Below are positions 1-39,255 of a stretch of 39,255 nt of DNA, piece after piece. The stretch is from Bacteroidota bacterium. GTDB lineage: Bacteria > Bacteroidota > Bacteroidia > Chitinophagales > Chitinophagaceae. How positions within the stretch are numbered: position 1 is the first letter of the stretch; every line of letters starts with the position of its first letter. The notes beneath the pieces are model-generated. The model did not search any database. It worked only from the letters and a program-made list of their open reading frames with translations, and was not told the DNA's origin. The position numbers and the translations under genes were made by a program. The stretch is from the NCBI GenBank assembly GCA_028876495.1, contig JAGWRO010000015.1, positions 1 to 39,255 of the forward strand, in the 5' to 3' direction.

Positions 1-54
1 ATTCTTGAGCAGATCATCTACAAAACAATAAATTGATATAATTTTATCTTCATT

Positions 55-118
55 GAGCATCGGTAAAATAATTTTAAGTGGGTAACTCAAAATTATTCTT
101 TATTCCGATGCTCTTTTT
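55..118 (+). terminator. long interrupted hairpin with T-run, possible terminator
   Basis: GAGCATCGG (55-63) pairs perfectly with CCGATGCTC (105-113). Inside it AATAATTTT (67-75) pairs with AAAATTATT (89-97). Five T follow at 114-118. This fits a Rho-independent terminator for a gene ending left of the window, although the interior loops are large. It could also be an inverted repeat of a small element. The upstream gene is not visible, so the role is inferred. Confidence 0.45.
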
Positions 119-140
119 AACTGGCAACTTGAGTTAATTA

Positions 141-318
141 GCCAATGGTAAGATAGCAAAAGCGATGAGATAGCAAATAAACAAATTATCCTGATTTTTA
201 TTTTTCCCAGAGGTAAAAGAAAAAATAATTTATGTGGCAATTATTGGGGTTGCCAATGGTAAGAAAGCAAAAGTTGATGAGATAGTAAAAAAACAAATAA
301 CCGGGATTTCTATTTTTT
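141..318. repeat. imperfect ~65-bp direct repeat, two copies
   Basis: Copy 1 spans about 141-206 and copy 2 about 252-318. Both start with GCCAATGGTAAGA, continue through a GATGAGATAG core and an A-rich stretch, and end in a T-rich segment. They differ at scattered positions and by small indels, and their starts are 111 bp apart. Copy 2 ends about 25 bp before the first EEP gene, so the repeat lies in that gene's upstream region. No ORF covers it. It could be a duplicated regulatory segment or a relic of local duplication. Apart from this repeat and the hairpin at 55-118, nothing was recognised in 1-343. Confidence 0.7.
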
Positions 319-343
319 ATTTCTCAAAAATAAACAAAATAGT

Positions 344-1480
344 ATGTCTTATTATCGACGGCCTGTTTATCAAAAGATCCTGATTTTTCTCAACATTTGC
401 GTAATTATCGCTTACCTGTTTGTTTGCCTTGTTCCTTTTGTAAATACAGGCGTTAACTGGTTTATAGCAGTTCCGGGAATTATCTTTCCCCTACTTTTTT
501 TTGTTTTACTTTTCTTTGTAATTCTATGGATCATTTTAAAATCCAAATTCCTTTGGGTTTCTGCAATTACTATTCTTCTTGGGTTGCAGCAAATTTTGGC
601 AGTTTTTTCTTTTAATCTTCCTCAAAAATTTTCTGCTGAAAAGCAACCTGATATTTTGCGGGTTTTGCAATGGAACGTAATGAGTTGGGACCAGTTGGAA
701 GAAAGAAGGAATATAGAAAATGGTGGACATGCATTACGGCCTTTGATGATGGACGTTGTGAATTCTGTAAATGCAGATGTACTTTGTTTTGAAGAATTTT
801 TTGAATCAAAAGACACCTCCATTTTTAAATCGAATATTACTACAATTACCCAAATGGGTTTTCCTTTTCATTATTTTGTTCCTGTAGATACCAAACATTC
901 AGATGATCGTACCGGCATTATTATTTTTTCTAAAAATCCGATTGTAGATACGGCAAGTTTTAATTTGAACCTGGATAAAAAAGGCGAACATTTAATCTAT
1001 GCTGATATTAAAGTGAAGGATAAAACCTTTCGTGTTTTTGCCACTCATTTAATTCCTATAAAATTTGCTGATTGGGAAGATCAAAGACAAAAAAACGAGG
1101 AAATATATGGAGATGCCGGCGCCAATAATTATGGAAGAATTTTTTCAAAATTAATAAGAGGCTACTCTTTTCGTTACCATCAATCTCTGTTTGTAGGAAA
1201 AAAGATAGCCGAAAGCCCTTATCCGGCCATCATTTGCGGCGATTTTAACGATATTCCTAATTCCAGCACTTATTTTAATGTGAAAGGAAATTTACAGGAT
1301 CCGTTTCTAAAAAAAGGATTTTGGACCGGAAGAACAACGAGAACAAGTTTTGGAATTATTTCTCCTACGTTACGTATTGATTACATTTTAGCTTCAAGGA
1401 ATTTTTTGGTAAACCAGTATCAGATCATTCATGTTCCTTATTCAGATCATTATCCTGTAGAAACAGATTTGCACTATTAA
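344..1480 (+). CDS. membrane-anchored endonuclease/exonuclease/phosphatase family protein (copy 1)
   Basis: 378 aa. Three hydrophobic segments near residues 12-30, 38-63 and 70-90 anchor the protein, followed by a soluble EEP (DNase I-like) domain from about residue 104. Family active-site residues are visible: N111 in the WN motif, the Glu pair E150/E151, H235 in ATHL, D300/N302 in GDFND and D368/H369 in SDHYP. The fold therefore looks catalytically intact, with a divalent-metal phosphodiesterase or phosphatase mechanism expected. The substrate (nucleic acid, lipid or sugar phosphate) cannot be read from sequence. A close paralogue follows in the same orientation 135 bp downstream. The ATG start directly precedes a short basic N-terminus and the first membrane segment. 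A direct repeat lies just upstream. Confidence 0.88.
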   Translation: MSYYRRPVYQKILIFLNICVIIAYLFVCLVPFVNTGVNWFIAVPGIIFPLLFFVLLFFVILWIILKSKFLWVSAITILLGLQQILAVFSFNLPQKFSAEKQPDILRVLQWNVMSWDQLEERRNIENGGHALRPLMMDVVNSVNADVLCFEEFFESKDTSIFKSNITTITQMGFPFHYFVPVDTKHSDDRTGIIIFSKNPIVDTASFNLNLDKKGEHLIYADIKVKDKTFRVFATHLIPIKFADWEDQRQKNEEIYGDAGANNYGRIFSKLIRGYSFRYHQSLFVGKKIAESPYPAIICGDFNDIPNSSTYFNVKGNLQDPFLKKGFWTGRTTRTSFGIISPTLRIDYILASRNFLVNQYQIIHVPYSDHYPVETDLHY

Positions 1481-1615
1481 CGGATGCCCTTTATACAGTT
1501 TTTTTAAATCAGGAGTATCGTTATTTTATCTTTAAAAATCATTATTTAATAATTTATTATAATTTACCTGATTATCTTTCGCAAAAAAGTTTTAATAAAC
1601 CAGCTTAGATTTTTT

Positions 1616-2731
1616 ATGCGAGATAAAGCACGTACCCTTTTCAGAAGTGTTTTTTTATTGATCAATATCGGGATCATCATTCTTTATCTTCTTGTATGCC
1701 TTGTGCCATTTATTGATACAGGAAAATATTGGTTCATTGCTTTTCCGGGTCTGGCTTTTCCTTTGCTGTTTTTTGCGCTTTTTTGTTTTGTTATTTTTTG
1801 GGCGGTTCTTAAATCGAAATGGTTTTGGATTTCCTTGATTGTAATGTTTTTGGGGATTCAACAAATACTCGCTGTTTTTTCCTTTCATTTGCCTCAGCAG
1901 TTTTCACAGGTAAAACAACCAAATACTTTAAGGATATTTCATTGGAATGTTGAAGGCTGGGATGATTATTATGAAAACCTAAAAGAAGGAAATAGTTACT
2001 ACCCGCAAATGATGAAGCTTATACAGGCTCAAAATGCCGACATACTTTGTTTTGAAGAATATGCGGATGATAAAGATATGGCTGATTCTAATTCAACGTT
2101 AACAACTATCAGAAAAATGGGATACCCTTATTATTTGTTTGCAGAAACTGAATCTGATTCACATTCCAACTCCAATGGCGTTATTATCTTTTCAAAATTT
2201 CCAATTCTCCGGTCTGATACTATCAATTATGGCAAAAATACCAAGGCTGAACACCTTCTATCCATTGACATTCAAGCAGGAGAAAAAATGATCAGAATAT
2301 TCACTACTCATTTGCAATCAGTGAGGTTTGAGCATGCACAATATGCAAGCCTCAGTAAACTGAAACATGCGAAAGATCCGGGTTACAGAGATTCCAGGAC
2401 TATTGTTTCTAAATTAAAAACCGGTTATGAATTCCGGTACTCCCAGGCACAAACGGTAAAAAAGCAAATTGAGGAAAGCCTATATCCTGTGATAATAACC
2501 GGCGATTTTAATGATGTTCCTAATTCAAATACTTACTTTACCATAAAAGGGAAATTGCAGGATAGCTTCCTGGAAAAAGGGGCTTTTATAGGGCGAACCT
2601 TTAGGTTTATATCACCTACTTTAAGAATAGATTATATCCTCGCAGATAAAAGTTTTAGGGTAAATCAGTTTAGGGTAATTCATGTTCCTTATTCTGATCA
2701 TTATCCTATAGAAACTGACCTTGAGTATTAA
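1616..2731 (+). CDS. membrane-anchored endonuclease/exonuclease/phosphatase family protein (copy 2)
   Basis: 371 aa, clearly paralogous to the preceding gene along its whole length, including the three N-terminal membrane segments (about residues 10-30, 38-62, 69-90). EEP residues are kept: N111, E147/E148, H232, D297/N299 and D361/H362. The two copies differ most in the loop between the Glu and His motifs, where substrate contacts often lie, so they may differ in substrate. The 135-bp gap between copies holds no ORF and is very AT-rich, and separate promoters are possible. The gene ends 7 bp before the convergent hibernation factor gene, with no obvious terminator hairpin between. Family call is firm; physiological role unknown. 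Confidence 0.88.
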   Translation: MRDKARTLFRSVFLLINIGIIILYLLVCLVPFIDTGKYWFIAFPGLAFPLLFFALFCFVIFWAVLKSKWFWISLIVMFLGIQQILAVFSFHLPQQFSQVKQPNTLRIFHWNVEGWDDYYENLKEGNSYYPQMMKLIQAQNADILCFEEYADDKDMADSNSTLTTIRKMGYPYYLFAETESDSHSNSNGVIIFSKFPILRSDTINYGKNTKAEHLLSIDIQAGEKMIRIFTTHLQSVRFEHAQYASLSKLKHAKDPGYRDSRTIVSKLKTGYEFRYSQAQTVKKQIEESLYPVIITGDFNDVPNSNTYFTIKGKLQDSFLEKGAFIGRTFRFISPTLRIDYILADKSFRVNQFRVIHVPYSDHYPIETDLEY

Positions 2732-2738
2732 TTTACTT

Positions 2739-3026
2739 CTAAGCTTGTTCCTTTTTTCTTCTCAAAATTTTTTGAAGGATATCTACACAACTATGAATTG
2801 CTTCTTCAAAAGTGGTTGCATTTTTCTTTACAAAATCATCATAGCCCGGAACTGCCAATCTAATTTCGCAAACTTTATTTTCAACAACATCTCCATCAAG
2901 TGATAAGGTTACATCAGCACGTATGATTTTATCGTCATACTGTGACAGCTTCCCTACTTTTTCATCTACATAATCTTTCAATTCCTGTTTTGCATTAAAT
3001 TTCAATGTTTGCAGATTTATTTGCAT
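2739..3026 (-). CDS. hpf: short ribosome hibernation promoting factor (HPF/RaiA family)
   Basis: 95 aa, the usual length of the short HPF/RaiA class without the C-terminal dimerisation domain of long HPF. The opening beta strand (QINLQTLKF), the helix with DYVDEKVGKL, the paired strands around residues 35-60 and the second helix with TTFEEAIHSCVDILQ match the beta-alpha-beta-beta-beta-alpha layout. Basic residues near the C-terminus (KILRRKK) suit 16S rRNA binding. Known role of the family: binding the 30S decoding centre in stationary phase or stress and silencing ribosomes. The gene is transcribed alone, convergent with the second EEP gene. The start is an ATG at 3024-3026, behind a very T/A-rich leader with no clear Shine-Dalgarno. 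Confidence 0.88.
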   Translation of the reverse strand: MQINLQTLKFNAKQELKDYVDEKVGKLSQYDDKIIRADVTLSLDGDVVENKVCEIRLAVPGYDDFVKKNATTFEEAIHSCVDILQKILRRKKEQA

Positions 3027-3173
3027 ATTTTTTATTTTTTATTTTTTTTAAAAGATTCTTCTTTTTGAGCTAAGGTACCAATCTATTCATCAATAAAATT
3101 TCATGCCTAAAAAAGTGAAAGTTAAAATTTGAACCAGAAAATTTAAAGCGGGGAATTAACGTTCTTAATTTGG

Positions 3174-3181
3174 TAATTTTG
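3174..3181 (+). promoter_or_regulatory. candidate Bacteroidota -7 element (TAATTTTG)
   Basis: TAATTTTG matches TAnnTTTG 43 bp before the ATG of the MORN-like gene at 3225. No convincing -33 TTTG is seen at the right spacing, so this is tentative. Confidence 0.35.
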
Positions 3182-3224
3182 AATTACAGCAAATTTTATT
3201 ATTTATGAATACAAAGTCTGTCCC

Positions 3225-3878
3225 ATGAAAAAATTATTATTCTTGTTGATCACCTTCCAACTGGTTCTTTTAACAGCTAATGCGCAATATAAAAGTTACA
3301 AAATTTCTGTAAGAGGCGATACCATAAACGCGGTTGATCTTAATGGTTTGAAACAGGGTAAATGGGTGGTTCATGTAGATCCTTTGCGTGGCGAACCCGG
3401 GTATGAGGAAGAAGGAATTTTTGTAAATGATAAGAAAGAAGGTACGTGGAGAAAATACGATTTGCAAGGCGATTTTATAGCGTATGAAAACTATAAAAAC
3501 GGGGATAAAGATGGGAAGTCGCAGTATTTTACGCAATACGGAGACTTGGTAAGGGAGGAAAACTGGAGGGCTTATAATCCTGAACAACCTTATGATACGA
3601 TCCCGATTTATGGTACAGGCAATAATGAAATTGTAAGTTATAAGATCATTAAAGCAAAACCGTATAGTGTAAAAGATGGAACCTGGACATACTACGATAA
3701 TGGCAAGATCATAAAAACTGAAGAATATGATCGCGGCTACTTATTGCACCCGCCAAAAACAGAAGTTGTGAGCGATGAACCAATGAAAAAAATAGTTCCG
3801 AAAGAAGTTTTGGAATATCAAAAAAAGAACGCCCATAAAAAGCACGTAAAAGTGATAGACGGAAGCGCGAGCTATTAA
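3225..3878 (+). CDS. secreted MORN-like (YwqK-type repeat) protein
   Basis: 217 aa. Residues 1-20 form a signal peptide ending in ANAQ. The rest contains several short repeats of the MORN_2/YwqK type: G-x-W and E-G-x-W-x-x-Y followed by a D/N-G turn, for example around GLKQGKW, KKEGTWRKYD, NGDKDGKSQYF and VKDGTWTYYDNG. Such repeats form extended beta-sheet surfaces in Bacteroidota secreted proteins. They are often annotated as toxin-antitoxin YwqK antitoxin, a label not supported here because no toxin is adjacent and the protein is exported. The C-terminus is rich in Lys and His. Its stop codon overlaps the convergent holA stop by 4 bp. Function unknown. Confidence 0.75.
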   Translation: MKKLLFLLITFQLVLLTANAQYKSYKISVRGDTINAVDLNGLKQGKWVVHVDPLRGEPGYEEEGIFVNDKKEGTWRKYDLQGDFIAYENYKNGDKDGKSQYFTQYGDLVREENWRAYNPEQPYDTIPIYGTGNNEIVSYKIIKAKPYSVKDGTWTYYDNGKIIKTEEYDRGYLLHPPKTEVVSDEPMKKIVPKEVLEYQKKNAHKKHVKVIDGSASY

Positions 3879-4888
3879 ACTCTTTTTGTCCCCATGTTCA
3901 TTATTTTGTATGAAAGTTCTTTCATCAAGGCGCCGGTGGATATTCCTGTATTACCGATCCCTATACTTTTAAGGTTTGCATCATGCAATAATAAAATTAC
4001 CTGTTCCATTTCTAAAAAAGAATAATTTTTAATAGTTTCCATTACCTGCTCTACTAAAGCAGGATTATAATTGAAAACCGGTTTAATGGCTCGCTCACTT
4101 TTATCGTGCATTTGGTAAACTGTAAGAATTTTTGAAAAATAGGAATAAAGCGATGGCAATATCAATTGAATGGGAACAGCCTTTGGATTGGCTTCAAAGT
4201 ATTGGATGATACGTATTGCTTTTGCCTGGTCTTTTCTGCTTAGTGCATTTTGCAATTCAAAAATATTATACTCTTTACTGATACCGATAAATTTTTCAAT
4301 ATCATCTTCAGTAATATTTTTCTCGGTAAGGTTTAATGAAAGCTTCTCTATTTCATTAACAATACGCGAAAGATCGTTGCCAATATGATCAACTAATAAG
4401 GCCATGGCCTTTGGTTTTATAGTAAAACCAGTTGTCTGCAAATAACTGTTTATCCAGCCGGGCAACTGATTCTCATAAATTTTCTTTGAAAGAAAGACCT
4501 CACCTTTCTTCTTGATTAATTTTGAGAATTTCTGCCTTCCGTCAAGTGTTTTTCCCTTATATGAAACAACCAGAATAGTTGTAGGGAGAGGATTCTCCAC
4601 ATACGATTCCAGTTTGTCAACATCTTTCATTTGTTGCGCCTCCTTTAGCAACACTACCTGCCTTTCTGCAAACATAGGATAACGCCTGCAAGCATTTACA
4701 ATATCAGCCCAATTGGCATCTTTTCCATAAAAAACGGTTTGGTTAAATTCGGCTTCGCTTTCTGTAAGGATCTTTTTTTCGGCATATTCCATCACTTCAT
4801 CTATAAAATAATCTTCATCCCCTTCGAGCCAGTAAACAGGTTTGAATTCTTTATTTTTCCAGTTAGTTATGATTGAGGAAGCGGTCAT
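3875..4888 (-). CDS. holA: DNA polymerase III subunit delta
   Basis: 337 aa, the usual HolA length. The N-terminal P-loop-like domain opens with the family pattern of a lone helix followed by PVYWLEGDEDYFIDE, equivalent to the YLL.G.E.FLIxE start of delta subunits, and lacks a working Walker A as expected. The middle domain has the conserved run LLVDHIGNDLSRIVNEIEKL, and the C-terminal collar domain covers roughly residues 210-330. Delta opens the beta sliding clamp as part of the clamp-loader complex. The gene is monocistronic, convergent with the MORN-like gene. The ATG at 4886-4888 lies just downstream of a TATCTTTG element, suggesting a very short leader. Confidence 0.87.
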   Translation of the reverse strand: MTASSIITNWKNKEFKPVYWLEGDEDYFIDEVMEYAEKKILTESEAEFNQTVFYGKDANWADIVNACRRYPMFAERQVVLLKEAQQMKDVDKLESYVENPLPTTILVVSYKGKTLDGRQKFSKLIKKKGEVFLSKKIYENQLPGWINSYLQTTGFTIKPKAMALLVDHIGNDLSRIVNEIEKLSLNLTEKNITEDDIEKFIGISKEYNIFELQNALSRKDQAKAIRIIQYFEANPKAVPIQLILPSLYSYFSKILTVYQMHDKSERAIKPVFNYNPALVEQVMETIKNYSFLEMEQVILLLHDANLKSIGIGNTGISTGALMKELSYKIMNMGTKRV

Positions 4889-4892
4889 TTTT

Positions 4893-4900
4893 CAAAGATA
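4893..4900 (-). promoter_or_regulatory. candidate -7 element for holA (TATCTTTG on minus strand)
   Basis: On the minus strand TATCTTTG fits TAnnTTTG and ends only 4 bp before the holA ATG. If real, transcription would start at or near the ATG, giving a leaderless or nearly leaderless mRNA. No clear -33 partner. Confidence 0.35.
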
Positions 4901-4932
4901 AAAATTTACACTTAGATTGTGTGAAAATCAAA

Positions 4933-4940
4933 TAGCTTTG
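4933..4940 (+). promoter_or_regulatory. candidate -7 element (TAGCTTTG)
   Basis: TAGCTTTG fits TAnnTTTG and lies about 87 bp before the coiled-coil gene at 5028, implying a leader of roughly 80 nt. No good -33 element at 19-21 bp. Confidence 0.3.
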
Positions 4941-5027
4941 TGCTATCATTCTGAACATCAATTTATTGGCATGATTTTGGAAAATGGTATAACGTATTAA
5001 TATTTATAAAAATAAAAAACTTACATC

Positions 5028-6020
5028 ATGAGTTACGAAAACTTCCCTGAAAGCGAAAAGCCCGGGGAAACAGAAGTAGTTAAAAAAAATACCAGCGGTC
5101 GTAATATTTTAACCGCCATTCTTGTCATCGCTTTACTTGCTACATGGGGTTATATCATTTTTGATAAAAATAAAACACGGCAGGAAAAGCAAGATCTTAC
5201 TACACAAATTGTAAACAGCGATTCTGCAAAAAATGAGTTGCAACGTGAATTAGATGATGCAGCCCTCAGGCTTGATGCACTTAAAACCAGTAATGTAAAA
5301 GCAGACAGTCTTATAAAGACAAAAGACAAAGATATTGATGATTTAAGGGCAAAAGTTCAAGGCATTATTAATAACAGAAACGCCACAAGAGCCCAACTTG
5401 CAGAGGCCCAAAGATTGATTGCTCAATTGAAGGGAAATATAGAAATGTATACAGCGCAAATTGATTCTTTGCAAAATGCCAATGCCCAACTTACAGAAAC
5501 CAATCGCGTAGTTACGCAGCAAAGAGATGTAGTGCAAAACAGTTATGATTCTGCCAACCGGGTTATTCAGCATAAGGATACAATGATCGACGTGGGTTCA
5601 ACATTGGAAGCTTCTAATTTTTCTATTGAAGGAATAAAGGAAAAAAACAGTGGTAAAGAAAAAGTAACTTCTACAGCAAAACGTGTTGATAAATTAAGAA
5701 TTTCTTTTACTCTGGATGCAAACAGAATCACCCCTTCAGGGCCCAAAGATGTTTATGTGTCAATTACTGCACCCGACGGAAAACCGGTACAAGTAGATGC
5801 TTTAGGATCAGGAACTTTTACTACACGTGATGGAGTTCAAAAGCCATATACCAAAAAAATTCAGGTTAATTATGTTCAGGGCCAAAAACAACCTGTAAAA
5901 GTAGAATGGTCGCAAAACAGCAAATTTCAGACTGGCGATTACAAGATCTCTATTTATAACAATGGATTTGAAATAGGGCAGGGAACCGTTACTTTGAAGA
6001 AAGGTGGTTTGTTCTCTTAA
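5028..6020 (+). CDS. single-pass membrane protein with long periplasmic coiled coil
   Basis: 330 aa. A short acidic cytoplasmic N-terminus is followed by one membrane helix (about residues 26-46). Next comes a long region rich in Lys, Glu, Asp, Gln and Ala with heptad spacing (about residues 50-185), predicted as coiled coil. The C-terminal third (about 220-330) looks like a compact beta-rich domain, with motifs such as RISFTLDANR, DVYVSITAPDGKPV and GDYKISIYNNGFEIGQG. I do not recognise a named family. The layout suggests an envelope structural or scaffolding role, which is inference. It stands alone between a candidate promoter and a strong terminator, so it is probably monocistronic. Confidence 0.7.
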   Translation: MSYENFPESEKPGETEVVKKNTSGRNILTAILVIALLATWGYIIFDKNKTRQEKQDLTTQIVNSDSAKNELQRELDDAALRLDALKTSNVKADSLIKTKDKDIDDLRAKVQGIINNRNATRAQLAEAQRLIAQLKGNIEMYTAQIDSLQNANAQLTETNRVVTQQRDVVQNSYDSANRVIQHKDTMIDVGSTLEASNFSIEGIKEKNSGKEKVTSTAKRVDKLRISFTLDANRITPSGPKDVYVSITAPDGKPVQVDALGSGTFTTRDGVQKPYTKKIQVNYVQGQKQPVKVEWSQNSKFQTGDYKISIYNNGFEIGQGTVTLKKGGLFS

Positions 6021-6040
6021 AAAAGGCAAATATTTTATAA

Positions 6041-6073
6041 AAAACTTCCTGTCTAAAAACAGGAAGTTTTTTT
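6041..6073 (+). terminator. Rho-independent terminator
   Basis: AAAACTTCCTG (6041-6051) pairs with CAGGAAGTTTT (6060-6070): an 11-bp perfect stem with an 8-nt loop, then more T. It lies 20 bp after the stop of the coiled-coil gene. Confidence 0.88.
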
Positions 6074-6257
6074 ATGCCAGAAATAAAATAAAAATCAAGC
6101 TTATTTATTTATTTACTACTTTCTAATCGTAATCTTCCTATTAAGAACTCTTGATTTTACGGTAGCTTTATTAGGGTGTTTTTCTGGTTGATATGCCTGC
6201 TTACATTTTGTAGTTTTATAGAAATTAGAAATTCAATTTTTAATTAAATCCTAACCT

Positions 6258-7433
6258 ATGAAACAAGTGTACATCCGTGTAATTTTATTGCTTTTTATAA
6301 CACCCATTCAGCAGGCATTTTCGCAGTGCACGTGCAGTGATGGATCATCACCTGATTCAGTTGTATACAATCAACATTATGATTCTATAATATCTACCAA
6401 CACTGCTATATCCTTCCCGAAATTTAGTGATACCGTAGGACTCTTAACCTGCTTAAGATTAAGCGATACAGTTACTACAGTAGTAAACTATAATCTTGAG
6501 AATAACCTTGATACTACCGAAGATTATAATTTTGAAACTTACAGGAGGTCGCAGTTTACAGGGCCTGATGGATTTTTTAGTTCTGTGGTATCTCCTCCAA
6601 AGGATTACGGACCTTATACACTTGGGCCCTACGATCCCGTTGGTCATACTGATGAAGTGAACGTGGGACCTGATACGGTTTTCAATAATAATGCACATAC
6701 ACAATATTTTGGTGGAAGTTCATCTTACTATGGAAGTGGAAATGTTACATTGAATTATCTTACCACAAGTACTTTTACCATTTTAACGGGAAGTGATAAT
6801 GCTATTATCAAATTACAAGCTTATACAAGGCTGGCTGCGCAATTGGTCTATTACTGGTGCCCTTTCAGTGTTTTACAAACAAATTTAAGCGCCTTTGCAG
6901 TATCAATGAAAGATAACAATGTAGTTATAAACTGGAAAATTACAGATCATCAACCCACTAATAAATATGAGATAGAAATGAGTACCGACGGTAAGAATTT
7001 TACAGACTTGGGTGCAGGTATTTCAACTGTTTCAGCAACAGGTACTAATTCTCAGTTCGTGTATTCTCCTGAAAATGATTTTAGCGGCGATTTGTATTTT
7101 AGAATAAAGCAAACGGATGCTTCAGGTAGCATTTATTATTCTGAAATCAGAAGTATTTACGTAAATAATAGTCAAAAGCAAAAGTTATCTCTTTACCCCA
7201 ATCCTACGGTTTCAGGGGTTAACATTCAGTTTGTAAACAATACAGGTAGTGAGTATAAAGTTGAATTGTTCAACAATTATGGGCAGTTGATTTTTCTAAA
7301 AAATTATTCACTTACCAAAGCAGCCTCCATCAATATAGCATGGCCTGATAAACCGGCGCCTGGCATTTATTTTATTAAAGTAACTGATATCAACCATCAC
7401 GGCGAGCAGGTAGAAAGATTAAAGATATTGTAA
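6258..7433 (+). CDS. secreted protein with type IX secretion (type A) sorting domain
   Basis: 391 aa. Residues 1-22 form a signal peptide ending in FSQ, followed by a CTCSDGSS segment that may form a disulfide. The middle (about 30-210) is a Thr/Ser/Tyr/Asn-rich secreted domain I cannot name. Residues about 215-300 resemble a fibronectin-type beta domain (the pattern VVINWKITDHQPTNKYEIE is common before sorting domains). The last ~80 residues are a por/T9SS type A signal: LYPNPT at about 315-320, then GQLI, PGIYFIKV and the C-terminal basic strand. Known for the family: export to the periplasm by Sec, crossing the outer membrane by T9SS and removal of the C-terminal signal. Cargo function unknown. 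Confidence 0.85.
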   Translation: MKQVYIRVILLLFITPIQQAFSQCTCSDGSSPDSVVYNQHYDSIISTNTAISFPKFSDTVGLLTCLRLSDTVTTVVNYNLENNLDTTEDYNFETYRRSQFTGPDGFFSSVVSPPKDYGPYTLGPYDPVGHTDEVNVGPDTVFNNNAHTQYFGGSSSYYGSGNVTLNYLTTSTFTILTGSDNAIIKLQAYTRLAAQLVYYWCPFSVLQTNLSAFAVSMKDNNVVINWKITDHQPTNKYEIEMSTDGKNFTDLGAGISTVSATGTNSQFVYSPENDFSGDLYFRIKQTDASGSIYYSEIRSIYVNNSQKQKLSLYPNPTVSGVNIQFVNNTGSEYKVELFNNYGQLIFLKNYSLTKAASINIAWPDKPAPGIYFIKVTDINHHGEQVERLKIL

Positions 7434-7459
7434 TCAATTACTCACTTTGGTTTTAAATG

Positions 7460-7517
7460 CCGTAAAATATAAATGCACAACTGTTCTATTTTGAACGGTT
7501 GTGCATTTACGGTTTTT
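7460..7517. terminator. bidirectional terminator between convergent genes
   Basis: A 17-bp stem runs from 7470-7486 to 7493-7509 (TAAATGCACAACTGTTC against its complement, one G-T wobble) with a 6-nt loop. CCGT/ACGG flanks add pairs on the outside, with T-runs after it on the plus strand and A-rich sequence before it. It sits between the T9SS cargo gene (plus) and the TonB receptor gene (minus), and can serve both. Confidence 0.85.
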
Positions 7518-7526
7518 GTATAGTAG

Positions 7527-9989
7527 TTAATTGCCTGAACTTTTTACACGATTTTGTTCTTCAGAGGCGCCACCGGTTCTTCTGTGCTGCAGGTTTTTGA
7601 TTGGCTTGCCAAACCTATAGGAAAAGGTAAGTGAAAATGTCCTGCTGTCGCGAATATTTTTGATATAGGCATCGATATCCTGGTATTTTATATTCCCGGA
7701 AAAATTTTGTGAATTGAATATGTCCCGTACTCCAAATTTTAAACTTCCTTTCTTCTTTAAAATCAATTTTTGTACTCCTGCATCAAGTCTCCACATTGGG
7801 TTGATCACAATCTCTCCTTCAATTCCTTTTGATCTGTAAAAGCCGCTTAACTCAGTGCTCCAGCCGTTTTTCAATCTTATTTGATTATTCATGTTGGCCA
7901 TAAAAGTTGTAGCGCTTATTTGAAGGTTTCCTCCATCAAGAACTCCGCTGAAGGCATTGTAATTTACATTAGTATATAAATTAGTTGACCAGAATTTAGT
8001 AACCGGAAAATTGGCACTTACTGCAATTCCATAATTCGTTTTTGATGCGAGGTTTTCTTTTGTTTGAAATGTTTTTCTTTCGCTGGTAATTTGTTTGATC
8101 ACGTCAGTAAATACATGGTGGATTTTACTGTAATTAACCGTTGTGGTAAGAAAACCATTATAAGTATGTGATACTTCAATATTGTCTGAAAACTGCGGCT
8201 GCAATAAAGTATTTCCCACCTGGTAAGTATATTCATCAAGAAAATAATAAAACGGGTTCAGATCACCATAATCAGGCCGGTCAATTCTTCTTCCATAATT
8301 TGCTGAAAAAGTATTTTTATCGTTCAATGAGTAGCTTACATACACAGTCGGAAAGAGGTTTATGTAGTTTTTTGAGAACGATGAATCCGGGTGTGATGCA
8401 TTGCCCAATTGATGCCCGTGTGCATTGGTATTTTCTGCACGCAACCCGGCCTGCACGCCCCATTTTTTTATTTGCCGGTTATAATTGATATAAGCAGCAT
8501 TAATATTTTCTTTATAAATAAAATGATTGGTTTTTCCTTCGTCCACTACTGTTCCTGACGAAGTTTGATTTTGGTACACGGCATCGTTATCAGTAGTTAC
8601 ATAACTGCTTTTTAATCCGGTTTCTATTTTTGCAGAGTGCTTTAAAGGAAATGTAAAATCCGTTTTCGCTGAATAAATTTTCACTGTGGAAGGGAGATTG
8701 CCGATCAACGAAGAAGGCGATTTCCTGACGGAAAAATCCGGGTAATAGTAATTGTTCGAAAGCACCGAATTTGCAGGCTGGATATAATCCAGGTAATCAA
8801 GATCAACAGTAAATTCTTTTCCAGCAGAATCAAATTTGTGATAAAGGTTCAGGTTGGTTGAAATATTTTTAGAATTTCCCTCATTATAAAAATCTGCCAA
8901 AACGATCGAATCTGTCTGGTTTTGTGCATTGTTGAGATTGGTTTGGTTGCGATTTATACTGTTATATGGGTTTACATATCCTGAAAATACGGCACCCAGG
9001 GTTGTTTTTGGCGTGGCATAAAAATCCATTCCTGCTTTAAAATTATGATCCTGTGATTTATTATGCCGGATTATATCCTGGTCAAAAATAGTTTCGATCT
9101 GCTTCGTGGTCGTGTCTCTGAATCTTCTGATAATGGTCTGATCTCCGTGGTTCTGCCATAAAGAATAACTATAATTTCCAAAAAGATTTACTTTACCTGT
9201 GCGGTAATTGATATTAAAACTGTTATTGGTTTTGGTATAATAAGATTGAAGGACAGAAGCAGTCACACTTCCGTTTATGCCATGCATTTTATTTTTCTTT
9301 GTTTTGATATTAATGATGCCTGAATTGCCGGCAGCATCATATTTTGCAGAAGGATTCGTCATGATCTCAATCTGGTCAATCGCTGAGGATGGCATATTTT
9401 TTAAAAGATTTGAAAGTTGGTCTCCGCTTAAGTAAGAGGGTTTTCCATCCAGCATGATCATTACACCGGACTTTCCTTTCAGACTTATATTTCCGTCTTT
9501 ATCAACTGAAACGCCAGGTGATTTTTCCAGCACTTCAAGAGCAGTGGTTCCGGCATTGGTAATGGAAGCATCTACATTGATGATAGTGCGATCAATTTTT
9601 CTTTCAATAAAAGGTTTTTTAGCGGTAACTGTTATCCCTTTCAATGTTTTCACTTCGCTATTTAGTTTCAAGGTGCCTATTGAAAGATGTTGATTTTCTC
9701 TTACATCGATTACCGGACTGAAAGTGGACAAATGCCCAATAGAAGTAGCTAATAAATAATATTTACCGGTTGAAATATTTTGAAATTCAAAATTTCCTGC
9801 TTTATCAGTAATGTTTATTTTAACCAAAGAAGAGTCAGTGACTTTATATAAGGAGACGGTTGCTGCATCAATAACCTTTTGATCGCCGCCATCTGTAATC
9901 TTGCCAGATATAGAACCAGTTTGGCTTTGAGCAAATGTGCTTGTCGAAAAAATCATCAGGATGGATAAAAAAATAAATACTTTTGTCAT
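7527..9989 (-). CDS. TonB-dependent outer-membrane receptor, beta-barrel family
   Basis: 820 aa. Residues 1-20 form a signal peptide ending in TFAQ. Residues about 25-110 are a CarboxypepD_reg-like beta-sandwich (GSISGKITDGGDQKV). Residues about 115-235 are a plug domain with VLEKSPGVSVDKDGNISLKG, LDGKPSYLSG and NPSAKYDAAGNSGIINI. The remainder is a 22-strand-type barrel with alternating aromatic strands, ending near FSLTFSYRFG and a short polar tail. This subgroup is annotated as outer membrane beta-barrel family protein; TonB-driven uptake or a sensory role is inferred and the ligand is unknown. There is no SusD partner, so it is not a classical polysaccharide utilisation pair. It appears monocistronic, with a probable operator in its promoter. 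Confidence 0.87.
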   Translation of the reverse strand: MTKVFIFLSILMIFSTSTFAQSQTGSISGKITDGGDQKVIDAATVSLYKVTDSSLVKINITDKAGNFEFQNISTGKYYLLATSIGHLSTFSPVIDVRENQHLSIGTLKLNSEVKTLKGITVTAKKPFIERKIDRTIINVDASITNAGTTALEVLEKSPGVSVDKDGNISLKGKSGVMIMLDGKPSYLSGDQLSNLLKNMPSSAIDQIEIMTNPSAKYDAAGNSGIINIKTKKNKMHGINGSVTASVLQSYYTKTNNSFNINYRTGKVNLFGNYSYSLWQNHGDQTIIRRFRDTTTKQIETIFDQDIIRHNKSQDHNFKAGMDFYATPKTTLGAVFSGYVNPYNSINRNQTNLNNAQNQTDSIVLADFYNEGNSKNISTNLNLYHKFDSAGKEFTVDLDYLDYIQPANSVLSNNYYYPDFSVRKSPSSLIGNLPSTVKIYSAKTDFTFPLKHSAKIETGLKSSYVTTDNDAVYQNQTSSGTVVDEGKTNHFIYKENINAAYINYNRQIKKWGVQAGLRAENTNAHGHQLGNASHPDSSFSKNYINLFPTVYVSYSLNDKNTFSANYGRRIDRPDYGDLNPFYYFLDEYTYQVGNTLLQPQFSDNIEVSHTYNGFLTTTVNYSKIHHVFTDVIKQITSERKTFQTKENLASKTNYGIAVSANFPVTKFWSTNLYTNVNYNAFSGVLDGGNLQISATTFMANMNNQIRLKNGWSTELSGFYRSKGIEGEIVINPMWRLDAGVQKLILKKKGSLKFGVRDIFNSQNFSGNIKYQDIDAYIKNIRDSRTFSLTFSYRFGKPIKNLQHRRTGGASEEQNRVKSSGN

Positions 9990-10024
9990 AATCTTAGTGT
10001 TGCTGTGTTTGAAATATTACATTA

Positions 10025-10054
10025 CAAAACTAAGTAGTATGTTTTGCATAGTAC
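10025..10054 (-). promoter_or_regulatory. promoter -7 element plus inverted-repeat operator of the TonB receptor gene
   Basis: On the minus strand TAGTTTTG (10025-10032) fits TAnnTTTG, about 35 bp before the receptor ATG. Directly upstream is an imperfect inverted repeat, GTAGTATG (10034-10041) and CATAGTAC (10047-10054), matching 7 of 8 positions with a 5-bp spacer. It lies where a repressor would overlap the -33/-7 spacer. The sequence TACATTACA also occurs twice (10017-10025 and 10052-10060). PadR-type regulators use ATGTAT/ACTATGC-like palindromes, but no regulator gene is in the window. Confidence 0.45.
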
Positions 10055-10197
10055 ATTACAATGTATAAATGGTAATTATTTCTTTTTAACTGGTAAAGTT
10101 TTTATTTAGACGGGCAAGCAGAGAAAAATGTTACAGTGAAGAAACATTTAATTCCTTTTTTTATTTTGGAAGTAAAAAAGAGATAAAAAGCAAATTT

Positions 10198-10692
10198 CTA
10201 AAACTGCAATTCCAGTACATAATCGTTCATAAAATATCCGGAGCCAATATCATTATCTTCTTTGCGAATTATCTTAAATCCTAGCTTTTGATAAAATTGC
10301 AGGGCTTTATTGTACCGGTTCACATTAAGTTGTAAAGTGGATGCACCGGTTTTTTTTATTTCTGATATAACATAATTCAACATTTGCTTTCCTATATTTT
10401 TTCCCTGTTGATTGGGTAAAACGTAAATCTTATTCAAATGATAAGAATCTTCATTTTCGTGAGGTGAGTAAGAAGCAAATCCAACCGGAATTTCATTTTC
10501 TGTTGCAAGAATAAAACTGTGATTTAAAACAGAAAGTTGGTGTTCAAGCGAAGGAAGAGAATACATTCTATTAAGCATATATTTCAATTGCTCTGGTCCT
10601 AAAATTTCAAGGTAAGCAGAAGGCCATATCTCATGAGCAAGATCGTGAATCGTTGGCAAATCTGTTATTTGCGCAGGCCTTATTTTGATCAT
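10198..10692 (-). CDS. GNAT family N-acetyltransferase
   Basis: 164 aa, typical for a single GNAT domain. The N-terminal strand IKIRPAQITDLPTIHDLA is the usual GNAT opening. Acetyl-CoA binding motif A is seen as LNKIYVLPNQQGKNIGKQML (about residues 86-105), with the Q-x-x-G-x-G/K pyrophosphate loop. Motif B follows as LQLNVNRYNKALQFYQKLGFK, where the N-x-x-A-x-x-F-Y-x-x-x-G-F signature is clear. The acceptor substrate (small amine, peptide or antibiotic) cannot be assigned. Its ATG (10690-10692) abuts the TAA of the upstream gene with no spacing, so translational coupling is likely in a valS-small protein-GNAT operon. Confidence 0.86.
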   Translation of the reverse strand: MIKIRPAQITDLPTIHDLAHEIWPSAYLEILGPEQLKYMLNRMYSLPSLEHQLSVLNHSFILATENEIPVGFASYSPHENEDSYHLNKIYVLPNQQGKNIGKQMLNYVISEIKKTGASTLQLNVNRYNKALQFYQKLGFKIIRKEDNDIGSGYFMNDYVLELQF

Positions 10693-11169
10693 TTATTTAA
10701 TAGTGATTTTTAATTCAGGAGCAAAGAACTTTCTTCCTTGTTTATCTTTTACCACAATATCAAAAAAATAAAGTTGCTCATCTTTCTGCAAGCGACGCCT
10801 TATATTATCTACCCAAACTTTAGGCAGTGGTGTGGCATTAAAGCGATCAGCAGCAATGGTAAACACCTCTTCTTTCTTACCGGTTTCATCATCACGGATA
10901 AATGATTTTTGTTTGTAAAGAAACTGGTACGAATCAATAGTATATGGATTGTTTTTAGCATCTACCACTTTTAAAGGCAAGCCAACTAATTGTACACCTT
11001 CATCCACTACAACCTGCGCGCCGTTTTGATTTACGCCCAGGTAAGTTTTCACAACCGGCGGTTTAAATTTTGGTTCTTTTGTAATAGTAGTTTTGTCCTG
11101 TGCAAAAGAAACTGCATTGAATGAGGACAACATGAAAATGCACAGAAAAAGTCGTATCATTAATTTCAT
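10693..11169 (-). CDS. small secreted protein of unknown function
   Basis: 158 aa from the preferred ATG at 11169. An upstream in-frame TTG at 11196 would overlap valS and spoil the signal peptide. Residues 1-24 form a Sec signal peptide (MKLMIRLFLC... ending SFAQ). The mature part reads as an all-beta domain with a repeated layout: TYLGVNQNGAQVVVDEG, then LPLKVVDAKNNPYTIDSYQFLY, and a final half with DNIRRRLQKDEQLYFFDIVVKDKQGRKFFAPELKI. That last segment resembles the C-terminal repeat of GldM-type gliding/T9SS proteins, but the similarity is by eye and weak. It starts 17 bp after valS and is directly followed by the GNAT gene. Confidence 0.7.
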   Translation of the reverse strand: MKLMIRLFLCIFMLSSFNAVSFAQDKTTITKEPKFKPPVVKTYLGVNQNGAQVVVDEGVQLVGLPLKVVDAKNNPYTIDSYQFLYKQKSFIRDDETGKKEEVFTIAADRFNATPLPKVWVDNIRRRLQKDEQLYFFDIVVKDKQGRKFFAPELKITIK

Positions 11170-11185
11170 CAGCGTACCTGTTTTT

Positions 11186-13846
11186 TTAAATATCAAGTGA
11201 AGCGATTGTCTGTTCTATCACTTTAATTTTTGATTCTGCATCCTCTTTCTTTTTTCTTTCCAATTCAATAACTTCAGGTTTTGCATTCTGAACAAATTTA
11301 TCATTACTTAATTTCTTCTCAACGGTAATTAGGAAACCTTTAAGATAGTTTAAATCTTTGGTAAGTTTTTCCTTTTGAACGGTTGTATCTATTTCTGCGT
11401 CAGATTTTATGTAGATCTTTTCGTTTCCTGCAACCGTCATAATTGCCGATACTTCAGGCATTTTATTGAAATAAATATGATCTGCATTTGTTTGCTTTGC
11501 TAATATTTCTTTGATCTGTTGATAAGAAGATTCTTCGTTTGTTTCAATAAACAACGAAACCGGCTCTTTTGGTTTTACATTATTTTTATTTTTTGCATCG
11601 CGGATAGCGCTTATCACATTTTTTAATTTATCGCCTAAGGTTAATAATTCCGGATCTGTGTTTTGTATTGGACTAAATTGCTTCACCATCAGATCATCAT
11701 TTCTTCCTTTCAGCAAATGATAAATTTCTTCAGTTATGAAAGGCATAAACGGGTGGAGCAGTTGAAGCAATTCATCAAAATAAAAAACCGCTTTTTCGTA
11801 AACTTCATTAGAAATGGAAGTGCCATATTCCGGTTTTATCCATTCTAAAAACCAACTGCAGAAATCATCCCAAATCAAAGAATAAATGGTTTTCAATGCT
11901 TCACTCAACCGGAATTGCTGCATTAATATTTCCACTTCATTTCTTACTTCATGCAAACGGTTTGCAAACCATTGAAGTGCAAAATTATCATTGCTGATTG
12001 CTGATTGCTGATTGCTGATTGCTAATTGACTTTCCCACATCTTCAACAATTTCATCGCATTCCACAATTTATTATTGAAAAATTTTCCCTGTTCAAGGCT
12101 GCTTTCATCAAATAAAAGATCATTGCCTGCAGGGGACGAAATCATAATTCCAAATCTCACCGCATCGGCGCCATATTCGTGAATGAGCGTTAAAAGATCG
12201 GGACTGTTCCCCAAACTCTTACTCATCTTTCTTCCCATTTTATCACGAACCATTCCGGTGAAATACACATCGCTAAAGGGCTTCTCATGCCTGTATTCCA
12301 TGCCGGCCATTATCATTCGCGCTACCCAGAAGAAAATAATATCCTGACCAGTAACCAAAACGGAAGTTGGATAATAATAATCAATTTCTTTGTTACCGGG
12401 ATTGCTGATTCCATTAAACACCTCCATCGGCCAAAGCCATGATGAGAACCACGTGTCGAGCACATCTTCATCTTGTGTAAGCTTTGAGCTAATTGCTGAA
12501 TGCTGACTGCTCAATGCCAATTGTTGCCTCGCTTCGTCTTCAGTCTCTGCAACATAAACATTTCCTTCCTCATCGTACCACGCAGGGATTTGTTGGCCCC
12601 ACCAAAGTTGTCGGCTGATACACCAATCTTTTACATTCTCCAACCAATACTTATAAGTAGCATTAAATTTTTCGTTTGGATGAATCTTGATCTTTTCACT
12701 TCTTACAGCATCTAAAGCAGGCTGCGCTAAGTCTTTCATCTTCACAAACCATTGAGTAGAAATTTTTGGCTCGGCCACCACATTGGTTCGCTGGCTGTAT
12801 CCCAATCGCGTTGTATATTCTTCTTCTTTTACCAATAAACCTTTTTCTCTAAGTTCTTCCACAATTTTTTTTCTTGCAACAAACCGGTCTTCGCCAATAA
12901 AAATCTGCGCAGCTTCACTTAAAGTCCCGTCTTCATTTAAAGTGTCAACAACGGGCAGATTAAATTTCAATCCAATATTAAAATCATTAATATCGTGTGC
13001 CGGAGTGATCTTTAAAATTCCTGTTCCAAAATCCTTATCAACATATTCATCAAAAATTACCGGCACTTCTTTGTTGATCAATGGAACAATCACTTTCTTT
13101 CCTTGCAGAGAAGAATAACGTTCATCATTCGGGTTAGCACAAACTGCAACATCTCCCATAATGGTTTCCGGCCTTTGCGTTGCGATCACAATGAACGCTT
13201 CCTGCTCCCCTCCCTTGGAGGGGTCGGGGGAGGCCTTATATTTTATATAATACAACTTCCCCGTTACGTCTTTATATTCTACCTCTTCATCGCTTAAAGC
13301 TGTTTTTGCGGCAGGATCCCAGTTGATCATTCTTGCCCCGCGATAGATCAATCCTTTATTATAGAGATCCACAAAAACTTTAATGACGGCTTTATAATAA
13401 TGATCGTCCATTGTGAAGGTAACCCTGTCCCAATCAACACTACAGCCTAACTTTTCTATCTGGTTATAAATAATATTTCCATATTTTTCTTTCCATTCAA
13501 ATGCATATTTTAAAAATTCTTCTCTCGACAAAGTGTTTTTATCAATTCCTTTTTCTCTTTTAAGCATATCAACCACTTTTGCTTCAGTTGCAATTGAGGC
13601 ATGATCGCTTCCCGGAACCCAACACGCGTTAAAACCGCTCATGCGTGCTTTTCTTACCAGGATATCCTGAACGGTTTCATTAAGCGTATGGCCCATGTGC
13701 AGAACACCGGTTACATTTGGAGGTGGAATCACAACCGTAAAAGGAGGACGATCGTCAGGCTCACTTTTAAAATAATTTTTATTCATCCAGTGTTTATACC
13801 ACTTTTCCTCCACATTTGAGGGAATATAATTCTTACTTAATTCCAT
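11186..13846 (-). CDS. valS: valine--tRNA ligase carrying repeat-derived insertions
   Basis: 886 aa from the ATG at 13846 (MELSKNYIPS); a longer reading from 13891 adds a hydrophobic stretch with no family match. Class I synthetase signatures are present: HMGH at residues 50-53, the CP1 editing domain with ATQRPETIMGD near 222-232, the zinc-free WCISRQLWWGQQIP block near 408-421, DTWFSSWLWP near 464-473 and KMSKS at 540-544. A C-terminal coiled-coil arm covers about 820-886 and is needed for tRNA(Val) binding in the family. Three peptides lie in loops and correspond to DNA repeats: residues about 205-216, 442-456 and 607-619. All are in frame and the gene is otherwise intact. It leads an operon with a small secreted protein and a GNAT enzyme. 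Confidence 0.95.
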   Translation of the reverse strand: MELSKNYIPSNVEEKWYKHWMNKNYFKSEPDDRPPFTVVIPPPNVTGVLHMGHTLNETVQDILVRKARMSGFNACWVPGSDHASIATEAKVVDMLKREKGIDKNTLSREEFLKYAFEWKEKYGNIIYNQIEKLGCSVDWDRVTFTMDDHYYKAVIKVFVDLYNKGLIYRGARMINWDPAAKTALSDEEVEYKDVTGKLYYIKYKASPDPSKGGEQEAFIVIATQRPETIMGDVAVCANPNDERYSSLQGKKVIVPLINKEVPVIFDEYVDKDFGTGILKITPAHDINDFNIGLKFNLPVVDTLNEDGTLSEAAQIFIGEDRFVARKKIVEELREKGLLVKEEEYTTRLGYSQRTNVVAEPKISTQWFVKMKDLAQPALDAVRSEKIKIHPNEKFNATYKYWLENVKDWCISRQLWWGQQIPAWYDEEGNVYVAETEDEARQQLALSSQHSAISSKLTQDEDVLDTWFSSWLWPMEVFNGISNPGNKEIDYYYPTSVLVTGQDIIFFWVARMIMAGMEYRHEKPFSDVYFTGMVRDKMGRKMSKSLGNSPDLLTLIHEYGADAVRFGIMISSPAGNDLLFDESSLEQGKFFNNKLWNAMKLLKMWESQLAISNQQSAISNDNFALQWFANRLHEVRNEVEILMQQFRLSEALKTIYSLIWDDFCSWFLEWIKPEYGTSISNEVYEKAVFYFDELLQLLHPFMPFITEEIYHLLKGRNDDLMVKQFSPIQNTDPELLTLGDKLKNVISAIRDAKNKNNVKPKEPVSLFIETNEESSYQQIKEILAKQTNADHIYFNKMPEVSAIMTVAGNEKIYIKSDAEIDTTVQKEKLTKDLNYLKGFLITVEKKLSNDKFVQNAKPEVIELERKKKEDAESKIKVIEQTIASLDI
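11993..12027. repeat. heptamer tandem repeat inside valS (GCTGATT x4 + GCTAATT)
   Basis: Four perfect GCTGATT units (11993-12020) and one GCTAATT unit (12021-12027) lie in the coding region. On the coding strand they give the peptide QLAISNQQSAISN between the KMSKS-side domain and the anticodon-binding domain. Short heptameric repeats of this type are known in cyanobacteria and other bacteria (STRR-like). Here the reading frame is kept. Confidence 0.9.
12488..12522. repeat. degenerate heptamer repeat inside valS
   Basis: Five 7-bp units related to GCTGATT are seen: GCTAATT, GCTGAAT, GCTGACT, GCTCAAT and GCCAATT. They encode QLALSSQHSAISSKL in the loop before the TQDEDVLDTWFSS motif. This is the same repeat family as 11993-12027 but more diverged. 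Confidence 0.82.
13204..13235. repeat. GC-rich imperfect palindrome inside the valS editing domain
   Basis: CTCCCCTCC (13205-13213), CTTGGAGGGG, TC and GGGGGAGGC form a C-run/G-run imperfect palindrome in otherwise AT-rich DNA. It encodes ASPDPSKGGEQEA on the minus strand between the YYIKYK strand and FIVIATQRPET. Its sharply different base composition marks it as an inserted, probably dispersed, element. Confidence 0.82.
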
Positions 13847-13873
13847 ATTATTGATAAAAAAATTTATAGCCAG

Positions 13874-13881
13874 CAAAAGTA
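13874..13881 (-). promoter_or_regulatory. candidate -7 element for valS (TACTTTTG on minus strand)
   Basis: TACTTTTG on the minus strand fits TAnnTTTG and lies 27 bp before the preferred valS ATG at 13846. This supports that start over the one at 13891, which would be upstream of the promoter element. No clear -33 element. Confidence 0.42.
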
Positions 13882-13940
13882 ATACAATCATCGTTTAGTA
13901 TCTTGCTAAGTACATTAGTAAACTTAATTTTAACCCACTT

Positions 13941-15332
13941 TTGTTATACGCAGTTGTTGATATTGAAACTACGGGCGGTTATGCAGCAGCAAACGGCATT
14001 ATTGAAATTGCTGTTTTTATTTCTGATGGATTGAGGGTGGTCGATGAGTTTCACACATTGGTGAATCCTTATTATACTATTCCGAGGTTTATAGAATCGA
14101 TGACGGGTATCACAAATGAGATGGTTGAATCTGAAAAGGATTTTAAAAGTATTTCTGATCAACTTTATGAATTGTTGCATGATAAAGTTTTTGTGGCTCA
14201 CAATGTGAACTTTGATTATTCATTTGTAAAACATCATTTACAGCAGGCGGGGCATGATTTGAATTGTAAAAAATTATGTACGATCAGGTTGGGAAGGCAG
14301 ATCATTCCCGGATTAAAAGGGTATGGATTAGCAAAGATCTGTAATCACCTGGGAATTGAAATTGAAGAAAGACATCGTGCAAAAGGCGATGCGGCGGCCA
14401 CTGTAAAACTTTTCCATCATTTGCTGCAGAACGATACTAACGGTCACGTACAAGCGATGTTAAAATCGGGTAGCAAAGAACAATTTCTTCCTCCCAACGT
14501 TCCTGCCGCTGAAATCAAAAAATTACCATCAAACCCAGGTGTTTATTATTTCCACGATAAAAAGGGAAAAGTGATTTACGTGGGCAAAGCTAAAAATCTT
14601 AAAAAAAGAGTAAACAGCCATTTTTCAAATAACAAACCGAACAGGCAAAAGCAGGAATTTTTAAAAAAGATTTATCACATAAGTTACAGGCTCACTGCTA
14701 CAGAATTAATGGCTTTTATTTTAGAAAGCACAGAGATCAAAAAAATATGGCCTGAGCAAAACCGCAGCCAGAAAAGATTTGAACAAGCCTACGGCATGTA
14801 TTACTTTGAAGATAATAACGGATATTTAAGATTGTGCATTGAGAAAAAAAGAAAAAACCTGAAAGCATTATATACTTTCAATCTGCTTGCTGAAGGTTAT
14901 TCTTTGCTCCGAAAAGTAGTGACCGGATTTGATCTTTGTCCCAAACTTTGTTTCCTTCAATCCTCCAATATAAAATGCCAATCCTTGTTGGAAAAAAAAT
15001 GCAAAGGAGCTTGTGAACAACTGGAACCTCCCAAAAAATATAATAAACGCGTTCTTCAATGCATCGCGCATCTTGAAACCGGCTTACCCTCTTTTGCTTT
15101 GGTAGATGATGGATTGGATAAAGATGAACAAAGTTGCATCCTGGTAGAAAAAGGAAAATTTTATGGAATGGGTTATGTGCCTTCTGATGCAGGTATTCAT
15201 CAACTTGAAGATGTAAAAAATTATCTTACGCCTTACATTGAAAATGATTATATCCGTGGAATAATTTTTAAATACGCTGAAAGATTTCCTTACAAAAAAG
15301 TCAATTTTGATTTACCTAAAAGTGCCTCTTGA
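13941..15332 (+). CDS. DEDDh 3'-5' exonuclease fused to GIY-YIG nuclease (DnaQ-UvrC N-terminal type)
   Basis: 463 aa. Residues 1-165 are a DnaQ-like exonuclease with D7/E9 (DIETTG), D92 (HNVNFDYS) and H145/D150 (HRAKGDAAAT), so all five DEDDh positions are present. Residues about 195-275 form a GIY-YIG nuclease with GVYYF (200-204), VIYVGKAKNLKKRV (211-224) and a LES.EIKK block. The tail to 463 contains Cys-rich stretches (CPKLCFLQ, CQSLLEKKCKGACEQ) seen in UvrC/Cho-like proteins. The family is likely in DNA repair or processing, as a Cho-like incision partner. The start is TTG: upstream in-frame codons meet a TAG at 13896-13898 before any ATG. Divergent from valS with about 94 bp between the two starts. 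Confidence 0.87.
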   Translation: MLYAVVDIETTGGYAAANGIIEIAVFISDGLRVVDEFHTLVNPYYTIPRFIESMTGITNEMVESEKDFKSISDQLYELLHDKVFVAHNVNFDYSFVKHHLQQAGHDLNCKKLCTIRLGRQIIPGLKGYGLAKICNHLGIEIEERHRAKGDAAATVKLFHHLLQNDTNGHVQAMLKSGSKEQFLPPNVPAAEIKKLPSNPGVYYFHDKKGKVIYVGKAKNLKKRVNSHFSNNKPNRQKQEFLKKIYHISYRLTATELMAFILESTEIKKIWPEQNRSQKRFEQAYGMYYFEDNNGYLRLCIEKKRKNLKALYTFNLLAEGYSLLRKVVTGFDLCPKLCFLQSSNIKCQSLLEKKCKGACEQLEPPKKYNKRVLQCIAHLETGLPSFALVDDGLDKDEQSCILVEKGKFYGMGYVPSDAGIHQLEDVKNYLTPYIENDYIRGIIFKYAERFPYKKVNFDLPKSAS

Positions 15333-15403
15333 AATGAGTCTTTTATCAGTAGACAAAATAAAAATTCAAGAAATTTATTTTTTTACTGAAACACTGAATT
15401 TGA

Positions 15404-16060
15404 CTATGTAGATTCGTTTGAATGAATCCATTTCTTAAGCAACAAATTAAATTCATTTCGTGAAATAAATTCTGCTCCCAGGCTTTCAAGGTATTCTGTA
15501 TAAACCTGGCAATCTATTAATTCAATACCATTTTTTTGTAATGCCTGCACCAACTTAATAAAAGCAAATTTGCTTGCATTGCTTTTATGGGCAAACATAC
15601 TTTCGCCGAAAAAAACTTTTCCGATCAACACACCATAAAGTCCGCCCACCAGTTCATTTTTATGCCATGCTTCAGCGCTGTGCGCAAAACCTTTTTCAAA
15701 TAATTCATTGTAGGCTTTTTCTATCTCATCACTGATCCATGTTCCTTCTCCTTGTGTCCTTTTTGCAAACCGGCATCCTTCCATTACTTTTCTAAAAGCT
15801 TTGTCAATAGTGAATCTGAAGAGATGTTTATTAAAAACATTCCTCATGCTGTGGCTTATTTTTATTTTATCGGGAAACAAAACAAAACGCGGGTCGGGAG
15901 AATACCATTGAATGATTTCCCCGGCATTGAACCATGGGAAGATTCCTTTTGTATACGCATTCATAAGAGTGCCGAAAGAAAGATTGCCGCCTAAAGCCAC
16001 CAACCCGTTTTCATCACCGGATGTTGTTTCCGGAAAATCATAAATGGCTTCTTCTTCCAA
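15404..16060 (-). CDS. aat: leucyl/phenylalanyl-tRNA--protein transferase
   Basis: 218 aa, typical for Aat. Conserved blocks are present: ENGLVALGGNLS near residues 18-29, GIFPWFNAGEIIQWYSPDPRFVLFP near 39-63, GTWISDEIEKAYNEL, AHSAEAW, ELVGGLYGVLIGKVFFGESMF and a C-terminal TEYLESLGAEFISRNEF. The enzyme transfers Leu or Phe from tRNA to N-terminal Lys or Arg of proteins, making N-degrons. The start is uncertain: the reading begins with TTG at 16058-16060, while an in-frame ATT lies 12 bp upstream and no ATG fits. It follows clpS by 36 bp on the same strand, forming a small N-degron operon. Confidence 0.9.
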   Translation of the reverse strand: MEEEAIYDFPETTSGDENGLVALGGNLSFGTLMNAYTKGIFPWFNAGEIIQWYSPDPRFVLFPDKIKISHSMRNVFNKHLFRFTIDKAFRKVMEGCRFAKRTQGEGTWISDEIEKAYNELFEKGFAHSAEAWHKNELVGGLYGVLIGKVFFGESMFAHKSNASKFAFIKLVQALQKNGIELIDCQVYTEYLESLGAEFISRNEFNLLLKKWIHSNEST

Positions 16061-16096
16061 AGCGGGGGAAATTAAATGTGAGAAATGTAAATAGGG

Positions 16097-16396
16097 TTAT
16101 CTTTCAGAAAGTTCTTCAACGGTTGCGTTAATACCGCGTTCTATAATAGAATCGCGCATCGGTTTTAAAGTATTATACGAACCTTCTTTTACTGCATATT
16201 TACCCTTGGTGTGGATGATCATTGCAGATTGTTCTGCCTGCTCAGGTGTATGACCGCATACTTCTATTAAAGTATCGATTACCCATTGAAAAGTGTTCAC
16301 GTCGTCATTCCAAACTACCAACTGGTAATTGTTACCGTCTGCTAAAAGAGTATCTGATTCTTCTGCTTCAACTTTTAAAGGTTCTGTTGTATTCAT
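16097..16396 (-). CDS. clpS: ATP-dependent Clp protease adaptor ClpS
   Basis: 99 aa. A flexible N-terminal extension of about 22 residues precedes the ClpS core. The N-end pocket residues N30, D31 and D32 and the downstream His (H62 in IIHTKGK) are present. The position of the E. coli gatekeeper Met40 is occupied by Phe36, within NDDVNTFQWV. ClpS binds proteins with N-terminal Leu, Phe, Tyr or Trp and hands them to ClpA or ClpC; no Clp ATPase is in this window. The next gene, aat, creates such substrates. The ATG at 16394-16396 follows a TAATTTTG element by 14 bp. Confidence 0.92.
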   Translation of the reverse strand: MNTTEPLKVEAEESDTLLADGNNYQLVVWNDDVNTFQWVIDTLIEVCGHTPEQAEQSAMIIHTKGKYAVKEGSYNTLKPMRDSIIERGINATVEELSER

Positions 16397-16410
16397 AAAT
16401 TATTATGCAG

Positions 16411-16418
16411 CAAAATTA
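16411..16418 (-). promoter_or_regulatory. candidate -7 element for clpS-aat (TAATTTTG on minus strand)
   Basis: Minus-strand TAATTTTG fits TAnnTTTG. A TTG lies 24 bp further upstream (16443-16445), slightly longer than the usual 19-21 bp. The predicted leader is under 10 nt. Confidence 0.42.
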
Positions 16419-16655
16419 CAATATTCTAAAAGAATCTTTTTGCAATCAAAATACAAATTTTTATGTAAAATGACATTGTTTACGGGATATTTTCTTTCAT
16501 GTAGTAAAATATTTTCGAAGGAATGCGATGATAGGTAATGAGAGTACGAATTTGAAATATCCAATAAAGCCTATTAACATTTCATTGTTAAACCGAATGA
16601 ATAAAATTCAATCTCATGTATGAAACAATTTTAAAAACCATTAAAAAAAATTATT

Positions 16656-17072
16656 ATGAAAAAGATATTTACACTTTTATTTGCAACAGGCATTTTCGCC
16701 GCTTCTTATGCACAGGGCAAGCATGGCCACGATGGTAATTATGGTAGAAACGATCAATATACTACTAATGGTCACTATGATAATCGTGATCACGACAGGT
16801 ACGATCGGAATATTTATGATCAAAGAGATCACTCTTATGCCAATCAAAGACAAATGCAGATGGAAAGAATAAACCGGGAATATAACTATAAGGTGATGTC
16901 CATTCAACGTAATTGGTACATGACCTATCGGCAAAAAAGGTTAGCTATCCGTGATGCCAAAAATGAAAGGAATTATCAAATTCAAATGATGAACCGGAGG
17001 TTTAACGGATATGCAAATAACAACTATGGCAATAATGGTTATGGGAGGCATGATGACGATGACAGAAGATAA
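16656..17072 (+). CDS. small secreted protein rich in His, Asp, Asn, Tyr and Arg
   Basis: 138 aa. A signal peptide spans residues 1-19 and ends in SYAQ. The mature N-terminal half is very rich in His, Asp, Gly, Asn and Tyr (for example HYDNRDHDRYDRN). A charged helix-like middle follows, with RINREYNYKVMSIQRNWYMTYRQKR and an R/N/Q-rich continuation (cut here to the first visible part). The tail is Gly/Asn/Tyr-rich and ends in HDDDDRR. No enzyme motif is visible. The His/Asp density could bind metal or be structural; this is speculation. The gene is monocistronic with a strong terminator 28 bp after the stop. Family not recognised. Confidence 0.72.
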   Translation: MKKIFTLLFATGIFAASYAQGKHGHDGNYGRNDQYTTNGHYDNRDHDRYDRNIYDQRDHSYANQRQMQMERINREYNYKVMSIQRNWYMTYRQKRLAIRDAKNERNYQIQMMNRRFNGYANNNYGNNGYGRHDDDDRR

Positions 17073-17099
17073 TTTAACCAGTACCCTTTGAAATCCCAG

Positions 17100-17122
17100 C
17101 CCCGCTTTTTGCGGGGTTTTTT
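17100..17122 (+). terminator. Rho-independent terminator
   Basis: CCCCGC (17100-17105), loop TTTTT, GCGGGG (17111-17116), then six T. Strong canonical structure right after the His/Asp-rich small gene. It may also limit read-through into the convergent YrdB-like gene. Confidence 0.93.
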
Positions 17123-17153
17123 GTGTGCTCTACTGATTGCTTCCTGCAGATGG

Positions 17154-17495
17154 TTATTCTTCCAGAATAAATAAAAGTAACTGGTTAATGACAACCAAAA
17201 TAGCAAATACCGCTGCCAGCATAGTTTTTCCTGTTGAATTTAATAAAAAGATTGCCGCTCCAAAAAGCGTCAAAACAAAAATTAGTCTTGGAAGTTTCTC
17301 TAAACGATATTTAGATTTGGGTGCAGCTAAAAATCCCCAAAGGATGGTAGCTATGAGAGGTAATCCTATCATGAGAATATATTTCATCAGCATGGTTTGC
17401 GGGTGGTGGTAACCAAAGTATCCAAATGCAACAATCATCGCGATTTCAAGAAGAAAAGCAGCTGCCAGGTTGACTAATTTAATTATTTGAATCAT
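17154..17495 (-). CDS. YrdB-like (DUF2568) small membrane protein
   Basis: 113 aa with four hydrophobic segments (about residues 5-27, 37-55, 66-85 and 88-110). The pattern NLAAAFLLEIAMIVAFGYFGY, then ILWGFLAAPKSKYRL and a hydrophobic C-terminal pair match the YrdB/DUF2568 family, known for the WG-x-x-x-APKS-x-x-R-L motif between helices 2 and 3. Function of the family is not established. The gene is convergent with the small secreted protein gene. Its ATG is clean and the flanks are AT-rich without a clear promoter. Confidence 0.75.
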   Translation of the reverse strand: MIQIIKLVNLAAAFLLEIAMIVAFGYFGYHHPQTMLMKYILMIGLPLIATILWGFLAAPKSKYRLEKLPRLIFVLTLFGAAIFLLNSTGKTMLAAVFAILVVINQLLLFILEE

Positions 17496-17727
17496 TGTAT
17501 TGCAGGAATGCTGAATTAATAAAAATTACAAAATAAAATTAGGTGATCCTTGCCACTTTAGTAAACAAACAAATTCTACCGATTCCTGTTTTTCTTTATT
17601 AATCTTTTCAAAGTAAGAGTAACAGTAATGTATATGTGAAAATATTAGAATAATAATTCTTACAGGTATGAGAAGCAAAAAGAATCTATATCATTAAGAT
17701 TACTTAATTTTCAGCAAATAATTTTCA

Positions 17728-18723
17728 ATGAAAACGTTTGCTTTCTTTCTTTTTTTATCTCTTATTTATTTTCCTGTTAATGCCCAGGATACCACTTATG
17801 CACAACGCCTCGGCTTTCCCAAAAACGCGCGGGTAATTATTCTTCACATGGATGATGCAGGCATGTCTTTAAGTTCTGACCGGGGAATTGAAAAAGTATT
17901 TGAAAAAGGAGTGGCTAATTCCACCAGTGTGATGATGCCTTGCCCGTGGGTGCCCCAAATAGTAAGATATATAGAAGCGCATCAGGGAATTGATGCCGGG
18001 TTACATCTCACGCTTACTTCCGAATGGAAAGACTACCGTTGGGTTCCACTTGCAGGAGCAGCTACTGTTCCGGGGTTAACCGATTCTACTGGTTCTATGT
18101 GGACAGATGTTCCGGATGTAGTAAAACATGCCAGCGCAGAAGAAGTGGACAAAGAGATTCGCGCTCAATTGGCTCGCGCATTAAGAATGGGTTTTAAGCC
18201 AACTCATTTGGATTCTCACATGGGCACTTTATTTGCAAGCCCTGCATTTCTTCAAAAATATATTCAATTGGGTATTGAAAAGCAAATTCCGGTAATGTTT
18301 CCCGGTGGTAATGATACTTACATTGCAGATGAAATGCGTTTTACAAAACAACAGGTTGCCTATTTTCAAAATCTCGGGAAAACAATATGGGACGGAGGTT
18401 TGCCTGTTTTAGATGACCTTCACAATTATAGTTACGATTGGAATCCACCGGCAAATCTGGCAAAAGATGATGCAGCGCTCACGAAATGGAGGGTTAATCT
18501 GTATGAAAAAACAATGAGCAAATTGAAACCGGGCGTTACAATGGTCATCATGCATTGTACTGATCCTTCTTCCATTTTTCCTGAAATAACTGACAGCGGC
18601 GATAAAAGAAAAGCAGATATGCTGGCCATGCTTGATCCCGGGTTTAAAAAGTTTCTTAAAGACAATGGCTTTATTTTAACCACATGGCGCGAACTGATGG
18701 AAAGGAGAAGGCAGGCCAAATAA
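17728..18723 (+). CDS. ChbG/HpnK-like (YdjC-type) polysaccharide deacetylase family protein, secreted
   Basis: 331 aa. Residues 1-20 are a signal peptide ending in NAQ. The catalytic TIM-barrel-like domain starts with RVIILHMDDAGMS, where D42/D43 supply the base and a metal ligand. H93 in LHLTLTSEW, and H160, D162 and H164 in THLDSHMG, match the metal site and motif layout of YdjC-type deacetylases. Family members remove N-acetyl groups from mono- or oligosaccharides. The export signal is unusual for cytoplasmic ChbG and points to action outside the cytoplasm, on an unknown sugar. An MFS transporter gene starts 30 bp downstream, so the two are probably co-transcribed. Confidence 0.82.
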   Translation: MKTFAFFLFLSLIYFPVNAQDTTYAQRLGFPKNARVIILHMDDAGMSLSSDRGIEKVFEKGVANSTSVMMPCPWVPQIVRYIEAHQGIDAGLHLTLTSEWKDYRWVPLAGAATVPGLTDSTGSMWTDVPDVVKHASAEEVDKEIRAQLARALRMGFKPTHLDSHMGTLFASPAFLQKYIQLGIEKQIPVMFPGGNDTYIADEMRFTKQQVAYFQNLGKTIWDGGLPVLDDLHNYSYDWNPPANLAKDDAALTKWRVNLYEKTMSKLKPGVTMVIMHCTDPSSIFPEITDSGDKRKADMLAMLDPGFKKFLKDNGFILTTWRELMERRRQAK

Positions 18724-18753
18724 TCAATCAAAAGTAGAAGAGTAAATCCTTTT

Positions 18754-19995
18754 ATGAAAGTCAATCAATCTGAAACTTCTGGGAAGTATTTAGTAACTGC
18801 TGCTGTGTTGGTTGCCGCAATGGGATATTTTGTAGATATCTACGATCTTTTATTGTTCAGCATTGTAAGGGTTCCCAGTTTAAAAGATCTGGGATTTACA
18901 GGACAAACTTTAACTGATAATGGTATTTTTTTATTGAATATTCAAATGCTTGGTTTGTTACTTGGTGGAATTTTTTGGGGAATATTGGGCGACAAAAAGG
19001 GGAGATTGTATGTTTTATTCGGTTCTATTTTTTTGTATTCTGTTGCTAACATTGCTAACGGTTTTGTTCACTCTATAGAATCTTATTCAATCTGTCGTTT
19101 TATAGCAGGCTTTGGTTTGGCGGGTGAATTAGGTGCAGGAATAACTTTGGTTGCTGAGATTATGCCCAAAGAAAAACGAGGCTATGCTACCACAATCGTC
19201 GCGGCAGTAGGAGTGAGTGGTGCTGTAGTTGGATTTTTTGTTGCGGAACTTTTTAATTGGCGTACTTCATTTTTTGTAGGCGGAGGCTTAGGCCTTTCAT
19301 TATTGCTTTTAAGAATTGGTGTTAGCGAATCAGGAATGTTTGGAAAAGCTAAAAAAGAACAGAACAAAAGAGGAGATTTTCTTTCCTTATATACCAATGG
19401 TAAAAGATTGTTGAAGTATGGGCGTTCTATTGTGATCGGTATTCCGATATGGTTTGTGGTGGCTATTCTTATTACGCTTTCACCTGAATTCGGAGATGTA
19501 TTGGGTGTAAAAGGAAATGTGAATGCCGGTGCAGCAGTTGCGTATTGTTATGGAGGATTGGTTTTGGGCGATATTGCCAGCGGCTTACTTAGCCAATATT
19601 TAAAAAGCAGGATAAAAGTGGTTTATACTTTTCTTATCCTGACGATTATTTCCATAGCTGCCTATTTTTTGCTACACAATATCAGCCTTGCACTTTTTTA
19701 TTTCATTTGTTTCTCCCTTGGTTTTTCCTCCGGCTATTGGGTCGTATTCATGACCATCGCAACCGAACAATTTGGTACGAATATCCGCGCGACGGTAACT
19801 ACTACCGTTCCTAATTTTGTGAGAGGTTCTGTGGTGCCGGTTACCTTACTTTTTCAATATTTAATGGGATTGTTTCATGGTTCGCTTATTTATGCAGCCG
19901 CAGTAGTTGGCATTCTAACGATCGGTTTGGCTTTTTGGGCTTTACACTATATTCAGGAAACGTTTCATAAAGATTTGAATTATATAGAAGAATAA
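18754..19995 (+). CDS. major facilitator superfamily transporter
   Basis: 413 aa with about 12 hydrophobic segments. The loop 2-3 motif GDKKGRLYVLF and the helix 4-5 region GFGLAGELGAGITLVAEIMPKEKRGYATT are typical of sugar/organic acid porters of the MHS-like MFS group. Asp residues in helix 1 (VDIYDLLLFSI) resemble the metabolite:H+ symporter start. Substrate unknown. It lies 30 bp after the secreted deacetylase gene on the same strand, which suggests import or exchange of a product of that enzyme; this is inference from context. The gene ends 93 bp before a convergent operon, with no clear terminator in between. Confidence 0.86.
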   Translation: MKVNQSETSGKYLVTAAVLVAAMGYFVDIYDLLLFSIVRVPSLKDLGFTGQTLTDNGIFLLNIQMLGLLLGGIFWGILGDKKGRLYVLFGSIFLYSVANIANGFVHSIESYSICRFIAGFGLAGELGAGITLVAEIMPKEKRGYATTIVAAVGVSGAVVGFFVAELFNWRTSFFVGGGLGLSLLLLRIGVSESGMFGKAKKEQNKRGDFLSLYTNGKRLLKYGRSIVIGIPIWFVVAILITLSPEFGDVLGVKGNVNAGAAVAYCYGGLVLGDIASGLLSQYLKSRIKVVYTFLILTIISIAAYFLLHNISLALFYFICFSLGFSSGYWVVFMTIATEQFGTNIRATVTTTVPNFVRGSVVPVTLLFQYLMGLFHGSLIYAAAVVGILTIGLAFWALHYIQETFHKDLNYIEE

Positions 19996-20088
19996 TATAA
20001 ATAGTGTATAGCTTACTTTGGTGAATAATGGGTTACAATCCACTGGCGTTTGAAAGTCCTATAAGAGCTGGGTTTTAACTTAACCAAA

Positions 20089-21018
20089 TCAATAATAAAT
20101 CGGAGAAAAAACTATTTTATAATTTGTGATATTCCATTCGAATGCAGGTGATGGCAATTTAAATATATTTAACCACGATGGATAAGAAATAGAATTATTT
20201 GCAGAAAACGCCCCGCTTATTCCCAAAAACAACTTTCGTTGCCTTGTAAAAAGAGGGATGGGTTTACCATCAACCGCAGAGGGATTTACAACAGCGCCGG
20301 TCATACCTGAAGCCCCATAGCCAACATCTGCAGTTAACCAGTTCGGAAAATCAACTTTATGAAAAAAAGATGAAAGATTGAAAGAAAGCCAATAACTCTG
20401 TCCATTATAATCTTTTAGCATACGCTCCGGTAAAGTACTTCCTAATTCCCCCGGATTATATTTTGCAAAAATCGATGGATGGTAGGAGTATTGCATGATT
20501 ATTCGCTGCTGATGCCAAATAGTTTGCTGGATGCCAAAAAGGGAAATGCCCGAAATATTGGCAATCATATCGCCTGGAGAGAATCCCCATTGGGAAGAAA
20601 AGCCATCTGAGATCTCTATCATTGACATATAAGCAAGCGAAGTTCCAATACCGATCCATAAAGACAACGGTTTATTAATTCCTGTCCATCGCATGACATT
20701 ATATTGGAAGGCGGCAATATTATAAGCCGTAGTCGCATGGCCTATTTTATCCATATTAAGCCATTCATTATTGTCATTAAAAAAGTGAAAATGGCTCTTA
20801 GGGAATTTCTTATACCAAAGATATTGTAAGCCAATGGTAGTAAGAGTGGTAAGACCTGCTTCACTTATTAATACGAGATTAAAACGTTGCCTGTTAAAAG
20901 TTTGTGAATAAGGTAAAAATCCTTGCTCTTCGGTCTTTTGTGCATTGCTAAGTTGTGGGATAATAAAAAGTAAAATTACCAAGGTTAAAGTTCGGCCCTT
21001 TTTCATTTTAATACTCAT
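20089..21018 (-). CDS. DUF2279 (YfiM-like) envelope protein at the end of the efflux operon
   Basis: 309 aa. A signal peptide ends near residue 26 (LSNAQ). The central block NEWLNMDKIGHATTAYN, then MRWTGI and EISDGFSSQWGFSPGDMIANISG (here cited in parts) is typical of DUF2279/YfiM proteins: conserved D-K-x-x-H, then E-x-x-D-G and G-D. The remaining region looks like amphipathic outer-membrane strands. It begins 15 bp after the CzcA-like pump gene, so it is probably in the same transcript, but its role is unknown. An internal ATG four codons in (21006) is an equal alternative start. Confidence 0.75.
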   Translation of the reverse strand: MSIKMKKGRTLTLVILLFIIPQLSNAQKTEEQGFLPYSQTFNRQRFNLVLISEAGLTTLTTIGLQYLWYKKFPKSHFHFFNDNNEWLNMDKIGHATTAYNIAAFQYNVMRWTGINKPLSLWIGIGTSLAYMSMIEISDGFSSQWGFSPGDMIANISGISLFGIQQTIWHQQRIIMQYSYHPSIFAKYNPGELGSTLPERMLKDYNGQSYWLSFNLSSFFHKVDFPNWLTADVGYGASGMTGAVVNPSAVDGKPIPLFTRQRKLFLGISGAFSANNSISYPSWLNIFKLPSPAFEWNITNYKIVFSPIYY

Positions 21019-21032
21019 TATGCGTTTTGAGG

Positions 21033-24000
21033 TTAATACGGGTTTTCATTGTCATCAGGAATTTGGTGGGTATCAAATTTTCTGTAGGCTCTTGCAAAAA
21101 AGTGAGGAAAAATTAAAAGCGAAAAAAACATCGCACATATGATTCCTCCAATAACTACTCTTGCCAATGGTCTTGAACTTTCTGAACCGATACCATGTGA
21201 AATTGCTGCAGGCAATAAACCTATCGCTGCCATTAAAGCTGTCATTATTACGGGCCTTACTCTTGAATTAACCCCCAATCTTATAGCTGCATAAAGTGAT
21301 TGGTGTTGCCCTTTTTTTCTGACATCAAGATTATGTTTGAACTCAGTTATTAACAAAACCCCAAACAGGATGCAAATACCGAATAAAGCTATAAATCCAA
21401 TTCCGGCAGAAATACTAAAATTGGTTCCTGTAATAAACAGGGCTGCTATACCTCCAACTATAGCGAATGGAACATTGAGGAAAACCAAGCCGGCATCCTT
21501 AAAATTCCCGAACATGGAAAAAAGCAAAAGAAATATAAGCAAAAGGCTAATAGGCACTACCTGTTGCAATCTTTTTACAGCCCTTTGTTGATTTTCAAAA
21601 TCACCCTCCCATGTCATTGTATATCCGTTTTTTAACTTTACGGCTTTATTAATTTTGGCTTGTGCTTCCTTTATGGTACTTCCCATATCTCTTCCTCTTA
21701 TAGAAAACTTTATGGCAGAATATCTCTGATTGGCATCCCTAAAAATGAGGCAAGGACCTGTTTTGGTAGTAATATTTGCAATTTCTTTTACAGGTACTTT
21801 TGATCCACTTTCAGTAGGTACCATAAGGTTTCCAATATCTGTTTCCGATTTCCTGTATTCTTTGGGTATTCTTATACGGATATCAAATTTTTCAATGCCT
21901 TCGTATAATTGGGATGCTGCTTTGCCGCCTATAGCCATTTCAATAACTGCATTAGCGTCCGCTGTGGCAACTCCATATAATGCCATTTTTTGTTGGTTAA
22001 GATCAATATCCAATTCAGGTTGACCAATATTTCTTATTACTCCAAGGTCTTTTATTCCTTTTACTGTTTTTAAAATCTTATAAACTTCATCCGCTTTGTC
22101 TTCCATATAATTAAGAGAATCACCGAATATTTTTACAGCAATAGAGCCCTTAACACCTGACACAGCTTCCTCAATATTATCTGTGATTGGTTGTGAAAAA
22201 TTGAGATCAGCTCCGGGAATAACTGATAAACTTTTATTCATCTCACTCACTAATTTTTCTTTGGTGATTTTTGGTTTCCATGAATCCTCAGGGTAAAGTA
22301 ATACATCGAATTCGTTGTTATAAAAGCCTGCCACATCAGTCCCGTCATCAGGCCTTCCCGTTTGTGAAACCACATGTTGAACCTGAGGAAACTGAATCAG
22401 TTTTTTTCGCACCAGGTTAGCCACTTCTACGGATTTATCGAGCGAGATACTATAAGGCAATTGTACTCTAACATAAATTGAACCTTCGTCAAGCTCGGGA
22501 AGAAATTCCGATCCCAGGAATTTAAAAGAAAAAAGCCCAAAAGCGATTACAACCAATGATACAATAATAGAAGTGCGTTTATGCCTTGTGGTAAAAGCAA
22601 ATCCCTTCAGCATAAACCCAGTTATGTGATGAACAATTGGATTATGTTTCTCACGTATATTTTTTCTCAATAATAAACTGATCAATACCGGTACTAAAGT
22701 TAAGGTTATGATTAGAGCACCTAGCAGTGCAAAACCAAGCGTATAGGCAAGCGGTGAAAATAACTTCCCCTCTACTTTTTGAAAGGAAAAAATAGGTAGT
22801 AAAGCAGCAATAATTATTAATTTGGCAAAGAAGATAGCCTTACCCAACTCAGCTCCCTTATTTTTTAATAATCCCAATTTTGATATTTTATTAAACCGCT
22901 CCATCCCCATATCTCTAGCCTTTTGATCGAGTACCACAAAAATGCCCTCCACCATTACTACTGCACCATCAATAATGATCCCAAAGTCAATGGCGCCCAA
23001 GGATAAAAGATTGGCTGACATACCCATTAGCCGGAGGCAAATAAAAGCAAATAACAAAGAGAGGGGAATTACTATAGAAACAATTAATGTCGTCCGCCAG
23101 TTAAACATAAATAGCGACACTATTAAAGTGACAAGTAATATGCCTTCTATCAGGTTGTGTAAAACAGTATGGGTAGCAAAATGGATAAGGTCTTCCCTAT
23201 CATAATACGGAACAATTTTTGTATCAGCTGGTAACACCTCTGCATTTACTTTTGCCACTTTGGCTTTTAATGCCTGCATAACCCTCGTGGGATTTTCTCC
23301 CTTACGCATTAAGATGATTGCTTCTACTGCATCATCATTATTTACAATGGTTCTTTTTCCTGCTGAATCAATGGCATCGGTTCTGCCTACATGTCCAAGC
23401 CGGGGCAAATTCGAAATTTCTACATCCGCCAGGTCTTTTACCAATACCGGAATCCCATTTACATTTTGTACAATTATATTTTTTATTTCATTCACATCAT
23501 TTAACAGGCCGATTCCGCGTACAACGTAAGCCTGGTTATTTATATTAATTACGTCCCCTCCAATATTGATATTACTTTTAGCTACGGCATTATAAACATC
23601 AAGTGGCGTTATACCCAGGTTGCTTAATTTTCCCGGATCTACCCTTATTTCAAAAGCTTTGGTTTCTCCACCGAAACTAACAACATCTGCAACTCCCGGA
23701 ACCGATCTCAATTGCCGATCAACGACCCAGTCCTGCAAAGTTTTGAGTTCCCTTGGATTTCTGATTTTACTTTCCAAAGTATACCTGTATATTTCTCCTG
23801 TTGGGCCAGTTGGCGGCTGAATAGATGGGGAAACTCCCTGCGGAAGATCAGCATTTGAAATAAGATCATTCACTTGTATCCTTGCCTGATCATTAGTAAC
23901 GTTGTCTTCAAAAACAAGTTTTATATAAGACAAACCAAAAATACTTGTTGAGCGTAAACTTATTTTACGCTGAACAGGATTCATCGCGATTTCGATTGGT

Positions 24001-24209
24001 ATGGTAATAAATTTTTCAATTTCTTCTGCGCTTCGCCCCGGCCATTGCGTTATGATAGTTATTTCAGTATTAGTTACATCAGGAAATGCTTCAATTGGCA
24101 TATTCTTGAAGGTTATGATTCCAATTACCAGCAAGCAAGCTGTAGCAAATAGTATAAAATATTTTCGTTTAAGCGAGAAGGCTATAACAGCCTTTAGTAT
24201 CTTTAACAT
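21033..24209 (-). CDS. CzcA/CusA-type heavy-metal efflux RND permease
   Basis: 1058 aa, the normal length. Twelve membrane helices occur in the usual 1+5 and 1+5 arrangement around two large periplasmic loops. Helix 4 carries D408, D414 and E421 (IDFGIIIDGAVVMVEG), the proton-relay triad spaced as in CzcA (D402, D408, E415). The periplasmic loop TGRPDDGTDVAGFY is unlike CusA's Met-rich copper loop, so a divalent cation (Zn, Co, Ni or Cd) is more likely than Cu/Ag, but this cannot be settled by eye. Gene order TolC-like, adaptor, pump on the minus strand supports a complete tripartite CzcCBA system. It starts 10 bp after the adaptor gene. Confidence 0.93.
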   Translation of the reverse strand: MLKILKAVIAFSLKRKYFILFATACLLVIGIITFKNMPIEAFPDVTNTEITIITQWPGRSAEEIEKFITIPIEIAMNPVQRKISLRSTSIFGLSYIKLVFEDNVTNDQARIQVNDLISNADLPQGVSPSIQPPTGPTGEIYRYTLESKIRNPRELKTLQDWVVDRQLRSVPGVADVVSFGGETKAFEIRVDPGKLSNLGITPLDVYNAVAKSNINIGGDVININNQAYVVRGIGLLNDVNEIKNIIVQNVNGIPVLVKDLADVEISNLPRLGHVGRTDAIDSAGKRTIVNNDDAVEAIILMRKGENPTRVMQALKAKVAKVNAEVLPADTKIVPYYDREDLIHFATHTVLHNLIEGILLVTLIVSLFMFNWRTTLIVSIVIPLSLLFAFICLRLMGMSANLLSLGAIDFGIIIDGAVVMVEGIFVVLDQKARDMGMERFNKISKLGLLKNKGAELGKAIFFAKLIIIAALLPIFSFQKVEGKLFSPLAYTLGFALLGALIITLTLVPVLISLLLRKNIREKHNPIVHHITGFMLKGFAFTTRHKRTSIIVSLVVIAFGLFSFKFLGSEFLPELDEGSIYVRVQLPYSISLDKSVEVANLVRKKLIQFPQVQHVVSQTGRPDDGTDVAGFYNNEFDVLLYPEDSWKPKITKEKLVSEMNKSLSVIPGADLNFSQPITDNIEEAVSGVKGSIAVKIFGDSLNYMEDKADEVYKILKTVKGIKDLGVIRNIGQPELDIDLNQQKMALYGVATADANAVIEMAIGGKAASQLYEGIEKFDIRIRIPKEYRKSETDIGNLMVPTESGSKVPVKEIANITTKTGPCLIFRDANQRYSAIKFSIRGRDMGSTIKEAQAKINKAVKLKNGYTMTWEGDFENQQRAVKRLQQVVPISLLLIFLLLFSMFGNFKDAGLVFLNVPFAIVGGIAALFITGTNFSISAGIGFIALFGICILFGVLLITEFKHNLDVRKKGQHQSLYAAIRLGVNSRVRPVIMTALMAAIGLLPAAISHGIGSESSRPLARVVIGGIICAMFFSLLIFPHFFARAYRKFDTHQIPDDNENPY

Positions 24210-24219
24210 TTGTGTTTTT

Positions 24220-25308
24220 TTAATCGTTCATAGCTTCATAAATTAATAAAGCATTGGATGCAATTACTTTATCTCCTACTCTAATATTTCCTGATATATA
24301 ACTTTTGTTCGCATTAGTTCCGATTATTTTTACGGGGATTATATTTATATCGGAAGGGCTTTTATATATCAACACGAAATATTCACTGTTATCAAAAATC
24401 AAAGCGCTGGAAGGTATACACAAGGCATCACTATCTTTTTGATTGATAACATTTACGCTGGCAAACATTTCAGGCTTTAGGGCATAATCATTGTTGGGTA
24501 GCTGCACTCTTATCTTCATTACTTTATTGGTTGGGTCCAGCACATTTAATACCTTATCAACTTTACCTTTAAATATTCTTCCCGGATAGGATAATGTTGT
24601 TACCTCAGCTTCCTCACCAAGGTGAACCTGACTGATATTGGATTCATAGACATTGGCAATAATCCATACATTCTTCAGGTCAGAAATTGTAAACAGATTA
24701 CTATTGTTGTCACTGCGGATAGCCATGTTGTTATTCACTTGTTTCTCCACTATAAATCCACTGATAGGTGCCCGCACAACAAACTCGCCATTACTATTGC
24801 CACCATTTATCTGCAAGATTTCACTCGCGCGTGTCAATTGAGATTGTGCTTGTTTATACATTTGTTGAGCAGTGATAAAATCTTTTTCAGACATCAGGCC
24901 GCTCTTATACATATCCTTAGCAGCGTCCATATTTTTCTGTGCTATGAGAAGATTGGTTTTAGAAGTAACCAGGTCACTTCCATAGCCTGCCATTTCACTA
25001 CTTCTTATTACTCCAAGTTTTTGACCTTTTTTTACATAGTCACCAAGTTCCACATTCACATCGGTAATAATGCCACTGACCATCGGGAAAATTCTATTTA
25101 CCTTTTCTTCGTCAAATGACACTTTGCCGGTTAGTGTTAGTGAATTTACAAGCGGGCAATTCATCACGCTGTCAATTTGTAGAGTTTTCAACAAAGAGTC
25201 TGCTATAACATATTTCTGTTTCGGTGCTTCCTGGCCTGAATCGTGGCAACTGAAGATTATTATAGAAGTTGCCAGTAATAAAGGAAGAAAGATTTTATTT
25301 GTAACCAT
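24220..25308 (-). CDS. RND efflux periplasmic adaptor, lipoprotein (CzcB/CusB-like)
   Basis: 362 aa. The N-terminus is a lipoprotein signal with lipobox IFSC at about residues 18-21. A membrane fusion protein layout follows: barrel-sandwich half (GIITDVNVELGDYVKKGQKLGVI), helical hairpin (about 115-165, GYGSDLVTSK to QSQLTRASEIL), second half (GEFVVRAPISGFIVEK), beta-barrel (LKNVWIIANVYESNISQVHLGEEAEV) and membrane-proximal domain. It bridges the inner-membrane pump and the outer-membrane TolC-like factor. There is no His-rich or Met-rich N-terminal metal-binding stretch, so no metal specificity is indicated. Overlap or close spacing with the pump gene supports an operon. Confidence 0.9.
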   Translation of the reverse strand: MVTNKIFLPLLLATSIIIFSCHDSGQEAPKQKYVIADSLLKTLQIDSVMNCPLVNSLTLTGKVSFDEEKVNRIFPMVSGIITDVNVELGDYVKKGQKLGVIRSSEMAGYGSDLVTSKTNLLIAQKNMDAAKDMYKSGLMSEKDFITAQQMYKQAQSQLTRASEILQINGGNSNGEFVVRAPISGFIVEKQVNNNMAIRSDNNSNLFTISDLKNVWIIANVYESNISQVHLGEEAEVTTLSYPGRIFKGKVDKVLNVLDPTNKVMKIRVQLPNNDYALKPEMFASVNVINQKDSDALCIPSSALIFDNSEYFVLIYKSPSDINIIPVKIIGTNANKSYISGNIRVGDKVIASNALLIYEAMND

Positions 25309-25350
25309 CGTTTTGAATATTTTATTTGAGGAACCTCAGTATTTTACATG

Positions 25351-26625
25351 TTATGGATTAAAAACAATTTTACCGATTGAATAATTAAGCTGTTCTAATG
25401 CGCTCATTTTATTAAACCGGAGTTGATTGAGTTGTAGAATATTTTCTTTATAAGAATCATAAAAATCCAGGAACTCAAGCATCGTAATATTCTTCTTTTG
25501 ATAATTTGTTGTAACCTCCTGAATTAAATTTTTATTTTCTTCATCAAATTTTGGATCAAAGCTTAGTAATAATTTTTCCGAACGCAAAGCCGTAATATAA
25601 TTGGTCGTAACTTCACTTTTCACCTGGTCAAGCCCGTTTTCCAATTGCAGTTTACTTTGTTCCACCTGTATCCTGGCGTTACTTATATTTCCCTGGTTGC
25701 GATTGAAAAATGGAAGGGGGATACCTATTCCGATACCATTATAATCATTTACATAACTGCCCATCCGATCGTAATTAGCAGTTACAGTTATGTCTGGTTT
25801 GGCAAATGCTTTTTGGAGCGTAAGATTATTATTACTGTAAATAATACTTGCATTCAATACTTTCAAATCCGGCCGGTTGCTAAGAGCTGAATCAATTAAT
25901 TGCTGGTAATTCATACGGGCAACTACATTTTCATTCAACATCTTAATATCCGGATTTGGAATAATATACGTTTCAGGTGAAATTCTTAAAATTAGTTTCA
26001 ACTCTGCCTGTACATTATTTATATTAGTTTGTAATTCATCATATTCTGCCTGTAATGAATATAGTTGCGATTTAAGCCGAATTACTTCCATCGGCGCCAT
26101 GTAACCTTTGTTTACCTGTTCTTCGAATGCATGAACTAATTTTTGTAAAGAAGAAATTTCCAAATCATATAATTTAGAAGATTGTTCAAGGAAATAAATA
26201 TTATAAAAATCATTCCTTAAAATGTACCGAAGCGTTCGAAGCAGGTCATAAAACTGGAACTGAGCAATATCAACGCCTGACCTGGCAAGGTTTATCGCTT
26301 TATTTCTTTTCCCTGCAAGTAAGATTAATTGAGAAACCTGTATTTGGATTTCCGGTTCAAAAAACCGGTGTGTAATTGTATTATAAAATGCATTTGAATA
26401 ATCAAATTCCGGATTATTGTACAAACCGGCGCTAATTACTGTGGCTTTGGCAGAATCAATGCTGTATTTTTGGGCCAGCAGAGAAAGATTTTTTGAAAGA
26501 AATGAATCTTCAGCCTGCTTCATCGTAATTACAAGGGAATCCTGGGCTCTATCCACAGCAAGGTGCTGGCTTTTGGAATCTGCCAAGCATAAAACGAATA
26601 AAATGGTTAAATAAATCTTTGTCAT
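25351..26625 (-). CDS. TolC-family outer-membrane efflux protein (CzcC-like)
   Basis: 424 aa. Residues 1-19 are a signal peptide (ADSKSQ). Two OEP repeats are visible, each with long amphipathic helices and a pair of barrel strands. Typical features are the N-terminal EDSFLSKNLSLLAQKYSIDSAKA block, NPEFDYSNAFYN, RPDLKVLNASI in repeat 2, and a final helical run ending in LNYSIGK. It would trimerise to form the outer-membrane duct of the metal pump encoded just downstream. The next gene begins 43 bp after the stop. The start is an ATG with no obvious Shine-Dalgarno. Confidence 0.88.
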   Translation of the reverse strand: MTKIYLTILFVLCLADSKSQHLAVDRAQDSLVITMKQAEDSFLSKNLSLLAQKYSIDSAKATVISAGLYNNPEFDYSNAFYNTITHRFFEPEIQIQVSQLILLAGKRNKAINLARSGVDIAQFQFYDLLRTLRYILRNDFYNIYFLEQSSKLYDLEISSLQKLVHAFEEQVNKGYMAPMEVIRLKSQLYSLQAEYDELQTNINNVQAELKLILRISPETYIIPNPDIKMLNENVVARMNYQQLIDSALSNRPDLKVLNASIIYSNNNLTLQKAFAKPDITVTANYDRMGSYVNDYNGIGIGIPLPFFNRNQGNISNARIQVEQSKLQLENGLDQVKSEVTTNYITALRSEKLLLSFDPKFDEENKNLIQEVTTNYQKKNITMLEFLDFYDSYKENILQLNQLRFNKMSALEQLNYSIGKIVFNP

Positions 26626-26758
26626 TTAACTGATTTTGCTAAAAAATTATAGAAATACCAATGAAACATTTCTATTTCGGTGAGTAATCAGCACCAATCA
26701 ATAATGTCTTGATGAATAAGTAAAGCGCTTAATAAAAGCAACGCAAAAGAGTGCTAAA

Positions 26759-27145
26759 TCAAACAAAGGATTTAGGGGGAGGAGGATTGATTTCCTTTAT
26801 ATAACGGAAGGCATATTTATTACTAAATGTGATATAATTTTTCTTGTATTTTTGAAAAAACGTTGAGAAAACTATTGGCTCAATTTGCTGACAAACCAGC
26901 TCAAATTGTTTCTGCATCTGCCATTCCCTGTTTTGCCGGTTTTTTGTCTCGGGAATAGCATTATCATATTTCAGAATGTCTTCAACAATAAATTCAACAT
27001 ACGTATCTATGTAATTGAAATTAGCAGCATCAGGTACATAAGAAGGCATTCGGGCAGTTGGAGAATCAATGCTCATATTCAAAATTTGAACTGCAACGAT
27101 GAATGCAAGAAACCTATATGCTTTATTTTGAAAGTGGGTTATCAC
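26759..27145 (-). CDS. small protein of unknown function leading the efflux operon
   Basis: 128 aa. A weak hydrophobic stretch at residues 11-25 (RFLAFIVAVQILNMS) may be an export signal or anchor. The rest is polar with a run of mixed charge and aromatic residues, and ends in NPPPPKSFV. No family motif is recognised. It sits 133 bp upstream of the TolC-like gene on the same strand; small unknown proteins are often found beside CzcC genes in this phylum, which is memory rather than something checked here. It could be a metal-responsive accessory, but no Cys or His clusters are present. Its promoter is not evident. Confidence 0.6.
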   Translation of the reverse strand: MITHFQNKAYRFLAFIVAVQILNMSIDSPTARMPSYVPDAANFNYIDTYVEFIVEDILKYDNAIPETKNRQNREWQMQKQFELVCQQIEPIVFSTFFQKYKKNYITFSNKYAFRYIKEINPPPPKSFV

Positions 27146-27317
27146 GAGAATTAAATCACAATATTACTAGAGTTGTTGTTAAGAAGGATATAATTAATCA
27201 CTGTATATAAAAATAAAATTCTGCAAAAAAATTAATATTTCAAGATCCAGATGGAAGGATAGTATTATTTACCAGTAAGCAAATAAAAAATGCTTTTTTC
27301 TCTTTTCAAAAAGATAT

Positions 27318-28469
27318 TTAAGGTAGTTCTTTGCTTTCAATCAAAGTCTCTTTTCGCGAATGAATAACGTCTTTTTTATTTCTTAATGATCCACCTTCTT
27401 TTTTTGAAAAAACGGATTTGATTTCGGCAATGATACTCAATGCAATTTCTTCGGGAGTTTCTGAACCGATTTCCAACCCGGCAGGCCCATAGATTTTTTT
27501 TAAATGATTATCCGGCAATTCAACTCCTTCATCTTTCAATTCATCCAACATTTTTTTCAATTTCTTTTTAGGCCCGAGAACGCCGATATATTCAACTTGC
27601 TTTTGCAACAAAGCCTTCAACATCGCCTTATCATAATTGTAATTGTGCGTCATTAATACAAAGGCTGTATTTGAATCAACAGGAATTTCTTCCAAAACGT
27701 TTTCAGGATTACATACCAAGACCTGGCAGGCACTTACAAACCGCTCCGGTTTTGCATGCGTTGTTCTTCCGTCAACCACGCGAACTTCCCAGCCAAGCAA
27801 ATCCGCGATTTGCGTTACCGGTAGCGCGTCGTTTCCCGCACCAATAATAATTAATGAAACCGGTGGTTTTAAAAATTCAATGAAAGCTGTTACAGAATTA
27901 TTTTCTGTAGTATAAGTTTTGAAGACTGATTTTTTTTGCTGGAGTGCACTTTTCGCATCTTTTACAATTTCATTTTTTAATTCCGCAACATCAATTTTGC
28001 CTGATACATTGCCATTCTCCTCTAAAAGAAGTGATGTTCCAACTTGCTTATTTCTTTTATCTTCTAAAGAAAATAAAGTAATCAGCACCGCATGTTGCCG
28101 TACTGAAACAGCTTTCTTAAGTAATTCCACTGGCTTCTTTTGATCATTTATTGGTTCAAACAAAACCTGGATAATTCCTTCGCAACCTAACTGCAGTCCG
28201 ATCGCTGCATCTTCTTCATCGCTTGTGTCATAAGTTACCAATTTCGTTTGCTGTTGAGACAGCACCAGCATTGCTTTTCGCAACGCATCACCTTCAAGGC
28301 ACCCACCACTTATTGCACCGAAAATCTGGCCATCTTCTCTTACCAGCATACGTGCACCCGCTCTTCTGTAGGATGAACCTTCCACATGAACTACTGTAAC
28401 AAGTGCAGTTTGCATTCGCATTTGTTTAGCTTCTTCAAATGCATTTATAAGATGATTGATTTCTTTCAT
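27318..28469 (-). CDS. XdhC/CoxI family molybdenum hydroxylase maturation protein
   Basis: 383 aa. The N-terminal XdhC_CoxI domain shows VEGSSYRRAGARMLVREDG and GAISGGCLEGDALRKA, followed by GLQLGCEGIIQVLFEP, all hallmark motifs. The C-terminal XdhC Rossmann domain begins around SLIIIGAGNDALPVTQIADLLGWEVRVVDGR and continues with LMTHNYNYDKAML and YIGVLGPKKK. XdhC binds the molybdenum cofactor and sulfurates or inserts it into xanthine dehydrogenase-type enzymes. It is the last gene of a four-gene minus-strand cluster with the 2Fe-2S, Mo and cytochrome c genes, 12 bp after the cytochrome, so it most likely serves that enzyme. Confidence 0.9.
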   Translation of the reverse strand: MKEINHLINAFEEAKQMRMQTALVTVVHVEGSSYRRAGARMLVREDGQIFGAISGGCLEGDALRKAMLVLSQQQTKLVTYDTSDEEDAAIGLQLGCEGIIQVLFEPINDQKKPVELLKKAVSVRQHAVLITLFSLEDKRNKQVGTSLLLEENGNVSGKIDVAELKNEIVKDAKSALQQKKSVFKTYTTENNSVTAFIEFLKPPVSLIIIGAGNDALPVTQIADLLGWEVRVVDGRTTHAKPERFVSACQVLVCNPENVLEEIPVDSNTAFVLMTHNYNYDKAMLKALLQKQVEYIGVLGPKKKLKKMLDELKDEGVELPDNHLKKIYGPAGLEIGSETPEEIALSIIAEIKSVFSKKEGGSLRNKKDVIHSRKETLIESKELP

Positions 28470-28481
28470 TACATGGAAAAC

Positions 28482-28892
28482 TTATTTCCGGAGCACTTTC
28501 ACCTTTTCCGGCAAAACAGGATCTTTCATTTTATTGCCAAATGAATTGCGGGTATAATTTAACACATCTGCCACCTGTTCATCGGTTAAATAATTAAGAG
28601 GAAGCATCTGGCCGTTGTAGGTCGTGTCATTCACAACAACCTCGCCTGTTTGGCCGTTAAGCACTATATCAATCAAAGTGTCAATGGGTTTTTTTAAATA
28701 ATCAGATTTTGCCAAAGGCGGATAAACACCCGGTGTTGAATTCCCTGCTTCCATGTGGCAAGTGATGCAATAGGTGGTGTACACTTCTTTTCCACGCTCA
28801 ATACTTTTGGCAAGATCATACTTTTGATAAAACGCCGAACTGATAAAAAATATAGTTATGCATGCAACAGATGCAACCAAAACCTTCTTCAT
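28482..28892 (-). CDS. periplasmic c-type cytochrome, single heme
   Basis: 136 aa. An N-terminal signal or anchor (residues 1-21) is followed by a class I cytochrome c fold. The heme site is C42-I-T-C45-H46 and the likely axial Met is M96 in NGQMLPL. The C-terminal helix YLTDEQVADVLNYTRNSFG is a family hallmark. Being placed between the Mo-subunit gene and XdhC, it is a good candidate electron acceptor for the hydroxylase instead of NAD. Many two-subunit isoquinoline oxidoreductase-like enzymes have such a cytochrome domain or gene. The start ATG lies about 43 bp after the Mo-subunit stop. Confidence 0.88.
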   Translation of the reverse strand: MKKVLVASVACITIFFISSAFYQKYDLAKSIERGKEVYTTYCITCHMEAGNSTPGVYPPLAKSDYLKKPIDTLIDIVLNGQTGEVVVNDTTYNGQMLPLNYLTDEQVADVLNYTRNSFGNKMKDPVLPEKVKVLRK

Positions 28893-28934
28893 ATTTTCAA
28901 TAATTTAGGATACAAATTTATGTATGATTTACCA

Positions 28935-31097
28935 TCATACGTTGTGAATATCAAAAGGCAGTTTCCTGATGCGTTTACCGGTAGCCGCATAAATTGCATT
29001 ACACAAAGCAGGTGCGAAGGGTGGTAAACCCGGCTCTCCAACTCCTTTGATTTTAGGACCGCCATTGGCAAGGATATGTACTTCAACCGGCGGCATTTCA
29101 TTGATGCGAACCAATTGGTTGGTATTATAATTCTTTTGAACAGTTTGCCCGTTTTCAAAGGTGATTCCGCTTTTTATAGCGGCGGTTAAGGCCATAACTG
29201 CAGCACCTTCTACCTGCGCTTTTACCATGTCGGGATTTACAACGGTTCCCAGGTCGATGACAGCATAAGCTTTTTCAATATTAACTCCGTTTCCTTTTTT
29301 AGAAACTTCAATAACATAGCCTGCAAGGCCTGCAAAAAATTCATATTGCGCTACACCACGTCCCCAACCGGCAGGTAATGGTTTATCCCAATTGGAAACT
29401 TCTTTCAACTTTTGCAGAACTGTTTTTGTATCTGAATCTTTAGTCAATAAACCAAGACGAAATTCCATTGGATCTTTATTGGCTTTTACTGCCATTTCAT
29501 CAATAAAAGATTCATGGGCAAATGCAAGAGTAGTACTTGTAACAGCACGCCACGCTGCTACAGGAATATGAAAGTCCGCATTAACATACAAATTTTTCAT
29601 GTTCGGGAATTCATATTTTTGATCACTGATTCCCTCGGTCATTGTGCCGTCGGTTTTAGTTTTATCATAATTTTTGCTGTACCTGATCGTAGGAGAGATC
29701 ACTTTATGTTGAAAAGCCAATGCTTTTCCATCTGCTGATAAGCCAGCCTTAAGTGCAGAAAAAGTCATAGGGCGGAAAGGGCCTTGTTCCGTATCATCTT
29801 CTCTTGTCCATAATACTTTTACAGGTTTTCCAATGGCTTTTGAAAGTTGAACGGCCTCGTCAACAAAATCCGTGTACAAACGCCTTCCAAATGCACCGCC
29901 ACTAAACATAGTATGTATGGTCAAATTTTCCTCAGGGATATTGTACTTTTTGGTGAATTCACCCATAATTCCACCTGGCACTTGTGTAGAAGCCCAAATC
30001 TCCAGTTTATTACCATCAGTCCAACTTGCCACACAATTCATTGGTTCAATTGGTGAATGAGAAACCACCGGTGTTTCATAAAATGAATCCAATTTCACCG
30101 GCGCTTCAGAATAGGCTTTATCAAAATTTCCTTCCTCTTTATCAATGGCGCCATCTTGCTTTGATAAATCATGCAGGTACTGCGTATAATCTTTTGAATT
30201 GAATTTGTCATTTCCCTGGTCGTCCCATTTTATAGAAAGAGCCTTACGACCTTGTAAAGCTGCCCAATAATTTTCACCAATCACAGCAATACAATCGTAG
30301 GTATAAGGGCCGAATATGCGCTGGCATTTTTCAACACCAATTACTCCTTTTACTTTTTTTGCTACTGAATCATCATAACTCACCAATTTTGCTCCAAATA
30401 CAGGAGAATGGGCAATTGAAGCATACACCATTCCCGGAACTTCCACATCAATGCCAAATACGGCTCTGCCTGAAGATTTTAGAGGAATATCAGGGCGTTG
30501 TATGTCTTTGCCTAATAACTTAAAATCCTTGGGGTCTTTTAGTTTCGGATCTTTTGGAACCTCCAGTTTTGCTGCAGCTTCTGCCAAATCTCCATAACCT
30601 ATACTTTTGCCGGAAGGTTTATGAAACACTTTTGCATCTTCTGCATAACATTCTCCAACCGGAACTTTCCATTGGTTTGCTGCAGCCATAACAAGCATTT
30701 CTTTTGCAGAAGCGCCTACTTTCCTTAATTGGAAATAACTGCCGCGAACGGAACTGCTTCCTCCCGCAGATTGGCCGGGGCCGAACCTTTTTTCGCCACC
30801 GGTTTGTTGAATGGTAACTCCTGTAAGAGGCACTTCCAGTTCTTCCGCAATTAAAGAAGGAATCGATTGAAAAGTTCCCTGGCCCATTTCAGGCTTGGGA
30901 TTGAAGATGGTAATGGTTCCATTTTTTTCAATCATAACAAAAGGAGTCAATCCATAAGGGGCAACGTCGCCTGCTTTGGCAACAGAAGCTGTTCCTGCCT
31001 TACTTTTTAGTGAAAGGCCAATGATAAAGCCGGCGCCCGTAATGCCGCTAAATTTTAAAAATTTTCGGCGATCTATTTTTGAAAGTACTTGTTCCAT
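28935..31097 (-). CDS. molybdopterin-binding subunit of a xanthine dehydrogenase-family oxidoreductase (IorB-like)
   Basis: 720 aa. Residues 1-43 carry a Tat signal with DRRKFLKFSG, so the folded enzyme is exported to the periplasm. The large Mo domain has PEMGQGTFQSIPSLIAEELE, a Q-S-A-G-G-S-S-S-V-R-G loop, SGGAFGRRL and the C-terminal GVGEPG motif, where E688 would be the catalytic base Glu. The length and AFGRR variant match IorB/aldehyde dehydrogenase-like two-subunit enzymes rather than classic XDH. Substrate (an N-heterocycle or aldehyde) is unknown. It needs the 2Fe-2S partner encoded just upstream (41 bp gap) and the XdhC maturation factor downstream. Confidence 0.92.
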   Translation of the reverse strand: MEQVLSKIDRRKFLKFSGITGAGFIIGLSLKSKAGTASVAKAGDVAPYGLTPFVMIEKNGTITIFNPKPEMGQGTFQSIPSLIAEELEVPLTGVTIQQTGGEKRFGPGQSAGGSSSVRGSYFQLRKVGASAKEMLVMAAANQWKVPVGECYAEDAKVFHKPSGKSIGYGDLAEAAAKLEVPKDPKLKDPKDFKLLGKDIQRPDIPLKSSGRAVFGIDVEVPGMVYASIAHSPVFGAKLVSYDDSVAKKVKGVIGVEKCQRIFGPYTYDCIAVIGENYWAALQGRKALSIKWDDQGNDKFNSKDYTQYLHDLSKQDGAIDKEEGNFDKAYSEAPVKLDSFYETPVVSHSPIEPMNCVASWTDGNKLEIWASTQVPGGIMGEFTKKYNIPEENLTIHTMFSGGAFGRRLYTDFVDEAVQLSKAIGKPVKVLWTREDDTEQGPFRPMTFSALKAGLSADGKALAFQHKVISPTIRYSKNYDKTKTDGTMTEGISDQKYEFPNMKNLYVNADFHIPVAAWRAVTSTTLAFAHESFIDEMAVKANKDPMEFRLGLLTKDSDTKTVLQKLKEVSNWDKPLPAGWGRGVAQYEFFAGLAGYVIEVSKKGNGVNIEKAYAVIDLGTVVNPDMVKAQVEGAAVMALTAAIKSGITFENGQTVQKNYNTNQLVRINEMPPVEVHILANGGPKIKGVGEPGLPPFAPALCNAIYAATGKRIRKLPFDIHNV

Positions 31098-31138
31098 GAT
31101 GAGAATTGAAAAGTTTAAAAATTATAAGTCTACCTTTT

Positions 31139-31597
31139 TTATACCAATTCGGCGGCGCGATGAATAGCACTACGAATGCGTTGATAAGTTCCGCAGCGGC
31201 AAAGGTTTCCCTGCATTGCCGCATCAATATCCGCATCTGTAGGATGAGGTTTATTTTTAAGCAAGGCAACCGCGCTCATTATTTGCCCGGATTGGCAATA
31301 GCCGCATTGAGGTACCTGCATTTCAATCCATGCTTTTTGTACGGCATGATCAATATTTTCTGAAATGCCTTCGATAGTAGTAATTTTTTTACCAGCGGCG
31401 GCAGCTACCGGAAAACTACACGAGCGAATAGGAGTACCTTCAAGATGAACAGTACACGCGCCGCATTGTGCAATTCCGCAACCAAATTTGGTTCCTTTTA
31501 ATCCTACAAAATCACGAATTGCCCAAAGTAAAGGCATTTGCGGATCTACATCGATCTTGTAATCTTTGTTGTTAACGTTTAAAGTGTATTCTGGCAT
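31139..31597 (-). CDS. (2Fe-2S)-binding subunit of the molybdenum hydroxylase (IorA-like)
   Basis: 152 aa, the standard small-subunit length. The plant-ferredoxin-type cluster uses C40, C45, C48 and C60, and the second helical domain uses C98, C101, C133 and C135 (CGYCQSGQ and CRCGTYQ). All eight ligands are present, so it should hold two 2Fe-2S clusters that carry electrons from the Mo centre. It has no export signal of its own and is probably co-exported by Tat with the Mo subunit, as in related enzymes. First gene of the minus-strand operon. The 280-bp gap upstream holds a plus-strand promoter candidate for the next gene but no clear minus-strand one. Confidence 0.93.
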
Positions 31598-31822
31598 AAT
31601 TTGTATTTTAAAAAGGTGAAGAGCTGACTTTTATAATGCCTGGTTTTAGGAACCATAAATTTACGTAGTTTCTTACAAACAAGCTCTCTCTTTTTATACG
31701 AATGGTCTTTTTATGTCAAAATAAAAATTCTTACTTTTTGTTGGTTTACTATTTTCTATCCTTCTACAAATACAATTGCTTTTAAAATCAACGCATTAAT
31801 AAATTGTGAAAACAAAATAAAA

Positions 31823-31853
31823 TTGCAGATCGCCTGTTTCTGGAATAAATTTG
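31823..31853 (+). promoter_or_regulatory. candidate Bacteroidota promoter (-33 TTG, -7 TAAATTTG)
   Basis: TTG at 31823-31825 and TAAATTTG at 31846-31853 are separated by 20 bp, matching the Bacteroidota -33/-7 spacing. The ATG of the STAS-like gene follows 24 bp after the -7 element. It is the best-formed promoter in this window. Confidence 0.55.
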
Positions 31854-31877
31854 ACCGAACAGTAATATTTTTTAGCA

Positions 31878-32297
31878 ATGACAATACCAACTGATAGAAA
31901 AATTTACGAAGGCGAAATAGCTACTTACTGGTTTGATGATGGAATGCTCGTGTCACTTTCAAAAAGCCCGAAACGAACGGTCGAAAACATCACAGCAAAT
32001 GTAGCCCTCGTAAAAAAGATTACCGGAAACCAAAGAGTACCGTTATTGATTTACCTTTCCGACTCGCCGGTGCCTGACAAAAAAACCCGTGTGTTTTCGA
32101 CTGAACAATTGCCGATAATTTATTCTGCAATGGCGATGATTTCAAAACCCGGACTTTCAAAATTTATTATGAACATTCTTTTTGCATTAAAACCTCCGCC
32201 CATCCCGATTAAAAGTTTTACCAACGACGTTGAAGCCAAAGAATGGCTGAAACAATATGTTAAAGAGAAATTTCAGTCAGATAAAAAAGATGTTTGA
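31878..32297 (+). CDS. STAS/SpoIIAA-like (DUF7793-type) protein
   Basis: 139 aa, soluble, no signal. The pattern of alternating strands and helices fits the STAS-like SpoIIAA family seen in Bacteroidota: an N-terminal strand pair around YEGEIATYWFDDGMLVSLSK, a helix from VENITANVALVKKI, a strand VPLLIYLSD and a C-terminal helix near DVEAKEWLKQYV. This assignment is by eye and moderate. A phosphorylatable Ser as in true SpoIIAA is not clear. Its 3' end overlaps the convergent MOSC gene by 25 bp. It has its own promoter candidate. Function unknown; a signalling or binding role is only suggested by the fold. Confidence 0.65.
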   Translation: MTIPTDRKIYEGEIATYWFDDGMLVSLSKSPKRTVENITANVALVKKITGNQRVPLLIYLSDSPVPDKKTRVFSTEQLPIIYSAMAMISKPGLSKFIMNILFALKPPPIPIKSFTNDVEAKEWLKQYVKEKFQSDKKDV

Positions 32298-33103
32298 TTC
32301 TGTCTTACAATTTCAATCGGGTCGCCCACATTTATTTTGCCTTTACCTTTCATCAATACATTTTGTCCGAAATACACTTTATTATTTTTTGACCGATAAG
32401 TAGCCAACGTTTTTAACGGTTCCTTTCCAGCAATTCCGGTTTCCTGGTTGGTGGTTGTTACCACGCATCTTGCAGAAGGTTTTACGCCATAAAAATCCAG
32501 ATCATTGATGCTAAAATGTTCCATTCCATCTTCTTCATAAGGTGTTCCGCCGGTAAAAACGATATTAGGCCGAAACCTGTTGACAGGAATCGGTTCGGCC
32601 AAACGGCTGTTAAGATCATCTAATGAGGCTTGCCCAATAATGAGTATAGGGTAAGCATCTGAAAAACTGGTGATGTCATTGTTGATTGCATATTTGGGGT
32701 CAACTCTTCTTTCGGTGCTATCCGGCATATAAACCAAACTGCATCTGATACCTAATTGTGAAGAAAACCATTCATTAACTTCCTTACTCATCAACAGCGC
32801 GTCGCAATCATCATCCCAGATTCTTACTGAAATTTTTTCGCCAACTTTACCGGGAACCAACGGCAATACAAGTTTGTTTTCAACTGAACCCTTCTGAAAA
32901 ACCATACAATGATCTTCTTCAATTGCGGTTTGCAGCAATGCCATTTTAGGAAATTCTCTTTGCGTGAGAAAGCGGTTGTTTTTATCGATCAACAAAAATC
33001 TTCTGTCGTGCTGCAATCCACGATCGGTTACGTTTGCGGATTGAATTGCAATTCCATGCAATGATTTGATCGGGTAAATAAATAATTGGCTTACTGAAAG
33101 CAA
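32273..33103 (-). CDS. mARC/YcbX-like MOSC domain molybdoenzyme
   Basis: 276 aa. An N-terminal beta-barrel domain (LFIYPIKSLHGIAI near residues 7-20, DRRFLLID) precedes a MOSC domain. RFRPNIVF (176-183) and SARCVVTTTNQETG, where C213 is the predicted molybdenum ligand, align with the mARC pattern SRCILTTVDPDTG. The C-terminal VGDPIEIV is also typical. mARC and YcbX reduce N-hydroxylated compounds, with YcbX having an extra ferredoxin domain; this protein lacks one and must use an external electron donor. No Moco synthesis genes are in the window. Neighbouring genes include a Mo hydroxylase operon, consistent with Moco use by this cell. Confidence 0.85.
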   Translation of the reverse strand: MLSVSQLFIYPIKSLHGIAIQSANVTDRGLQHDRRFLLIDKNNRFLTQREFPKMALLQTAIEEDHCMVFQKGSVENKLVLPLVPGKVGEKISVRIWDDDCDALLMSKEVNEWFSSQLGIRCSLVYMPDSTERRVDPKYAINNDITSFSDAYPILIIGQASLDDLNSRLAEPIPVNRFRPNIVFTGGTPYEEDGMEHFSINDLDFYGVKPSARCVVTTTNQETGIAGKEPLKTLATYRSKNNKVYFGQNVLMKGKGKINVGDPIEIVRQNQTSFLSD

Positions 33104-33220
33104 AGATTCAATTTTTGAAAGCTAATTTAGGATTTGTTACAGTAAAGCAACCAATTTTATTGATTTCTAATCTGTGTAGCATGTAACAGTAATGTATAAA
33201 CGCAATTTAGTTCGCCTGGT

Positions 33221-35173
33221 TTATTCAACTGCTTCCAGGTTCTTTTTATTTAGCCATCCATGTGTAGTTTGACCTTTGCTGTTGGTATAAACTATATATA
33301 CAAACCCATTTTCTTCAGCCTGGGGAGTTAAAACCACATCTTTGCGCGGCTTTAGGAAAACAGGTTTTAGTTTGTTTGGATCAGGCCCTGAATGGAACCA
33401 GGCTTTATTAATGACAGTATATTTCGTCGCGCCTTCGCCTGTTTTGGTCGTAGTTTCATTGATGGGTTTAGGGATGGTTGCAGGTTCTGTTATTTTTTCT
33501 TCCGGGTCGTTATTAATAGTAGCTTTATCAGCAATAGTAGCAGCGTCTGTCTCAGGTTCTTTAGAAGAATTGCTGATACTAATTTTTGAAGCAGAATCGG
33601 CTATTTTGACCTTGCTAAAAAAACGTTGGGAATTATCTTTTAAATAAAACCAATAGAAGGCAGCTGCGCCTGATATTAAAATCAGTAATACAAGAAGAAC
33701 AGGTACTAATTTCCTTCTCCGCTTTTTTTCAGGCAAGAGTTCACTCGTCTCGAAAAAATCATGCAGATTTTCTTTTTTTGCAGTAAGGACAGTTTCTGTT
33801 TCATCATCCCAAGACTCCTGCCTGATTAATTTATAGTCGTTAAAACTTAAACTGTAATTATTCGTTTTAATATAATTTACTGGTATAAAAAAACTCCTGT
33901 GCGAAGGATCAGTTGGATTATCTTTTCTGTATTTCCATTTATTAATAATATCCGTTACTTCATTAAAATCCAAATCGCCATTTTCGTTGCCGATATTACT
34001 TTCCTCTTTGTTACGTTTCTTATTTTTGCCGGTTCCCCATTTGCAAAACCAAAGATCTTCTGTAGTTGCAGATTCTGATTTATTAAAAACAAGAATGCCG
34101 GCTCCTGAAAAAATTGAATCGGTTTTGGGAGCCAAAGTAATTACCGCTTCAAGGTTGAAGTGATCAATAATATTTTTTCTCGTTTTTTGGATTGAGTGAT
34201 TTTCACTTTTCAATAACATCTGGGGAACAAGAATAACCGCGCGGCTTCCGGGTTTAAGGTTTTCAAGAATTTCGCTTAATAACTCATTTTCTTTTTCAAG
34301 TTTGCTTCCTTCAGGTGGCGTTTCTTTTGAAGGCATAGTTTCATTCGAAATTAACAAGCTCGAAATAATGAGTGTGGGATATTCCTTCAGGCTTTCCGTT
34401 CCAAAGGGTTTCATTCGGATTTTCGGGTTCTTAATTCCATGGAGAAACATATTCATAGCTGCAATACGCAGTTGAACCAAATTTGATTCTATCCCGCTCA
34501 CATTTGATTCAAAAAATTTATTTGAAGAGAATGGAATTTTATCTTTATCACCTTTGATTTCATGCCTGTAAGCATTTACGAGAAGGCTGCCAATTCCTGC
34601 GCACGGGTCCAGGATCACATCTTTATCCTCAGGCTCTGCAATTTCTACCAACAATTTTGAAATAAACTCCGGCAGAAATTCCTGGCTGCTTTCTGCTGTT
34701 ATTTTCAACTTGCTAAACAGGTATTCGATGATAGCTTCCTGGCTGGCCTTATCACTTGTTTCAATTAGGTTAACAATTTCAATGGAATTAAAAATTAGCT
34801 TTGGCGTAGGTTCTATCATTAAAGGCGCCATAAAAAAATCACTATATAGAGAATTTAAACGGGCGTAATTGTTCATCAGGTCTATTACTCCGTGTTCTTT
34901 ATTAAAAAGCTGCTGTATTTCCCTTGCGTTTAGTTTTTGTAATTTACTCCAGGTAAATTCTTCAATTTCTTTGGTATAAATAAAATTATCAGTGCCTGCA
35001 GCTTTTACTCTTTGATGGATTAACTCCCAGTCATCTAATTTTTTAATAAAGAAAAGATAGCTGATAAGGTCAAGAAGAGCCAAAGGCCTTAAATCGCTGA
35101 CGGGCCAGCAATTGTTCCATTTTTCGTAAATCCTTTCCTTTAAATGTGGGTTAAGTAGATGTGGTTTAAGCAT
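33221..35173 (-). CDS. HsdM-like N6-adenine methyltransferase-fold protein without NPPF/Y, fused to a membrane helix and SH3-like domain
   Basis: 650 aa. Residues about 10-175 resemble the helical N-terminal part of HsdM. Motif I LDPCAGIGSLL (188-198), an acidic GIES (227-230) and MNMFLHGI (240-247) fit the SAM-binding fold. Where NPPF/Y should stand, the text reads TLIISSLLISN (267-277): the catalytic motif is absent. LKPGSRAVILVP (306-317) and GAGILVFNKSE (357-367) match later HsdM strands. A KKRRRK stretch precedes one membrane helix (about 489-510), so the N-terminus is cytoplasmic. A Ser/Thr/Glu-rich linker (520-582) leads to an SH3-like domain (585-648), predicted periplasmic. No hsdR, hsdS or restriction gene is nearby. 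Function unknown; SAM sensing or scaffolding are possibilities. Confidence 0.85.
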   Translation of the reverse strand: MLKPHLLNPHLKERIYEKWNNCWPVSDLRPLALLDLISYLFFIKKLDDWELIHQRVKAAGTDNFIYTKEIEEFTWSKLQKLNAREIQQLFNKEHGVIDLMNNYARLNSLYSDFFMAPLMIEPTPKLIFNSIEIVNLIETSDKASQEAIIEYLFSKLKITAESSQEFLPEFISKLLVEIAEPEDKDVILDPCAGIGSLLVNAYRHEIKGDKDKIPFSSNKFFESNVSGIESNLVQLRIAAMNMFLHGIKNPKIRMKPFGTESLKEYPTLIISSLLISNETMPSKETPPEGSKLEKENELLSEILENLKPGSRAVILVPQMLLKSENHSIQKTRKNIIDHFNLEAVITLAPKTDSIFSGAGILVFNKSESATTEDLWFCKWGTGKNKKRNKEESNIGNENGDLDFNEVTDIINKWKYRKDNPTDPSHRSFFIPVNYIKTNNYSLSFNDYKLIRQESWDDETETVLTAKKENLHDFFETSELLPEKKRRRKLVPVLLVLLILISGAAAFYWFYLKDNSQRFFSKVKIADSASKISISNSSKEPETDAATIADKATINNDPEEKITEPATIPKPINETTTKTGEGATKYTVINKAWFHSGPDPNKLKPVFLKPRKDVVLTPQAEENGFVYIVYTNSKGQTTHGWLNKKNLEAVE

Positions 35174-35429
35174 AATTTTATTGAAAGATTATTGGTATAA
35201 CAAAAACTTTGCTACAATTTTTTATTCTTCCAGTATCCGTTAATTAATTACTGTAAAAAAAGTTAAAAAATAATATAAGGTTAGCAGAGGTGAGGTCTTT
35301 ACAGTAGAAATATCCGGAATATATGGAAGGATAAATATAAACTTTTATCTTCAAATCTGTAGATAATTTGCAATGCTTTAAAACCAATCAGTAATTAAAT
35401 AAATAATCGAAATTTTTATTTTGCACTTT

Positions 35430-36674
35430 TTACAACCATAGAGAAACCAGGGTAAAAACTAAAGCTACAGACATAATTATAGCGCCTAATTTTAAAAATG
35501 CCCATCCGCTTATTGAAATTCCTTCGCGGCGCAAAGCTACCAGCCACAAGATAGTGGCAAGGGAACCTGTAACAGAAAGATTAGGCCCCAAATCGATACC
35601 GATCAATATGGCACGTTTAACGATTTCAGGGATGTGATGAGGCTGAATAGCATTTGAAACAATTAAACCGGCCGGTAAGTTATTTAACAAGTTGCACCCA
35701 TAAGCTGTAATAAGACCGGATAGCCAGGTTGTGGCAGTTACTGAATTAATAAGGCTTTGTTGTAAGATGCCGGAAAGCATTGTAATGAGCCCGGTTTTAT
35801 TGAGCGCTTCTACAATTATGAACAAGCCAGCAACAAGAGGAAGTATTGACCACGAAACCCCTTTAATAATGATCCATGGTTTTTTTTGACTACGGATGAT
35901 TACAATTGCTGAAGTGGCAATGCCTGTAAAAAACGTAGGCAATCCCAATTGGATATCTATGGCGGAACAAACTAATAAAATAATAGCAGTTATAGCAATT
36001 CCTAAGAGGGCTGTTTTTGCCCCTGATGTCATTTTTGGTTCAATGTTATGCGACTCAATTTTTTGATGAAGATATTTTCTTTGGGTAAGACCTAATAAAA
36101 CAAAAGTGGTAACAATAGCTGTAAGAGAGGGGAGAGTAAATTGGCCCAGCCATTGCCATAGTGAAGGAAGATGACTTTTGTAAATTACCAGGTTGGCAGG
36201 ATTAGAGATCGGTAATACAAAAGAAGCTGCATTGGCAATAAATGCGCAGATGAGGAGAAAGGGAAGAGGCTTTTTAATTTTGGCAGATTTTGCAGCAACT
36301 GCTACTGCAGGAGTAAGAACGACAGCCGTTGCATCGTTTGATAAAAAAATAGTAACAACAATACCAACCAGATATATCAGAATAAAAAGTCTTTGAGATG
36401 AACCCCTGGACAATTTTGTAGCATAGGAAGCCAGCCAATCAAACAATTTTTCTTCGCGCGCAGTTTCAGCCAGTAACATCATTCCGGTTAAAAACAGGTA
36501 AACATTTGTTCCGTTTAAAATTCCTTTTAAAGCATTGCTGGGTAAAATCAATCCAAATATCAATAAAAGAAAAGCACCCAAAACTGCCCACATTGCTTCG
36601 GGTAATTTGTAAGGTCGGATGATTACTCCTGCAATTGATAAAAATGAAATAATCCAAATGCTTGTATCTGCCAT
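35430..36674 (-). CDS. ArsB/NhaD (ion transporter) superfamily membrane protein
   Basis: 414 aa with 10-12 hydrophobic segments in two inverted halves. The conserved helix-loop TIFLSNDATAVVLTPAV (about residues 110-126) and PISNPANLVIY (about 155-165) are ArsB-type signatures; the second half repeats them as LLNNLPAGLIVSNA and IDLGPNLSVTGSLA. ArsB exports arsenite, and related NhaD/SLC13 proteins move Na+ or dicarboxylates. No arsR, arsC or arsA is adjacent, so arsenite is not proven as substrate. The gene appears to be monocistronic. A minus-strand TATCTTTG lies just before the ATG. Confidence 0.82.
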   Translation of the reverse strand: MADTSIWIISFLSIAGVIIRPYKLPEAMWAVLGAFLLLIFGLILPSNALKGILNGTNVYLFLTGMMLLAETAREEKLFDWLASYATKLSRGSSQRLFILIYLVGIVVTIFLSNDATAVVLTPAVAVAAKSAKIKKPLPFLLICAFIANAASFVLPISNPANLVIYKSHLPSLWQWLGQFTLPSLTAIVTTFVLLGLTQRKYLHQKIESHNIEPKMTSGAKTALLGIAITAIILLVCSAIDIQLGLPTFFTGIATSAIVIIRSQKKPWIIIKGVSWSILPLVAGLFIIVEALNKTGLITMLSGILQQSLINSVTATTWLSGLITAYGCNLLNNLPAGLIVSNAIQPHHIPEIVKRAILIGIDLGPNLSVTGSLATILWLVALRREGISISGWAFLKLGAIIMSVALVFTLVSLWL

Positions 36675-36681
36675 AAAAGAC

Positions 36682-36689
36682 CAAAGATA
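36682..36689 (-). promoter_or_regulatory. candidate -7 element for the ArsB-like gene (TATCTTTG on minus strand)
   Basis: The same octamer as upstream of holA, ending 7 bp before the ATG at 36672-36674. It implies a nearly leaderless transcript. No -33 partner was found. Confidence 0.35.
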
Positions 36690-36862
36690 GTAGTGTTTGT
36701 TGGTGTAAAATAGTTGTATTTCATATTTTTAGAGGATGCATTAACATCCCTACCTGGTCTTTTATTTTCTTACTAAAGTGTTGAATTCCCTGCTACTCTT
36801 TGGTTACAACCCTTTCTTTTTGTCACATCTTTTTTGTAATTACCTTCGCGCATATTCTAATC

Positions 36863-36870
36863 TAAATTTG
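36863..36870 (+). promoter_or_regulatory. candidate -7 element for the CLC gene (TAAATTTG)
   Basis: TAAATTTG fits TAnnTTTG, 16 bp before the ATG of the CLC gene. The nearest TTTG (36833-36836) is 26 bp upstream, too far for the usual spacing, so only the -7 part is supported. Confidence 0.4.
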
Positions 36871-36886
36871 TTGTTTCAGCTAAAAA

Positions 36887-38680
36887 ATGTACGAAAAGCT
36901 GCTTAAATATATTGAAGTAATCAACCAATGGCGTAAACGAAGAATTTCCAATTCTAATTTTTTAATTATAGCGGCCTCGGTGGTAGGAATTATGGGCGGC
37001 ATCGCTTCCTCAGTTTTAAAAGAATTAACGCATTATGTAGCCAGTTTCCTGATAAATGATCTTCATTGGAAATATAAATTATACCTGTATTTATTCTTTC
37101 CGCTTATTGGTATTTTACTAACGGTTTTATATATCCGGACATTTATCAGGAGAAGTAAATTTCAACATGGAATTTCGTCTATCATTTACAATATTTCTCA
37201 CAATTCCAGTAAACTGGATTTTCATAATATTTATAGCCAGGTTATTTCAAGTGCACTTACAGTAGGCCTTGGTGGTTCTGCCGGATTAGAAGCGCCTGCA
37301 GTTGCAAGTGGTTCAGCAATCGGCTCCAATATCGGTCGCTTTTTTGGATTGAATTATAGGGAAACCACGCTATTACTGGCGTGTGGCGCCGCTGCAGGAA
37401 TTTCAGGTGCTTTCAACAGTCCCGTGGCAGGTATGATCTTCGCCATTGAAGTGATCATGCCTGAGTTTTCTATACCTGCAGTTATTCCTTTATTAATTGC
37501 CTCGGCTTTTTCTTCTGTTGTTTCTCAAATGATTTATAAAGAACCTCTTTTTGTGCTGGTTTCGCGTAGTGGCTGGCTCATGGATGCTTTTTGGTATTAT
37601 ATTGTTCTTGGTATAATCGTTGGAATTTATTCTGTCTATTTCAGCAAGTTAAATACCAGATTGGGAAATGTTTTCGACAAAATTAAAAATCAATACAGTA
37701 AGGTTTTAATTGGAGGTATTTCATTAGGAATCATGATTGCTTTGCTTCCTGCACTATATGGCGAAGGATACATCACGATTCAAAAATTATTAGACGGTAA
37801 TTTTAAATCATTACTTGCCAATAGTCTCTTTTCAGAATACCAGGATTTGTCATGGGCGCTTTTAATATTTGCCATTTTTACACTGATCGGAAAAACATTT
37901 GCGTCAATTATTACAATGGGAAGTGGTGGAAACGGAGGTATGTTTGGCCCGAGTGTGGTTGTCGGTGGATTATTAGGTTTTGTTTTTTCATTTGGTTTGA
38001 ACCAAACAGGAATGGTGCATTTAAACGTTACCAATTTTATCATTGCCGGAATGGCTGCTTCCATCAGCGGTGTAATGCATGCGCCATTAACAGGGATTTT
38101 TCTGGCGGCAGAAATTACCGGCGGTTATGTCTTGATGGTGCCTTTAATGATGGTTTCGGCTATTTCTTATTTTATCAATAAGGGAATTGTAAAATATTCC
38201 ATTTACACTTTTGATCTTGCCGCACATGGAAATTTGGTATCACAGGAAAACAAAGACCATGGGGTTTTAAGAAGAATTAAATTGAAATATCTTATCGAAA
38301 AAGATTTTGTAATCCTGAGGCCCGATGATACACCTGCCAGCAGGAGCGCTGATATTGTTCATACCACAAAAAATATATTTCCGGTAGTTGATAAAGATGG
38401 GGTTTTAGCCGGAGTTTTATTTAGCGATCATTTGCTGGAACTTCTCGTGAGTAATAAACCTGAAGACCGGAACCGCCCTATAAAAGATATAGCCCAACCG
38501 CCGGATAGGGTGATCAATATAAATACCTCTATGTATGATGTGATGCAAATTATGGATAGCCAGGATAAACGCATTCTTCCGGTTACCGGAGCCAATAATG
38601 TTTATCTTGGATTTGTTACCAAAAACGGCATATTTAATAAATACCGGCATATTTTAATGCGGCAGGGAAATACATTGTAG
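36887..38680 (+). CDS. CLC-family chloride channel/transporter with C-terminal CBS domains
   Basis: 597 aa. The CLC membrane domain covers about 25-440, and two CBS motifs follow (about 460-590, VILRPDDTPASRSADIVHT and RVININTSMYDVMQIMDS). The gating Glu is present as E135 in AGLEAP (family GREGP). The internal proton Glu of E. coli ClcA (E203) aligns with V189 in FAIEVI, after the conserved E188. This substitution also marks CLC channels, so coupling to protons may be altered or lost, although some transporters lack this Glu too. The first filter motif GSGIP is replaced by QHGIS, and GGIFAP by GGMFGP. The CBS pair may bind nucleotides and regulate. Anion specificity is unknown. No terminator was recognised after the stop. 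Confidence 0.88.
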   Translation: MYEKLLKYIEVINQWRKRRISNSNFLIIAASVVGIMGGIASSVLKELTHYVASFLINDLHWKYKLYLYLFFPLIGILLTVLYIRTFIRRSKFQHGISSIIYNISHNSSKLDFHNIYSQVISSALTVGLGGSAGLEAPAVASGSAIGSNIGRFFGLNYRETTLLLACGAAAGISGAFNSPVAGMIFAIEVIMPEFSIPAVIPLLIASAFSSVVSQMIYKEPLFVLVSRSGWLMDAFWYYIVLGIIVGIYSVYFSKLNTRLGNVFDKIKNQYSKVLIGGISLGIMIALLPALYGEGYITIQKLLDGNFKSLLANSLFSEYQDLSWALLIFAIFTLIGKTFASIITMGSGGNGGMFGPSVVVGGLLGFVFSFGLNQTGMVHLNVTNFIIAGMAASISGVMHAPLTGIFLAAEITGGYVLMVPLMMVSAISYFINKGIVKYSIYTFDLAAHGNLVSQENKDHGVLRRIKLKYLIEKDFVILRPDDTPASRSADIVHTTKNIFPVVDKDGVLAGVLFSDHLLELLVSNKPEDRNRPIKDIAQPPDRVININTSMYDVMQIMDSQDKRILPVTGANNVYLGFVTKNGIFNKYRHILMRQGNTL

Positions 38681-39103
38681 CCATTTTGTTACTCGGGATG
38701 GTTGTGTAAAATAAATCCTTCTTTTGATCCCGGTGATAGCCCAAAAGCAAGAAGGCAGGGCAGTAAACAAACAAATAGTGGCGAATGTTATTTTGGTAAA
38801 TATTTATTGGCTGCAAATGCTAATGTTTTCTAAAAACGCAATGGTGAAAATAAATTGGGCATCATTAAATTTTTCTTCTGAAAGCCTTATAAATAAAGGG
38901 TTTTATATAAAAATAATGATGTCTGCTATAATATCAGTAACATAAACTTAATTATGGTGGTACGATTTGTGATCTTAAGTTTGTATAACAAATGAGTTAA
39001 TAATTAATCATTCATTTAAAAAAAGAGAGAGATTGGATCTGAGAAAGCTGTGAATCAGCACAAAGTTTATTTAAAGAGTCTCATATCAAGCAATACGTTA
39101 AAG
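38681..39103. other. AT-rich non-coding interval, no gene recognised
   Basis: The interval between the CLC gene and the intron-like sequence is about 420 bp. Short open frames here (such as 38724-38945 plus) have neither family motif nor convincing codon use, and no promoter or RNA gene was recognised. Confidence 0.5.
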
Positions 39104-39129
39104 AGTTCCCCTGTTTCTACAGGGGGACT
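39104..39129 (+). other. 10-bp hairpin at the start of the intron-like region
   Basis: AGTTCCCCTG (39104-39113) pairs with CAGGGGGACT (39120-39129), one G-T wobble, loop of six nucleotides, followed by TATTG rather than a strong T-run. It could be a terminator-type hairpin upstream of a group II intron (class C introns insert after such hairpins) or part of the intron's own folded RNA. Confidence 0.5.
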
Positions 39130-39130
39130 T

Positions 39131-39255
39131 ATTGTATGTTAGGCATGTATATCAACTATAGGGTGGAAGTCCCGAATGCGCCGTTACAGTCGGAAGCATT
39201 AGCCAAGAGCAAGGGTGTCCATCGTGAGGTGGAATCTGAAAGAAGCTGGCGGCAA
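39131..39255 (+). mobile_element. group II intron, 5' ribozyme portion, truncated by window end
   Basis: The stretch GGGTGGAAGTCCC (39161-39173), then CAGTCGGAAGCATTAGCC (39187-39204), GCAAGGGTGTCC (39209-39220) and GTGAGGTGGAATCTGAA (39224-39240) is the domain I signature of bacterial group II introns that carry LtrA-type reverse transcriptase ORFs. The 5' boundary is not exact: no GUGYG start is seen, but a GTATG occurs at 39134-39138. The intron-encoded protein would lie to the right of the window. Only part of domain I is inside, so subclass and activity cannot be judged. Plus-strand orientation. Confidence 0.78.

Follow-up and report, generated by a model that had tools for sequence, protein, structure and literature searches.

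The window analyzed in this study (the whole stretch of 39,255 nucleotides at positions 1 to 39,255 of contig JAGWRO010000015.1, from a Bacteroidota bacterium of the family Chitinophagaceae) harbors on its minus strand a gene for a protein designated P0001, which consists of an HsdM-type body, one membrane helix, a disordered linker, and an all-beta C-terminal domain (Table 1). The plus-strand reading of 33221-35173 contained stops throughout in the register of the feature. Hereafter, HsdM-like proteins that hold the catalytic motif in their sequence are called ordinary HsdMs, and those with the layout of P0001 are called pseudo-HsdMs.

Table 1. Features of the pseudo-HsdM gene and its product P0001 in the window.
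Feature	Residues	Position	Strand	Remark
Whole pseudo-HsdM gene (P0001)		33221..35173	-	650 aa; ATG at 35173, stop at 33221
N-terminal helical domain of HsdM	1-147	34733..35173	-	
Methyltransferase (Rossmann) body	148-448	33830..34732	-	without catalytic motif
Lost cofactor-loop motif	163-168	34670..34687	-	SQEFLP; GQFRTP in relatives
Motif I remnant	189-198	34580..34609	-	DPCAGIGSLL
Lost catalytic motif IV	272-275	34349..34360	-	SLLI; NPPF in relatives
Linker, presumably cytoplasmic	449-488	33710..33829	-	KKRRRK at end
Single transmembrane helix	489-512	33638..33709	-	
Disordered linker, presumably periplasmic	513-570	33464..33637	-	
C-terminal all-beta (SH3-like) domain	571-650	33224..33463	-	homologue of kinase tails

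The window genes that were given to family libraries had housekeeping, transport, and metabolic functions and did not form a defense island. A separate cluster adjoins the pseudo-HsdM gene: positions 27318-31597 encode an XdhC-like protein, a cytochrome c, the Tat-signal-bearing large subunit of a molybdenum hydroxylase, and a small iron-sulfur subunit, and a small DUF7793 protein (31878-32297) lies between these genes and a MOSC-domain gene (32273-33103) that goes with them. The MOSC gene was found downstream of the pseudo-HsdM gene in three close genomes only, and it fits into the molybdenum-hydroxylase cluster. The molybdenum-hydroxylase, MOSC, DUF7793, efflux, and ClC genes were rejected as operon partners, being common only to the window and the genomes G001 and G018, and no neighbor was conserved through the clade in the window and the seven fetched stretches with pseudo-HsdM genes. 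A promoter-like sequence, TANNTTTG, was also rejected, as it occurred at chance level (59 found against 58.25 expected).

In the Pfam search, N6_Mtase (PF02384; residues 148-448, E 2.7e-28) was the only family above the cut-off on P0001; thus no protein kinase domain was recognized, and no effector domain was found. HsdM chains of the PDB matched P0001 by sequence (5ybb_A, 2.5e-15; 2okc_A, 2.4e-13), and PADLOC assigned it to MTase_I at 4.8e-49, compared with 3.9e-181 for an ordinary relative, with weaker matches to methyltransferase and mad2 models. P0001 is not a MAD2 protein of the MADS system according to NCBIfam, since NF047738 scored 28.1 bits against a cut-off of 720 bits and covered residues 159-209 only. 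A better name for P0001 was sought in NCBIfam and PADLOC, and neither supplied one. The original prediction, made from the letters of the sequence, described an HsdM-like protein without its catalytic motif, followed by a membrane helix and a C-terminal domain, and this layout was confirmed by Pfam, the PDB matches, the alignment, and a structure model.

The catalytic motif is lost in P0001. As had been noticed, motif I is present and the NPPF/Y position reads TLIISSLLISN (267-277), in which S272-L-L-I275 aligned on NPPF. The pattern [ND]PP[FYW] is absent along the entire protein, which removes the objection that an intact NPPY-like motif might lie elsewhere in it. All nine rows of the clade lacked [NDS]PP[FYWH], a motif held by 132 of the 133 other HsdM-like ORFs fetched; for this count the clade members were defined in advance by their locus ids, the motif could lie at any place in the ORF, and identical or contained ORFs were removed here, before the hydrophobic-window count, and from the listing of profile matches. 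The sole exception among the 133, at L066:7662-9173, is an ordinary-looking HsdM without a membrane helix that reads NEPF for NPPF, which may be either an independent change or a sequencing error.

The loss extends beyond the catalytic motif. Counted without a coverage filter, 115 columns were conserved in at least 90% of 47 ordinary HsdMs; 38 of these were absent from all nine pseudo-HsdMs, and 23 were kept by all nine. The lost columns include F165-R166-T167 of the GQFxTP loop, P273-P274, and positions of the FKPYAG loop (348-356), and conserved positions of the first helices (G26, N29, E35, and Q36) were also changed. Motif I was degenerate in several members, with G-x-G retained in eight of nine rows. 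Compared with a functional HsdM, P0001 retains the fold and the sequence descent and lacks both the catalytic motif and a complete pocket for cofactor and target base (GQFxTP and FKPYAG lost, motif I partly kept). In the published account of the PacII structure, loop 164-174 of M1 is described as contacting SAH, and N276 and F279 of NPPF as belonging to the catalytic pocket (PMC9613975). By the offsets of the PDB matches, residues 161-168 of P0001 are the probable counterpart of this SAH loop. Binding of SAM by P0001 is doubtful, and cofactor binding looks unlikely: the GQFxTP and FKPYAG loops are gone along with NPPF, and several members have a degenerate motif I. A residual cofactor or nucleotide pocket might persist, given G-x-G in eight of nine rows. 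P0001 presumably has no methylation activity.

An AlphaFold2 model from 60 sequences (mean pLDDT 75.7, pTM 0.66) replaced a first model from 7 sequences that was too poor (pLDDT 56.1, pTM 0.42). When the 60-sequence model was compared with the PDB by Foldseek, type I restriction-modification entries filled all of the first 20 rows, and the top match was 2okc_A from Bacteroides thetaiotaomicron (E 3.4e-20, rmsd 5.5), with a TM-score of 0.74 by target and 0.50 by query. The predicted structure thus recovered the HsdM fold, the comparison by which the original prediction was to be checked. A search of viral predicted folds placed DNA methyltransferases on top and added nothing.

To place the family, trees were built. 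In a tree of 62 rows, the nine pseudo-HsdMs formed one branch (SH-aLRT 100) with a stem of 1.39 changes per site, and the clade stood next to L122 (support 81), within HsdMs from the same taxonomic family. The second tree had 51 rows, eight of them pseudo-HsdMs, and was built without the pocket columns and without L023, L144, L191, L145, L146, and six outgroup rows; it supported the clade at 100/100 and, more weakly, its position beside L122 at 89/72. With the pocket columns removed, the shared motif loss was unable to create the grouping. Both trees gave long-branch and letter-composition warnings on the pseudo-HsdM rows, and the outgroup was not confined to a single side of a branch; the grouping is therefore more secure than the exact point of attachment. 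These sequence comparisons indicate that the clade arose once, branching among ordinary type I HsdMs with NPPF. The N-terminal helical domain and the N6-methyltransferase fold are common to P0001 and HsdM (2okc, 5ybb, and 7vru; PDLC03021), and common descent is clear. P0001 differs from HsdM by the absence of NPPF, GQFxTP, and FKPYAG and by a membrane helix and an outer domain that occupy the place of the usual C-terminus.

The ordinary relatives have the company expected of type I systems: in five of the six loci given to Pfam, a Methylase_S (HsdS) gene was the neighbor, and the sixth (L198) had a YhcG-type nuclease in this place. Among four large neighbors tested, three were HsdR-like and the fourth (L196) was another methyltransferase. 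At L196:2557-5355, a protein of 932 aa with N6_Mtase, Methylase_S, and HATPase_c adjoins an ordinary HsdM/HsdS pair. A further HsdM relative, in L128 (G238), matched over 1-478 with two stops, and its open frame covered profile positions 67-475 only; it is possibly interrupted near its start.

The situation beside the pseudo-HsdM genes is different. No hsdS was found at any of eight loci (128,731 bases, covering seven of the nine genes), whereas all ten control loci, taken from 79, were positive; the scan for hsdS and hsdR left aside the short contigs of G014 and G018:C181. The hsdR profile was likewise negative at the eight pseudo-HsdM loci, yet only one of ten controls was positive, and this zero says little because the profile is weak. 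Thus, of the predicted lack of both partner genes, the part concerning hsdS beside the gene held, and the part concerning hsdR rests on a profile that found one control in ten. A match to HsdS occurred somewhere in 12 of the 20 genomes of the genus, including that of the window, and was missing in the carriers G005 and G014, both of which are incomplete genomes.

The pseudo-HsdM layout was identified in seven of the 20 genomes of the genus; ten genomes matched the profile, three of them through ordinary HsdMs only. The genome of the window (G000), G001, G005, G014, and G016 have one gene each, and G011 and G018 have two each, which gives nine genes provided that L023 and L026, two pieces of G011 at contig ends, belong to one gene (L031 and L032, which equal contigs of G018 and G001 in length, were not counted again). 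Identity to the window protein ranged from 94% down to 29% among clade members. The whole architecture was present in six assemblies, and the seventh (G011) carries it in pieces; the outer domain was visible as a whole in seven of nine genes, contig ends cutting L005 inside the domain and L009 before it. Frames were open in the pseudo-HsdM members read. At L026:1489-2931, a piece of the second G011 pseudo-HsdM has a tail with two copies of the outer domain. The survey of homologues proposed with the original prediction thus found the NPPF loss and the membrane helix to be common to a clade in seven genomes. An assembly chimera or joining error was ruled out by the same layout in independent assemblies, and the suspicion that the helix and the SH3-like part had been joined by such an error is contradicted by these assemblies and by their forming one clade.

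Full-length matches (1-649) were found only in the genus of the window among 394 family, 396 order, and 395 phylum genomes. These samples overlap, the thresholds were E ≤ 1e-40 or 1e-60, and 12 of 24 matches in one of the three wider samples were judged from table rows alone. None of the other matches in the wider samples extended past profile position 507, and those that got to 485 or beyond ran through stop codons. The absence outside the genus holds for the best candidates only, because at most three were scored per genome.

The predicted single membrane helix flanked by KKRRRK is present, and in a conserved family: the KKRRRK of P0001 (483-488) stands just before a strong hydrophobic helix peaking at 489-507. 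None of the 133 HsdM-like ORFs outside the clade had a hydrophobic window past the body (19 residues with a mean of at least 1.7), and four had one elsewhere. The body-spanning profile matches of ordinary relatives end at about 444-484 (among the 110 of 131 rows listed), and from this place the pseudo-HsdMs continue as a charged linker followed by the membrane helix. For PacII, the M subunits are reported to dock the HsdS coiled coil through their C-terminal tails (PMC9613975). The linker 449-488 would stand where an ordinary HsdM continues into this HsdS-docking tail. The N-terminus is probably cytoplasmic and the C-terminus periplasmic; an outside location of the tail domain is supported because kinases share it, and their bodies have to lie in the cytoplasm. 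A tail outside also agrees with the lysine/arginine cluster that precedes the helix, although two of eight members lack a net-charge excess on that side.

The tail of P0001 has seven predicted strands at 584-649, with a block pLDDT of 82-93 in the model. In 12 tail sequences, no SH3 family model (E ≤ 1) and no PASTA model was matched in Pfam, and the tail profile gave zero sequence matches against PDB chains. The predicted SH3-like C-terminus therefore stands as a modeled all-beta domain of seven strands and not as a match to an SH3 family in profile searches; "SH3-like" is a description only, because no SH3 family and no PDB sequence matched. Instead, a profile comparison by hhalign found the pseudo-HsdM tails homologous to tails of kinases (99.9%, E 2.9e-31). 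The homology of the outer domain to the outer domain of receptor kinases, as judged from these profiles, is new here. In the genus, the tail profile matched 16 places in 10 of 20 genomes: eight in pseudo-HsdMs, five in kinase tails, two in pieces at or beside kinase loci (G008 and G014), and one in a 372-aa ORF of G003. In the family, it matched 33 of 294 genomes; of the 26 host ORFs read (27 loci fetched), ten were kinases, including the seven best matches. Of the other 16 hosts, 103-519 aa long, 12 had a hydrophobic stretch; Pfam gave no match for the three non-kinase hosts submitted to it. The pseudo-HsdM tails were not one group in the tail tree (three changes, weak support), which had too few columns to tell if the tail derived from a kinase. 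The tail may have been gained either once or several times.

The genome of the window itself contains one such receptor kinase (L117:6134-7768, on G000:C76), which stands in a row (L117:6134-12692) with an FHA-like protein of 255 aa (sub-threshold, 18.1 bits against a cut-off of 20.7) and an FtsW/RodA plus transpeptidase protein of 1376 aa. In four loci of the family, an above-cut-off FHA match adjoined the kinase; of the three examined for wall-synthesis genes, two also had an FtsW/RodA plus transpeptidase gene, and one had a transpeptidase gene. At L229:4989-10557, three tail-bearing kinases follow in tandem after FHA and FtsW/RodA-transpeptidase genes. The actinobacterial cluster is described as comprising pknB, fhaA, rodA, and pbpA (PMC6554272). 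By analogy, L117 resembles a PknB-like cell-wall kinase locus in Bacteroidota, with the SH3-like domain in the position of PASTA. A cell-envelope role for the outer part of the pseudo-HsdMs is supported indirectly by the presence of this domain on kinases encoded next to FHA and FtsW/RodA-PBP genes.

Mean pairwise identity in the pocket (56 columns, picked from known motifs after the alignment was seen) fell from 0.76 in ordinary HsdMs to 0.41 in pseudo-HsdMs, and in the rest of the body from 0.51 to 0.37; the near-copies L004 and L005 were excluded. This drop of 0.35 in the pocket against 0.14 elsewhere in the body was reached in 0 of 10000 permutations, and the N-terminal domain changed from 0.49 to 0.42 only. 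In the aligned sequences, the loss of conservation in the clade is greatest at the pocket for cofactor and target base. The proposed repurposed HsdM fold without the catalytic motif is thus supported by the column losses, the drop in pocket identity, the model, Foldseek, and the motif count in relatives. The Nei-Gojobori dN/dS between the window and G001 was 0.08 in the N-terminal domain, rose to 0.15 in the body and 0.21 in the outer domain, and reached 0.42 in the outer linker. Six of nine clade genes entered this comparison; the N-terminal domain had the lowest value of the three folded parts in all six pairs, and both it and the body were well below 1 in each pair. The sole high value of a folded part, 0.63 for the outer domain between the window and G018:C181, rests on 19 codons. 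With dN/dS low and the motifs lost, purifying selection evidently keeps the protein, but not for catalysis.

By descent, motif loss, tail homology, and selection, the ancestor of the clade is recognizable in the sequences as a type I HsdM that lost NPPF and the cofactor-loop motifs; its descendants now end in a transmembrane helix, a linker, and the kind of all-beta domain carried by receptor kinases of cell-wall operons. We consider it rather likely that P0001 is an exapted pseudo-methyltransferase serving as a single-pass envelope receptor or scaffold, with an anchor in place of the HsdS-docking helix. The membrane anchor and sensor domain would have taken the place of the HsdS-docking C-terminal tail, giving a receptor of the PknB type in which a body for binding or scaffolding, and not a kinase, would serve as output. 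On the outside, the domain would recognize a component of the cell wall or a partner in the periplasm; for peptidoglycan, the hint comes from gene context alone. On the inside, the pseudo-methyltransferase body would serve as a docking site for a cytoplasmic protein or a nucleic acid, perhaps as a pair joined through the HsdM-HsdM interface.

Several other explanations were weighed. A decaying pseudogene or an assembly chimera would account for the loss of motifs and nothing further, and it is extremely improbable: in all six pairs the dN/dS of both the N-terminal domain and the body lies well under 1, the members read have open frames, and independent assemblies agree in the layout. A tether between DNA and envelope, in which the dead HsdM, alone or as a dimer, clamps DNA while the tail on the wall positions the chromosome or couples it to wall growth, would agree with the constraint kept best in the N-terminal domain and with the contacts to DNA reported for helices alpha1 and alpha7 of PacII M2 (PMC9613975). 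It is nevertheless unlikely: type I specificity comes from HsdS, which was not found near pseudo-HsdM genes; the conserved positions of the first helices noted above are changed; and no gain of positive charge for DNA binding was seen, the first 450 residues having a mean net charge of -8.6 in nine pseudo-HsdM rows against -6.4 in 47 ordinary rows, that is, a body as acidic as that of ordinary HsdMs. Very unlikely is a decoy or guard in phage defense, in which the body would bind DNA mimics of the Ocr or ArdA type and the membrane tail would relay an alarm. The structural matches do include type I complexes with Ocr and ArdA (2y7c, 7eew, 7bst, and 7bto), and the HsdS matches in most genomes of the genus, the window's among them, would suit it, but against it stand the surroundings of the gene, the PADLOC result (MTase_I with weaker methyltransferase and mad2 matches), the lack of an effector domain in Pfam, and the carriers G005 and G014 without an HsdS match, though their genomes are incomplete.

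The tail-bearing kinase could also have the pseudo-HsdM as its partner, one that serves the kinase/FHA/FtsW-PBP pathway as substrate or scaffold, like CwlM with PknB in mycobacteria. CwlM is a repurposed amidase. It is described as a PknB substrate with FhaA and MurJ as partners (PMC6180346). The same tail domain in the same genome and the FHA-like and FtsW/RodA-PBP genes adjoining the kinase favor such a link, as does the presence of a pseudo-HsdM in four of the six genomes (of 20) in which kinase and FHA occur together. However, both are missing in three of seven carriers, including the 99% complete G001, and by hand calculation an overlap as large as four between seven carriers and six kinase genomes has a chance of about 0.08, which is not beyond chance. 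Since the six kinase genomes and the seven carriers share only four, the kinase or FHA protein is not supported as an obligate partner, and we regard this explanation as distinctly unlikely.

The envelope receptor or scaffold that we prefer has partial counterparts. The receptor kinases of the family (e.g., L117:6134-7768) have a homologous outer domain and the same order of body, membrane helix, linker, and domain, whereas the body of P0001 is a pseudo-methyltransferase and no FHA or PBP gene was recognized among the neighbors examined. PknB and other PASTA kinases of Actinobacteria and Firmicutes offer an analogy only: their single-pass layout is like that predicted for P0001, but its body is not a kinase and its outer domain has no PASTA match, and the PknB loci with FHA, RodA, and PBP genes, as described (PMC6554272), resemble the locus of the related kinase and not that of P0001. 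In YARHG-domain kinases, a kinase, a membrane helix, and an outer domain proposed to bind peptidoglycan are reported in the same order (PMC3355149); the outer domain of P0001 differs from theirs, and they have no methyltransferase body. No description of the domain order of P0001 was found in the open-access literature, which fits the earlier remark that no such system was known.

The evolutionary result is firm and unusual. Tentatively, the pseudo-HsdMs might represent a new class of transmembrane receptor, with a body that evolved once in one genus, in which a dead HsdM would read the state of the envelope through a kinase-type outer domain and pass it on by binding a protein or DNA in the cytoplasm. 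If true, this would be a clear case of a defense enzyme turned into a membrane receptor or scaffold, with its steps visible in motif-bearing type I relatives, one long stem branch, the loss of the pocket, and a kinase-type tail. It would also provide access to an outer domain, as yet without a name, that kinases encoded next to FtsW/RodA-PBP genes in this family of Bacteroidota have in common with the pseudo-HsdMs, and it would warn that some annotated N-6 DNA methylases may methylate nothing.
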